Assembly: GCA_030706385.1 (NCBI GenBank)
Contig: JAUZOQ010000030.1
Location: 1 to 34,273, forward strand
From: Bacteroidota bacterium
GTDB taxonomy: Bacteria > Bacteroidota > Ignavibacteria > Palsa-1295
Direction: 5' to 3'
DNA: 34,273 nt
Shown: one piece after another, positions 1 through 34,273 of the stretch
Layout of the letters: each line of letters begins with the position of its first letter
Position numbering within the stretch: the first letter of the stretch is position 1
The notes under the pieces: model-generated
What the model was told of the DNA's origin: nothing
The model's input: only the letters and a program-made list of their open reading frames with translations
The model's database searches: none
Translations under genes and position numbers: made by a program

Positions 1-6
1 ATGAAC

Positions 7-1551
7 TTACCTGTTGTGCAAAAAGTCAGCCAAGTATATTAACAGAAACAGCTTTTCCTGAGTTTTGGACGTATATGAACTGGTCGAGTTATCCGTAAAA
101 TTTCGATTATCAACATAGATCAGGTGCTCGAACCCGATGCCAACGTTATTAAAAAGGTGAAACTCGATTCGCGGTTTGAGCACAGTAATGAAATCATTCT
201 GTGGCCTGCCAACATAGAGTGGTCGTTCCACATTATTGAGCCAGTAGTAATAGCCTAGTAGCGTTGCGCTGACAACACCCTGATAATTCAGTGTGACTTC
301 CAGTTTCGCCTCGGCGCCCATGCTAAAATAATAATCGCGGCTTTGAGTGGTATCCGGTCCGGATTCCCTGCTGTTGCCTGCAAATGGGACAAATCCAATG
401 TGCAAGTTGGAATAGAGATTCGTATTCGGAGCGACTGCGAGCTTGGAAAGAATACCGCCGCTGAAAGCAACTGTAGCTAACTCAAAATTATAACTATCCC
501 AATAGTCATAATGCTGGAAAACGCCGATAAGCATGGAAGTATTACCCACCTTCATGTTTTTCCCATAGATGATTCCTTCTCCGGTAATATTATCGATAAC
601 TTTCCGGCCTTCGCCGATTGTAACATCGGTCCGGAGCAGAAAGTAATCGTACGGCTTTCGGTTTCGTTGTTCAAAGGGATCGCCATATTCGAAATCGGCA
701 TTGAGAATCAGCCGGACATGACCCACGGTCCCCTGGACTTGCGCACCTGTGGAGAGCACGATATCCAGCGGCTCTTTCTGATATACTTCTGCAGTTGTAA
801 CGCTTGTCACTTTGCCTTGAAGCAGCCTAGCCAGGAACCTGCCGGGAGCGATCAGACCTGCCAGAAGTTCTCTGCCGAATCTTTCCGATCCCGTGGTCCG
901 ATCATCGAGGATGTTCGAGCTCAGTCGGTAGGTCACTTCGCCACCGAAAATTCCCAAGATTGTCGTATTGATTATGTCCTCTCTTTCCGGTTTGCCATCA
1001 GGCGGAGCCGTTTCGCCAAGCATTTTCCACATATAGCTTCCTCCGAGGACGAATGGCATCGATTCATAAAAGTTGTAACCCGATGCCCGAGCTGCATTGA
1101 AATACCCCGCACCTGTGAGCGGGTGAAGGAAGAAGTTATTCCCAAATCTATCCAGATCCCATTTCCAGTTGTCCGACCAAAAAAAGCCGGCGGTTGCTGT
1201 CTTCTTCCAAGAATTGATACCTACTCTGGACCATTCGAGGTCAAGCACATAATGATCGAATAGATTCAATAGAACATTCTGAGCAACAACCTTCAGTGCC
1301 GGTTGCCACCAAGGATATTTTTTGTTATAGATCGGGTCGTCATTGAGTAACCCGTGGTACTGATTGTATAAATGCGCCAAGGTGTCCTTCACCAGGATCT
1401 TTTTTGAGTTAGTATCGACAGGTACATTGAGAACTTTTACGTTCGTGTCCTGTGGTACGACCTTGACCTTGCCTGTCTCCGGGTTGGTAACCTGTCCATA
1501 GGAAACTGCCGAAAAGAGCAGGAAGATAAGTGCTATAGAATATATTCTCAT
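7..1551 (-). CDS. DUF3943 family exported protein (copy 1)
   Basis: This 514-residue protein opens with a signal peptide (MRIYSIALIFLLFSAVSYGQ, cleavage probably after about residue 19). The central part, roughly residues 65-250, has blocks typical of the DUF3943 family: LLNDDPIYN, WSRVGINSWKK, DRFGNNFFLHPLTGAGYFNAAR, GGEVTYRLSSN and DDRTTGSERFGRE. The C-terminal half alternates short hydrophobic and polar segments ending in aromatic residues, which suggests an outer-membrane beta-barrel. The role of the family is unknown. It is clearly a paralogue of the 2552-4093 protein, with matching blocks in the same order. It is the last of three co-directional genes, 155 bp after the PAP2 gene, so it may have its own promoter, although I see none. 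The start is ATG directly before the signal peptide. Family call is fairly sure; localisation is inferred. Confidence 0.85.
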   Translation of the reverse strand: MRIYSIALIFLLFSAVSYGQVTNPETGKVKVVPQDTNVKVLNVPVDTNSKKILVKDTLAHLYNQYHGLLNDDPIYNKKYPWWQPALKVVAQNVLLNLFDHYVLDLEWSRVGINSWKKTATAGFFWSDNWKWDLDRFGNNFFLHPLTGAGYFNAARASGYNFYESMPFVLGGSYMWKMLGETAPPDGKPEREDIINTTILGIFGGEVTYRLSSNILDDRTTGSERFGRELLAGLIAPGRFLARLLQGKVTSVTTAEVYQKEPLDIVLSTGAQVQGTVGHVRLILNADFEYGDPFEQRNRKPYDYFLLRTDVTIGEGRKVIDNITGEGIIYGKNMKVGNTSMLIGVFQHYDYWDSYNFELATVAFSGGILSKLAVAPNTNLYSNLHIGFVPFAGNSRESGPDTTQSRDYYFSMGAEAKLEVTLNYQGVVSATLLGYYYWLNNVERPLYVGRPQNDFITVLKPRIEFHLFNNVGIGFEHLIYVDNRNFTDNSTSSYTSKTQEKLFLLIYLADFLHNR

Positions 1552-1706
1552 CCGATGATTGCCGACTTTTTTATAAACTTACGGAATATCGTCGGGGAAT
1601 CTATTACATAATTCCATAAATATGTTACATCATTCACACATTGGGGAATTCTGAAAATTTTGGCTGTCGGATGGAAGTCTTAAAGGTTCATGTTCTATCG
1701 TTGACG

Positions 1707-2543
1707 TCAGAATCGGTATGTAAAGGAGATTGGATAGATTGTTGGAATTTGCGACACTTTCTGCTGCGCCGAAGATGCAGTAGTGGCAGCAGCCTCGTTT
1801 CTCGAATGAAGGTCATATGCCCATTTTCCAATAAAATATCCTAATCCAGCTCCGAAAAAGCAATCTGAAATCCAGTGGAAACCTTGATATGCTCGAGAAA
1901 ACGGCGTAAACAGAGCAGGCACGTATGCGAGGATCTTCAGCCAGGTGGGGTGAGCATTCAAGGAGAGGATCGTTGACATCGTAAATGCCTCCGTTGTATG
2001 GCCGGAGGGAAACGAATGGTGGTCATCATCGAATAGGCCAGAGAAGAAATGAAAAGAGAGCTTTCCTTCATTTGCATAAGGCCTCGCCCGTCCGACAATT
2101 GTCTTCATGACGATTACGATCGCTCCAGCATAGAGGCAAGACTGCCCGATCTCGTAGGCGATCTTTCTCGCAGTGTGATCTTTGGCAATTAGGGAATACC
2201 CGCCGTAGCCGGCAAAGAGAATGAATGGGGTATAGAGTTCTCCGTACATTCTTCCCCCGACAGCCTCAGGGCTGTAATAGAAATCCCTGTCGATAAATTT
2301 GACATCGCGAACTGAGATTTCTCCCTCCATTGCGACTGCCGTCAGTCCGCTAAGCAAGGCAAGTGTTCCCCAATCCATCGCATCCCAATGCGCCGGCATA
2401 CTGAAAAAACTTCCGGTTTCGTGCCAAAATTGTGGGAAATCGTATTTGGTCTGTGCCGAGCAATTGCCGCTAAAGATCCAAAGAGTGAGGAGCACGAAGA
2501 TATTGATCTTGGCGGTACGGCAATACTTCCTCTTATTAACCAT
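1707..2543 (-). CDS. PAP2 superfamily phosphatase, exported
   Basis: This 278-residue protein carries all three PAP2 (type 2 phosphatidic acid phosphatase) signature motifs: K147-x6-R154-P (KTIVGRARP), PSGH at 179-182 and SR-x5-H-x3-D at 216-227 (SRAYQGFHWISD). The conserved histidines (H182 and H223) act as acid base and nucleophile in the family. An N-terminal hydrophobic segment ending NCSA at about residue 30 looks like a signal peptide, and several later hydrophobic segments are probable membrane helices. The active site would face the periplasm. Substrates in this family are lipid phosphates or pyrophosphates such as undecaprenyl-PP or phosphatidate; the actual substrate cannot be deduced. 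The gene starts only 8 bp after the stop of the upstream DUF3943 gene, so the two are probably cotranscribed. Confidence 0.9.
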   Translation of the reverse strand: MVNKRKYCRTAKINIFVLLTLWIFSGNCSAQTKYDFPQFWHETGSFFSMPAHWDAMDWGTLALLSGLTAVAMEGEISVRDVKFIDRDFYYSPEAVGGRMYGELYTPFILFAGYGGYSLIAKDHTARKIAYEIGQSCLYAGAIVIVMKTIVGRARPYANEGKLSFHFFSGLFDDDHHSFPSGHTTEAFTMSTILSLNAHPTWLKILAYVPALFTPFSRAYQGFHWISDCFFGAGLGYFIGKWAYDLHSRNEAAATTASSAQQKVSQIPTIYPISFTYRF

Positions 2544-2551
2544 TGTTTGTT

Positions 2552-4093
2552 CTAGTAGAAACTTCCTCCCCTCCGGGAATTTTCAAAGTAGACTTGCAGG
2601 AAAACTTTTTGTTCGGTCCGAACAAAATGTTGAATAGGTCTCGAGTCATCCGGTGCATTTCGGGGATACCGGTCGTCATAATAGACGATATGCTCCAACC
2701 CTATACTTACATCTTTGAACAACTGAACGGTCAGCTTCGGCTCAAGGATTCCGACAAAATTATTTCCGGGTAATCCGACGTAGGTATGAACCCAGTAATA
2801 ATTTGCCAATACCGAAAGCTTTGCAAAAGTACCGAAGGACAAAATGCTTTCAAGTTCCGTTTCGGCTCCGCCGCCGTAATTATAATCTCGTACTTCCGAG
2901 CTATCGGGACCATGGATCGAGCTATTGCCGGCAAGCGGCACAAATGCAAGATGAAGCGTCGTATAAAGATTTGAGCTGCCGGAGATATCAAACTTCGAAA
3001 TAAGCCCAGCTCCGATTCCGAAGGCGCCAAGCTCGAAAATATTGTTATCCCAATAATCATACTGCTGAAAACCTCCGAAGAGGAAGTGACTACCTTCGTC
3101 CCCCGTATTCTTGCCAAAGAGCAATCCGTAGCCGGTAACATTATCAATGACCTTTCTTCCGACTCCGAAGTTCATTTCGCCGCGTAGTTTGAAGAAATCG
3201 AAAGGTTTGCGATCTCTCTCCTCAAACGGATTGCCGTATTCGAATTGCAGGCCTATGATCACGTTCGGCGAACCCGTACCGAATGAGTTGTTCTTATTGA
3301 TCAGATGCGCGCCTCCGTACATCGTCGTATTGAGGACTTCTTTTTGATATTCTTCCTCGGGAGCGACGCGGAAAAGTTTTCCCTGGAAAAGCCTGCTTGT
3401 AAAACGCGAGGGACTAAGTATCGCTGCTGCTGCTTCGCGAAACACTCTTTCGGCGCCTGTCGTCTGGTCATCCAGCACATTTGATCCCAGACGATAGAGT
3501 ATTTCTCCGCCGAAGGTGCCGTTTATCGTCGTATTGATGAAGTCACTATAGGAAGGCCGGGTTGTTTCGCCAAAATACTCCCATAACAAACTTCCCCATG
3601 CAGCAAAGGGAATGCACTCATAGAACGAATATCCTGTGGAACGTCCGGCATTAAAATATCCCCCGCCGGTATACGGATGTCCGAAAAAATTAATTCCGAA
3701 CCTGTCGTTGTCCCATTCCCATCCACGCTTGATATTATTGCTCCAAGAATTGAATCCGATCCTGGAATAGTCATAATTGAAAACATATCTGTCGATCGCC
3801 CATACTTCTACATTGGCGATGAGAACTTTATAGATCGGCACAGGAATATCGGATTTCAGATTGTAGAGCGGGTCATCATCAAGGAGATCGCCGTACCGGT
3901 CATACCTTCTTGGCCTCACATTTTTCGGAGTATCGAGTATCATCACCGGCTGAACGGAATTCTCCTTAAGAGCGAGTGGATGAAAATCAGATCTGCTTGG
4001 ACTATTCTCTGTTTTACTTGCGGGTTCGAGAAATTGTGCTTGAAGAGTCGAGGAAAAAAACAGCACGACCCAAATCATATGTTTTGCACTCAT
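2552..4093 (-). CDS. DUF3943 family exported protein (copy 2)
   Basis: This 513-residue protein is the paralogue of the 7-1551 product. It has a short signal peptide (MSAKHMIWVVLFFSSTLQAQ). Family blocks include GDLLDDDPLYN (about residues 68-78), YSRIGFNSWSNN, DRFGINFFGHPYTGGGYFNAGR, GGEILYRLGSNVLDDQTTGAER, and YEYGNPFEERDRKPFDFF-like segments shared with copy 1. The C-terminal half again looks like beta-barrel strands. It is the first gene of the DUF3943-PAP2-DUF3943 cluster and ends 8 bp before the PAP2 start. Function is unknown; an outer-membrane role tied to lipid or lipid-carrier phosphate metabolism is only an inference from the neighbour. Confidence 0.85.
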   Translation of the reverse strand: MSAKHMIWVVLFFSSTLQAQFLEPASKTENSPSRSDFHPLALKENSVQPVMILDTPKNVRPRRYDRYGDLLDDDPLYNLKSDIPVPIYKVLIANVEVWAIDRYVFNYDYSRIGFNSWSNNIKRGWEWDNDRFGINFFGHPYTGGGYFNAGRSTGYSFYECIPFAAWGSLLWEYFGETTRPSYSDFINTTINGTFGGEILYRLGSNVLDDQTTGAERVFREAAAAILSPSRFTSRLFQGKLFRVAPEEEYQKEVLNTTMYGGAHLINKNNSFGTGSPNVIIGLQFEYGNPFEERDRKPFDFFKLRGEMNFGVGRKVIDNVTGYGLLFGKNTGDEGSHFLFGGFQQYDYWDNNIFELGAFGIGAGLISKFDISGSSNLYTTLHLAFVPLAGNSSIHGPDSSEVRDYNYGGGAETELESILSFGTFAKLSVLANYYWVHTYVGLPGNNFVGILEPKLTVQLFKDVSIGLEHIVYYDDRYPRNAPDDSRPIQHFVRTEQKVFLQVYFENSRRGGSFY

Positions 4094-4182
4094 GACAAGT
4101 TTCCTACAGGGAGTAGGTTAAGACAATCGTTACAAGGTGATTCAAGATCCGTACCAGGGAGGATGGCCGTCTATAATCACCA

Positions 4183-4208
4183 AATAATACAGCAGTTACA
4201 GTATTATT
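4183..4208. repeat. Inverted repeat in the ppk1-DUF3943 spacer
   Basis: Within the 233-bp spacer 4094-4326 an 8-bp perfect inverted repeat (AATAATAC / GTATTATT) flanks a 10-nt loop. It sits downstream of ppk1 and upstream of the DUF3943 copy 2 gene, both on the minus strand. No convincing T tract follows, so it may be a weak terminator, a processing site or an operator. No clear TAnnTTTG box was found in this spacer. Confidence 0.35.
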
Positions 4209-4326
4209 GGATTGCTTATTATGAATAAAAAAGTGTCTCTTGGCGATTGTGTGGTAAGCGAGGATCTCCCGCGTCCGCATACTCTATGGAAATGCGAGTA
4301 CTTCACAGATCGATAGTTTAATATGT

Positions 4327-6444
4327 CTATTCAAATGCTTTATTTCGGCCCCTCAAGTATCTGTAAAAATCGATCTGTGCCTGGACCTTATCGTTTCCTG
4401 TTGCGTGACGCTTATACTTATTCATCTTACCCTTTGCGATGATGCGGGCCTTTGTATTGTCACGGAGTTGCAATTCCATGAACTGCCGAATCTCTTTTTT
4501 CAGCGATTCGTCATAGATAGGAAAGCCGACTTCAATACGATGGGTTAAATTCCTTGTCATCCAGTCGGCACTGGCGACATAAAATCGTTCATCCCCACCA
4601 TTATTGAAGATGAAAAGACGTGCGTGCTCGAGGTACCTATCGATAATACTTGTTGCCTTGATGTTCGAACTCATCCCGGGTACTCCTGGAATGAGGCAGC
4701 AAATTCCGCGAATGACCATTCGGATCTTTACGCCTGCAGTGCTTGCCTCGTATAGTCGCTCGATCATATCCGGATCTTCGAGGCTATTGAGCTTGATAGT
4801 GATCTCGGCCGGTTTTCCTTCCTTGGCAAATCGAATTTCTTTCTCGATTCGTTTCTCGATGGTTTTGCGCATCGAGAACGGAGCAACGAGTAGGTGTTCG
4901 AACTCGGTAGACCGCTCTTTTCTTCCGAGAATCTGGAAGACTTCCTTTACCTCTTTTGTGATGCGAGTATCTGTGGTGAAGAGGCCGATATCGGAATATA
5001 ACGTCGCAGTTTTCTCGTTAAAATTTCCCGAGCCGAGATAGCAATATCTTTTCTTTTCTCCACGTTCAACTCTTGTGACGATGCAAAGTTTGCAGTGGAC
5101 TTTCAGCCCCGGAAAACTATAGAGCACTTTTACACCGGAACGTTCAAGTTCTCCTGCCCAAAAGAGGTTGCGTTCTTCGTCGAACCGTGCCTTGATCTCG
5201 ACAAAAGCAGTAACTTCCTTTCCGTTTTTTGCAGCTTCTTTGAGTGCCTCTACAATTTTAGAATTCGTTGCGACCCGATAAAGCGTGATCTTTATCGCGA
5301 TAACTGCTTGGTCCTTCGCAGATTGGTTGATAAACTGCAGCACGTAATCATAGCTCTGATAAGGGTAAAAGAGCATCACGTCCTTCTGCGAGATGACTGG
5401 GAAAATCAATCGTGCGTCCTTCAAATCCGGATGGGGAAGCGGAGGCTGCGGTTTATATTCAAGAGCAGGAAGACCGGGATTGGGGAACGACATAAAGTCA
5501 CTAAAGTTATGGTACTTTCCTCCGGGGAGTAAGTCATCGTCAGAGAGGCGGAAATATTTCGAAAGATATTTCAGCATTTCTGCCGGCATGGCAGGGTCAT
5601 ACAGGAATCGAGACGGTATACCTTTTTTACGTGCACCCAAACCTTCCTGAATCTTTGTAAGGAGATCACCCTGGAATTCGTCATCAATATGCAGTTCCGC
5701 ATCACGCGTCATCTTAAAAGAGTAGACTCCAAGAACTTCATAGCGTGCAAAGTATTCTCGTAGCGAAAGGCGGACGACATCATCAAGGAACATGATATGC
5801 GTTTGTTTTCCCGATTTCTTCAAGGAAAAAAAACGTGGCAGATCGTTCGAGGGGATTTCCAGGATCGCGTATTCGCGGTTCCCACCCTCAGGCAAGGCGT
5901 CTTGTTTGGAGATCGTCTCGAAGCGTGGCATCAGTTCGATCGCAAAATAGAGACTGCGATTATTGATGAATGGATCGGAAGCCGATTTGCTTGGGAACAC
6001 GGGTTTCAAAAGAGGTAGGACTTTCTCCGTAAAGTAGCTGCGGGCGTACTCCGCCTGCTCCTCGGATAATTCCGATTCATTGACAAGATAGATGTTTGCC
6101 TTTCGAAGGTCAGGGACGATTTGTGACTGAAAGATCTTGCCGAATGATCGCTGTTGAGCATCGACGATCTTATGGATCTTCTTCAGTAATTGCCGCGGAT
6201 CGATCTCCAGTGCTTTGTGCTCGGCTTTCTTGAGGTTAAGCAAGCTCCGAAGTGATGCAACACGGACGCGGAAGAATTCATCGAGATTGGAGGAGTAGAT
6301 CGCGAGAAATTTAATGCGTTCGAATAAGGGAGTCCGTTCATCCCGTGCTTCCTGCAAGACGCGCGCATTGAACTGTAGCCAGCTTATCTCTCGGTTCGTC
6401 GTCCGAAATTCGTTTTTCATGCCAGTGATATCCTGATTTTCCAT
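4327..6444 (-). CDS. ppk1: Polyphosphate kinase 1
   Basis: The 705-residue product is the usual length for PPK1, which reversibly transfers the ATP gamma-phosphate onto inorganic polyphosphate. The N-terminal domain begins with the family block REISWLQFNARVLQEA (residues 18-33) followed by the ATP-binding-region block SSNLDEFF (51-58). Two phospholipase-D-like catalytic domains follow. The first has the autophosphorylated histidine in KVHCK (H450), followed by GSGNFNEKTATLYSD. The second has EHAR (H607) followed by SADWMTRNL (625-633). These correspond to E. coli H435 and H592. The gene lies 95 bp after the AMP-ligase gene, so it may be read from the same long transcript. ATG at 6444 is used; a second in-frame ATG at 6420 is possible. 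All key residues seen are present. Confidence 0.97.
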   Translation of the reverse strand: MENQDITGMKNEFRTTNREISWLQFNARVLQEARDERTPLFERIKFLAIYSSNLDEFFRVRVASLRSLLNLKKAEHKALEIDPRQLLKKIHKIVDAQQRSFGKIFQSQIVPDLRKANIYLVNESELSEEQAEYARSYFTEKVLPLLKPVFPSKSASDPFINNRSLYFAIELMPRFETISKQDALPEGGNREYAILEIPSNDLPRFFSLKKSGKQTHIMFLDDVVRLSLREYFARYEVLGVYSFKMTRDAELHIDDEFQGDLLTKIQEGLGARKKGIPSRFLYDPAMPAEMLKYLSKYFRLSDDDLLPGGKYHNFSDFMSFPNPGLPALEYKPQPPLPHPDLKDARLIFPVISQKDVMLFYPYQSYDYVLQFINQSAKDQAVIAIKITLYRVATNSKIVEALKEAAKNGKEVTAFVEIKARFDEERNLFWAGELERSGVKVLYSFPGLKVHCKLCIVTRVERGEKKRYCYLGSGNFNEKTATLYSDIGLFTTDTRITKEVKEVFQILGRKERSTEFEHLLVAPFSMRKTIEKRIEKEIRFAKEGKPAEITIKLNSLEDPDMIERLYEASTAGVKIRMVIRGICCLIPGVPGMSSNIKATSIIDRYLEHARLFIFNNGGDERFYVASADWMTRNLTHRIEVGFPIYDESLKKEIRQFMELQLRDNTKARIIAKGKMNKYKRHATGNDKVQAQIDFYRYLRGRNKAFE

Positions 6445-6539
6445 AGATGCGGCAAATTACCGCGCCTATATGAAGAAGTGGTTAACAAATTATTACTACA
6501 ATGTTTCCGTATCGGTTGGTTCGATCGATACGAGGGAGG

Positions 6540-8246
6540 TCAGCTTTTGCGAAATTGCACAGCTCTCCAATCCGAGAAGAGTGGTTTACACTTATTCCTT
6601 TGGTATTTTCCGGTGCTCGTCACAGGGATATCATCTCCGAAGATCACAACCTTTGGCGCTTTTGAGAAGGGAAGGTTTTCACGGCAGAATCGGATGACAT
6701 CTTCGGCGACAATGTTTGTGCCCTTTAGCTTTTGGACATAGGCTCCGACCTCTTCGCCATAAAAATCATTTTCGAACCCGACAGCAATCCCGGCCTTCAC
6801 ACCAGGGCAGCGGGCAATGACTTCATCGATCTCCAGAGGGGAAATATTGACGCCCCCGCGGATGATCAATTCTTTTAGTCTGCCGGTAATAAAGAAGTAT
6901 TTCAGACCTTGATCATCAAGTTCATAAAATCCTTCGTCCCCTGATCGGAACCACCCATAGCTAAACGTTTTTTCGTTCGCTTCGTCATTATTATAGTAAT
7001 ATTTCATTACATTGAATCCACGGATCGCAATTTCGCCTTTTTGTGATGGTGGAAGTTCATTGCCTTCCTCATCTGCGATCATCATTTCATTCTGAGGTAT
7101 CGCACATCCGATCGATGGGAAACCGTAATCGCGCATCCAATGAGTATGCTCTCCATCCGAGAGCGAAATCGGAAGATAGCAAGAGTAGCAAGTAGTTTCA
7201 GATAGTCCATAACCGTGAACGATCCGAATCCCGAATCTATCTTCAAACTGTTCGCCGAGTTCGACCGTGAGAGGGCCGGCGCCGCAAATGATATGCCGAA
7301 GCGTCGGAGGTTTGGAAGGAATGGACCGGGATTTGTAATACTCAAGGAGGAAAGCGAGAAGAGTGGGAACGACGCTCACGACGCCCACATTCTCGTTTTC
7401 GATGCGATCGAAAAAGTGTTCGGATTGAAATTTCTGGTTAAGAACAACACTTGCTCCGGCGTACATTGGAGTTACGAGTGTTACGATCGTGCCATTGACA
7501 TGGTGAATTGGCAACACGCACATCATGCGCTGGGAATTGGCGATGCCATGCCACTCAGATATTCCCTTCGCGTCTGCAAGCAGATTGTATTGAGTGAGTA
7601 CAACCCCTTTCGGATTCCCAGTTGTGCCGCTCGTATAGACGATCAGAGCCTCATCGTCTTTCGTAACAGCCTCGTCGGATGAGAATATTGACCGTGCACT
7701 CAGCAGTTCTTCATCAAACCATCTGACGGATTTGTTCGTAGGCAAAGCCGCTGTTTGCTCTCCGCACAAAAGCGTTAGCTGAACGGAAGGAATGTTGTCA
7801 ATAATCTTTTGAATCCGCTCAGAGTAGTCCTTTCGGAGAAAAACCAGTTTTGCTCCGCTGTTCTCCAGTATATAGTGAATGCGATGATCATCTTCGGAAA
7901 GACTCACCGGCACCACACAGATCCCCATAAGCCATGCGGCAAAGTAATGGAGTACCGTATCTGCATGATTGTGTGAGATCGTTGCGATCCTATCGCCACG
8001 TCTCAGACCAAATGAGTACATCATGTTCGCGCACATTCCGCAGAGCATGAAGAAATCTTTGTAATTATCTTCGCGGCGATTGCCATCGAGATCGTAATAG
8101 ATCAGAAAAGGCTTAGTATCATAATCGCGGGCGCGCTTGAAAATTAGCTCGCCGATATTTTCATAGCCGACATACCCTGCCTCGCTCTTGTCCTGGGAGA
8201 GAGTACGTGCATGATTGATTTTTTCCAGAATTTCGTTGCCGAGCAT
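6540..8246 (-). CDS. AMP-dependent synthetase/ligase (acyl-CoA synthetase-like)
   Basis: The 568-residue protein belongs to the ANL adenylate-forming superfamily, which activates a carboxylic acid with ATP and usually transfers it to CoA. Motifs appear in the expected order: the P-loop YTSGTTGNPKG (204-214), GYGLSETT (345-352), the ATP-ribose motif as RSGDEG (434-439, Ser replacing the common Thr of TGD), the hinge GRLKELIIRGGVNISP (455-470) and the C-terminal catalytic lysine in TSTGKYQ (K547). There is no predicted membrane segment. The substrate could be a fatty or other organic acid; the sequence does not settle it. The start is 13 bp after the pentapeptide-repeat gene, so cotranscription is likely. 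Confidence 0.92.
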   Translation of the reverse strand: MLGNEILEKINHARTLSQDKSEAGYVGYENIGELIFKRARDYDTKPFLIYYDLDGNRREDNYKDFFMLCGMCANMMYSFGLRRGDRIATISHNHADTVLHYFAAWLMGICVVPVSLSEDDHRIHYILENSGAKLVFLRKDYSERIQKIIDNIPSVQLTLLCGEQTAALPTNKSVRWFDEELLSARSIFSSDEAVTKDDEALIVYTSGTTGNPKGVVLTQYNLLADAKGISEWHGIANSQRMMCVLPIHHVNGTIVTLVTPMYAGASVVLNQKFQSEHFFDRIENENVGVVSVVPTLLAFLLEYYKSRSIPSKPPTLRHIICGAGPLTVELGEQFEDRFGIRIVHGYGLSETTCYSCYLPISLSDGEHTHWMRDYGFPSIGCAIPQNEMMIADEEGNELPPSQKGEIAIRGFNVMKYYYNNDEANEKTFSYGWFRSGDEGFYELDDQGLKYFFITGRLKELIIRGGVNISPLEIDEVIARCPGVKAGIAVGFENDFYGEEVGAYVQKLKGTNIVAEDVIRFCRENLPFSKAPKVVIFGDDIPVTSTGKYQRNKCKPLFSDWRAVQFRKS

Positions 8247-8259
8247 TCGAACGAGATAG

Positions 8260-8829
8260 TTATTGAATCACAATATCGTATTTCACTAATAGTCCAGCTA
8301 TACCGGAAGATGAGAATTGTGCTTTTCTGATCCTGTTATTTTCCGGGTCAATGATGTAGTTATATGCCGTGGAAAAATCGGCTTTCTCCAAATTTGTCTT
8401 GCCAAAAACAGCATTTTCGAGGTTGCAGCCTGTGAACTTTGATGCAGTGAGATCGGCATCATCGAAAAAAGCACGGATCAGCGAGCAATTACGGAATTCT
8501 GTTTTCTTTAGGTGAAGCCTTGCGAAAGAGACATAGTCCATAATGCAGTCCTCGAAGTCGAGGGCTATCATCGAAGGATTCGAAGTGCTGAAGTCTACTC
8601 CGGTCAATTTGCAACCCAAAAATCTTGCATCGCGAAAGCTTGCCGATTCCACTTTTGCATTACTCAAATTGCAGCCTGTGAATGTGCATTCTATGAAACT
8701 AAGCTCCCTCAACAAAACCTCGGTAAAATTGCATCGGAGGAACCTGCATTGCTCGTAATCTGCGATTGCCGGCTGAGAAAGAGTAAAATCGACATTTTCG
8801 AATGATCTATTCTCAAAGTATTCACGCAT
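8260..8829 (-). CDS. Pentapeptide-repeat protein, Qnr/YjbI-like
   Basis: This 189-residue protein is built almost wholly of pentapeptide repeats with Leu or Phe at the centre of each five (for example CRFLRCNFTEV, CTFTGCNLSNA, CKLTGVDFS, CNLENAVFGKTNLEKADF), predicting a right-handed quadrilateral beta-helix. The C-terminal tail, NYIIDPENNRIRKAQFS followed by a hydrophobic segment ending VIQ, resembles the tail of Qnr-type DNA-mimic proteins that protect gyrase and topoisomerase IV. Whether this protein does so is not known; many chromosomal relatives have no assigned role. It sits between a HAD phosphatase (16 bp upstream) and the AMP-ligase (13 bp downstream). Confidence 0.9.
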   Translation of the reverse strand: MREYFENRSFENVDFTLSQPAIADYEQCRFLRCNFTEVLLRELSFIECTFTGCNLSNAKVESASFRDARFLGCKLTGVDFSTSNPSMIALDFEDCIMDYVSFARLHLKKTEFRNCSLIRAFFDDADLTASKFTGCNLENAVFGKTNLEKADFSTAYNYIIDPENNRIRKAQFSSSGIAGLLVKYDIVIQ

Positions 8830-8845
8830 GAATGGCTGAAGAAGT

Positions 8846-9514
8846 TTATAGAACGATGTGCAACAGATCGGAGATATCCTTCAATTCATGATCGGCGCCA
8901 TGGTCTTTCGTACCGAACGTATCGCCATAACGCGCGAATGCCGTCTTCATTCCTACGGATTTTGCCCCGACAACATCACGTTCGGGCCAATCGCCTACCA
9001 TCAGTGCCTCTTCAGGTCTGACGGCAAGCCTTTCCAGTGCCATCTTAAAAGGCTTTTGAGATGGCTTGCGCTCACCGGTATCATCGAAGGTAACGGCAAC
9101 GCTGAAGAAATGGTGGAAATTGATGTAGCATAACCTGAGCCAAGCTTCGCGACTGGGTGCGTCTGTCAGGACGGCGAGTTTGCTGCCCCGGCGGATCAAT
9201 TCCATCAGTGTTGCTGTCACATGGGGATATGGTTTGAGAGCCGCTTCACGAGCCCGCCGGTATGCAATGATCCCTGAAGCAAGAACGCGGTGATCGATTT
9301 TTTGAAAGATGTTATAGATCAGATCGTCAAAGACTTGCTGGTACTCAATGCCTCGCTCTTTATAGATCGCATCGATTCGTTCACGAATCTCTGCAGGCTG
9401 AAGTTCCAAACCTGCATCGACCATGGCGTCGATAGCGGCATCGATAGCACGGCGTTTCATTGACATAAAATCGACAAGGGTATTATCGAGATCGAAAACT
9501 ACGGCTTTGATCAT
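8846..9514 (-). CDS. HAD superfamily hydrolase, subfamily IA
   Basis: The 222-residue protein has all four HAD motifs: I, FDLDNT, with nucleophile D8 and acid/base D10; II, a Thr in AVLTDAPS; III, the Lys in GERKPSQKPF; IV, the acidic pair in VGDWPERDVVGAK. A helical cap inserted between motifs I and II places it in subfamily IA. Such proteins are usually small-molecule phosphatases (phosphoglycolate, nucleotide or sugar phosphate). The upstream neighbour is a glycolate-oxidase-like gene, which makes phosphoglycolate phosphatase (Gph) an attractive guess, but nothing in the sequence is specific enough to name it. The start lies 31 bp after glcF. Confidence 0.9.
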   Translation of the reverse strand: MIKAVVFDLDNTLVDFMSMKRRAIDAAIDAMVDAGLELQPAEIRERIDAIYKERGIEYQQVFDDLIYNIFQKIDHRVLASGIIAYRRAREAALKPYPHVTATLMELIRRGSKLAVLTDAPSREAWLRLCYINFHHFFSVAVTFDDTGERKPSQKPFKMALERLAVRPEEALMVGDWPERDVVGAKSVGMKTAFARYGDTFGTKDHGADHELKDISDLLHIVL

Positions 9515-9540
9515 TCTTCTTGGTTGTATTATTCGTCCTG

Positions 9541-9548
9541 CAAAATTA
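9541..9548 (-). promoter_or_regulatory. Possible Bacteroidota -7 box before the HAD gene
   Basis: On the minus strand this reads TAATTTTG, matching TAnnTTTG, 26 nt before the HAD start codon and overlapping the stop of glcF. No TTG -33 box is found at 17-19 nt upstream. It could be an internal promoter or chance. Confidence 0.25.
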
Positions 9549-10847
9549 CGCTATACTGCCGGACATTGCAGAATTGACAACTTCTATGACATGCATCACG
9601 GGAATCGGAAGATCCCGATCACGAACTCCAAGTTGAAGCTGCATCAGGCATCCGGCATTTGCTGTTGCAACAATATCAGGGGTTCGCGAAGTGATTATGA
9701 TCATTTTCCTTTCAAGTAATGCCTCGCCCATTTCCGGATGTTCAATATTGTGCGTGCCTGCACTTCCACAGCAAATTTCATTTTCTTCAAAGGCAAAAAC
9801 ATCGGTGTTGCGTACCAATTTCAACAATTCAGCTGGAGCATCCTTAATTTGTTGGCCGTGATAGAGATGGCACGGAGCCTGATATCCAATGGTCTTTTTC
9901 TTCGGAAGCATGAGATTCATTTTCAGGAGATCATCCTCATGAAACTCCAGAAGGAATTCGGAGATATCACGGATCGTGCCTCGAACTCGGGTAGCGCGTT
10001 CATACTCCGGATGGCCCTCGAATAACTTGGGATAATCCTTTAACATTGCTCCGCAACCGGCAATATTGGCAATGTAATAATCGATCGTTGCGCTTTCTAA
10101 TGCACTGATCGTTTTTAGAGCCAGTTCGCGCGCATGCTCTCCGAATCCTGCGTGCGCAGAAAGCGCACCACAACACGCTATTTCCGGAATAATGTGAACA
10201 TCGTATCCCATTTTGTTCAGCACGCTTATGGTGGCGTCGTTAATTCGTGCGGTAAACAGATCGCCGATGCAGCCGATAAGTAGTCCGACTGAACCTCTTT
10301 TAGCGGCTGTTGATCGATATACGGAATTTCGCCGATGGGGAAACGGGACTTGATCCGGTAAAAGCGCAATAGAAGAAGCGAAGCGTTTCAGAGGGAAGCT
10401 CCTCCGATCAAAAGTTTTCTCGAAAAGCCGAGCGAGCCTGGTTATGGCCAAGGCCGCAATCGGAACTTGGAGGATTCGGGTAAGTATTGGCGAGCCAATT
10501 AACTTCGTGTAGATGAATTCACGAAAAAGACTAACTCCTGCTCGTTCATTGATGATCTCGCGAGTCTGCTCCATCAGTATACCAAATTGGACACCGGAAG
10601 GGCAGGCCGTTTCGCACGAACGGCACACGACACAGGATCCTTCGTGCGATACAAACATTTCATCGGTTGCAGATATGCTACCTTCTTCAACTGCTTTCAT
10701 CAGGTAGATTCTACCTCGAGGACTCGACATTTCCTCTCCTGTCACAAGGTAGGTAGGGCAGTGTTCGAGGCAAAGGCCGCAATGGATGCATGCCTGTAAT
10801 TTCTCGGAGCGCTCGAAAAATTGTGCGGTATGAAGGTTATCGTTCAT
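9546..10847 (-). CDS. glcF: Glycolate oxidase iron-sulfur subunit-like (GlcF)
   Basis: The product is 433 residues from the ATG at 10847. An upstream TTG at 10877 would overlap the preceding gene by 26 nt; the ATG instead leaves a 4-bp gap and is preceded directly by GAGAGG. Two ferredoxin-type 4Fe-4S motifs are visible, CIHCGLCLEHCP (C20, C23, C26, C30) and CVVCRSCETACP (C72, C75, C78, C82). Two cysteine-rich CCG domains follow, with IACCGALSAH and EICCGSAGTHN. In GlcDEF this subunit relays electrons from the flavin subunits towards the quinone pool. The closest domain relatives also include lactate-utilisation LutA/LldE and glycerol-3-phosphate GlpC, but the GlcE-like partner favours GlcF. 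No GlcD is present in the window. Confidence 0.88.
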   Translation of the reverse strand: MNDNLHTAQFFERSEKLQACIHCGLCLEHCPTYLVTGEEMSSPRGRIYLMKAVEEGSISATDEMFVSHEGSCVVCRSCETACPSGVQFGILMEQTREIINERAGVSLFREFIYTKLIGSPILTRILQVPIAALAITRLARLFEKTFDRRSFPLKRFASSIALLPDQVPFPHRRNSVYRSTAAKRGSVGLLIGCIGDLFTARINDATISVLNKMGYDVHIIPEIACCGALSAHAGFGEHARELALKTISALESATIDYYIANIAGCGAMLKDYPKLFEGHPEYERATRVRGTIRDISEFLLEFHEDDLLKMNLMLPKKKTIGYQAPCHLYHGQQIKDAPAELLKLVRNTDVFAFEENEICCGSAGTHNIEHPEMGEALLERKMIIITSRTPDIVATANAGCLMQLQLGVRDRDLPIPVMHVIEVVNSAMSGSIA

Positions 10848-10851
10848 CCTC

Positions 10852-11670
10852 TCAAACGAGCACTCCTTTCGGGTCAAATACTTTTCTCACGTTCATCAAT
10901 AACTCTTGAGCAACGGGTGAGAGTACGGCCTTTCTTCCAGCATCGCGAAGCAATATCATTTTACGAACGGAACCGACCCATTCGGAATCGCTCAATTCTT
11001 CGACCATCATAATCTCCGACTTGAGCAACTCTCTATCATAACTTACATCTTCGGAATATCCGGCAAATTCGACAAGAAGTTTTCCATCAAATTCTTCAAG
11101 GCAAGTCGGATGAAAAAGCACAAGCCTTTGCTTTGAATCGAGGGGAGCCAGGAAACGAAAAAATTCTTCCGGTCTTGGTTGTACTTTTAGTGTGAGATCA
11201 AGAATCACTCCAAATCGCCCTTGCGACCCGCAAAATGAGCGATGGATATCGTAACCGGCAACAGATTTTACAACTCGGGATCCGCTTTTGAAGATCTCAC
11301 CACTAGTCGTGCAAAAGGTACCACCAAGAATGGTGGTACGGAGAGCTCCGCTGCTTAGTGAACGTGGATGGAAATGATCCATTGCGATCGCAGCGCCGAG
11401 GGTTTGCTCCAATGACTCATCGGCGCATAAGGTCGGGATCCATTGGCCTTTGGCAACAAGGATGTTCTCAAGTTTTGTTAACGGGATCCCTGAGCCTACA
11501 GAAATGATCATTTCTTCGGGTTCATAAAGTACTACCGAGTTCAGCTTCGAAAGCGAGATCGTATCTTCTGCATGACGATCAGCGTCATTGCCTGAAATAT
11601 GAAGCGGAAGATCCTTTCTTTTTCGAAGAAAGTCAGAGACTTCAGTATGCGAGTTCGGTGTGAACGCCAT
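10852..11670 (-). CDS. glcE: FAD-binding oxidoreductase, GlcE-like
   Basis: The 272-residue protein has a PCMH-type FAD-binding fold. LYEPEEMIISVGSGIPLTKLENIL (about residues 49-72) is the first half of the FAD domain. The block SGSRVVKSVAGYDIHRSFCGSQGRFG (about 128-153) is typical of GlcE. The end, VRKVFDPKGVLV, is the standard C-terminus of the GlcD/GlcE family. It is shorter than E. coli GlcE (about 350 residues), with a reduced middle cap. The ATG overlaps the rlmN stop by one base (TAATG), which implies translational coupling. Its partner is GlcF directly downstream. The catalytic GlcD subunit is missing from this locus. Confidence 0.82.
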   Translation of the reverse strand: MAFTPNSHTEVSDFLRKRKDLPLHISGNDADRHAEDTISLSKLNSVVLYEPEEMIISVGSGIPLTKLENILVAKGQWIPTLCADESLEQTLGAAIAMDHFHPRSLSSGALRTTILGGTFCTTSGEIFKSGSRVVKSVAGYDIHRSFCGSQGRFGVILDLTLKVQPRPEEFFRFLAPLDSKQRLVLFHPTCLEEFDGKLLVEFAGYSEDVSYDRELLKSEIMMVEELSDSEWVGSVRKMILLRDAGRKAVLSPVAQELLMNVRKVFDPKGVLV

Positions 11671-12788
11671 TAGATTCCGATCGCGATAGGATGAGGTAGT
11701 TTACTCAGAGCGAGTTGCCCGCAAGCCGCCTCGATATCTTCACCTGAGCTTGAGCGTACCATGACATGAACTCCCTCGGCGCGGAGCAGATCATTGAATC
11801 GGATGAAATGCTCGTCGGTTGCAGGATGAAGTTCAGCGCCTATTCCGACGGGATTCGTAAAATCGATCCGATGAAAAGGAATGACATTCACTTTACTTGG
11901 CAGGCGCCGGGCGATCTTTGCAAGACGACGGGCATCGGCATCGCTATCATTAAGCCCTTCAAAAAGAATATACTCGTACGTTACCGGTATTCCGGTAACT
12001 TTATAATACTCATCCATAGCTTCTAGCAAATCTTTGATCGGATGTGCGCGGTTTATCGGCATGAGCTTTGAGCGAAGTTCATCCGTCGTCGCATGAAGGC
12101 TGAGGGCAAGTTTGACGCCGAGCTTTTCATGAGCAAACTTCCTAATTTCTTCAGGCAATCCGCTCGTTGATACAGTGATGCGCTTCGAGCCGATGATATC
12201 GAGTTCGGGATCGGTGAGGATGCGAAGCGAACGAACAACGTTGTCGTAATTGAGCAGCGGTTCGCCCATTCCCATATAAACTACATTAGTGATACGTTCA
12301 CCTGTAAGGCGCTCAACTTCAAAATATTGCTGAAGAATTTCAGAGGTGGTCAAATTACGTTTGAGCTTCATCGATGCCGTTGCGCAGAACTTGCAATCAA
12401 GAGGGCAGCCCACCTGTGTCGAAAGGCAGAGTGTCTTGCGACGAGCTTCGCCTTTCGAATCGCGCATTTCACTGGGAATGAGAACACTTTCGATCTGAAA
12501 ACCATCTGAGAGATCGAATAAGAACTTTATCGTGCCATCTTCACTCATAGACCTGTGCGCAAGCGAGATCGTACCGATCGTAAATTGTTCGTCGAGCAAT
12601 GATCGCAGATCAGCAGGAAGTTGTGTCATCTCTGAGAAGCTGCGGGCGCGCTTGGCATGCAGCCATTGGTAGATCTGTTTTCCGCGATAGGCAGGGATAT
12701 CGCCGATTTTCGAATAGATCGCCGCCAGGATCTCCGGCTGCGAGAGCCCGAGAAGATCATTCGATAGTATTTTTGGGTTGCGATTCAT
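11670..12788 (-). CDS. rlmN: Dual-specificity 23S rRNA/tRNA adenine C2-methyltransferase RlmN
   Basis: The 372-residue radical-SAM enzyme methylates C2 of A2503 in 23S rRNA and A37 in some tRNAs. The radical-SAM cluster motif is GCPLDCKFC (C128, C132, C135). The two mechanistic cysteines are at C121 (TLCLSTQVGC) and C356 (IEAACGQL), equivalent to E. coli C118 and C355. GMGEPLLNYDNV (173-184) is the SAM-binding GGEP-like motif, and the N-terminal helical domain (YRGKQIYQWLH) is present. It is the first gene of the long minus-strand run; its stop is fused to the GlcE start. A divergent gene begins 50 bp upstream, so the promoter must lie in 12789-12838, though no clear box is visible. Confidence 0.97.
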   Translation of the reverse strand: MNRNPKILSNDLLGLSQPEILAAIYSKIGDIPAYRGKQIYQWLHAKRARSFSEMTQLPADLRSLLDEQFTIGTISLAHRSMSEDGTIKFLFDLSDGFQIESVLIPSEMRDSKGEARRKTLCLSTQVGCPLDCKFCATASMKLKRNLTTSEILQQYFEVERLTGERITNVVYMGMGEPLLNYDNVVRSLRILTDPELDIIGSKRITVSTSGLPEEIRKFAHEKLGVKLALSLHATTDELRSKLMPINRAHPIKDLLEAMDEYYKVTGIPVTYEYILFEGLNDSDADARRLAKIARRLPSKVNVIPFHRIDFTNPVGIGAELHPATDEHFIRFNDLLRAEGVHVMVRSSSGEDIEAACGQLALSKLPHPIAIGI

Positions 12789-12838
12789 TTTTGGGTTATG
12801 CGCGTTAGCAAGCTGATTCGTCTGGTAATAACACGAAT

Positions 12839-13354
12839 ATGTCTCAACAAATTACGTTCGCTCCGATCTTTACTTTCCGCCATGCTCATGAGCAGGAGCA
12901 GCTTCGCGCCTGGCGCAAGGCACTTCGCGATGAGCATAAGAATCTGGTTTTCACCAATGGTGTCTTCGATATTCTGCACCACGGCCATGTCTCTTATCTT
13001 AAGGAAGCCCGAAATCTCGGTGACGCCCTTGTTATAGGATGTAATGCCGATGCATCGGTGCGCAGGCTTAAAGGCGAAAAACGTCCGCTTCAATCCGAAG
13101 GCGACCGTGCTCACATACTGGCAGCCTTGAAAGCCACGGATTGCGTCGTGATCTTTGATGATGACACACCCTTATCACTTGTGGAGTTTCTTGTTCCCGA
13201 TGTTCTTGTCAAGGGTGCCGATTGGAGTGTCGAGCATGTTGTGGGTCGGGATGTTGTCGAAAGACATGGGGGGAAAGTTCTGACCATTCCGTTCATTGAG
13301 GGAAGATCGACTACCGGTGTTGTGGAAAAAGTGATCGAACGCTATTCGAAATAA
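12839..13354 (+). CDS. rfaE2: D-glycero-beta-D-manno-heptose 1-phosphate adenylyltransferase
   Basis: The 171-residue protein is a stand-alone nucleotidyltransferase equivalent to the C-terminal domain of HldE (HldC/RfaE2). FTNGVFDILHHGHVSYL (38-54) carries the HxGH nucleotidyl-transfer signature (H47-H50). Further family blocks are ALVIGCNADASVRRLKG, KRPLQSEGDRAHIL, LVPDVLVKGADW and GRSTTGVVEKVI. It makes ADP-heptose for the LPS inner core; the kinase half must be encoded elsewhere. About 37 residues precede the core, slightly more than usual. It stands alone on the plus strand, divergent from rlmN, and its stop lies 4 bp from the stop of the convergent LolA-like gene. Confidence 0.95.
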   Translation: MSQQITFAPIFTFRHAHEQEQLRAWRKALRDEHKNLVFTNGVFDILHHGHVSYLKEARNLGDALVIGCNADASVRRLKGEKRPLQSEGDRAHILAALKATDCVVIFDDDTPLSLVEFLVPDVLVKGADWSVEHVVGRDVVERHGGKVLTIPFIEGRSTTGVVEKVIERYSK

Positions 13355-13358
13355 TCCG

Positions 13359-14012
13359 TTACTCCCGGAGATCAATGATCTTTGTTCCTTTGGGTGGCGA
13401 GTAAGTGAAGCTCGAAGCTTTCAGCTTCTTCACCGTTTGCATTTTGATGTTCGCAATTGCCACATCTCCCATCGCTGCGCGAGCAGTGATCTTATTTATG
13501 ATGATCCCGGATTTCGGTGAGCGGGTGAAAGAAAACTTTAGCATTGAAATTCCACCAACACTCTCCAGAACCTTCGAGATATCTTTTGATGGCGTTAAGG
13601 CGAGTTCGAAGGTATTATGTTTCTTTGTGAGTGTGCCGGAATAATTAGAGGAAAACTTGACAAGCTCCTGAACATTTGAAAGGGAGCCGGACTTGCTATC
13701 GGCCTTATCGAGCACAACTTCCTTTTTCGTTTTGTCCAAATGCCAGATCGTTGTTCCGTCACTAATAATCAGATCGCGCGGATTCTCGATCCGGAATTTT
13801 CCGGAGCCGCTGGCGAAGGTTAACGAATTCTTTTCACCGTCAAGCGTAAAGGAAATTGTCGTACCTTCTCCTTGCGAATAGAGTTTTTCCAGCTCCTTCG
13901 CCATTTCATCGGCTGTCTGGGCCCATGACGCCGATGATAGCAAGAGACATACCAGAATGAGAGCTGTATTACGGATGCTGTAAGAATTCATAGATTTCAT
14001 TTTTTCGTTCAT
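13359..14012 (-). CDS. LolA-like outer-membrane lipoprotein carrier family protein
   Basis: The protein is about 217 residues with a signal peptide (core SIRNTALILVCLLLSSASWAQ), so it is periplasmic. The mature part alternates short beta strands (GTTISFTLDG, GSGKFRIENPRDLIISDGTTIWHLD, KEVVLDK), the pattern of the LolA/LolB half-barrel that binds lipoprotein acyl chains. The block RDLIISDGTTIWHLD is typical of LolA relatives. The start is uncertain: ATGs exist at 14012, 14000 and 13991. I chose 14012 because GAAGAG lies about 4 nt upstream; all three keep the signal peptide and all overlap the 3' end of the GNAT gene. It is the last gene of a six-gene operon. Confidence 0.78.
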   Translation of the reverse strand: MNEKMKSMNSYSIRNTALILVCLLLSSASWAQTADEMAKELEKLYSQGEGTTISFTLDGEKNSLTFASGSGKFRIENPRDLIISDGTTIWHLDKTKKEVVLDKADSKSGSLSNVQELVKFSSNYSGTLTKKHNTFELALTPSKDISKVLESVGGISMLKFSFTRSPKSGIIINKITARAAMGDVAIANIKMQTVKKLKASSFTYSPPKGTKIIDLRE

Positions 14013-14601
14013 TCCACTCTTCACTGGTAATCGCAAAGATCTTTGTATCCTGCCACTTTCCGCCGAGATAGAGCGCGCGAATTGCTGTTCCTTCGAAGCG
14101 CAAATTCAGTTTTTCCGCCATCCGGAGGCTCGGGACATTTTCCGGAGCTATCCACAATGAAATGCGATGCAGCCTGGCAAGTTCGAAGCTGAAATGTAGC
14201 ACGGCAACCAGCGCTTCTGTTGCATATCCACGATTGAGATATTCGTTACCGATCCAATATCCGACGAATGCCGATTGCGCAACATTCCGAATAATATTGG
14301 TGATTCCGATCTGGCCGATGATCGCACCAGATTCTTTAAGGATGATCGCAAATCGATGGTCGAGGCCATCTTCCCATCTTTCGATGGTCGAGCGAAGCAT
14401 TTCCCTCATCGTACGTATTCCTTCGGCATCTGTTGCAGGCTCGGGCTTTAGTGGGCTATAAGGAGCCAAGTGAACATGTAGACTTCTTTGCTCGAGATAG
14501 AAGAATTCCTCAGCATCGCGGACTTCGAACTGCCGGATCTCGAGGCGCGGAGATTCGATGTGTCGGGGAAGCGGATCGACGGGCTTAAACTCTTCCAACA
14601 T
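13969..14601 (-). CDS. GNAT N-acetyltransferase, RimJ/RimL-like
   Basis: The 210-residue protein has the GNAT fold. It opens with SPRLEIRQFEVRDAEEFF (the beta1 and helix 1 region of RimJ-type enzymes). The acetyl-CoA pyrophosphate loop is NRGYATEA, preceded by FVGYWIGNEYL. ARLHRISLWIAPENVPSLRMAEKLNLRFEG is the conserved C-terminal block. Substrates in this family are protein N-termini or small amines; the sequence does not tell which. It overlaps the upstream SRPBCC gene by 17 nt and the downstream LolA-like gene by over 20 nt. Confidence 0.9.
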   Translation of the reverse strand: MLEEFKPVDPLPRHIESPRLEIRQFEVRDAEEFFYLEQRSLHVHLAPYSPLKPEPATDAEGIRTMREMLRSTIERWEDGLDHRFAIILKESGAIIGQIGITNIIRNVAQSAFVGYWIGNEYLNRGYATEALVAVLHFSFELARLHRISLWIAPENVPSLRMAEKLNLRFEGTAIRALYLGGKWQDTKIFAITSEEWNERKNEIYEFLQHP

Positions 14602-15079
14602 CGGCGGCCGGGACTTCTTTAATGTAAAACCGTTCTTCCAGGATTTCTTTGGTTTTTTGATGACGGTATTCGAACATCTGCTCCATCATCTTCCTGATCG
14701 AAACGGAATTCGCTATTCTGCCAATAAGTCCGAAGGGGACTTCGTACTCCAGCCGATCTTTCAGTTCCGTTAGCGAGGCGCATGGCTGACTGAAAGTGCG
14801 GGTATGCTTGAAGTATTTCATCGGGCCGGACAGCACAAGATCTGTCAGTCGGAATGGCCGATCGAACTCTTCTATGCGCACCAGCCAGTGGCTGGGGAAG
14901 AAATTGTACTGCATTACCCTCATCTCGATGATTTTACCAAGCCCTTTGCCCGATTCCCGAATCAGTTCGGCTTTCATCCAGGGCGGTGAAATAAGCCCGA
15001 GGTTTTTTGTATCGGTGTGAAAATCGAAAACTGCTTCGATCGGAGCGGCTATGGCTATACTGCTTTCAATAATGGTCAT
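14585..15079 (-). CDS. SRPBCC (START-like) family protein
   Basis: The 164-residue protein begins SSIAIAAPIEAVFDFHTDTKNLGLISPPW, the standard first strand and helix of the SRPBCC hydrophobic-ligand-binding fold. GKIIEMRV, HWLVRIEEFDRPFRLTD and FGLIGRIANSVSIRKMMEQMFEYR follow as in cyclase/dehydrase-like members. No catalytic residues can be assigned; such proteins bind or transport small hydrophobic molecules. Its ATG overlaps the Bcp stop (ATGA), which indicates translational coupling. Confidence 0.88.
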   Translation of the reverse strand: MTIIESSIAIAAPIEAVFDFHTDTKNLGLISPPWMKAELIRESGKGLGKIIEMRVMQYNFFPSHWLVRIEEFDRPFRLTDLVLSGPMKYFKHTRTFSQPCASLTELKDRLEYEVPFGLIGRIANSVSIRKMMEQMFEYRHQKTKEILEERFYIKEVPAADVGRV

Positions 15080-15540
15080 GCTGCTTTGGCCAAGGCCTCT
15101 AAGACTTCATCGACATGCCCGGTGACCTTTACTTTAGGGAATATCGCAATTATCTTCCCTTTTTCATCGATAATGAAGGTCGAGCGGACGATACCCATAT
15201 ATTTTCTGCCATACATGGATTTTTCCTGCCAAACTTGATAGTCATTAGCGATCTTCTTTTCCGTATCCGCGATAAGCGGGAAGGGAAGATCGTACTTCGT
15301 TTTGAAATTCTGATGTGATTTCTCAGAATCGGGACTTACTCCAAGAAGTACTACGCCCTTCTTCTTCAGGCGCGAGTATGAATCTCGGAAGTCACACGCT
15401 TCTGCTGTGCAGCCCGTCGTATTATCCTTCGGGTAAAAGTACAGCACAACTTTTGATCCTCTGAGATCCTTCAAGGAAATCTTCTTGCCGTTCTCATCCA
15501 CTCCGGAAAAATCGGGAGCCTTATCGCCAACCTTTAACAT
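15076..15540 (-). CDS. bcp: Thioredoxin-dependent peroxiredoxin, BCP/PrxQ type
   Basis: The 154-residue peroxiredoxin is full length. YFYPKDNTTGCTAEACDFRD (residues 34-53) contains the peroxidatic cysteine C44 and a resolving cysteine C49 five residues on, the atypical two-Cys PrxQ arrangement. The start MLKVGDKAPDF is canonical. It reduces hydroperoxides with electrons from thioredoxin. It is the third gene of the operon, 14 bp after the lipoprotein gene, and overlaps the SRPBCC gene by 4 bp. Confidence 0.97.
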   Translation of the reverse strand: MLKVGDKAPDFSGVDENGKKISLKDLRGSKVVLYFYPKDNTTGCTAEACDFRDSYSRLKKKGVVLLGVSPDSEKSHQNFKTKYDLPFPLIADTEKKIANDYQVWQEKSMYGRKYMGIVRSTFIIDEKGKIIAIFPKVKVTGHVDEVLEALAKAA

Positions 15541-15554
15541 AGTGTCTCAATAAA

Positions 15555-16037
15555 TTATTTAAAATCTACTGCCGCTTCTCCCTTGGTGACGATGGCTACG
15601 GCCCAATGGCGTCCTTTTTGCTTGACCATCCAAAAATAAGCCGGTTGCTCTCCATCATTGGGGGATTTGACCCGCACCATTCCGGTTTCTTCGATCTCAC
15701 CGTCATAGAGCAAACCCCGTTGAAGCTCCTGTTTCAGATCCCGATCGACATCGGCACGGGAGGTGGAGAAGAATTTGTGATTATGCATGTCATAGAGTGT
15801 ACGCATCCAGCCGATGTAATCACTGGTCACATAGGGGTTCTCAAAATATGACCGGAATACCCGAGTTGCGACCATGGAGTCACGCGCCGGAACATCGTTG
15901 CGCGTGACTGCATCGGCGAATTTCTGAGCGGCCTGTATCTGCTCCGATGCGCCGCGATCACAACCGGCTACCAGTAGCAGCAAAACCGCACAGCTAAACC
16001 AGCGGAACACCGATGACCTCTCTTTTCTCTTTAACAT
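15555..16037 (-). CDS. Hypothetical lipoprotein
   Basis: The 160-residue protein has a basic n-region (MLKRKERSS), a hydrophobic core and a lipobox LVAGC, so it is a probable lipoprotein anchored through the Cys at residue 26. The mature part is helical at first (EQIQAAQKFADAVTRND) and ends in strands (YFWMVKQKGRHWAVAIVTKG), reminiscent of a small NTF2/DUF4878-like fold, but I cannot name the family. The start overlaps the upstream gene by 44 nt; GGAG lies 9 nt before the ATG, supporting it. Confidence 0.75.
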   Translation of the reverse strand: MLKRKERSSVFRWFSCAVLLLLVAGCDRGASEQIQAAQKFADAVTRNDVPARDSMVATRVFRSYFENPYVTSDYIGWMRTLYDMHNHKFFSTSRADVDRDLKQELQRGLLYDGEIEETGMVRVKSPNDGEQPAYFWMVKQKGRHWAVAIVTKGEAAVDFK

Positions 16038-16869
16038 AGATCAGAACTCCACGATGGATAAAAAAATTTTCGGGTACAGGATATGGCGTTTCAGCATTCG
16101 GTTGATCGCTAAAAACAATCGCTCCGTCCTCAGTGTCCAGAACTTTCAAGTGGTTGCGAAGAAGGTTGCCCAGCATTGCCTGAGGATTATTCTGGATCCG
16201 TTCATGATAGGAGAAAACGATATACTTACCGAATTCCGCAAAATCGATCGTGCCGCGAAGCTCGGAAATCTCGAGAACGCCTTTGAGTGCATCCGCAATG
16301 GCCGAAAAGATCCCGTCATCCGGAGTGATCGCCATGGAATAGACAGAATGCCTATCCGTATCGGTAACCATCGATTGCAATGCCAGGATATTTTCTTTTT
16401 CAGAGCCATACGCCTCAAGGATCTCTCCGCTCATACTATCGATTGCGAAAAATTCTTTTCTGCCGATGGCTTCGCGTTGCGAGTAGATTCGACCTTCAAA
16501 TTCGAATAGCATAGAGACATCCGGTTGTTCCCATCGCAAGACTCCGGTATGGATATTAAGTGCAACAATACCTTTTGGCTCGGGCATATCGGGCTTCCGA
16601 AATTTCTGGATGAAGATCGTATCTGCTGTTGCACGCTCAGAATTGAACCACCAGGCTTCGTCGATCGTCACGTCGCGCCAAAGCAATTTGCCCGTCGGAA
16701 CATTGAGTGCAAAGAGTGATGCCGTCTTGGCATCCGTGTCACGCTCTTCGCCGGCAAGTATTCCGTCCGGCGAGATCAAGAGCTTCCAGATAATAACGGA
16801 TGAGCTTTTTGTCCGGAATCGCCAGGATGCTTTCAGCTTGTCCGATTTGAATTTTGAAAGTATGCTCAT
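15994..16869 (-). CDS. DUF4905-like beta-propeller-type protein
   Basis: The 291-residue protein has no signal peptide. ASWRFRTKSSSVIIWKLLISPDGILAGEERD (about residues 14-44) resembles the start of the DUF4905 family found in Bacteroidota and Chlorobi. Repeated strands of the type LFALNVPTGKLLWRDV, IVALNIHTGVLRWEQP and FFAIDSMSGEILEAYG look like PQQ/WD-type propeller blades. No enzymatic motif is seen. It is the first gene of a tightly packed operon with the lipoprotein, Bcp, SRPBCC, GNAT and LolA-like genes, and starts 34 nt after a terminator-like hairpin. Confidence 0.75.
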   Translation of the reverse strand: MSILSKFKSDKLKASWRFRTKSSSVIIWKLLISPDGILAGEERDTDAKTASLFALNVPTGKLLWRDVTIDEAWWFNSERATADTIFIQKFRKPDMPEPKGIVALNIHTGVLRWEQPDVSMLFEFEGRIYSQREAIGRKEFFAIDSMSGEILEAYGSEKENILALQSMVTDTDRHSVYSMAITPDDGIFSAIADALKGVLEISELRGTIDFAEFGKYIVFSYHERIQNNPQAMLGNLLRNHLKVLDTEDGAIVFSDQPNAETPYPVPENFFIHRGVLIYVKEKREVIGVPLV

Positions 16870-16902
16870 AATTTTTGCACCGCCTCAAACATCTTCATGA
16901 GC

Positions 16903-16931
16903 ATAAAAAAGCCCTAACTTTTTCTGGGCTC
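16903..16931 (-). terminator. Rho-independent terminator after the metallophosphoesterase gene
   Basis: On the minus strand a short GC stem (AGCCC / GGGCT) encloses a loop of about 11 nt and is followed directly by six Ts (TTTTTT). It lies 28 nt past the stop of the metallophosphoesterase gene and before the DUF4905-like gene. The stem is short, but the T tract is good. Confidence 0.55.
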
Positions 16932-16958
16932 TCAGAATTTTCGATGATCCCGGAAATC

Positions 16959-18248
16959 TTAGGCGATGGGCACAACTATGAGATCAGGATTCGAGCTGAT
17001 CTTCCGCCTTTCGGTCAATTTGACACTACCATTCTGATTTTGAAATTTCTCGACAAGGATTTTCTCCGAGCCGGACGCACCTGTTCCCCAATTCCCGCCG
17101 ATCGGGGCCCACCATGCATCATAATAGGTGATCGTCAGATGAGGCCCGTTGAAATCAAGGAAGCAATATCCGTTCATACCCGTAGGCTCGCTGTAGTATG
17201 AGTTCTTTCGGTTATCATAGAAGGCAAGAGGCGGAACACCCGACTTTGCGGTATCGGGGGCTGCGATCTCGACAGGCATGCCGCTATGTCCAATACATCT
17301 TCCATGAACAGCAAGATCCATTCCCGTGCTAAGCTGGTATCCACTAAATCTGTGCTCGTGGCCCCAAAGCCAGAGGACTTCTCTTCCGGTAAGGAATCCG
17401 CCGATCTCTGCTAATTGCTTTGCCGTCTTGGTATAGTCACCTTCGAACCGCGAAAAATATTGATGGTGCGACATGAGAATGACACCCTTACCTTTTCTTT
17501 CGGCAGTAAAGATACGTTGCTTTAACCATTCGATATTCTCGTCCCGAAGTCCAAATTGTACGAACCACTTCACCGAATTATAGCCGGTATCCAGCCCGAC
17601 GATCATCCAGTCGTCATTCTCCAAACAGAAGACACTCGAACCTTGTCCATTAGGATATTTTCCATCGGTCGCCATTCCCAAATTCGGAAGAAGCACATCA
17701 AAGTAAGGGATGCCTCTCGAGAACATTTCGTGATTGCCGAGGAGAGAAAAACTACCTTTCGATCCTCTTGGCCAACAAACAACGCTGCTTCCGGAGCTAA
17801 AGGAGCAATTATGTTTGAATTCGTCTTCTGAACCAACATAATAGACATCGCCTATATGAAGGGTGAAATCAGGTTGCTCGGAATTTCCCGCGTCATTTTT
17901 CTGCATTCCTCGGGCGGATGCTTCAGCTTCGTAGCCGCCCGTGCCCCAATCGCCGGCCACTGCAATTCGAGTCACTCCTGGCATCTTGTAGATAGCACCG
18001 CTCTCCAATTCCAGAGGATCCTGAAAATCGTGACGCGTTCCGATGTACGATTTGATCGAGCCGATTGCCGCTCCCACCCAAGCCCAGAGAGCAGTCTTCC
18101 TGAATTTTTCTAGCGTCGACAGATTTTCCGGTTCGACTCCGATCGGCCCTTCACGAGCAGCAAGATAATGACTCTTTAAGGGCGATCGGGATAGGATGCG
18201 ACCATGAGAAAGGGACCGCAGTTTCGACGGATCTTTTCGGTGTGCCAT
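16959..18248 (-). CDS. Calcineurin-like metallophosphoesterase
   Basis: The 429-residue protein has the five metallophosphoesterase motifs: AGDWGTGG (D100), HIGDVYY (GD at 133-134), GNHE (171-174), SHH (260-262) and WGHEHRF (296-301). The two metal ions and a phosphoester substrate would bind here. The first motif has GDWG instead of the usual DxH, as in purple-acid-phosphatase-like members. A roughly 90-residue N-terminal extension contains one hydrophobic stretch (ALWAWVGAAIGSI, about 53-65) of unclear meaning. The C-terminal roughly 80 residues form extra beta strands. No signal peptide is evident; the substrate is unknown. A terminator follows, and a candidate promoter lies 47 bp upstream. 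Confidence 0.9.
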   Translation of the reverse strand: MAHRKDPSKLRSLSHGRILSRSPLKSHYLAAREGPIGVEPENLSTLEKFRKTALWAWVGAAIGSIKSYIGTRHDFQDPLELESGAIYKMPGVTRIAVAGDWGTGGYEAEASARGMQKNDAGNSEQPDFTLHIGDVYYVGSEDEFKHNCSFSSGSSVVCWPRGSKGSFSLLGNHEMFSRGIPYFDVLLPNLGMATDGKYPNGQGSSVFCLENDDWMIVGLDTGYNSVKWFVQFGLRDENIEWLKQRIFTAERKGKGVILMSHHQYFSRFEGDYTKTAKQLAEIGGFLTGREVLWLWGHEHRFSGYQLSTGMDLAVHGRCIGHSGMPVEIAAPDTAKSGVPPLAFYDNRKNSYYSEPTGMNGYCFLDFNGPHLTITYYDAWWAPIGGNWGTGASGSEKILVEKFQNQNGSVKLTERRKISSNPDLIVVPIA

Positions 18249-18294
18249 AATTTGAATCTGCTAAAGTTGGGTACGAGTTACCATTGCTGAAGAA

Positions 18295-18302
18295 CAAAGA
18301 TA
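18295..18302 (-). promoter_or_regulatory. Candidate promoter (-7 box) of the metallophosphoesterase gene
   Basis: The minus strand reads TATCTTTG, an exact TAnnTTTG match, 46 nt before the start codon. There is no TTG -33 element at the usual distance. Confidence 0.4.
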
Positions 18303-18503
18303 AGCAATACTCGGTGGGTTCCGAATAGTCGGGGATCCCTTATTTATTTATGCTCTGGGACAAAGTTAATTGACAAGAACCATTAAAGATATTTTTATGA
18401 AATATTTTCAACAATAATATTATTTACTTCTATATATTTCCACGCTTCCTCACCCATTAGGATTGCTCCCACGGATTTTCGCGAACCCGCAGCGAAATAT
18501 TCT

Positions 18504-18511
18504 TATATTTG
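18504..18511 (+). promoter_or_regulatory. Candidate promoter (-7 box) of the mini Cys/His gene
   Basis: TATATTTG matches TAnnTTTG exactly and ends 61 nt before the ATG at 18573. No clear -33 TTG lies 17-19 nt upstream. Confidence 0.45.
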
Positions 18512-18572
18512 CAGTACATTAGTTCGTGAACATTAGAGCATTTATCAACACATTGTATTCTATAGTCGTAGT

Positions 18573-18782
18573 ATGGAAAAGTCAAAATACGTAGAAGAAT
18601 TAGTTGCCAGACGCTTTCAGGAAGAGATCGAAGCTATCCAGGAGTGCTGGTATTGCCACACCTCAAAACTTCTTGGCGGAGTCACTTCACCATCTCCGGA
18701 CGGAAAAAATAGACTGATCTTCTGTCTCAATCACAAACCTGCAGGGATCATTCTCTCTCGTTTCGAGTACGATCCGGCGTAA
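18573..18782 (+). CDS. Small Cys/His-rich protein (putative zinc site)
   Basis: The predicted protein has 69 residues. It has an N-terminal helix (SKYVEELVARRFQEEIEAIQ) and then ECWYCHTSK with C25, C28 and H29. About 22 residues on comes FCLNHKP with C51 and H54. The spacing C-x2-C-x22-C-x2-H looks like a mini zinc-binding knuckle. I do not recognise a family. Support for coding: an ATG 61 nt downstream of a TAnnTTTG box, a sensible composition, and conserved-looking paired metal ligands. It stands alone, with no partner gene. Confidence 0.65.
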   Translation: MEKSKYVEELVARRFQEEIEAIQECWYCHTSKLLGGVTSPSPDGKNRLIFCLNHKPAGIILSRFEYDPA

Positions 18783-18970
18783 CAGGAGATTCCGGAACTC
18801 CGGGCATGTTTATCGAAAGTCAATGAAAAATTGACAGGGTAGGGCTATGCTTTTTCGGATTTTTGTCCCTGGTATTGGAGGCATTAAAATCCGGCAACCT
18901 TTTCTTGACTCCTGTGTTTCTAACCTGAGTCAATTGCATTACTTCCTTTAACTTATTTGTGGAGTTCCTT

Positions 18971-20044
18971 ATGAAAAAACTAACCTTTGTTTTCGCAGTG
19001 GTTTGTGGACTACTGTATTCCTCTTCGGCTTATCCCCAGTTGCCAAACATGATCCTGCTTGAAGAAGCGACGAATGCAAGCTGCGGTCCGTGTGCTTCGC
19101 AGAATCCCTACCTTGAGCAATTCCTTCAGGACAATTCTGGTGCCGTCATAGGCGTCAGCTATCATGCTTGGTGGCCTGGTTCCACAGATCCGATGTATAC
19201 CGGCGATGCATCGATGAATACCAATCGCATAACTTATTATGGTTTCGATCAGATCGGCGTTCCGACCTGCGTCGTTAATGGAAGCTATGCTACTCCCTCA
19301 TCGGGATGGTATCAGGGTGCACCTGGAGATATTGATGCACTGACGAATGCAGTCAGCGATGCTCAAGGAATTGACAATCCGTATACGATGATGATCAACC
19401 GGTATGTAAATACAAAAGGCGATTCCGAACAGGTTCGCATCACGGTCAGTTCGACACAAAGTGTTACGAATGCATACTTACGCGTTATCGTTGTCGAAGG
19501 CGAACATCAGTACACGAATGCAGGGAATAATGGCGAGAAGATATTTCGCAACATTGCCCGAAAAATGCTACCAACTTATAAAGGCACAAAATTCAGCCTT
19601 GCAGCAAACGGCTCAAGCACATTCCTCTTCAAGTATAAGTACGATTCGAAGTGGACGACTGATCAATTAAGTATCATTGCATTCGTTCAAGACGATGGCG
19701 ACAAATCTGTAGGAACGGCTGTGCAGAGTGTCGATCCTCCATCATCGGGATTTGTACTGAGCGTACCTGTCTCGCAGGGATCGAAAGAATTTAATATGAA
19801 CGTCAGCAGTACGATCAATCCGAATGCCGTCACCTATACACACGAGGGTGACCAATCATTGAAGGTGACATTTTCAGTTATCGATCTTTTAGGTCGCCTG
19901 ATCCAGCCGGAACAGACGGAGATCGTATCGAATGGCACCAATGGCTTCGGTCTTCATACGGCCGGACTTGCAGCAGGGACTTATCGCGTTCTCGCACGCA
20001 CTCCGACTTCGATCATCGAAGTACCTTTCGTTATTGTTCACTAA
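18971..20044 (+). CDS. Exported Omp28-like thioredoxin-fold protein with C-terminal sorting-type domain
   Basis: The protein has 357 residues from the ATG at 18971, which has GGAG 6 nt upstream (a GTG 12 nt earlier is less likely). The signal peptide is KKLTFVFAVVCGLLYSSSAY. The mature start NMILLEEATNASCGPCASQNP holds a thioredoxin-like CGPC (C38-C41), as in the Omp28 family. IGVPTCVVNG later supplies the cis-proline-type loop (PT) of that fold. The C-terminal 65 residues (LKVTFSVIDLLGRLIQPE to AAGTYRVLART) resemble a type IX secretion type A sorting domain. It may be an exported redox or structural protein. A strong terminator follows. Confidence 0.82.
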   Translation: MKKLTFVFAVVCGLLYSSSAYPQLPNMILLEEATNASCGPCASQNPYLEQFLQDNSGAVIGVSYHAWWPGSTDPMYTGDASMNTNRITYYGFDQIGVPTCVVNGSYATPSSGWYQGAPGDIDALTNAVSDAQGIDNPYTMMINRYVNTKGDSEQVRITVSSTQSVTNAYLRVIVVEGEHQYTNAGNNGEKIFRNIARKMLPTYKGTKFSLAANGSSTFLFKYKYDSKWTTDQLSIIAFVQDDGDKSVGTAVQSVDPPSSGFVLSVPVSQGSKEFNMNVSSTINPNAVTYTHEGDQSLKVTFSVIDLLGRLIQPEQTEIVSNGTNGFGLHTAGLAAGTYRVLARTPTSIIEVPFVIVH

Positions 20045-20066
20045 GAAGGAAATTTCCTGATTGTGC

Positions 20067-20100
20067 AAAGAAGTCCGCCATGTGCGGACTTCTTTATTTT
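20067..20100 (+). terminator. Strong intrinsic terminator
   Basis: A perfect 12-bp stem (AAAGAAGTCCGC / GCGGACTTCTTT) with a CATGT loop is followed by ATTTT, 22 nt past the Omp28-like stop. The convergent beta-propeller gene ends 20 nt further on, so the A/T-flanked stem may serve both strands. Confidence 0.85.
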
Positions 20101-20119
20101 CATGGGCGCCTTATATTTC

Positions 20120-22165
20120 TTATTTCATACGCAGCCACGTTCGTGTTAGCCTTACTTCTCCCGATTCGAGCCTGCACATATAGATCCCGGAAGGCAATTC
20201 ATTTGCATCGAAGTTTCGAGAGTAAGAGCCGGGTTCGAAGGTACCTTCAGCCAGAGTTGCCACCTCGCGTCCTGTAACATCGAAGACTTTCAAACTAAGA
20301 AAACATCTGGAAGGTAGATCAAATGAGATCGTCGTGCTTACAGAAAAGGGATTCGGATAATTTTGCTGAAGGTGAAATCCTGAGGGAAGTAAAGACAAAT
20401 CTGTAGAAGATACGGAAATCATTTCCGGAAGTGGCCGCTTCCAGATTGCATCACCGCCTGTTCCTGCAAAAAGATAACCATCTGATATTGCGAGAGTATA
20501 GACGGGCGACTTGGTCAGTCCTTCACTGACAGATTTCCAGTTCACGCCATTATCGGTTGTTAAAAATACGCCTCCTTGAATGGTCGACGCGAACAGATCA
20601 TTGCCTGAGGTTGCCAGAGCTAACACCGAATCATTGGGCAACCCGGATCCGATGTTTGACCAATCCGACCCTGAATTGCTCGAGCTATATATGCCTCCGT
20701 AGGCGGAGCCCGCAAAAAGCCGGGTGCTTGAAGTTACTAAGGACGTTATGGGAGGAAAGAGAATTCCTCCATTGACAAATGTCCAGCTAATACCATTATC
20801 GGTAGTTCTATAAACGCCATTATCAGATCCAAGATAGAGGGTGTTGCTAGAAGATGCAAATGTCAACGCATAGACATTCTCAAGGCCGCGGCTTGCATCG
20901 GTCCAGAAAGCGCCGTTGTTGGTCGAAATGGAAACGCCACTGCCGGAATAATTACCGACGAACAGATCTGATCCAAATGCAGTGAGTGCCGTAAAACCGT
21001 ACGGGAGAAGTCCATTGTTTATCGCAGTCCACCGTGCGCCATTATCGGTTGAACGAAAGAGCCCGTCGTTTTCGACACTAATGAATAAATTCTGACCTAT
21101 GTGAGTGGAGACAATAACGTCTCTATTAGATAACCCCTTATTCACAACATGCCAACTATTGCCGTTGTCACTGGAGCGAAGCATACCCAAAGATAACGCT
21201 CCTGCGAAAAGTCCGGAATCAGTCACACAAAGAGTATTGACATAGGCATTTGTCAACCCTGTGGTCGCATCCGTCCAGGTAGATCCGTCGTTAGTTGATC
21301 GAAGCAGATCCCCATCCCGTGTTCCGCCAAAAAGATGATTTCCGAAAATGCCTAGCGGGTAGAACTCTGAGTTCATCGCATCGTGAAAGACGGTAATCCA
21401 GGTTGCTCCGTTGTCAGAAGAACGGAATAGGCTATCAAAGGTACTAACGTATATATAACTCCCAATACCGGCAATGACATTTGCTCCTCCAGTGGACGCG
21501 ACAAATGTCGTGGCATCCCATGTTGAGCCATTGTCGCTCGACTTAAGGACGATTCCGTCATCTGTGCCCACAAACAGGTTGGCCCCCAACGAAGAGATGG
21601 TGTTGATGTGGTAATTTCCGATGGGGAGTGCGGACCATTCTCTCCCTCGATCATTTGAAGAAAATAGGCCTGCCGAAGTGAGCGCTAAAAGAACAGTATT
21701 TGATATCAGGAGATGGGATACGTAAGCATGAGCCAATCCCGTATTCAGCGGTTCCCAGCTAAATCCAAAATCCGAAGAGTGGAATACACCATCTTGTGCT
21801 GCAGCATAAAGATCGCCTTCATGCACGAGGAGCGTTGAGATATTATGGTGAGCGAAATTACAGGAGACCCAGCTTTTCCCGTCATCAATGGATTGGTAGA
21901 TATCACCAATCGTCCCTGCAAAGATTCGTTTACCGTCAAGAGCGAAAGCCGTTATGTACACATTTCGTAATCCTGTATGCGCCCAGGTGAGACCGCTATC
22001 GATTGAACGGTATACACCTGCCTCTGTTCCGATGAAAATAGATGAGTCGATTGTCGCAAGACAATCTACGTAGCCACCATAAGGACCGTTCGTTTGAATC
22101 CATTGGGAAGCACCTATTCTCGCGAATAGTAGTATTATTACACAAATGAGGATTCTTGCATTCAT
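20120..22165 (-). CDS. Exported Asp-box beta-propeller protein with T9SS sorting domain
   Basis: The protein has 681 residues from the ATG at 22165 (an upstream TTG at 22180 is not needed). The signal peptide is NARILICVIILLFARIGASQ. Up to about residue 580 it consists of roughly 14 units of about 40 residues, each with an Asp-box-like turn (SSDNGATW, STDNGARW, TTDNGISW, SSDRG-type) followed by a strand such as LFVGTDDG, typical of BNR/sortilin-like propellers. From residue 597, LQQNYPNPFSVSTTISFDLP begins a standard type A sorting domain, ending TRTWLRMK. It should be exported and cell-surface attached or released. The ligand is unknown. It lies 55 bp downstream of rarA. Confidence 0.9.
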   Translation of the reverse strand: MNARILICVIILLFARIGASQWIQTNGPYGGYVDCLATIDSSIFIGTEAGVYRSIDSGLTWAHTGLRNVYITAFALDGKRIFAGTIGDIYQSIDDGKSWVSCNFAHHNISTLLVHEGDLYAAAQDGVFHSSDFGFSWEPLNTGLAHAYVSHLLISNTVLLALTSAGLFSSNDRGREWSALPIGNYHINTISSLGANLFVGTDDGIVLKSSDNGSTWDATTFVASTGGANVIAGIGSYIYVSTFDSLFRSSDNGATWITVFHDAMNSEFYPLGIFGNHLFGGTRDGDLLRSTNDGSTWTDATTGLTNAYVNTLCVTDSGLFAGALSLGMLRSSDNGNSWHVVNKGLSNRDVIVSTHIGQNLFISVENDGLFRSTDNGARWTAINNGLLPYGFTALTAFGSDLFVGNYSGSGVSISTNNGAFWTDASRGLENVYALTFASSSNTLYLGSDNGVYRTTDNGISWTFVNGGILFPPITSLVTSSTRLFAGSAYGGIYSSSNSGSDWSNIGSGLPNDSVLALATSGNDLFASTIQGGVFLTTDNGVNWKSVSEGLTKSPVYTLAISDGYLFAGTGGDAIWKRPLPEMISVSSTDLSLLPSGFHLQQNYPNPFSVSTTISFDLPSRCFLSLKVFDVTGREVATLAEGTFEPGSYSRNFDANELPSGIYMCRLESGEVRLTRTWLRMK

Positions 22166-22220
22166 GACTCTGCGCCCCAAGCTTTACCAACGATTGAGGA
22201 AGAGAGAAGTTACGAGTAGT

Positions 22221-23579
22221 TCATTTCCCATATTTCCCTGGGTCCAGGCCTTTCAATCTTTCCCGGATCTCTCTTTCGTTACCATACTCCGAGGGATCGT
22301 AATAGACTCTATCCTCTAATTCTTTTGGCAGGCATGTCATCTCAGCATGAGCCTTTTCTTCAGAGTGCGCATATTTATATCCCTTGCCGTAGCCAAGTTC
22401 TTTCATGAGTTTGGTAGGTGCATTCCGGATATGGAGCGGAACCGGCAGATCGGGATGGGATTTGACATCTTCCATCGCTTTGCCAATTGCAACCGTTGCT
22501 GCATTGGATTTTGGTGCCGATGCAAGATATGCTGCAGTTTGGGAAAAAATAAGCTGCGACTCCGGCCAACCGACGGCACGAATCGCATTCCAGCAACTGG
22601 TTGCCAGAACGAGCGCCATTGGATCGGCATTACCAATATCTTCAGAGGCGAGAATGACCATTCGCCGTGCGATAAATTCCGGATCCTCGCCGGCATCGAT
22701 CATACGTGCAAGCCAGTAAATGGCAGCATTCGGATCGGAGTTGCGCATGGACTTAATGAACGCACTGATAACATCATAATGCATTTCACCGCCTTTATCG
22801 TAGCGCGAAGCTTTGCGGCCGAATGCATTCTCGATAATTTCTTTCGTTAGAAGCGGCGACTGGTTTCCTGATCCTGCAAGCGATACTCCAAGTTCCAGAG
22901 CTGAAAGCATCTTGCGCACGTCTCCGCCCGACAGTGCAAATAGTGCATTCTTTGCATCGTCGCCGAATGTCACCTTCAGCAGCTTCAACTCTTCATCCAA
23001 GGTCAGTGCTCGCTCAAGGACGAGTTCAAGATCACGTTCGCTCAAAGATTCGAGGACATAGACACGCGCTCGGGAGAGCAGGGGAGAGATGACTTCGAAC
23101 GACGGATTCTCAGTCGTTGCACCGATCAGTGTGATCGTGCCATCTTCGACTGCACCCAAAAGTGCATCCTGCTGAGATTTCGAGAAGCGATGGATCTCAT
23201 CGATGAAAAGAATGCTTCGTTTTTTATTGCGCGCATTCGCACGGCGCGCTTCCTCGATTGTATCGCGAAGTTCTTTTACGCCAGATGATACGGCTGAAAG
23301 CGAAAAGAACGCTGCACCCGTATTGCCGGCAAGAACTCTGGCAATCGTCGTCTTGCCTGTGCCCGGAGGGCCCCAAAGGATCATCGAGTGCACATTGCCT
23401 GATCTCCACATCTGATCCAGCGGCTTGCCTTCGCCAATAAGATGTTTTTGGCCGACGATATCAGAAAGGTTCTTTGGCCTCAGGCGTTCGGCAAGCGGTG
23501 CGAACCGATCGGGGGGAGTAAAAACTTCGCCAAGAGATTCCTGGATCGGTTGAACGGGGTATTTTCGCGGTGTTGCCAT
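22221..23579 (-). CDS. rarA: Replication-associated recombination protein A (AAA+ ATPase)
   Basis: The protein has 452 residues from the ATG at 23579 (MATPRKYPVQ), close to E. coli RarA/MgsA (447). A longer in-frame reading from 23663 adds 28 low-complexity residues and is unlikely. Seen: PLAERLRPKNLSDIVGQKHL, Walker A GPPGTGKT (70-77), Walker B ILFIDEIHRF (123-132), sensor 1 GATTENPSFEV (153-163) and arginine finger LLSRARVY (167-174). The C-terminal part carries the family's SDPNAAIYWLARMIDAGEDPEFIARRM block. It acts at stalled replication forks and collapsed ends. No convincing Shine-Dalgarno precedes the ATG, which is usual in Bacteroidota. Confidence 0.96.
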   Translation of the reverse strand: MATPRKYPVQPIQESLGEVFTPPDRFAPLAERLRPKNLSDIVGQKHLIGEGKPLDQMWRSGNVHSMILWGPPGTGKTTIARVLAGNTGAAFFSLSAVSSGVKELRDTIEEARRANARNKKRSILFIDEIHRFSKSQQDALLGAVEDGTITLIGATTENPSFEVISPLLSRARVYVLESLSERDLELVLERALTLDEELKLLKVTFGDDAKNALFALSGGDVRKMLSALELGVSLAGSGNQSPLLTKEIIENAFGRKASRYDKGGEMHYDVISAFIKSMRNSDPNAAIYWLARMIDAGEDPEFIARRMVILASEDIGNADPMALVLATSCWNAIRAVGWPESQLIFSQTAAYLASAPKSNAATVAIGKAMEDVKSHPDLPVPLHIRNAPTKLMKELGYGKGYKYAHSEEKAHAEMTCLPKELEDRVYYDPSEYGNEREIRERLKGLDPGKYGK

Positions 23580-23783
23580 AGTGTTTATGCAACATAGGAA
23601 TTCGAATATTGGTCTTTGGATTCTTAATATTCTTCCATGAAGAATTCTCAGGTAAAGCACCACACATCCAAAGTCAACCTCGGTCTTTTACTGAAACTCA
23701 ATAGCTTATTATTGAATTTACATACAGATACCCCCTTTCTGAGTATGTTAACGAGAGCTAATTAAGAGGATTAAGGAATATTT

Positions 23784-26780
23784 ATGCTACGTTTCTACAA
23801 GATTGTTGCCTTTTCATTTCTTGCTTGTATTCTGTTCTTCGCCCAGCATAGTTTCGCCCAACAAACAGAAAGTGCCGAAGATGAGATGTTAAAGCTGCCT
23901 GTCTCCGTCCCTCATGAAGTCGGCGTATACCGAGGCATAAATTCTATTCCCGAATCGGTCCGCCGTACAAAACCATTTGCTCGCATGCTTCATGATATGC
24001 AGCATTATGCCGGACTTGACGGAGTCTATGATCGCCAGGCGCGTGTGGATGCATTCGAACAATCCAAATCCGATATTTTGCGCGATGTTATCACTTCCGA
24101 TAAAGTTGAGGGAAGCAAGCTTCCTGTTTTTGCAAATGCCTGGACAAATGTAGGTCCAACGAATACCGGTGGTTGCACCAAAGCGATGGCCTTCGATCCC
24201 ACCGATGGGAACACTATTTACGCAGGTGGCGCAGCCGGCGGCGTATGGAAGACAGTAAATGCAGGAGCATCTTGGAGTCCTATAACCGATCTTGTTATAC
24301 CTGATCTTGCTGTTGCTTCGATCGCAGTTGATCCTTCAAATCATAATACGATCTTCGTGGGCTCCGGTGATCCATCTGTTGCTGCTGACGGTTTGCCCGG
24401 TACCGGACTTTATAAATCAACCGACGGAGGCTCGACTTGGCAGCACATGGCGCCGACAAAACTTACGGGTACAGTGAACAAGGTGCTTGTTCATCCTACA
24501 AATTCCAATATTGTGTTCGCTTGCAGTTACGATGTCAATCGTGGAGTCTATCGCTCTACCGATGGCGGTGTTACCTTTGCACGAGTATTCCCGGCGGCAA
24601 AAACTGCCGATGGTGTCGTTTGGGATGTAGCCTCCGCACAACTGATCGGCACAAAATTCCTCTTCTATTTGGTTGAGGGAAATCAGCCTGGTGGCGGCTC
24701 TACGGAATGCGGAGTCTATAAGTCGCTCGACGATGGAGCAACGTGGGCGAAGATATCGGCAGGGGGATTACCCGCCGGAAATAATATAGGCAAATCCGCT
24801 CTTGCCATTCCGACACTTGATAAGACAAAAGTCTATTGCCTAATGGCCAACCCGAATGGCGATCTCGCAAATGCAGGTTTATATAAGTCTGTGAACTCAG
24901 GTGTTTTATTTACACAGGTCGGGACGGTGCCTTCCACACTTTTTACCGGAGGTAATACAGGCGCGCAGGGTTGGTACGATCTTTATCTGGCGATCGCTCC
25001 TCACACGGCCACAAATGATACTCTTTATATTGGCGGAGTGGAAGCTTACTATTCTTTCAATGGCGGGACTTCTTGGTTCTCGTACAGCGATTATAATACC
25101 CACTTTCAGGTGCATGTCGATCACCAGTCAATCGCGCTTGATCCGACGAACACTCGGAAAGTATATATCGGAACCGACGGGGGAGTCTATCGCTCGACCG
25201 ACGCCGGGCAGACCTGGTCCTACCGTTCAAATGGGATGATGACAATGAGGTTTTATCATATAGCGCTCGATAACAACGATTTTCTCAAGACTTACGGTGG
25301 AGCACAGGATCAAGGGATATGGAGAACGATTACTGGGCAATCGCCTACTCAGGTCTTGGGCGGCGATGGTTTCCAACCTATTGTCACTCCGACAAATTCG
25401 AATATTGTCTACGGCGAGGGACCGTTCGGCGACCTTTTTAAATCGACGACTGGGGGTGGGGGAAATACCTACTTTTCGATCGATGCACCTCAATTCGTCC
25501 AAGGCAATGCGAACTTCGAACCTTCAGATTGGGAGACACCATTTGCGATGGCGCCGAAAAATAGCGCGACTCTCTTTACCGGCAGGCAGAGAATATGGCA
25601 GAGCGTTAACAGCGGTTCAACCTGGAATCCGATCTCACCAACATTCGTCTACAACAATAATACGTACTTCATCGAATCGATCGGCCTATCTCCGGCCAAT
25701 TCGCAAGTTTACTGGGCAGGATTGCAGGGTGGAAAAATCCAGTTGACGACAAACGGAGGCACGAACTGGACAGACAAATCTACCGGAACGCCTGGCGGGA
25801 CTGTACGCTCGATCGTTTGCCATCCTACTGATGCTGCATGGGCGCTAGCATCGTTTGAAGTTTACGGAAGCTCAGCCCGAGTTATGCGAACGACGAATTC
25901 AGGAGCATCGTGGACAAATGTTTCAGGTACAACAGGCAAGACACTTCCGGGAGTCCCCGTCAACTGTGTCGCTCTGGATTCGATCAGCCCATCGACAGTT
26001 TGGTACGCAGCAACGGATAACGGAATATATTATACGCGCGATGCAGGTTCGACATGGTCCATCGCCGGCTCTGGTTTAGGGCTTGCTCCGTGCTGGGATG
26101 TGCAGGTGCATGCAAACAAGACTACGATCAGAGTCGGTACGCACGGACGCAGTATATGGGAAGGGAATGTCAATATTCTTCCTGTCGAACTCACCGGATT
26201 GACCGCTACGAAAACATCGGGCGGAACAAAGCTTGATTGGAAGACCGATAGTGAGCGAAGCAACTCCGGTTTCAAAGTTGAGCGTAGCTTCAACTACGAT
26301 CCGTTTGAGGAAATTGCTTTCATTCCTGGTGCGGGGAATTCCAATACGGAGATATCGTATAATTATTTCGACCCCAAACACGATGACGGAGTCTACATTT
26401 ATCGCTTAGAGCAGATCGATCTCGACGGATCATCGCACTTATCGAATATCGTTGAAGTACATTATGGCTCTTCTTCAGCATTGCGCCTCGATCAGAGTTT
26501 CCCGAATCCATTCATTGCAAGCGAAGCGAAAACCGGAAGCGCTCGAATCCGATATGAACTACCGGATGCCGATGAAGTCACAATGAGTATTTATTCCTTC
26601 TCCGGAACCGTCGTCCGGACGATAATCGATCACGTTCTTCAGCAAGGTGGCGAGCAGGATGCGTTTTGGGATGGCACTGATAATAATGGCGTTCCGGTTG
26701 CATCAGGAGTATATTACTACAAACTTGATACGAAAAGCGGCGGAAGCTTGTGGAATAAGATGATCCTCATCGGCAGATAA
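23784..26780 (+). CDS. Large exported Asp-box/VPS10-like propeller protein with FlgD-type C-terminal domain
   Basis: The protein has 998 residues. The signal peptide is RFYKIVAFSFLACILFFAQ (cleavage near HSFAQQ). AAGGVWKTVNAGASW, GLYKSTDGGSTW, GVYRSTDGGVTF, GVYKSLDDGATW, GVYRSTDAGQTW and IWQSVNSGSTW are Asp-box units of a sortilin-like propeller (about residues 130-770). An Ig-like segment around 795-890 starts VELTGLTATKTSGGTKLDWKT. From residue 900 the C-terminal LDQSFPNPF...VPVASGVYYYKL block is a FlgD-like/type IX sorting domain. It is likely exported and surface-linked, possibly a protease-associated or adhesive protein. AAGGA lies 6 nt before the ATG. No terminator is evident after it. 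Confidence 0.92.
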   Translation: MLRFYKIVAFSFLACILFFAQHSFAQQTESAEDEMLKLPVSVPHEVGVYRGINSIPESVRRTKPFARMLHDMQHYAGLDGVYDRQARVDAFEQSKSDILRDVITSDKVEGSKLPVFANAWTNVGPTNTGGCTKAMAFDPTDGNTIYAGGAAGGVWKTVNAGASWSPITDLVIPDLAVASIAVDPSNHNTIFVGSGDPSVAADGLPGTGLYKSTDGGSTWQHMAPTKLTGTVNKVLVHPTNSNIVFACSYDVNRGVYRSTDGGVTFARVFPAAKTADGVVWDVASAQLIGTKFLFYLVEGNQPGGGSTECGVYKSLDDGATWAKISAGGLPAGNNIGKSALAIPTLDKTKVYCLMANPNGDLANAGLYKSVNSGVLFTQVGTVPSTLFTGGNTGAQGWYDLYLAIAPHTATNDTLYIGGVEAYYSFNGGTSWFSYSDYNTHFQVHVDHQSIALDPTNTRKVYIGTDGGVYRSTDAGQTWSYRSNGMMTMRFYHIALDNNDFLKTYGGAQDQGIWRTITGQSPTQVLGGDGFQPIVTPTNSNIVYGEGPFGDLFKSTTGGGGNTYFSIDAPQFVQGNANFEPSDWETPFAMAPKNSATLFTGRQRIWQSVNSGSTWNPISPTFVYNNNTYFIESIGLSPANSQVYWAGLQGGKIQLTTNGGTNWTDKSTGTPGGTVRSIVCHPTDAAWALASFEVYGSSARVMRTTNSGASWTNVSGTTGKTLPGVPVNCVALDSISPSTVWYAATDNGIYYTRDAGSTWSIAGSGLGLAPCWDVQVHANKTTIRVGTHGRSIWEGNVNILPVELTGLTATKTSGGTKLDWKTDSERSNSGFKVERSFNYDPFEEIAFIPGAGNSNTEISYNYFDPKHDDGVYIYRLEQIDLDGSSHLSNIVEVHYGSSSALRLDQSFPNPFIASEAKTGSARIRYELPDADEVTMSIYSFSGTVVRTIIDHVLQQGGEQDAFWDGTDNNGVPVASGVYYYKLDTKSGGSLWNKMILIGR

Positions 26781-26912
26781 ATGATTCTTCTGAATTGGAG
26801 ATCCTGATCGGAACGGAGCAGCTCCCCACTCCTGCAATTCTGTACCTTGGAGCATAATAAACTTACAACAGAATCATGCGAATCATGAAATAGAATTCTA
26901 GGAGCCTTCGAG

Positions 26913-26920
26913 TATTTTTG
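26913..26920 (+). promoter_or_regulatory. Candidate -7 box of the small acidic protein gene
   Basis: TATTTTTG matches TAnnTTTG, 60 nt before the ATG at 26981. No -33 TTG is seen at the usual spacing. Confidence 0.35.
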
Positions 26921-26980
26921 TATAATTATAGGGGAAGCAATTTTCCCGTTTCACCGGTTCATTTTAGGAAGGACATTAGG

Positions 26981-27190
26981 ATGGGAAATGATCATGAGTA
27001 TGAAGAGACTGAGCAGCAGAAGTCAAGTGAAGTAATAGAAGAATCTGGTGGACCTGGTTGGTTAGGATATCCGAGGAAGAATATGGAAATTGTCCTCGTA
27101 CCGCAGGAGGATGTGGCTCTTGAATCGGAGCAATTATCTCCGCAGCCCACTGAGAACGGAGACGCTGTTGCGAAAGCTTCCAAATTGTAA
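26981..27190 (+). CDS. Small acidic hypothetical protein
   Basis: The ORF has 69 residues from the ATG at 26981, preceded by AGGAAGG at a usable distance (a TTG reading 21 codons earlier overlaps the -7 box and is rejected). The product is rich in Glu, Gln and Ser (EYEETEQQKSSEVIEE), with a short WLGYP motif in the middle and a disordered tail. No family is recognised. It is flanked by a candidate promoter and a terminator, so it is probably a single-gene transcript. A non-coding or leader function is also possible. Confidence 0.6.
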   Translation: MGNDHEYEETEQQKSSEVIEESGGPGWLGYPRKNMEIVLVPQEDVALESEQLSPQPTENGDAVAKASKL

Positions 27191-27217
27191 GAAGAACTTG
27201 GAAATGATTTGTGATGT

Positions 27218-27251
27218 AATCCGAAGGTGAATACGCCTTCGGATTTTTTAT
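27218..27251 (+). terminator. Intrinsic terminator
   Basis: A perfect 10-bp stem (AATCCGAAGG / CCTTCGGATT) with an 8-nt loop is followed by a T-rich tract (TTTTTATTT), 27 nt after the small acidic protein gene. Confidence 0.85.
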
Positions 27252-27280
27252 TTGGCCAATGCTTGCCTTCCGTATCTTTG
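27252..27280 (+). promoter_or_regulatory. Bacteroidota-type promoter of the 27368 lipoprotein gene
   Basis: TTG at 27252-27254, an 18-nt spacer and TATCTTTG at 27273-27280 match the published Bacteroidota consensus TTG-N(17-19)-TAnnTTTG. It sits directly after the upstream terminator and 87 nt before the ATG. Confidence 0.6.
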
Positions 27281-27367
27281 TCGCTGGAAATACTGCATTC
27301 TCCGCCCCCGAATGCCATTCCAGCTTAGCTCGAGAATAGAATTGTCACTCATTTCCAAAATACCTCT

Positions 27368-27847
27368 ATGAATAGAACATTACTGGCATTTATTTGCGCT
27401 ATCGTTCTCTTGGGATCCGGATGCGGTAAGAAAGAAGGACATGGCCATGGCTCACGGGGCACAATGGGGGCGGTGCATGCGCCGACCAGTGCCACCGATA
27501 GTATCAAATTTACTCCGGATACGGCCGGACTGCGGCTTCTGCTCTTTTGTCCGCTCGGAGGCACTAATCACGTTGTCGTCCATGACCTGACCACGAACTC
27601 CGATCTCTTTAATTCGAATGTTTCCACAACGGAGGAGATCGTTACCGGATTTACTCCCGGAGATAATTATTACGTCCTCTCCTATTTTGGCAATGGAACG
27701 AGTACGTTCTTCACTCATGTGACGAGTTCATACAGAAATTCGGTTCAATCGCCAACGCCTTTTACAGGGTACACTCAATATTTTAATAACAGCGGTACAC
27801 AGGGACCGGGAGATGGAGTTGTGGTTATCATGCAAGAACCAGACTAA
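27368..27847 (+). CDS. Hypothetical lipoprotein with His-Gly segment
   Basis: The protein has 159 residues. The lipobox LGSGC ends the signal peptide (acylated Cys at residue 19), followed by a charged His/Gly stretch (KKEGHGHGSRG). The rest (IKFTPDTAGLRLLLFCPLGG, NHVVVHDLTTNSDLF, EEIVTGFTPGDNYYVLSYFGNG) looks like an all-beta domain. No family is recognised. A promoter and terminator bracket it, so it is monocistronic. The His-rich linker could bind metal, but that is a guess. Confidence 0.75.
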   Translation: MNRTLLAFICAIVLLGSGCGKKEGHGHGSRGTMGAVHAPTSATDSIKFTPDTAGLRLLLFCPLGGTNHVVVHDLTTNSDLFNSNVSTTEEIVTGFTPGDNYYVLSYFGNGTSTFFTHVTSSYRNSVQSPTPFTGYTQYFNNSGTQGPGDGVVVIMQEPD

Positions 27848-27873
27848 GAGGATTTCTTGAAATAATTTTTCTG

Positions 27874-27899
27874 AAAAAGGGGCCTAAAGGCCCTTTTTT
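27874..27899. terminator. Bidirectional intrinsic terminator
   Basis: The inverted repeat AAAAAGGGGCC / GGCCCTTTTTT around a TAAA loop has As on the left and Ts on the right, so it can end transcription from both the lipoprotein gene (stop 27847) and the convergent LuxR-type regulator gene (stop 27907). Confidence 0.85.
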
Positions 27900-27906
27900 A
27901 GTTTTC

Positions 27907-29559
27907 CTATATTGATGCCAGGTATTCGTGTAAGCTTCTTTCTGAGTTGAGCAGAAGTTTCTTACGAATCCGGTAACGATGATTCTCAATGTTTCTATCC
28001 GTAACGTAGAGAAGTTTCGCTATGTCGGTTGTCGTAAGACCGAGACGAAGCATGGTGCAGACTTTGTTTTCTGTTCCGGTCAGTGTAGGAAATTTCTCCT
28101 TAAGCCTTGATTGAAAGAACGGATGTACTGCTTGAAATTGCTCTTCAAATTCCTCCCACTTAGTCTTTACTTCAGTTGCCGACTTTAAGCGTTCTTTGAT
28201 ATCGCGAATCAGAGGATCGTTTGCAGGAGAACGCCGTATAATAGCCCGAAGATCGTCACGAAATTGTGTCAGTGATTCCGTCTGCATGATCAGATGCCGT
28301 GTTTTTTCCGTCAGCTCCCGCTCCTTATATTCCAATTCAATCCGCAACTCATCGGAGCGCTGTCGCTCCTGAGTTATTTCCATTTTCTTCATTTCGCATT
28401 CCTCCTGCAATTCGATAAATTGGATTCGGGTTTCCAGTAACTGCTCTCTTTGCTTTACAAAGTGTTCATTATAGAGTTCAAGATACTTCAGCGCATTGGG
28501 TGCATCATTGGCAAGTTTCGAAGTTTCATACATCATGCGGTATGTGTGCTCCTCAAGATAATCATACCTACCCCGACGGAGAAGCTTTAGCGCTTGCTTC
28601 GCAGCGGTGACAGCCCGCTCAACATCGCCTCGCTCGATATACATTTCGCACGCAATTCCCCAGGCATTGAGCAGGAGAGGAGCGCCTTGCGAAGATTCAA
28701 ATACACCTATAGCACTGGTGATCGCTTCCTCGGCCTCGGAATATCGCATCTGGTGCATAAACAGCTTGCCTTTGCAGAGAGCGAGCGAACCCTTCTCGTC
28801 TTCATGCAAAAGGTTCTCATGTTCGGAAATATTCCGAATGTATTCCTCTGCCTCTTTATTTTTCTTGGCTTCTACGAGGATCGTAACTAACCTGATCTGA
28901 GCCTTGAGAATACTGGCCAGTCGATTTGACTTTTTCTGAACAGTGAGGTACTGATGCGCATATTTTTCAGCCTGAGTGAGTTTTTGTCTTGTCAGGAAAA
29001 GCTCAGAAAGCTTGAACAGAATTTTTCCTTCGATACTGTGGTATCCGTTTTGTTGCGCCTGGGTTAAGGAATGATGAAAATATCTTAACGCATCGTCATC
29101 GGAAGAATACCTCTGCGAGACGGAGCCGAGGACATAGTTGCAATAACATACATTGTATGAAGCATTAACCTTTTCTGCTCTTGCCGTCGTCTCAAGGGCA
29201 AGCGAATATGCCTCTTTCAGTTTTTGATCCCAGAGATGAAGATTGGCTTCGGCAGACATACAATCTAATTCGAGGTCCAAGAGTCCCAACTTTCGTGCAA
29301 TTTCGGCTGCCTTCGAATTTAACTCTTGTGCCTTTGGGATTTCGCGCCTGAATTCATGGGCACGTGATTGATAATAGAGACTCCTTGCCATGCCTTCCGA
29401 CCATTGGACTTTTTGCGATGCATCATGAATGTGGCCTATCTCGACTTCCATAGCATCGAGCCATCCCGATTTGCGGAATTCCTTCTTGATCTGCTCTAGT
29501 TGCGTTCGAAGTGTTTTCTTGCTTTCCATTATGTAGTAATCCGCGGGTTGATCAGGCAT
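27907..29559 (-). CDS. TPR-containing LuxR-type HTH transcriptional regulator
   Basis: The protein has 550 residues. The N-terminal two-thirds (about residues 60-370) is a chain of TPR-like helix pairs (ALRYFHHSLTQAQQNGYHS, LTQAEKYAHQYLTVQKKSN, VERAVTAAKQALKLLRRG). A charged coiled coil follows at about 370-435 (QLLETRIQFIELQEECEMKK). A segment starting W468EEFEEQF leads to a LuxR/GerE-type HTH at about 489-550: FPTLTGTENKVCTMLRLGLTTTDIAKLL and DRNIENHRYRIRKKL. No membrane segment or receiver domain is present, so it is probably a soluble sensor-regulator using TPRs to sense a partner. The start at 29559 has GGGAG upstream, but inside a hairpin. Its promoter carries a 23-bp palindromic element. 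Confidence 0.9.
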   Translation of the reverse strand: MPDQPADYYIMESKKTLRTQLEQIKKEFRKSGWLDAMEVEIGHIHDASQKVQWSEGMARSLYYQSRAHEFRREIPKAQELNSKAAEIARKLGLLDLELDCMSAEANLHLWDQKLKEAYSLALETTARAEKVNASYNVCYCNYVLGSVSQRYSSDDDALRYFHHSLTQAQQNGYHSIEGKILFKLSELFLTRQKLTQAEKYAHQYLTVQKKSNRLASILKAQIRLVTILVEAKKNKEAEEYIRNISEHENLLHEDEKGSLALCKGKLFMHQMRYSEAEEAITSAIGVFESSQGAPLLLNAWGIACEMYIERGDVERAVTAAKQALKLLRRGRYDYLEEHTYRMMYETSKLANDAPNALKYLELYNEHFVKQREQLLETRIQFIELQEECEMKKMEITQERQRSDELRIELEYKERELTEKTRHLIMQTESLTQFRDDLRAIIRRSPANDPLIRDIKERLKSATEVKTKWEEFEEQFQAVHPFFQSRLKEKFPTLTGTENKVCTMLRLGLTTTDIAKLLYVTDRNIENHRYRIRKKLLLNSERSLHEYLASI

Positions 29560-29560
29560 T

Positions 29561-29579
29561 AAGAGGGTTACTCCCTCTT
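29561..29579 (-). promoter_or_regulatory. Hairpin covering the ribosome-binding site of the TPR regulator
   Basis: In the transcript the sequence AAGAGGG-AGTAA-CCCTCTT forms a perfect 7-bp stem with a 5-nt loop ending one base before the ATG. The Shine-Dalgarno-like GAGGGAG lies inside the left arm and loop. This could reduce translation until unfolded. Confidence 0.5.
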
Positions 29580-29605
29580 CTTGAGGCCAACGGATATATT
29601 CAATG

Positions 29606-29656
29606 CAAATTTACGGGATTCTATAGGTGATCCAGTACTCTAAGAGTACTCTATTT
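29606..29656 (-). promoter_or_regulatory. Promoter module A (drives the TPR-LuxR gene)
   Basis: On the minus strand a 23-bp element (29656 to 29634) ends in the 17-bp palindrome AGTACTCT-T-AGAGTACT, followed by a 20-nt spacer and the -7 box TAAATTTG (29613-29606). No TTG -33 box is present; the palindrome occupies that place, centred about 41 nt before the estimated start near 29601, a class II activator position. Confidence 0.75.
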
Positions 29657-29664
29657 TTCCTTTG

Positions 29665-29715
29665 AAATAGAGTACTCTTAGAGTAATGGATTTAGGTTGC
29701 TGAGCCGTAATTTTG
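29665..29715 (+). promoter_or_regulatory. Promoter module B (drives the structured intergenic RNA)
   Basis: This is the same 23-bp element as module A (29665-29687, one mismatch in the last half-site: AGAGTAAT for AGAGTACT). It is followed by exactly 20 nt and the -7 box TAATTTTG (29708-29715). The spacer starts GGAT and ends CCG, as in module A. Predicted start is near 29720. Confidence 0.7.
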
Positions 29716-29718
29716 TGC

Positions 29719-29943
29719 ATGATTACTTTGCATTACACAACAACTGCACTGTCCGCCACGCATTAGTTGCCCTCATAGATACCCTGCCACGGAAAAAGAG
29801 GCAACACCTCCCAGGCACGGCAAATTGCCTGGGAGTACTGTTTTACCCCTCAAAAATCAGGCAATTCCGGCTCAAAACCGGAATTGTCTGGTCAGTCTTA
29901 GAAATGCTTCTGACTAAGATTGTGCAAATCTTACAAGGTAAGA
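29719..29943 (+). ncRNA. Candidate structured leader RNA or small RNA with alternative hairpins
   Basis: Downstream of promoter B no protein gene is recognisable, but the strand is packed with inverted repeats. P1-P2 is a perfect 10-bp stem CTCCCAGGCA / TGCCTGGGAG (29808-29817, 29826-29835), followed by TACTGTTTTA. P3-P4 is a 14-bp stem with two G-U pairs (29857-29870, 29878-29891). P2 can instead pair with P3 (AATTGCCTG 29823-29831 with CAGGCAATT 29858-29866). Further overlapping stems lie at 29893-29922, 29915-29933 and 29929-29943. A 15-codon Thr-rich ORF starts at 29719 (MITLHYTTTALSATH). This is the layout of an attenuator or switchable RNA. Boundaries are estimates. Confidence 0.5.
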
Positions 29944-29951
29944 ATATCTTA

Positions 29952-30002
29952 AAATAGAGTACTCTTAGAGTACTCCAATCGCAATTTATCGTAGTATCTT
30001 TG
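29952..30002 (+). promoter_or_regulatory. Promoter module C (drives the short HTH gene)
   Basis: This is a perfect copy of the 23-bp element (29952-29974, palindrome centre 29966), then exactly 20 nt and the -7 box TATCTTTG (29995-30002). The estimated start near 30007 puts the palindrome centre at about -41. It lies 29 nt before the ATG of the HTH gene at 30032. Confidence 0.75.
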
Positions 30003-30031
30003 TACCGTGTTATTGATGATGTCCACAGACT

Positions 30032-30448
30032 ATGCAAGATCCCCATGCATTTGATAAGTCTGCCTCTCGTGCCCAGAAACGAGACAGATTTTTGAGACAC
30101 AAAAACCGAAGCGCCCCTGGTCCCACCTCAGGAGCCTCATTACAGAATCATACAGCTGAGCAGGAAGTGGTGCGCCGTTCGCGCGCAAAGCGCCACCGGA
30201 CGTGGGATCAGATCGATCGCGAATCCGGAGGTATTTATGCTCTCTATCTCCGCGATCTCGCTCGGCGATTTCCAACACTTTCGCCTATGGAGCTTCGCAT
30301 CAGTGCTCTGATCAAAGGAATGCTTAGGAGCTGGGAAATAAGCGAGCGCCTTGCCATCGAAGAAAAGACTGTAGAAAACCATCGTACCAACATTCGACGA
30401 AAACTCGGACTTGAAGTAAGTCAGAATCTACAGAAGCACCTACTCTAA
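30032..30448 (+). CDS. Short LuxR-type HTH DNA-binding protein
   Basis: The protein has 138 residues. The N-terminal roughly 57 residues are basic and disordered (many Arg, Lys, Ser). From W58, WDQIDRESGGIYALYLRDLARRFPTLSPMELRISALI runs into a LuxR/GerE HTH with KTVENHRTNIRRKLG. This block aligns with W468 onward of the TPR regulator (FPTL[ST], ENHR, IR[RK]KL). So it looks like a stripped version of the same family without TPRs. No receiver domain is present. Its promoter carries module C. The start has no Shine-Dalgarno. It could be a repressor, activator or antagonist of the TPR regulator; which is not known. Confidence 0.85.
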   Translation: MQDPHAFDKSASRAQKRDRFLRHKNRSAPGPTSGASLQNHTAEQEVVRRSRAKRHRTWDQIDRESGGIYALYLRDLARRFPTLSPMELRISALIKGMLRSWEISERLAIEEKTVENHRTNIRRKLGLEVSQNLQKHLL

Positions 30449-30493
30449 GGATTCTTCGCTTCTGAGTCATCACTTCTGAGTTCTGAATTCCAA

Positions 30494-30520
30494 ATCCAAT
30501 CCTCACATTGGGTGGTTTTT
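30494..30520 (+). terminator. Weak terminator candidate after the short HTH gene
   Basis: ATCCAAT / ATTGGGT (7 bp with one G-U pair) with a 6-nt loop is followed by GGTTTTT. It sits 45 nt after the stop. Stem is short, so confidence is low. Confidence 0.35.
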
Positions 30521-30547
30521 GGGGGGTGGAAAATATCAGATCTTACT

Positions 30548-30555
30548 TAGTTTTG
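30548..30555 (+). promoter_or_regulatory. Candidate -7 box of the protease cassette
   Basis: TAGTTTTG matches TAnnTTTG, 57 nt before the protease ATG. No -33 TTG is present at 17-19 nt, and no copy of the 23-bp palindromic element is found here. Confidence 0.4.
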
Positions 30556-30612
30556 TAGTCTTGCACGCGCACTGAACCTAAAACACCTTAGTCATTTTTC
30601 GAGCATTAACCC

Positions 30613-31404
30613 ATGGCCAAGAAAACTGCTGCTAGCCAACCAAAGATCCGTCGGATAAGCCGCTACGGATGGGCACCTGATCTGCCCGACCATCGTGATC
30701 TGATGTATGCTGCACCTATGGCAATCATCCGAAAACTTCCACCGAAAGTCGATCTTCGATCAAAATGTCCGCCAGTCTATGATCAGGGACAGATCGGAAG
30801 CTGCACGGCTCACGCCATTGCCGGAGCCATCCATTTCGATGAGAAAAAAGAAAAGCTTTCGAAGATCATCATGCCTTCTCGTTTATTCATTTATTACAAC
30901 GAGCGTGTTATTGAAGGAAGTACTTCCAGCGATAGTGGCGCACAGATCCGCGATGGAATTAAGACCGTGACAAAGCAAGGCTACTGTTCTGAATCAGATT
31001 GGCCGTACAACGTCACCAAAGTTACTATTAAGCCGCCTAAGCCTGCGTACACTGACGCAGCCTCACATCGAGTGACACAATATCAGCGACTCGTGCAGAA
31101 TTTGCAGCAATTGAAGGGCTGTCTTGCAAGTGGATATCCGTTCGCATTTGGCTTTACCGTCTACGAGAGTTTTGAAAGTCCGGCAGTCGCAAAGACGGGC
31201 ATTGGCACGATGCCGAAGGGAAACGAATCGGTTGTAGGTGGCCACGCTGTTCTGGCTGTCGGTTACGACGATGCCAAGCAAGTCTTCATTATCCGCAACT
31301 CCTGGGGCCCGAAATGGGGCATGAAGGGCTACTTCACTCTGCCATACACTTACCTAATGGAGAGAAATCTCTCAAGCGATTGTTGGACGATCAGGACGGT
31401 ATAG
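30613..31404 (+). CDS. Papain-like cysteine protease (C1A family), cytoplasmic
   Basis: The protein has 263 residues. YGWAPDLPDHRDLMYAAP (18-35) is a common N-terminal block of bacterial C1A proteases. PKVDLRSKCPPVYDQGQIGSC holds the oxyanion Gln58 and the nucleophile C64. GGHAVLAVGYDD holds H211, and IIRNSWGPKWGMKGYF holds N229. The catalytic triad is intact. There is no signal peptide and no inhibitory prodomain, so it appears to act in the cytoplasm unless exported by another route. Next are a lipoprotein (20 bp on) and a small hydrophobic protein (3 bp after that), probably one transcript. The substrate is unknown. Confidence 0.93.
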   Translation: MAKKTAASQPKIRRISRYGWAPDLPDHRDLMYAAPMAIIRKLPPKVDLRSKCPPVYDQGQIGSCTAHAIAGAIHFDEKKEKLSKIIMPSRLFIYYNERVIEGSTSSDSGAQIRDGIKTVTKQGYCSESDWPYNVTKVTIKPPKPAYTDAASHRVTQYQRLVQNLQQLKGCLASGYPFAFGFTVYESFESPAVAKTGIGTMPKGNESVVGGHAVLAVGYDDAKQVFIIRNSWGPKWGMKGYFTLPYTYLMERNLSSDCWTIRTV

Positions 31405-31424
31405 GGCAATAGAAATGAAATAGT

Positions 31425-31859
31425 ATGGTGAGTCCAAGAATACTTTATCCTATTAGACAGCTACGTGTTGCTGTACTGTTCCTTTTTGTTGCCGGATGCT
31501 CGGTCACTCTGATATCGAAATATGATGAAGTAATCGACAAAGGGATTTCGGATTTCCAAAGGAGAATGGATCTCTTTCTGATTCAAAAACAGAAGTTACC
31601 TCCACCTATTTACCGTGATACTTTTTATGATTCTGTTTTTGTTGATCTCCAAATCTTGCAGACGCGTGCAGCCTCAGTATCCTTAAATAGTCAGACGACG
31701 CAGATCATCAAGCTTCTTGCCGATCAGGTCCATTTGATAAAGTCAACCGATAGCTTGAACGCAGGGAGCTCAGCGTTTTTTCTCGGGGCGGCAAATACGA
31801 TCGATCAGAATTGTCAGAATGCGTTGAAACTTGAGTTAGCGAAGAAACGAGGAGATTAA
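31425..31859 (+). CDS. Hypothetical lipoprotein of the protease cassette
   Basis: The protein has 144 residues. An N-terminal hydrophobic stretch VAVLFLFVAGC ends in a lipobox (Cys at residue 25). The mature part is mostly helical (KYDEVIDKGISDFQRRMDLFLIQ, LADQVHLIKSTDSLNAG), with a probable short coiled coil. No family is recognised. It sits in the cassette with the papain-like protease and the small hydrophobic protein. The start is ATG; no clear Shine-Dalgarno. Confidence 0.72.
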   Translation: MVSPRILYPIRQLRVAVLFLFVAGCSVTLISKYDEVIDKGISDFQRRMDLFLIQKQKLPPPIYRDTFYDSVFVDLQILQTRAASVSLNSQTTQIIKLLADQVHLIKSTDSLNAGSSAFFLGAANTIDQNCQNALKLELAKKRGD

Positions 31860-31862
31860 TTC

Positions 31863-32195
31863 ATGCCAATTGATGTCGGAAAAATTGCAGGCCAAATGCT
31901 TGCTGCTGCCCTTCCAATCCTGTCTAGCGGCGGAGCAAATGTCAAAGACTACGCCGAAACAGAGTTCAAAAAGATCGCGCAGCAGATCGCATTCATTGGT
32001 GAGCAATACGTGGCCGGCAAGCTCACCGAAGCCGGGGCAAAAGCATTGCTGGAAATGCAAGTGAACTCTGGTAAAATACTGCTTCTGACCATCGAAGGCC
32101 TTGGACTTCTCGTCGTTGAGCAGGCAATTAATGCGGCATTATCAGTTGTCAAGACAGCGGTGAATACAGCGCTGGGGTTTGCATTGATTGGGTAG
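31863..32195 (+). CDS. Small hydrophobic Ala/Leu-rich protein
   Basis: The protein has 110 residues without a signal peptide. Hydrophobic stretches are GQMLAAALPILSSGG near the N-terminus and GKILLLTIEGLGLLVVEQAINAALSVV near the C-terminus, separated by a polar helix (KDYAETEFKKIAQQIAFIGEQYV). It could associate with membranes or form helical bundles. GGAG precedes the ATG by 8 nt, within the end of the lipoprotein gene, so translation is probably coupled. No family is recognised. Confidence 0.72.
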   Translation: MPIDVGKIAGQMLAAALPILSSGGANVKDYAETEFKKIAQQIAFIGEQYVAGKLTEAGAKALLEMQVNSGKILLLTIEGLGLLVVEQAINAALSVVKTAVNTALGFALIG

Positions 32196-32268
32196 GATTT
32201 AATCTTAGATGAAAGTCACACCGTAGTTCGAAGAATTATGTTCCCCCTGTCACGGACGGTCAAAGAAA

Positions 32269-32302
32269 GAGGGTAACCGGAACTCATAATTCGGTTGCCC
32301 TC
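32269..32302. repeat. Inverted repeat after the protease cassette
   Basis: GAGGGTAACCG / CGGTTGCCCTC forms an 11-bp stem with one G-U pair and a 12-nt loop, 73 nt after the stop of the last cassette gene. No T tract follows (AATTACA), so it is at most a weak terminator. Confidence 0.4.
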
Positions 32303-33092
32303 AATTACATTCAAGCATATCATATAAATATACATTTTTATAATGTATTATATGTGATTTTATATCTACTATCAATAGCGAAATGCAGCATTGATGGCAA
32401 GTATTATGTGGTAGGCGGGTTTATCGTTTCTCCACAAAGGCAACGGCGAAACTGCTGCTAACAATCGCGAAACTTGATACAATTGTAAACCATTCGATAC
32501 CATCTCCCATCTTCACCAAGAAATCTTGATAAACGTGATACCCTCTGCAAGCCTTGCTGGCGTGCAACTTGCGGCTTTGGTCATAGAGAAAACTGTGAAA
32601 AAATAATTTATTTTCGCGTTTTTGGAACTACGGAGGGTTGGCTTCGCGTTATATGCGTCCCTTGCAAAAAGGGAAGTTTATTGACAACAGATGCGGCGTG
32701 AAATTTCGACTTGTGTTTGTAAGCACAAAACGGTTTGACAGGCAGTAATGCCCGTCCTATCTGCCCAAGACATAAGCCTCGGAACCGCGCAAGAATCAAA
32801 TCGAAAATATATAGATATTTGTGGAATACGAGTTCACGCAAGTGAATGTCGTAATCACAAGCATCGAGCCAGGACAATTGACTAATATCAGTGTGTTCAT
32901 GCTTCGCAGAGTTCAAATGCTGCGATGATATTTTTGAAGTACAGACGTGAGTCAGTGCTTCACGAAGAAGAATATAGCTGAGATCAGTTGCCCATTATAT
33001 GCATAGATCATGAGATCAACTTATGACTTTCGGCTTTACGCCGAGAGCTGTAAGATTGTATTTCATATTTATCAAACACTGTAGTGATGCAC

Positions 33093-33121
33093 TTTGGTAG
33101 TAAGGTACGAAAAATACTTTG
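33093..33121 (+). promoter_or_regulatory. Candidate rRNA promoter
   Basis: TTTG (33093-33096), an 18-nt spacer and TACTTTG (33115-33121) resemble the Bacteroidota promoter with a 7-nt -7 box. It lies 29 nt before the estimated 5' end of the 23S rRNA, which would leave a very short leader. Low to moderate support. Confidence 0.4.
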
Positions 33122-33150
33122 CACCATATACTTGTATTATGAAGGTTTTT

Positions 33151-34273
<1,123 letters not shown>

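What the first reader, a model, noticed from the sequence alone, without database searches (positions are those of the whole stretch)
29606..30002. Three promoters built on the same 23-bp palindromic element at a fixed 20-nt spacing
The element occurs three times (29634-29656 minus; 29665-29687 plus with one mismatch; 29952-29974 plus, perfect). In every case the edge of the element is followed by exactly 20 nt and then a TAnnTTTG box (TAAATTTG, TAATTTTG, TATCTTTG). The element's 17-bp palindrome AGTACTCT-W-AGAGTACT is centred at about -41. No -33 TTG exists in any of the three, so the palindrome probably replaces it as an activator site. Two modules feed the divergent LuxR-type genes and the third feeds an apparently non-coding stretch. 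A shared, likely autoregulatory regulon in one locus is implied.
Basis: partly seen in the sequence, partly recalled or inferred. Interest (0 to 1): 0.85.

Follow-up and report, generated by a model that had tools for sequence, protein, structure and literature searches.

The report
LuxR-type promoters with tandem heptamer operators
A group of uncultured bacteria seems to place, beside genes of one regulator family, promoters marked by a short word repeated exactly one DNA turn apart; the word differs between regulators, which hints at a readable regulator-to-DNA code.

Summary
In detail: three copies lie where stated, and a fourth, on another contig of the same genome, also has exactly 20 nt to TAnnTTTG. 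The reading changes. In relatives the conserved unit is not the palindrome but an 11-bp-period direct repeat, TAGAGTA-N4-TAGAGTA, 22-23 nt before the box; the palindrome exists only because this genome's spacer is CTCT. The same geometry with other heptamers sits beside LuxR/GerE-type genes across this Kapabacteria-like family: 18 of 170 boxes near GerE genes against 1 of 311 in control stretches. Behind sensor-less GerE genes it is found in 17 of 20 (control ORFs 23 of 865). The window holds a fourth such promoter (TTGGGTG/TTGGGGG) behind its small LuxR gene and before a papain-like protease gene. Exact TAGAGTA repeats co-occur with a GerE helix NI[EQ]NHR[YH], carried here by the 550-aa TPR-LuxR (7 of 8 genomes with it, 3 of 189 without). 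Most likely: the TPR-LuxR activates itself, a probably non-coding transcript and the small LuxR gene; the small LuxR then activates the protease gene. Binding, activation and transcription starts are inferred. Closest precedent: the ComA direct repeat. New variant of a known kind.

The parts
29636..29653 (-). Operator 1: TAGAGTA-CTCT-TAGAGTA, before the TPR-LuxR gene
   Evidence: exact match; 22 nt to the box
29606..29613 (-). Box TAAATTTG of promoter 1
29668..29685 (+). Operator 2: TAGAGTA-CTCT-TAGAGTA, before a stretch that is probably non-coding
   Evidence: exact match; 22 nt to the box
29708..29715 (+). Box TAATTTTG of promoter 2
29955..29972 (+). Operator 3: TAGAGTA-CTCT-TAGAGTA, before the small LuxR gene
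   Evidence: exact match; 22 nt to the box
29995..30002 (+). Box TATCTTTG of promoter 3
30508..30525 (+). Operator 4: TTGGGTG-GTTT-TTGGGGG, behind the small LuxR gene and before the protease gene
   Evidence: (100 nt behind the gene, gap 22)
30548..30555 (+). Box TAGTTTTG of promoter 4
27907..29559 (-). TPR / coiled-coil / GerE regulator P0001, 550 aa, helix RNIENHRYRIRKK; proposed reader of TAGAGTA
   Evidence: GerE 28.9 bits (cut-off 23.5), TPR_12 29.6 (just under its cut-off 30.1); AlphaFold2 model; co-occurrence
30032..30448 (+). Small GerE (LuxR-type) regulator P0002, 138 aa, no sensor domain recognised; proposed reader of TTGGGKG
   Evidence: GerE 37 bits; operator behind the gene
30613..31404 (+). 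Papain-like cysteine protease gene, proposed target of P0002
   Evidence: Peptidase_C1 73.1 bits; first ORF of 90 aa or more behind promoter 4
29720..29845 (+). Possible short transcript from promoter 2, ending at a terminator-like hairpin (29808-29835); start and end are guesses
   Evidence: 29720-29960 folds better than all 200 shuffles, z -4.5; terminator-like hairpin; no Rfam match. Caution: an 86-aa frame without ATG start crosses the stretch

Best explanation
These look like class II activator promoters of LuxR/GerE-type regulators. The operator is two copies of a 7-bp word, one DNA turn (11 bp) apart, ending 22-23 nt before the TAnnTTTG box, so that two GerE heads sit on one face of the DNA next to RNA polymerase, about where a -33 element would lie. 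The word differs between regulators. In this locus the TPR/coiled-coil/GerE protein P0001 reads TAGAGTA and activates its own gene (promoter 1), a probably non-coding transcript (promoter 2), the small GerE gene P0002 (promoter 3) and, on another contig, a secreted-type protein gene. P0002, without a sensor domain, reads TTGGGKG and activates the papain-like protease gene directly behind it (promoter 4): a two-step relay. Shown from sequence: positions, geometry, conservation, enrichment beside GerE genes, co-occurrence. Inferred: binding, activation rather than repression, which protein reads which word, transcription starts, and any signal sensed by the TPR superhelix.
For: 4 of 4 own-genome sites keep the spacing, control 0. 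Relatives keep TAGAGTA-N4-TAGAGTA: 12 exact sites in 6 of 13 family genomes, reversed control 1; one copy precedes a small GerE gene in each of the six. Any-word scan: peak at period 11, gap 22; 18 of 170 boxes near GerE genes against 1 of 311 control boxes. Behind 17 of 20 sensor-less GerE genes against 23 of 865 control ORFs. Word distance follows GerE distance over 19 pairs, rho 0.55, 0 of 5000 permutations. The NI[EQ]NHR[YH] helix goes with exact TAGAGTA repeats: 7 of 8 genomes against 3 of 189. G004:C22 has the same order as the window: TAGAGTA, small GerE gene, other word, next gene. A GerE protein, ComA, is reported to bind an 11-bp-period direct repeat next to the -35 region (PMC4797271).
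Against: No binding or transcription data. In the table only 8 of 37 long (TPR-type) GerE genes have a site in reach, two more in longer loci. G128 has four exact TAGAGTA sites but no NI[EQ]NHR[YH] GerE gene found. Three of the 12 exact family sites have no good box. 13 TPR-LuxR loci from other families (one from G128): 0 sites at 22 boxes; G013 loci: 1 site at 71 boxes. Word-helix correlation is not significant within the seven TPR proteins (827 of 5000) and ancestry is not removed. The same geometry is used by winged-helix SARP proteins (PMC5930380). Control stretches come from two genomes only.
Confidence: 0.6

Rival explanations
1. One reading: a LuxR-type homodimer binds the 17-bp palindrome AGTACTCT-W-AGAGTACT as an inverted repeat.
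For: In this genome all four sites have spacer CTCT, so the palindrome is real here: two perfect and two with one mismatch. Inverted repeats are usual for the HTH family (stated in PMC4797271).
Against: The 12 exact repeats of the family have eight different spacers, and those of the relatives are not palindromic. The part of the 23-mer outside the palindrome (AAATAG) fits a tandem, not an inverted, repeat. Other GerE genes have tandem words of period 11.
Confidence: 0.08
2. A winged-helix activator (OmpR/PhoB or SARP type) elsewhere in the genome reads the tandem heptamers, and the GerE genes are only its targets or neighbours.
For: Heptamers with 4-nt spacers are the classical SARP unit (PMC5930380 passages); recalled: the Pho box has the same 11-bp unit.
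Against: Words change from one GerE gene to the next within a genome, correlate with the GerE domain, and exact TAGAGTA follows one GerE helix across 197 genomes. I did not test whether any winged-helix family tracks the words.
Confidence: 0.15
3. The sites are right but the regulator represses: protein bound at the -35 region blocks polymerase (negative autoregulation).
For: Several sites lie before the regulator's own gene, as in negative autoregulation; a missing -33 TTG does not single these promoters out.
Against: The distance to the box is fixed at 22-23 nt, as expected for contact with polymerase; many sites lie before another gene. Neither point is decisive.
Confidence: 0.12
4. The copies are a dispersed or duplicated repeat without regulatory role.
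For: The four own-genome copies are almost identical, including the spacer.
Against: Flanks beyond the unit differ, the distance to the box is fixed, and the design recurs with other words in other genomes; control stretches lack it.
Confidence: 0.03

Closest known systems
ComA direct-repeat (DR) promoters of Bacillus subtilis (PMC4797271: passages; section 14)
   Same: A GerE-type (tetrahelical HTH) activator on a tandem word of period 11 (TTGCGG-N5-TTGCGG), next to the -35 region, proposed type II activation; one G009 site here reads TTGCGGG-TATT-TTGGGGG.
   Different: ComA is a response regulator and its promoters also carry an inverted-repeat site; here no receiver domain was found and only tandem words, different for different regulators.
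MalT / LAL regulators (MalT boxes recalled)
   Same: TPR-like superhelix followed by a C-terminal GerE domain; MalT domain III is among the structural matches of P0001 (rank 46); MalT boxes are recalled to include direct repeats near -35.
   Different: No NTPase domain in P0001; a coiled coil of about 90 residues instead.
Rap proteins (TPR partners of ComA)
   Same: Several Rap structures, including RapF with the ComA DNA-binding domain (3ulq), match the P0001 model.
   Different: Rap and ComA are separate proteins; TPR matches are generic and eukaryotic LGN ranks higher. No peptide partner is identified.
SARP operators, e.g. PimR (PMC5930380: passages)
   Same: Heptameric direct repeats with 4-nt spacers.
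   Different: SARP proteins bind with another (winged-helix) domain; the neighbouring genes here encode GerE proteins.
NCBIfam BT3442 family
   Same: The C-terminal third of P0001 matches it weakly (27.8 bits, residues 365-548).
   Different: Far below the curated cut-off of 940 bits, so not a member by that model.

Membership tests
ComA-like direct-repeat class II promoters | tandem words with an 11-bp period next to the -35 region | tested here: met
   period 11, 22-23 nt before the box
ComA-like direct-repeat class II promoters | reader has a GerE-type HTH | tested here: met
   P0001 and P0002 match GerE above the cut-off; that they are the readers is inferred
   no receiver domain in P0001 or P0002
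ComA-like direct-repeat class II promoters | demonstrated binding and activation | not testable with these tools
   needs EMSA and reporters
MalT / LAL regulators | NTPase domain | tested here: not met
   none found by Pfam
MalT / LAL regulators | helical-repeat domain followed by C-terminal GerE | tested here: met
   P0001 model and Pfam
Acyl-HSL LuxR quorum-sensing regulators | autoinducer-binding domain | tested here: not met
   not found by Pfam in P0001 or P0002
Acyl-HSL LuxR quorum-sensing regulators | operator conserved as an inverted repeat (lux box) | tested here: not met
   conserved as a tandem repeat in relatives
SARP / PhoB-type promoters | 7-bp words with 4-nt spacers | tested here: met
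SARP / PhoB-type promoters | winged-helix reader | not tested
   no winged-helix protein was looked for genome-wide; P0001 and P0002 are GerE proteins
Bacteroidota-type promoters (recalled: -33 TTTG, -7 TAnnTTTG) | TAnnTTTG box | tested here: met
Bacteroidota-type promoters (recalled: -33 TTTG, -7 TAnnTTTG) | -33 TTG element | tested here: inconclusive
   absent in promoters 1-3 by reading, but about as rare at other and control boxes

The most novel reading that the evidence does not exclude
This lineage of Kapabacteria-like bacteria carries an expanded family of regulators that act as one-chain counterparts of the Rap-ComA pair (peptide-sensing TPR superhelix, coiled coil, GerE), plus sensor-less GerE copies. 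Each reads its own heptamer, repeated one helical turn apart, in a promoter placed beside its own gene. The heptamer follows the recognition helix closely enough that a GerE-DNA recognition code could be read from genomes alone, and the TPR proteins switch on the sensor-less ones as relays to proteases and surface proteins.
Probability: 0.3. Interest if true: 0.82.

Novelty: new variant of a known kind. Interest (0 to 1): 0.66.

Why it matters
Regulator-operator pairs are mostly found one at a time at the bench. Here an uncultured lineage seems to print the operator next to the regulator, at a fixed position, with different words for different recognition helices. That yields a set of ready predictions for a GerE (LuxR-family) DNA recognition code, a direct test of class II activation on TAnnTTTG promoters, and a way towards what the TPR proteins sense. 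It also shows how a true observation (a palindrome) can mislead when the conserved unit is a tandem repeat whose core happens to be self-complementary.

Tried and rejected
Palindrome as operator: rejected on comparison with relatives. The palindrome + box with 3 mismatches finds nothing in the other 12 family genomes. Palindromes before TAnnTTTG in the fetched loci: the known sites and a few isolated hits. The idea that this is the usual promoter of these genomes: rejected; control stretches of G000 and G010 gave 1 of 178 and 0 of 133 boxes. G013's near match to the NIENHRY pattern is not a GerE frame. NIENHRY matches outside the family: in G071, G103 and G184 they lie in frames that do not look like GerE; in G063, G168, G169 and G183 no frame of 50 aa or more holds the motif. 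A conserved small protein beside the TPR-LuxR of four relatives: no homologue in the window, so not part of this finding. Rfam: only rRNA in the window. Literature (open-access library only): Kapabacteria + LuxR + promoter, 0 papers; the listings showed nothing on such promoters or regulators in this lineage (only the listed titles and abstract starts were seen, apart from two papers read in passages).

Limits of my own counts. A filter dropped two-letter words such as TTGGGTG, so promoter 4 was missed there; searches use a corrected filter. One search includes loci fetched by the DNA pattern; one search leaves out six loci tied to the pattern (L084, L087, L093, L116, L117, L119). Box counts treat neighbouring boxes as independent (L104 alone gives 3 of the 18). 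Controls come from G000 and G010 only. In one search the limits (up to 2 mismatches between words, up to 1 in the box) were set after I had seen, the sequence behind four of the eight genes that I call the holdout, so the holdout is not blind; stricter limits are given in the report. The registers were partly set by eye. Some sequence counts (such as the eight NIENHRY genomes) rest on an exact DNA pattern and miss variants.

Full report
What was checked. In the whole genome of the window (3.52 Mb, 161 contigs, 96% complete) the palindrome with up to 2 mismatches has four sites and its reversed control two, so the palindrome alone is weak evidence. With N20 and TANNTTTG added there are four sites against none. 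The fourth, on contig C140, precedes a 427-aa protein with a signal-peptide-like start, BNR repeats and a type IX sorting-domain match just under its cut-off (26.7 against 27 bits).

Which organism. 

The conserved unit is a tandem repeat. Among the 13 family genomes the palindrome with box occurs only in the window's genome. But loci of relatives of the 550-aa protein show AAATAGAGTA-N4-TAGAGTA. Exact TAGAGTA-N4-TAGAGTA occurs 12 times in 6 of 13 family genomes (reversed control: 1), with spacers CTCT, CCAA, CCGA, GGTA, GTGA, GTAT, CCTT and TCTT. Of the 12, six have a perfect TAnnTTTG 22 or 23 nt downstream, three have CATTTTTG there, and three have no good box. In each of the six genomes one copy precedes a small GerE gene. 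In a scan of the named genome collection (84,980 species) with TAGAGTA-N4-TAGAGTA-N(20-27)-ANNTTTG, 14 stretches matched. Five have N of 23 or 24 (that is, 22 or 23 before the first T of the box): four in this family and one (L078) in its class. The nine others fall at other spacings in scattered taxa. Records near the window's own genome may be left out of that collection.

A family-wide promoter design. I then asked, without fixing the word, whether TAnnTTTG boxes near GerE genes are preceded by any repeated heptamer. Over 249 boxes the counts peak at period 11 and gap 22 (24 boxes; other periods at gap 22: 0-4). With only loci fetched by protein similarity, 18 of 170 boxes have the design at gaps 21-23, against 1 of 311 boxes in 715 kb of arbitrary stretches of G000 and G010 (Fisher 5e-8). 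With a looser box the counts are 42 in 411 kb against 13 in 715 kb (this set includes pattern-fetched loci). Words include TTGGGGG, TCGTGAG, TGATGGG, TTGTGAG, ATCAGTA, TTGAGTA and ATAGGTA. So the design is not the general promoter of these genomes; it goes with GerE regulators. Outside the family I found little: 13 TPR-LuxR loci of other families (one of them from G128) had 0 sites at 22 boxes, and 20 loci of G013 had 1 site at 71 boxes.

Where the sites lie. For sensor-less GerE proteins of P0002's type the site lies behind the gene on the same strand and leads into the next gene. 22 short proteins reach 100 bits against the alignment A1 (a 540-aa protein at 100.2 bits was left aside). I tested 20; one ends at a contig end and one was not fetched. 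Within 250 nt behind the gene, 17 of 20 have a site with up to 3 mismatches in all, against 23 of 865 control ORFs; with up to 2, 16 of 20 against 5 of 865; with up to 1, 11 of 20 against 1 of 865. Twelve of the 20 were in A1, picked largely because they had a site (11 of 12); of the 8 others 6, 5 and 1 have one at the three limits. This holdout is not blind, because I had seen the sequence behind four of them before setting the limits. Misses: G009:C288b, G010:C10, G009:C245. Of 37 long (TPR-type) GerE genes in the table, 8 have a site in reach; four lie 84-208 nt behind the gene. Two more sites precede lipoprotein genes just upstream of TPR-LuxR genes (L048, L049). Of 10 proteins behind the sites that I scanned, five have a Pfam match: a trypsin-like protease, a protein with YadA-head repeats, a WD40-like lipoprotein, a protein with a type IX sorting domain, and the C140 protein. 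The window's own is papain-like.

The window as a relay. The small LuxR gene P0002 has TAGAGTA before it and TTGGGTG-GTTT-TTGGGGG-N22-TAGTTTTG 100 nt behind it, leading into the papain-like protease gene. G004:C22 has the same order, with TTGTGTA/CTGTGTG behind its small GerE gene, though its TAGAGTA copy lacks a good box. Promoter 2 points into 29720-29950, which folds better than all 200 shuffles and holds a terminator-like hairpin at 29808-29835; an 86-aa frame without ATG start crosses it, so non-coding is likely, not certain. In G004:C194, near the P0001 orthologue, a TAGAGTA promoter also points into a stretch without a near ORF (first a 91-aa TTG frame at +238, then the TPR-LuxR gene at +544).

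Who reads which word. Over 19 regulator-site pairs chosen by adjacency, GerE distance and word distance correlate (rho 0.55, 0 of 5000 permutations; 12 small proteins alone 0.40, 34 of 5000; 7 TPR proteins alone not significant, 827 of 5000). Shared ancestry is not removed. Examples across genera: ITERSVENHRSNIRRK goes with TCGTGAG in G002 and G004. For TAGAGTA the candidate is P0001. A DNA pattern for NI[EQ]NHR[YH] hits 15 of 197 genomes of the class. In a GerE frame it is in G000, G004, G008, G010, G011 and G012, in a degenerate remnant in G002, and in G053 of another family. Seven of these eight genomes have exact TAGAGTA repeats, against 3 of 189 others (Fisher 5e-10, not corrected for ancestry). 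The G002 remnant has TAGAGTA-N5-TAGAGTA upstream. In G053 the repeat lies 300 nt behind that gene, with a poor box. Outside the family the exact repeat is otherwise at background: 8 in 184 genomes against 9 for the reversed control. Against this, G128 has four of those eight, each with a box-like sequence 22-23 nt on, but no such GerE gene was found. In G116 the repeat lies between two other GerE genes; G070 has one copy without context.

The protein. An AlphaFold2 model of P0001 from three sequences (mean pLDDT 84.1, pTM 0.66) shows a TPR superhelix, one long helix (residues 353-443) and the C-terminal HTH. Foldseek ranks eukaryotic LGN first, then Rap proteins (RapF with its peptide at rank 18, RapF with the ComA DNA-binding domain at rank 32) and MalT domain III at rank 46. 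TPR matches are generic, so peptide sensing is only a lead.

Mechanism. Two GerE heads on one face of the DNA, one turn apart and about 22 nt before the box, is the geometry of the ComA direct repeat, which lies next to the -35 region and is proposed to act in type II activation (PMC4797271, passages and section 14). SARP proteins use the same 7+4 geometry with another fold (PMC5930380, passages), so a winged-helix reader is not excluded. Activation, binding and transcription starts are inferred.

Novelty. GerE proteins on direct repeats are known. New, as far as my listed searches of an open-access library show, are the family-wide design with regulator-specific words beside the regulator genes, the sensor-less GerE relays, and the TPR/coiled-coil/GerE readers. 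I call it a new variant of a known kind.

Noticed in passing
L040 6387-6752 (+), L042 6612-7007 (+), L043 1202-1627 (-), L041 8993-9283 (+): A small protein (about 96-141 aa, C-terminal part around W-DP..VIV.TD/DE) is encoded next to and divergently from the P0001 orthologue in G010, G008, G011 and G004; no homologue in the window. Possible partner of the TPR domain.
   Followed up: partly
L104 1022-2939 (+), L092 967-2589 (-): Tandem arrays of small GerE genes with heptamer-repeat promoters between and behind them (G010:C7, G009:C288).
   Followed up: partly
L163 about 1260-1590: In G002 a degenerate remnant of a GerE C-terminus lies behind a lipoprotein-like start, with TAGAGTA-N5-TAGAGTA upstream.
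   Followed up: no
L235, L239, L241, L242 (G128): A genome of another family of the class has four TAGAGTA repeats with box-like sequences before other genes, without the NIENHRY helix.
   Followed up: partly
L238 1501-1518: In G116 an exact TAGAGTA repeat lies between two GerE genes on the opposite strand.
   Followed up: no
window 33151-34273: The 5' part of a bacterial large-subunit rRNA gene runs off the contig end.
   Followed up: no
L050 7700-7849: The end of contig G012:C112 reads as an inverted copy of the TPR-LuxR gene start, probably an assembly artefact.
   Followed up: no

Follow-up and report, generated by a model that had tools for sequence, protein, structure and literature searches.

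LuxR/GerE-type activators control known regulons through a palindromic box near position -42, as in lux-box class II promoters and the inverted-repeat sites of the NarL/ComA type, and a palindromic site at -41 over a degenerate -33 element is the working position of class II activators of the LuxR family. The locus described here lies in a window of 34,273 nt (the whole stretch of DNA that was analysed) and resembles such regulons in that a palindromic site is centred 41 bp upstream over -33, beside genes encoding GerE-domain proteins. Unlike in those regulons, the promoters are of the Bacteroidota sigma-A type and the box was found in this genome only; to our knowledge its sequence matches no known LuxR/GerE-type site.

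The predicted transcript of one of these promoters, promoter B, carries a row of hairpins whose first four arms (P1 to P4) display the 1-2, 3-4 and 2-3 complementarity of trp/thr-type attenuators. In contrast to these, hairpin 3-4 is no terminator on the plus strand, the 2-3 pairing is never competitive, and the downstream gene encodes a regulator instead of being a biosynthesis gene. GibS of Bacteroides thetaiotaomicron, a conserved RNA of about 145 nt with a presumed terminator that was confirmed by Northern blot (PMC7366714), is comparable insofar as the candidate RNA is likewise intergenic, with its own promoter (by consensus) and a predicted structure, but differs in that the latter is without conservation in relatives and without a clear intrinsic terminator. 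The promoter-bearing segment also lies between inverted repeats, as in the Bacteroides invertible promoters IVp-I and IVp-II (PMC4747536), whereas the repeats found here are boxes at fixed spacing and the scanned window proteins include no recombinase.

A common box at four promoters

Across the 3.5-Mb genome, four copies of the palindrome TACTCTTAGAGTA were located, with centres at 29642, 29679 and 29966 in the window and, on contig C140, near 53997 (Table 1). In the window, these promoters belong to the gene of a TPR protein with a C-terminal GerE domain (TPR-LuxR), to the hairpin RNA (promoter B) and to a stand-alone GerE-domain gene (short HTH gene). At 4/4 sites, 28 bases separate the central base of the box from a perfect TAnnTTTG, always oriented towards a gene start or the hairpin RNA. 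This motif is the Bacteroidota -7 element mapped at -12 to -5 in Flavobacterium (PMC9723704), and by setting it to these positions start sites were predicted that lie exactly 41 bp downstream of the box centre at all three window promoters. Promoter B, as proposed in the initial annotation, is real by consensus. As TAnnTTTG has a frequency of 0.0014 per base in upstream regions of the sampled contigs, three further matches at one offset (~3e-9) are not due to chance. An AAATAG flank is present 5′ of the box at all four sites; most of the 22 bp from box to -7 element diverge, so the promoters are not simply recent duplicates of a whole promoter.

The genome holds no further box site at up to two mismatches and one at three mismatches, and an exact copy was found in 0/390 other genomes of the class. 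Searching for the box together with the promoter pattern over 257 Gb of other genomes returned six scattered matches in unrelated taxa. Neither the examined relatives of the short HTH gene nor the examined paralogues of TPR-LuxR have the box in their promoters; palindromes upstream of such paralogues at C81, C100 and C137 resemble terminators that belong to the genes before them. Two of the window boxes, with centres 37 bp apart, face each other within 29630-29691, where they form a near-perfect 27-bp inverted repeat (8-bp gap, 96% complementary) that would give a very strong hairpin if single-stranded.

Table 1. Features of the locus and of the fourth box site; start sites are predicted from the -7 elements.
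Feature	Position	Strand	Details
TPR protein with C-terminal GerE (LuxR) HTH domain (TPR-LuxR)	27907..29559	-	550 aa; Pfam; divergent; candidate regulator
TPR-LuxR promoter, -7 element TAAATTTG	29606..29613	-	predicted start about 29601
TPR-LuxR promoter, box	29636..29648	-	centre 29642
Promoter B, box TACTCTTAGAGTA	29673..29685	+	centre 29679
Promoter B, -7 element TAATTTTG	29708..29715	+	predicted start about 29720
Predicted transcript from promoter B	29719..29943	+	~45 nt unpaired at 5′ side, then row of independent hairpins; from fold z and promoter consensus
Hairpin P1-P2	29808..29835	+	perfect 10 bp; weak U-tail TACTGTTTTA
Hairpin P3-P4	29856..29892	+	arms 29858-29870/29878-29890; 15 pairs; no U-tract on plus strand, terminator-like on minus
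Hairpin 4	29893..29922	+	9 bp, CAGTCTTAG/CTAAGATTG
Small hairpin	29929..29943	+	6 bp, TCTTAC/GTAAGA; weak stem 29915-29933 competes with it
Short HTH promoter, box	29960..29972	+	centre 29966
Short HTH promoter, -7 element TATCTTTG	29995..30002	+	predicted start about 30007
GerE-domain (LuxR HTH) protein (short HTH gene)	30032..30448	+	138 aa; Pfam
C140 gene promoter	G000:C140:53961-54003 (box near 53997)	minus	-7 element TAGTTTTG
Fourth box gene	contig C140	minus	427 aa, predicted secreted; YCF48/BNR repeats; T9SS sorting domain just below Pfam cut-off

The hairpin row downstream of promoter B

The 225 nt from 29719 to 29943 fold with -70.4 kcal/mol, compared to -50.8 ± 4.5 kcal/mol for shuffled versions (z -4.32), and 0/200 shuffles reached the same stability. 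Perfect hairpins of at least 9 bp (loops 3-12) are scarce in this genome, with only 39 in the about 250 kb of sampled contigs from which the background statistics were drawn, and two of these fall within 80 nt in this region. All of the pairings listed in the initial annotation were recovered: P1-P2 forms 10 bp with no mismatch (29808-29817/29826-29835), P2 and P3 are perfectly complementary over 9 nt (29823-29831/29858-29866), and the three minor stems (29893-29922, 29915-29933 and 29929-29943) are present and overlap each other. P3-P4 is a strong stem as described, its length being 13 columns at 92% complementarity, or 15 pairs with G-U and flanks.

The further proposal that these hairpins are mutually exclusive did not withstand the folding check with alternative structures that had been suggested along with it. 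Equilibrium pair probabilities for the full length are 0.95-1.0 for P1-P2, 0.99-1.0 for P3-P4 and 0.000 for P2-P3, and the latter does not exceed 0.0016 at any of the sampled transcript lengths from 29836 to 29938. Forcing the P2-P3 helix incurs a penalty of 16.3 kcal/mol, and blocking P1 leaves P3-P4 in place with P2-P3 still absent, showing that P1-P2 and P3-P4 fold independently, side by side. The order of transcription is also at odds with an attenuator, as the P1-P2 tail has already been made when P3 is transcribed, so that P3 cannot rescue termination at P1-P2 as an antiterminator would. A two-state switch or attenuator is not supported for 29719-29943.

The complementarity of P2 and P3 likewise exceeds ordinary chance, as a match of at least 9 nt of this type is found in only 0.07% of ordered pairs among other hairpins from the ~250 kb sampled. 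It arises here because both hairpins share one stem sequence, CAGGCA[ATT]/[AAT]TGCCTG (CAGGCA/TGCCTG plus AATT), and duplication or repetition of a stem motif is enough to account for the complementarity, with no switching required. The hairpin sequence itself is single copy in the genome, where only the box recurs; a dispersed repeat of the REP or MITE type was thereby ruled out for the hairpins.

Scanning for terminator patterns flagged P1-P2 on the plus strand (tail TACTGTTTTA) and P3-P4 on the minus strand (tail CCTGATTTTT), with four sites in the scanned region versus 1.2 ± 0.8 in shuffles, and the two matches, opposite in polarity, converge near 29846-29848. Their tails reach U-scores of 1.7 and 2.1, respectively, compared to 4.5-5.0 for the best terminators of this genome; the P1-P2 tail, described at the outset as weakly terminator-like, matches the pattern and is poor by the standard of this genome. 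Directly after P3-P4 the plus strand reads CAGTCTTAG, which contains no U-tract. Pattern scan and U-scores yielded no convincing plus-strand terminator between 29720 and 30032, which leaves the 3′ end of the transcript undefined and makes run-on into the short HTH gene possible. Read leftwards (29848-29890, minus strand), P3-P4 is terminator-like with its tail CCTGATTTTT, and neither a leftward gene nor a consensus promoter was seen to its right.

An 86-codon frame runs through the hairpins, opening at a TTG 5′ of the predicted start and holding no usable ATG; a coding gene was rejected here on its near-zero codon score together with the lack of any Pfam match or credible relative. A 15-codon Thr-rich ORF had also been placed at the start site. 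With its ATG at 29719-29721 and the predicted start at about 29720, this ATG would lie at or before the start, and only a leaderless mRNA would allow translation of the ORF. Transcripts beginning in this way are uncommon in Bacteroidota; in B. thetaiotaomicron, 5′ UTRs shorter than 10 nt make up about 3.7% of the total (PMC7366714).

DNA comparison revealed no homologue of the RNA in 12 family genomes or in phages and plasmids. Rfam gave no match at gathering score; relaxing the thresholds brought up nothing beyond miRNA-like matches of low score, which fell almost entirely on the operator palindrome. With a single-sequence covariance model only chance-level matches were obtained in 118 other genomes; the best of them (E 0.008 per genome, weak full-length) was rejected, being a terminator-like hairpin with which an unrelated gene ends. 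The hairpin pattern had 10 scattered matches in viral contigs. With no homologous regions found to compare, neither conservation nor covariation in P1-P2 and P3-P4 lends support to a function of the RNA.

Explanations for the transcript

With somewhat more confidence than doubt, we read the locus as encoding a structured, probably non-coding RNA that belongs to a LuxR-type regulon of four promoters and whose hairpins are independent and form no two-state switch. Promoter B would give rise to an RNA that starts near 29720 and forms one hairpin after another, each independent of the others, and a dimeric LuxR/GerE-type activator on the box, its centre at -41 over the usual -33 position, would contact RNA polymerase. 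The adjacent TPR-LuxR protein would be the likeliest activator, acting on the gene that encodes it, on the RNA, on the short HTH gene and on the gene of the secreted BNR/T9SS protein on another contig. We infer that the box serves activation and is bound by the TPR-LuxR protein (or by the short HTH protein); it might instead serve repression from this position. The RNA would presumably be a stable product acting in trans, and a stand-alone RNA is slightly favoured by the promoter of its own with the common box, the strong structure and a reading frame that scores like non-coding DNA.

Its main rival takes the same stretch for a long structured 5′ leader, with promoter B and the HTH promoter in tandem for one HTH mRNA whose stability or translation the hairpins affect. 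The lack of a good plus-strand terminator from 29720 to 30032 fits this reading, as does the fact that both promoters bear the same box and point at the same gene. However, a separate promoter lies about 25 nt 5′ of the start of the HTH gene, which makes the leader dispensable, and no comparable structured leader was seen at relatives of the HTH gene; we consider a leader rather unlikely. That same downstream promoter also weighs against an attenuator or switch governing read-through into the HTH gene, a role initially suggested for the hairpins. Since the HTH gene has a perfect -7 element and a box of its own 3′ of all hairpins, read-through control is unnecessary. The rarity of the 9-nt P2:P3 match between unrelated hairpins speaks for an attenuator, but with a P2-P3 helix that is far costlier and unreached even with P1 blocked, a P3-P4 hairpin that has no U-tract on the plus strand and a P3 made later than the P1-P2 tail, this explanation is very improbable.

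The hairpins might also be weak bidirectional terminators, P1-P2 acting on the plus and P3-P4 on the minus strand, that insulate neighbouring units from each other and carry no function as RNA. The meeting of terminator patterns of opposite polarity is in line with this, but neither tail is strong by the standard of this genome, nothing leftward (neither gene nor consensus promoter) was seen to the right, and promoter B would be left with nothing to express, so that we hold an insulator to be improbable. Least probable of all is an invertible promoter segment as in Bacteroides fragilis. A perfect 24-bp inverted repeat (29634-29657 and 29951-29974) does flank the promoter-bearing stretch, and Bacteroidota do possess systems of this kind (PMC4747536); its two copies, however, are oppositely oriented promoter boxes, each fixed to a -7 element outside the segment, and when the 19 larger window proteins were scanned with Pfam, none proved to be a recombinase.

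Returning to a non-coding RNA, we consider it improbable, though conceivable, that this RNA, as a member of a lineage-specific LuxR-type regulon placed between two GerE regulators, feeds back on one of them, for instance through binding to the TPR protein or base-pairing with the HTH mRNA. The outcome would be a compact feedback loop of RNA and protein in a Bacteroidota lineage that has been little studied. Predicted sRNA-mRNA duplexes with the start regions of the regulon's own genes were no better than background. The unpaired linker CTCAAAAATC between P1-P2 and P3-P4 (29849-29858) is a perfect 10-nt complement of 30087-30096 in the HTH coding sequence, a match at about chance level, and is a possible pairing site for the HTH mRNA.

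The candidate regulon and its genes

The main value of the locus lies in the regulon rather than in the hairpins, as the four identical boxes constitute a small, directly testable candidate regulon for a TPR-LuxR regulator. This class has many paralogues in these genomes, and a limited literature search found no characterised target site for any TPR-LuxR regulator. The structured RNA would be a non-coding member of the regulon, and rejecting the attenuator or switch clears away a misleading lead. So far, the regulon has been seen in this genome only.

The TPR-LuxR protein is the first candidate regulator because its own promoter bears the box; for its TPR part, a search by sequence found no solved relative. 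In the family, the -7 element of related short HTH genes comes without the box, also in a gene from the same genus with 61% identity over 75 residues, which mildly argues against the short HTH protein as a conserved box binder. Stand-alone short GerE-domain proteins have multiplied in the family and at times occur two to three close together (G011:C288, G008:C7, G003:C16).

On contig C140, the BNR/YCF48 gene is followed on the same strand by a gene for a 1820-aa T9SS protein. In the window, a papain-family (C1) cysteine protease gene (30613-31404) lies directly 3′ of the short HTH gene and precedes two small ORFs without a Pfam match. The contig ends within a 23S rRNA gene (33151-34273), so that the assembly is broken at an rRNA operon.
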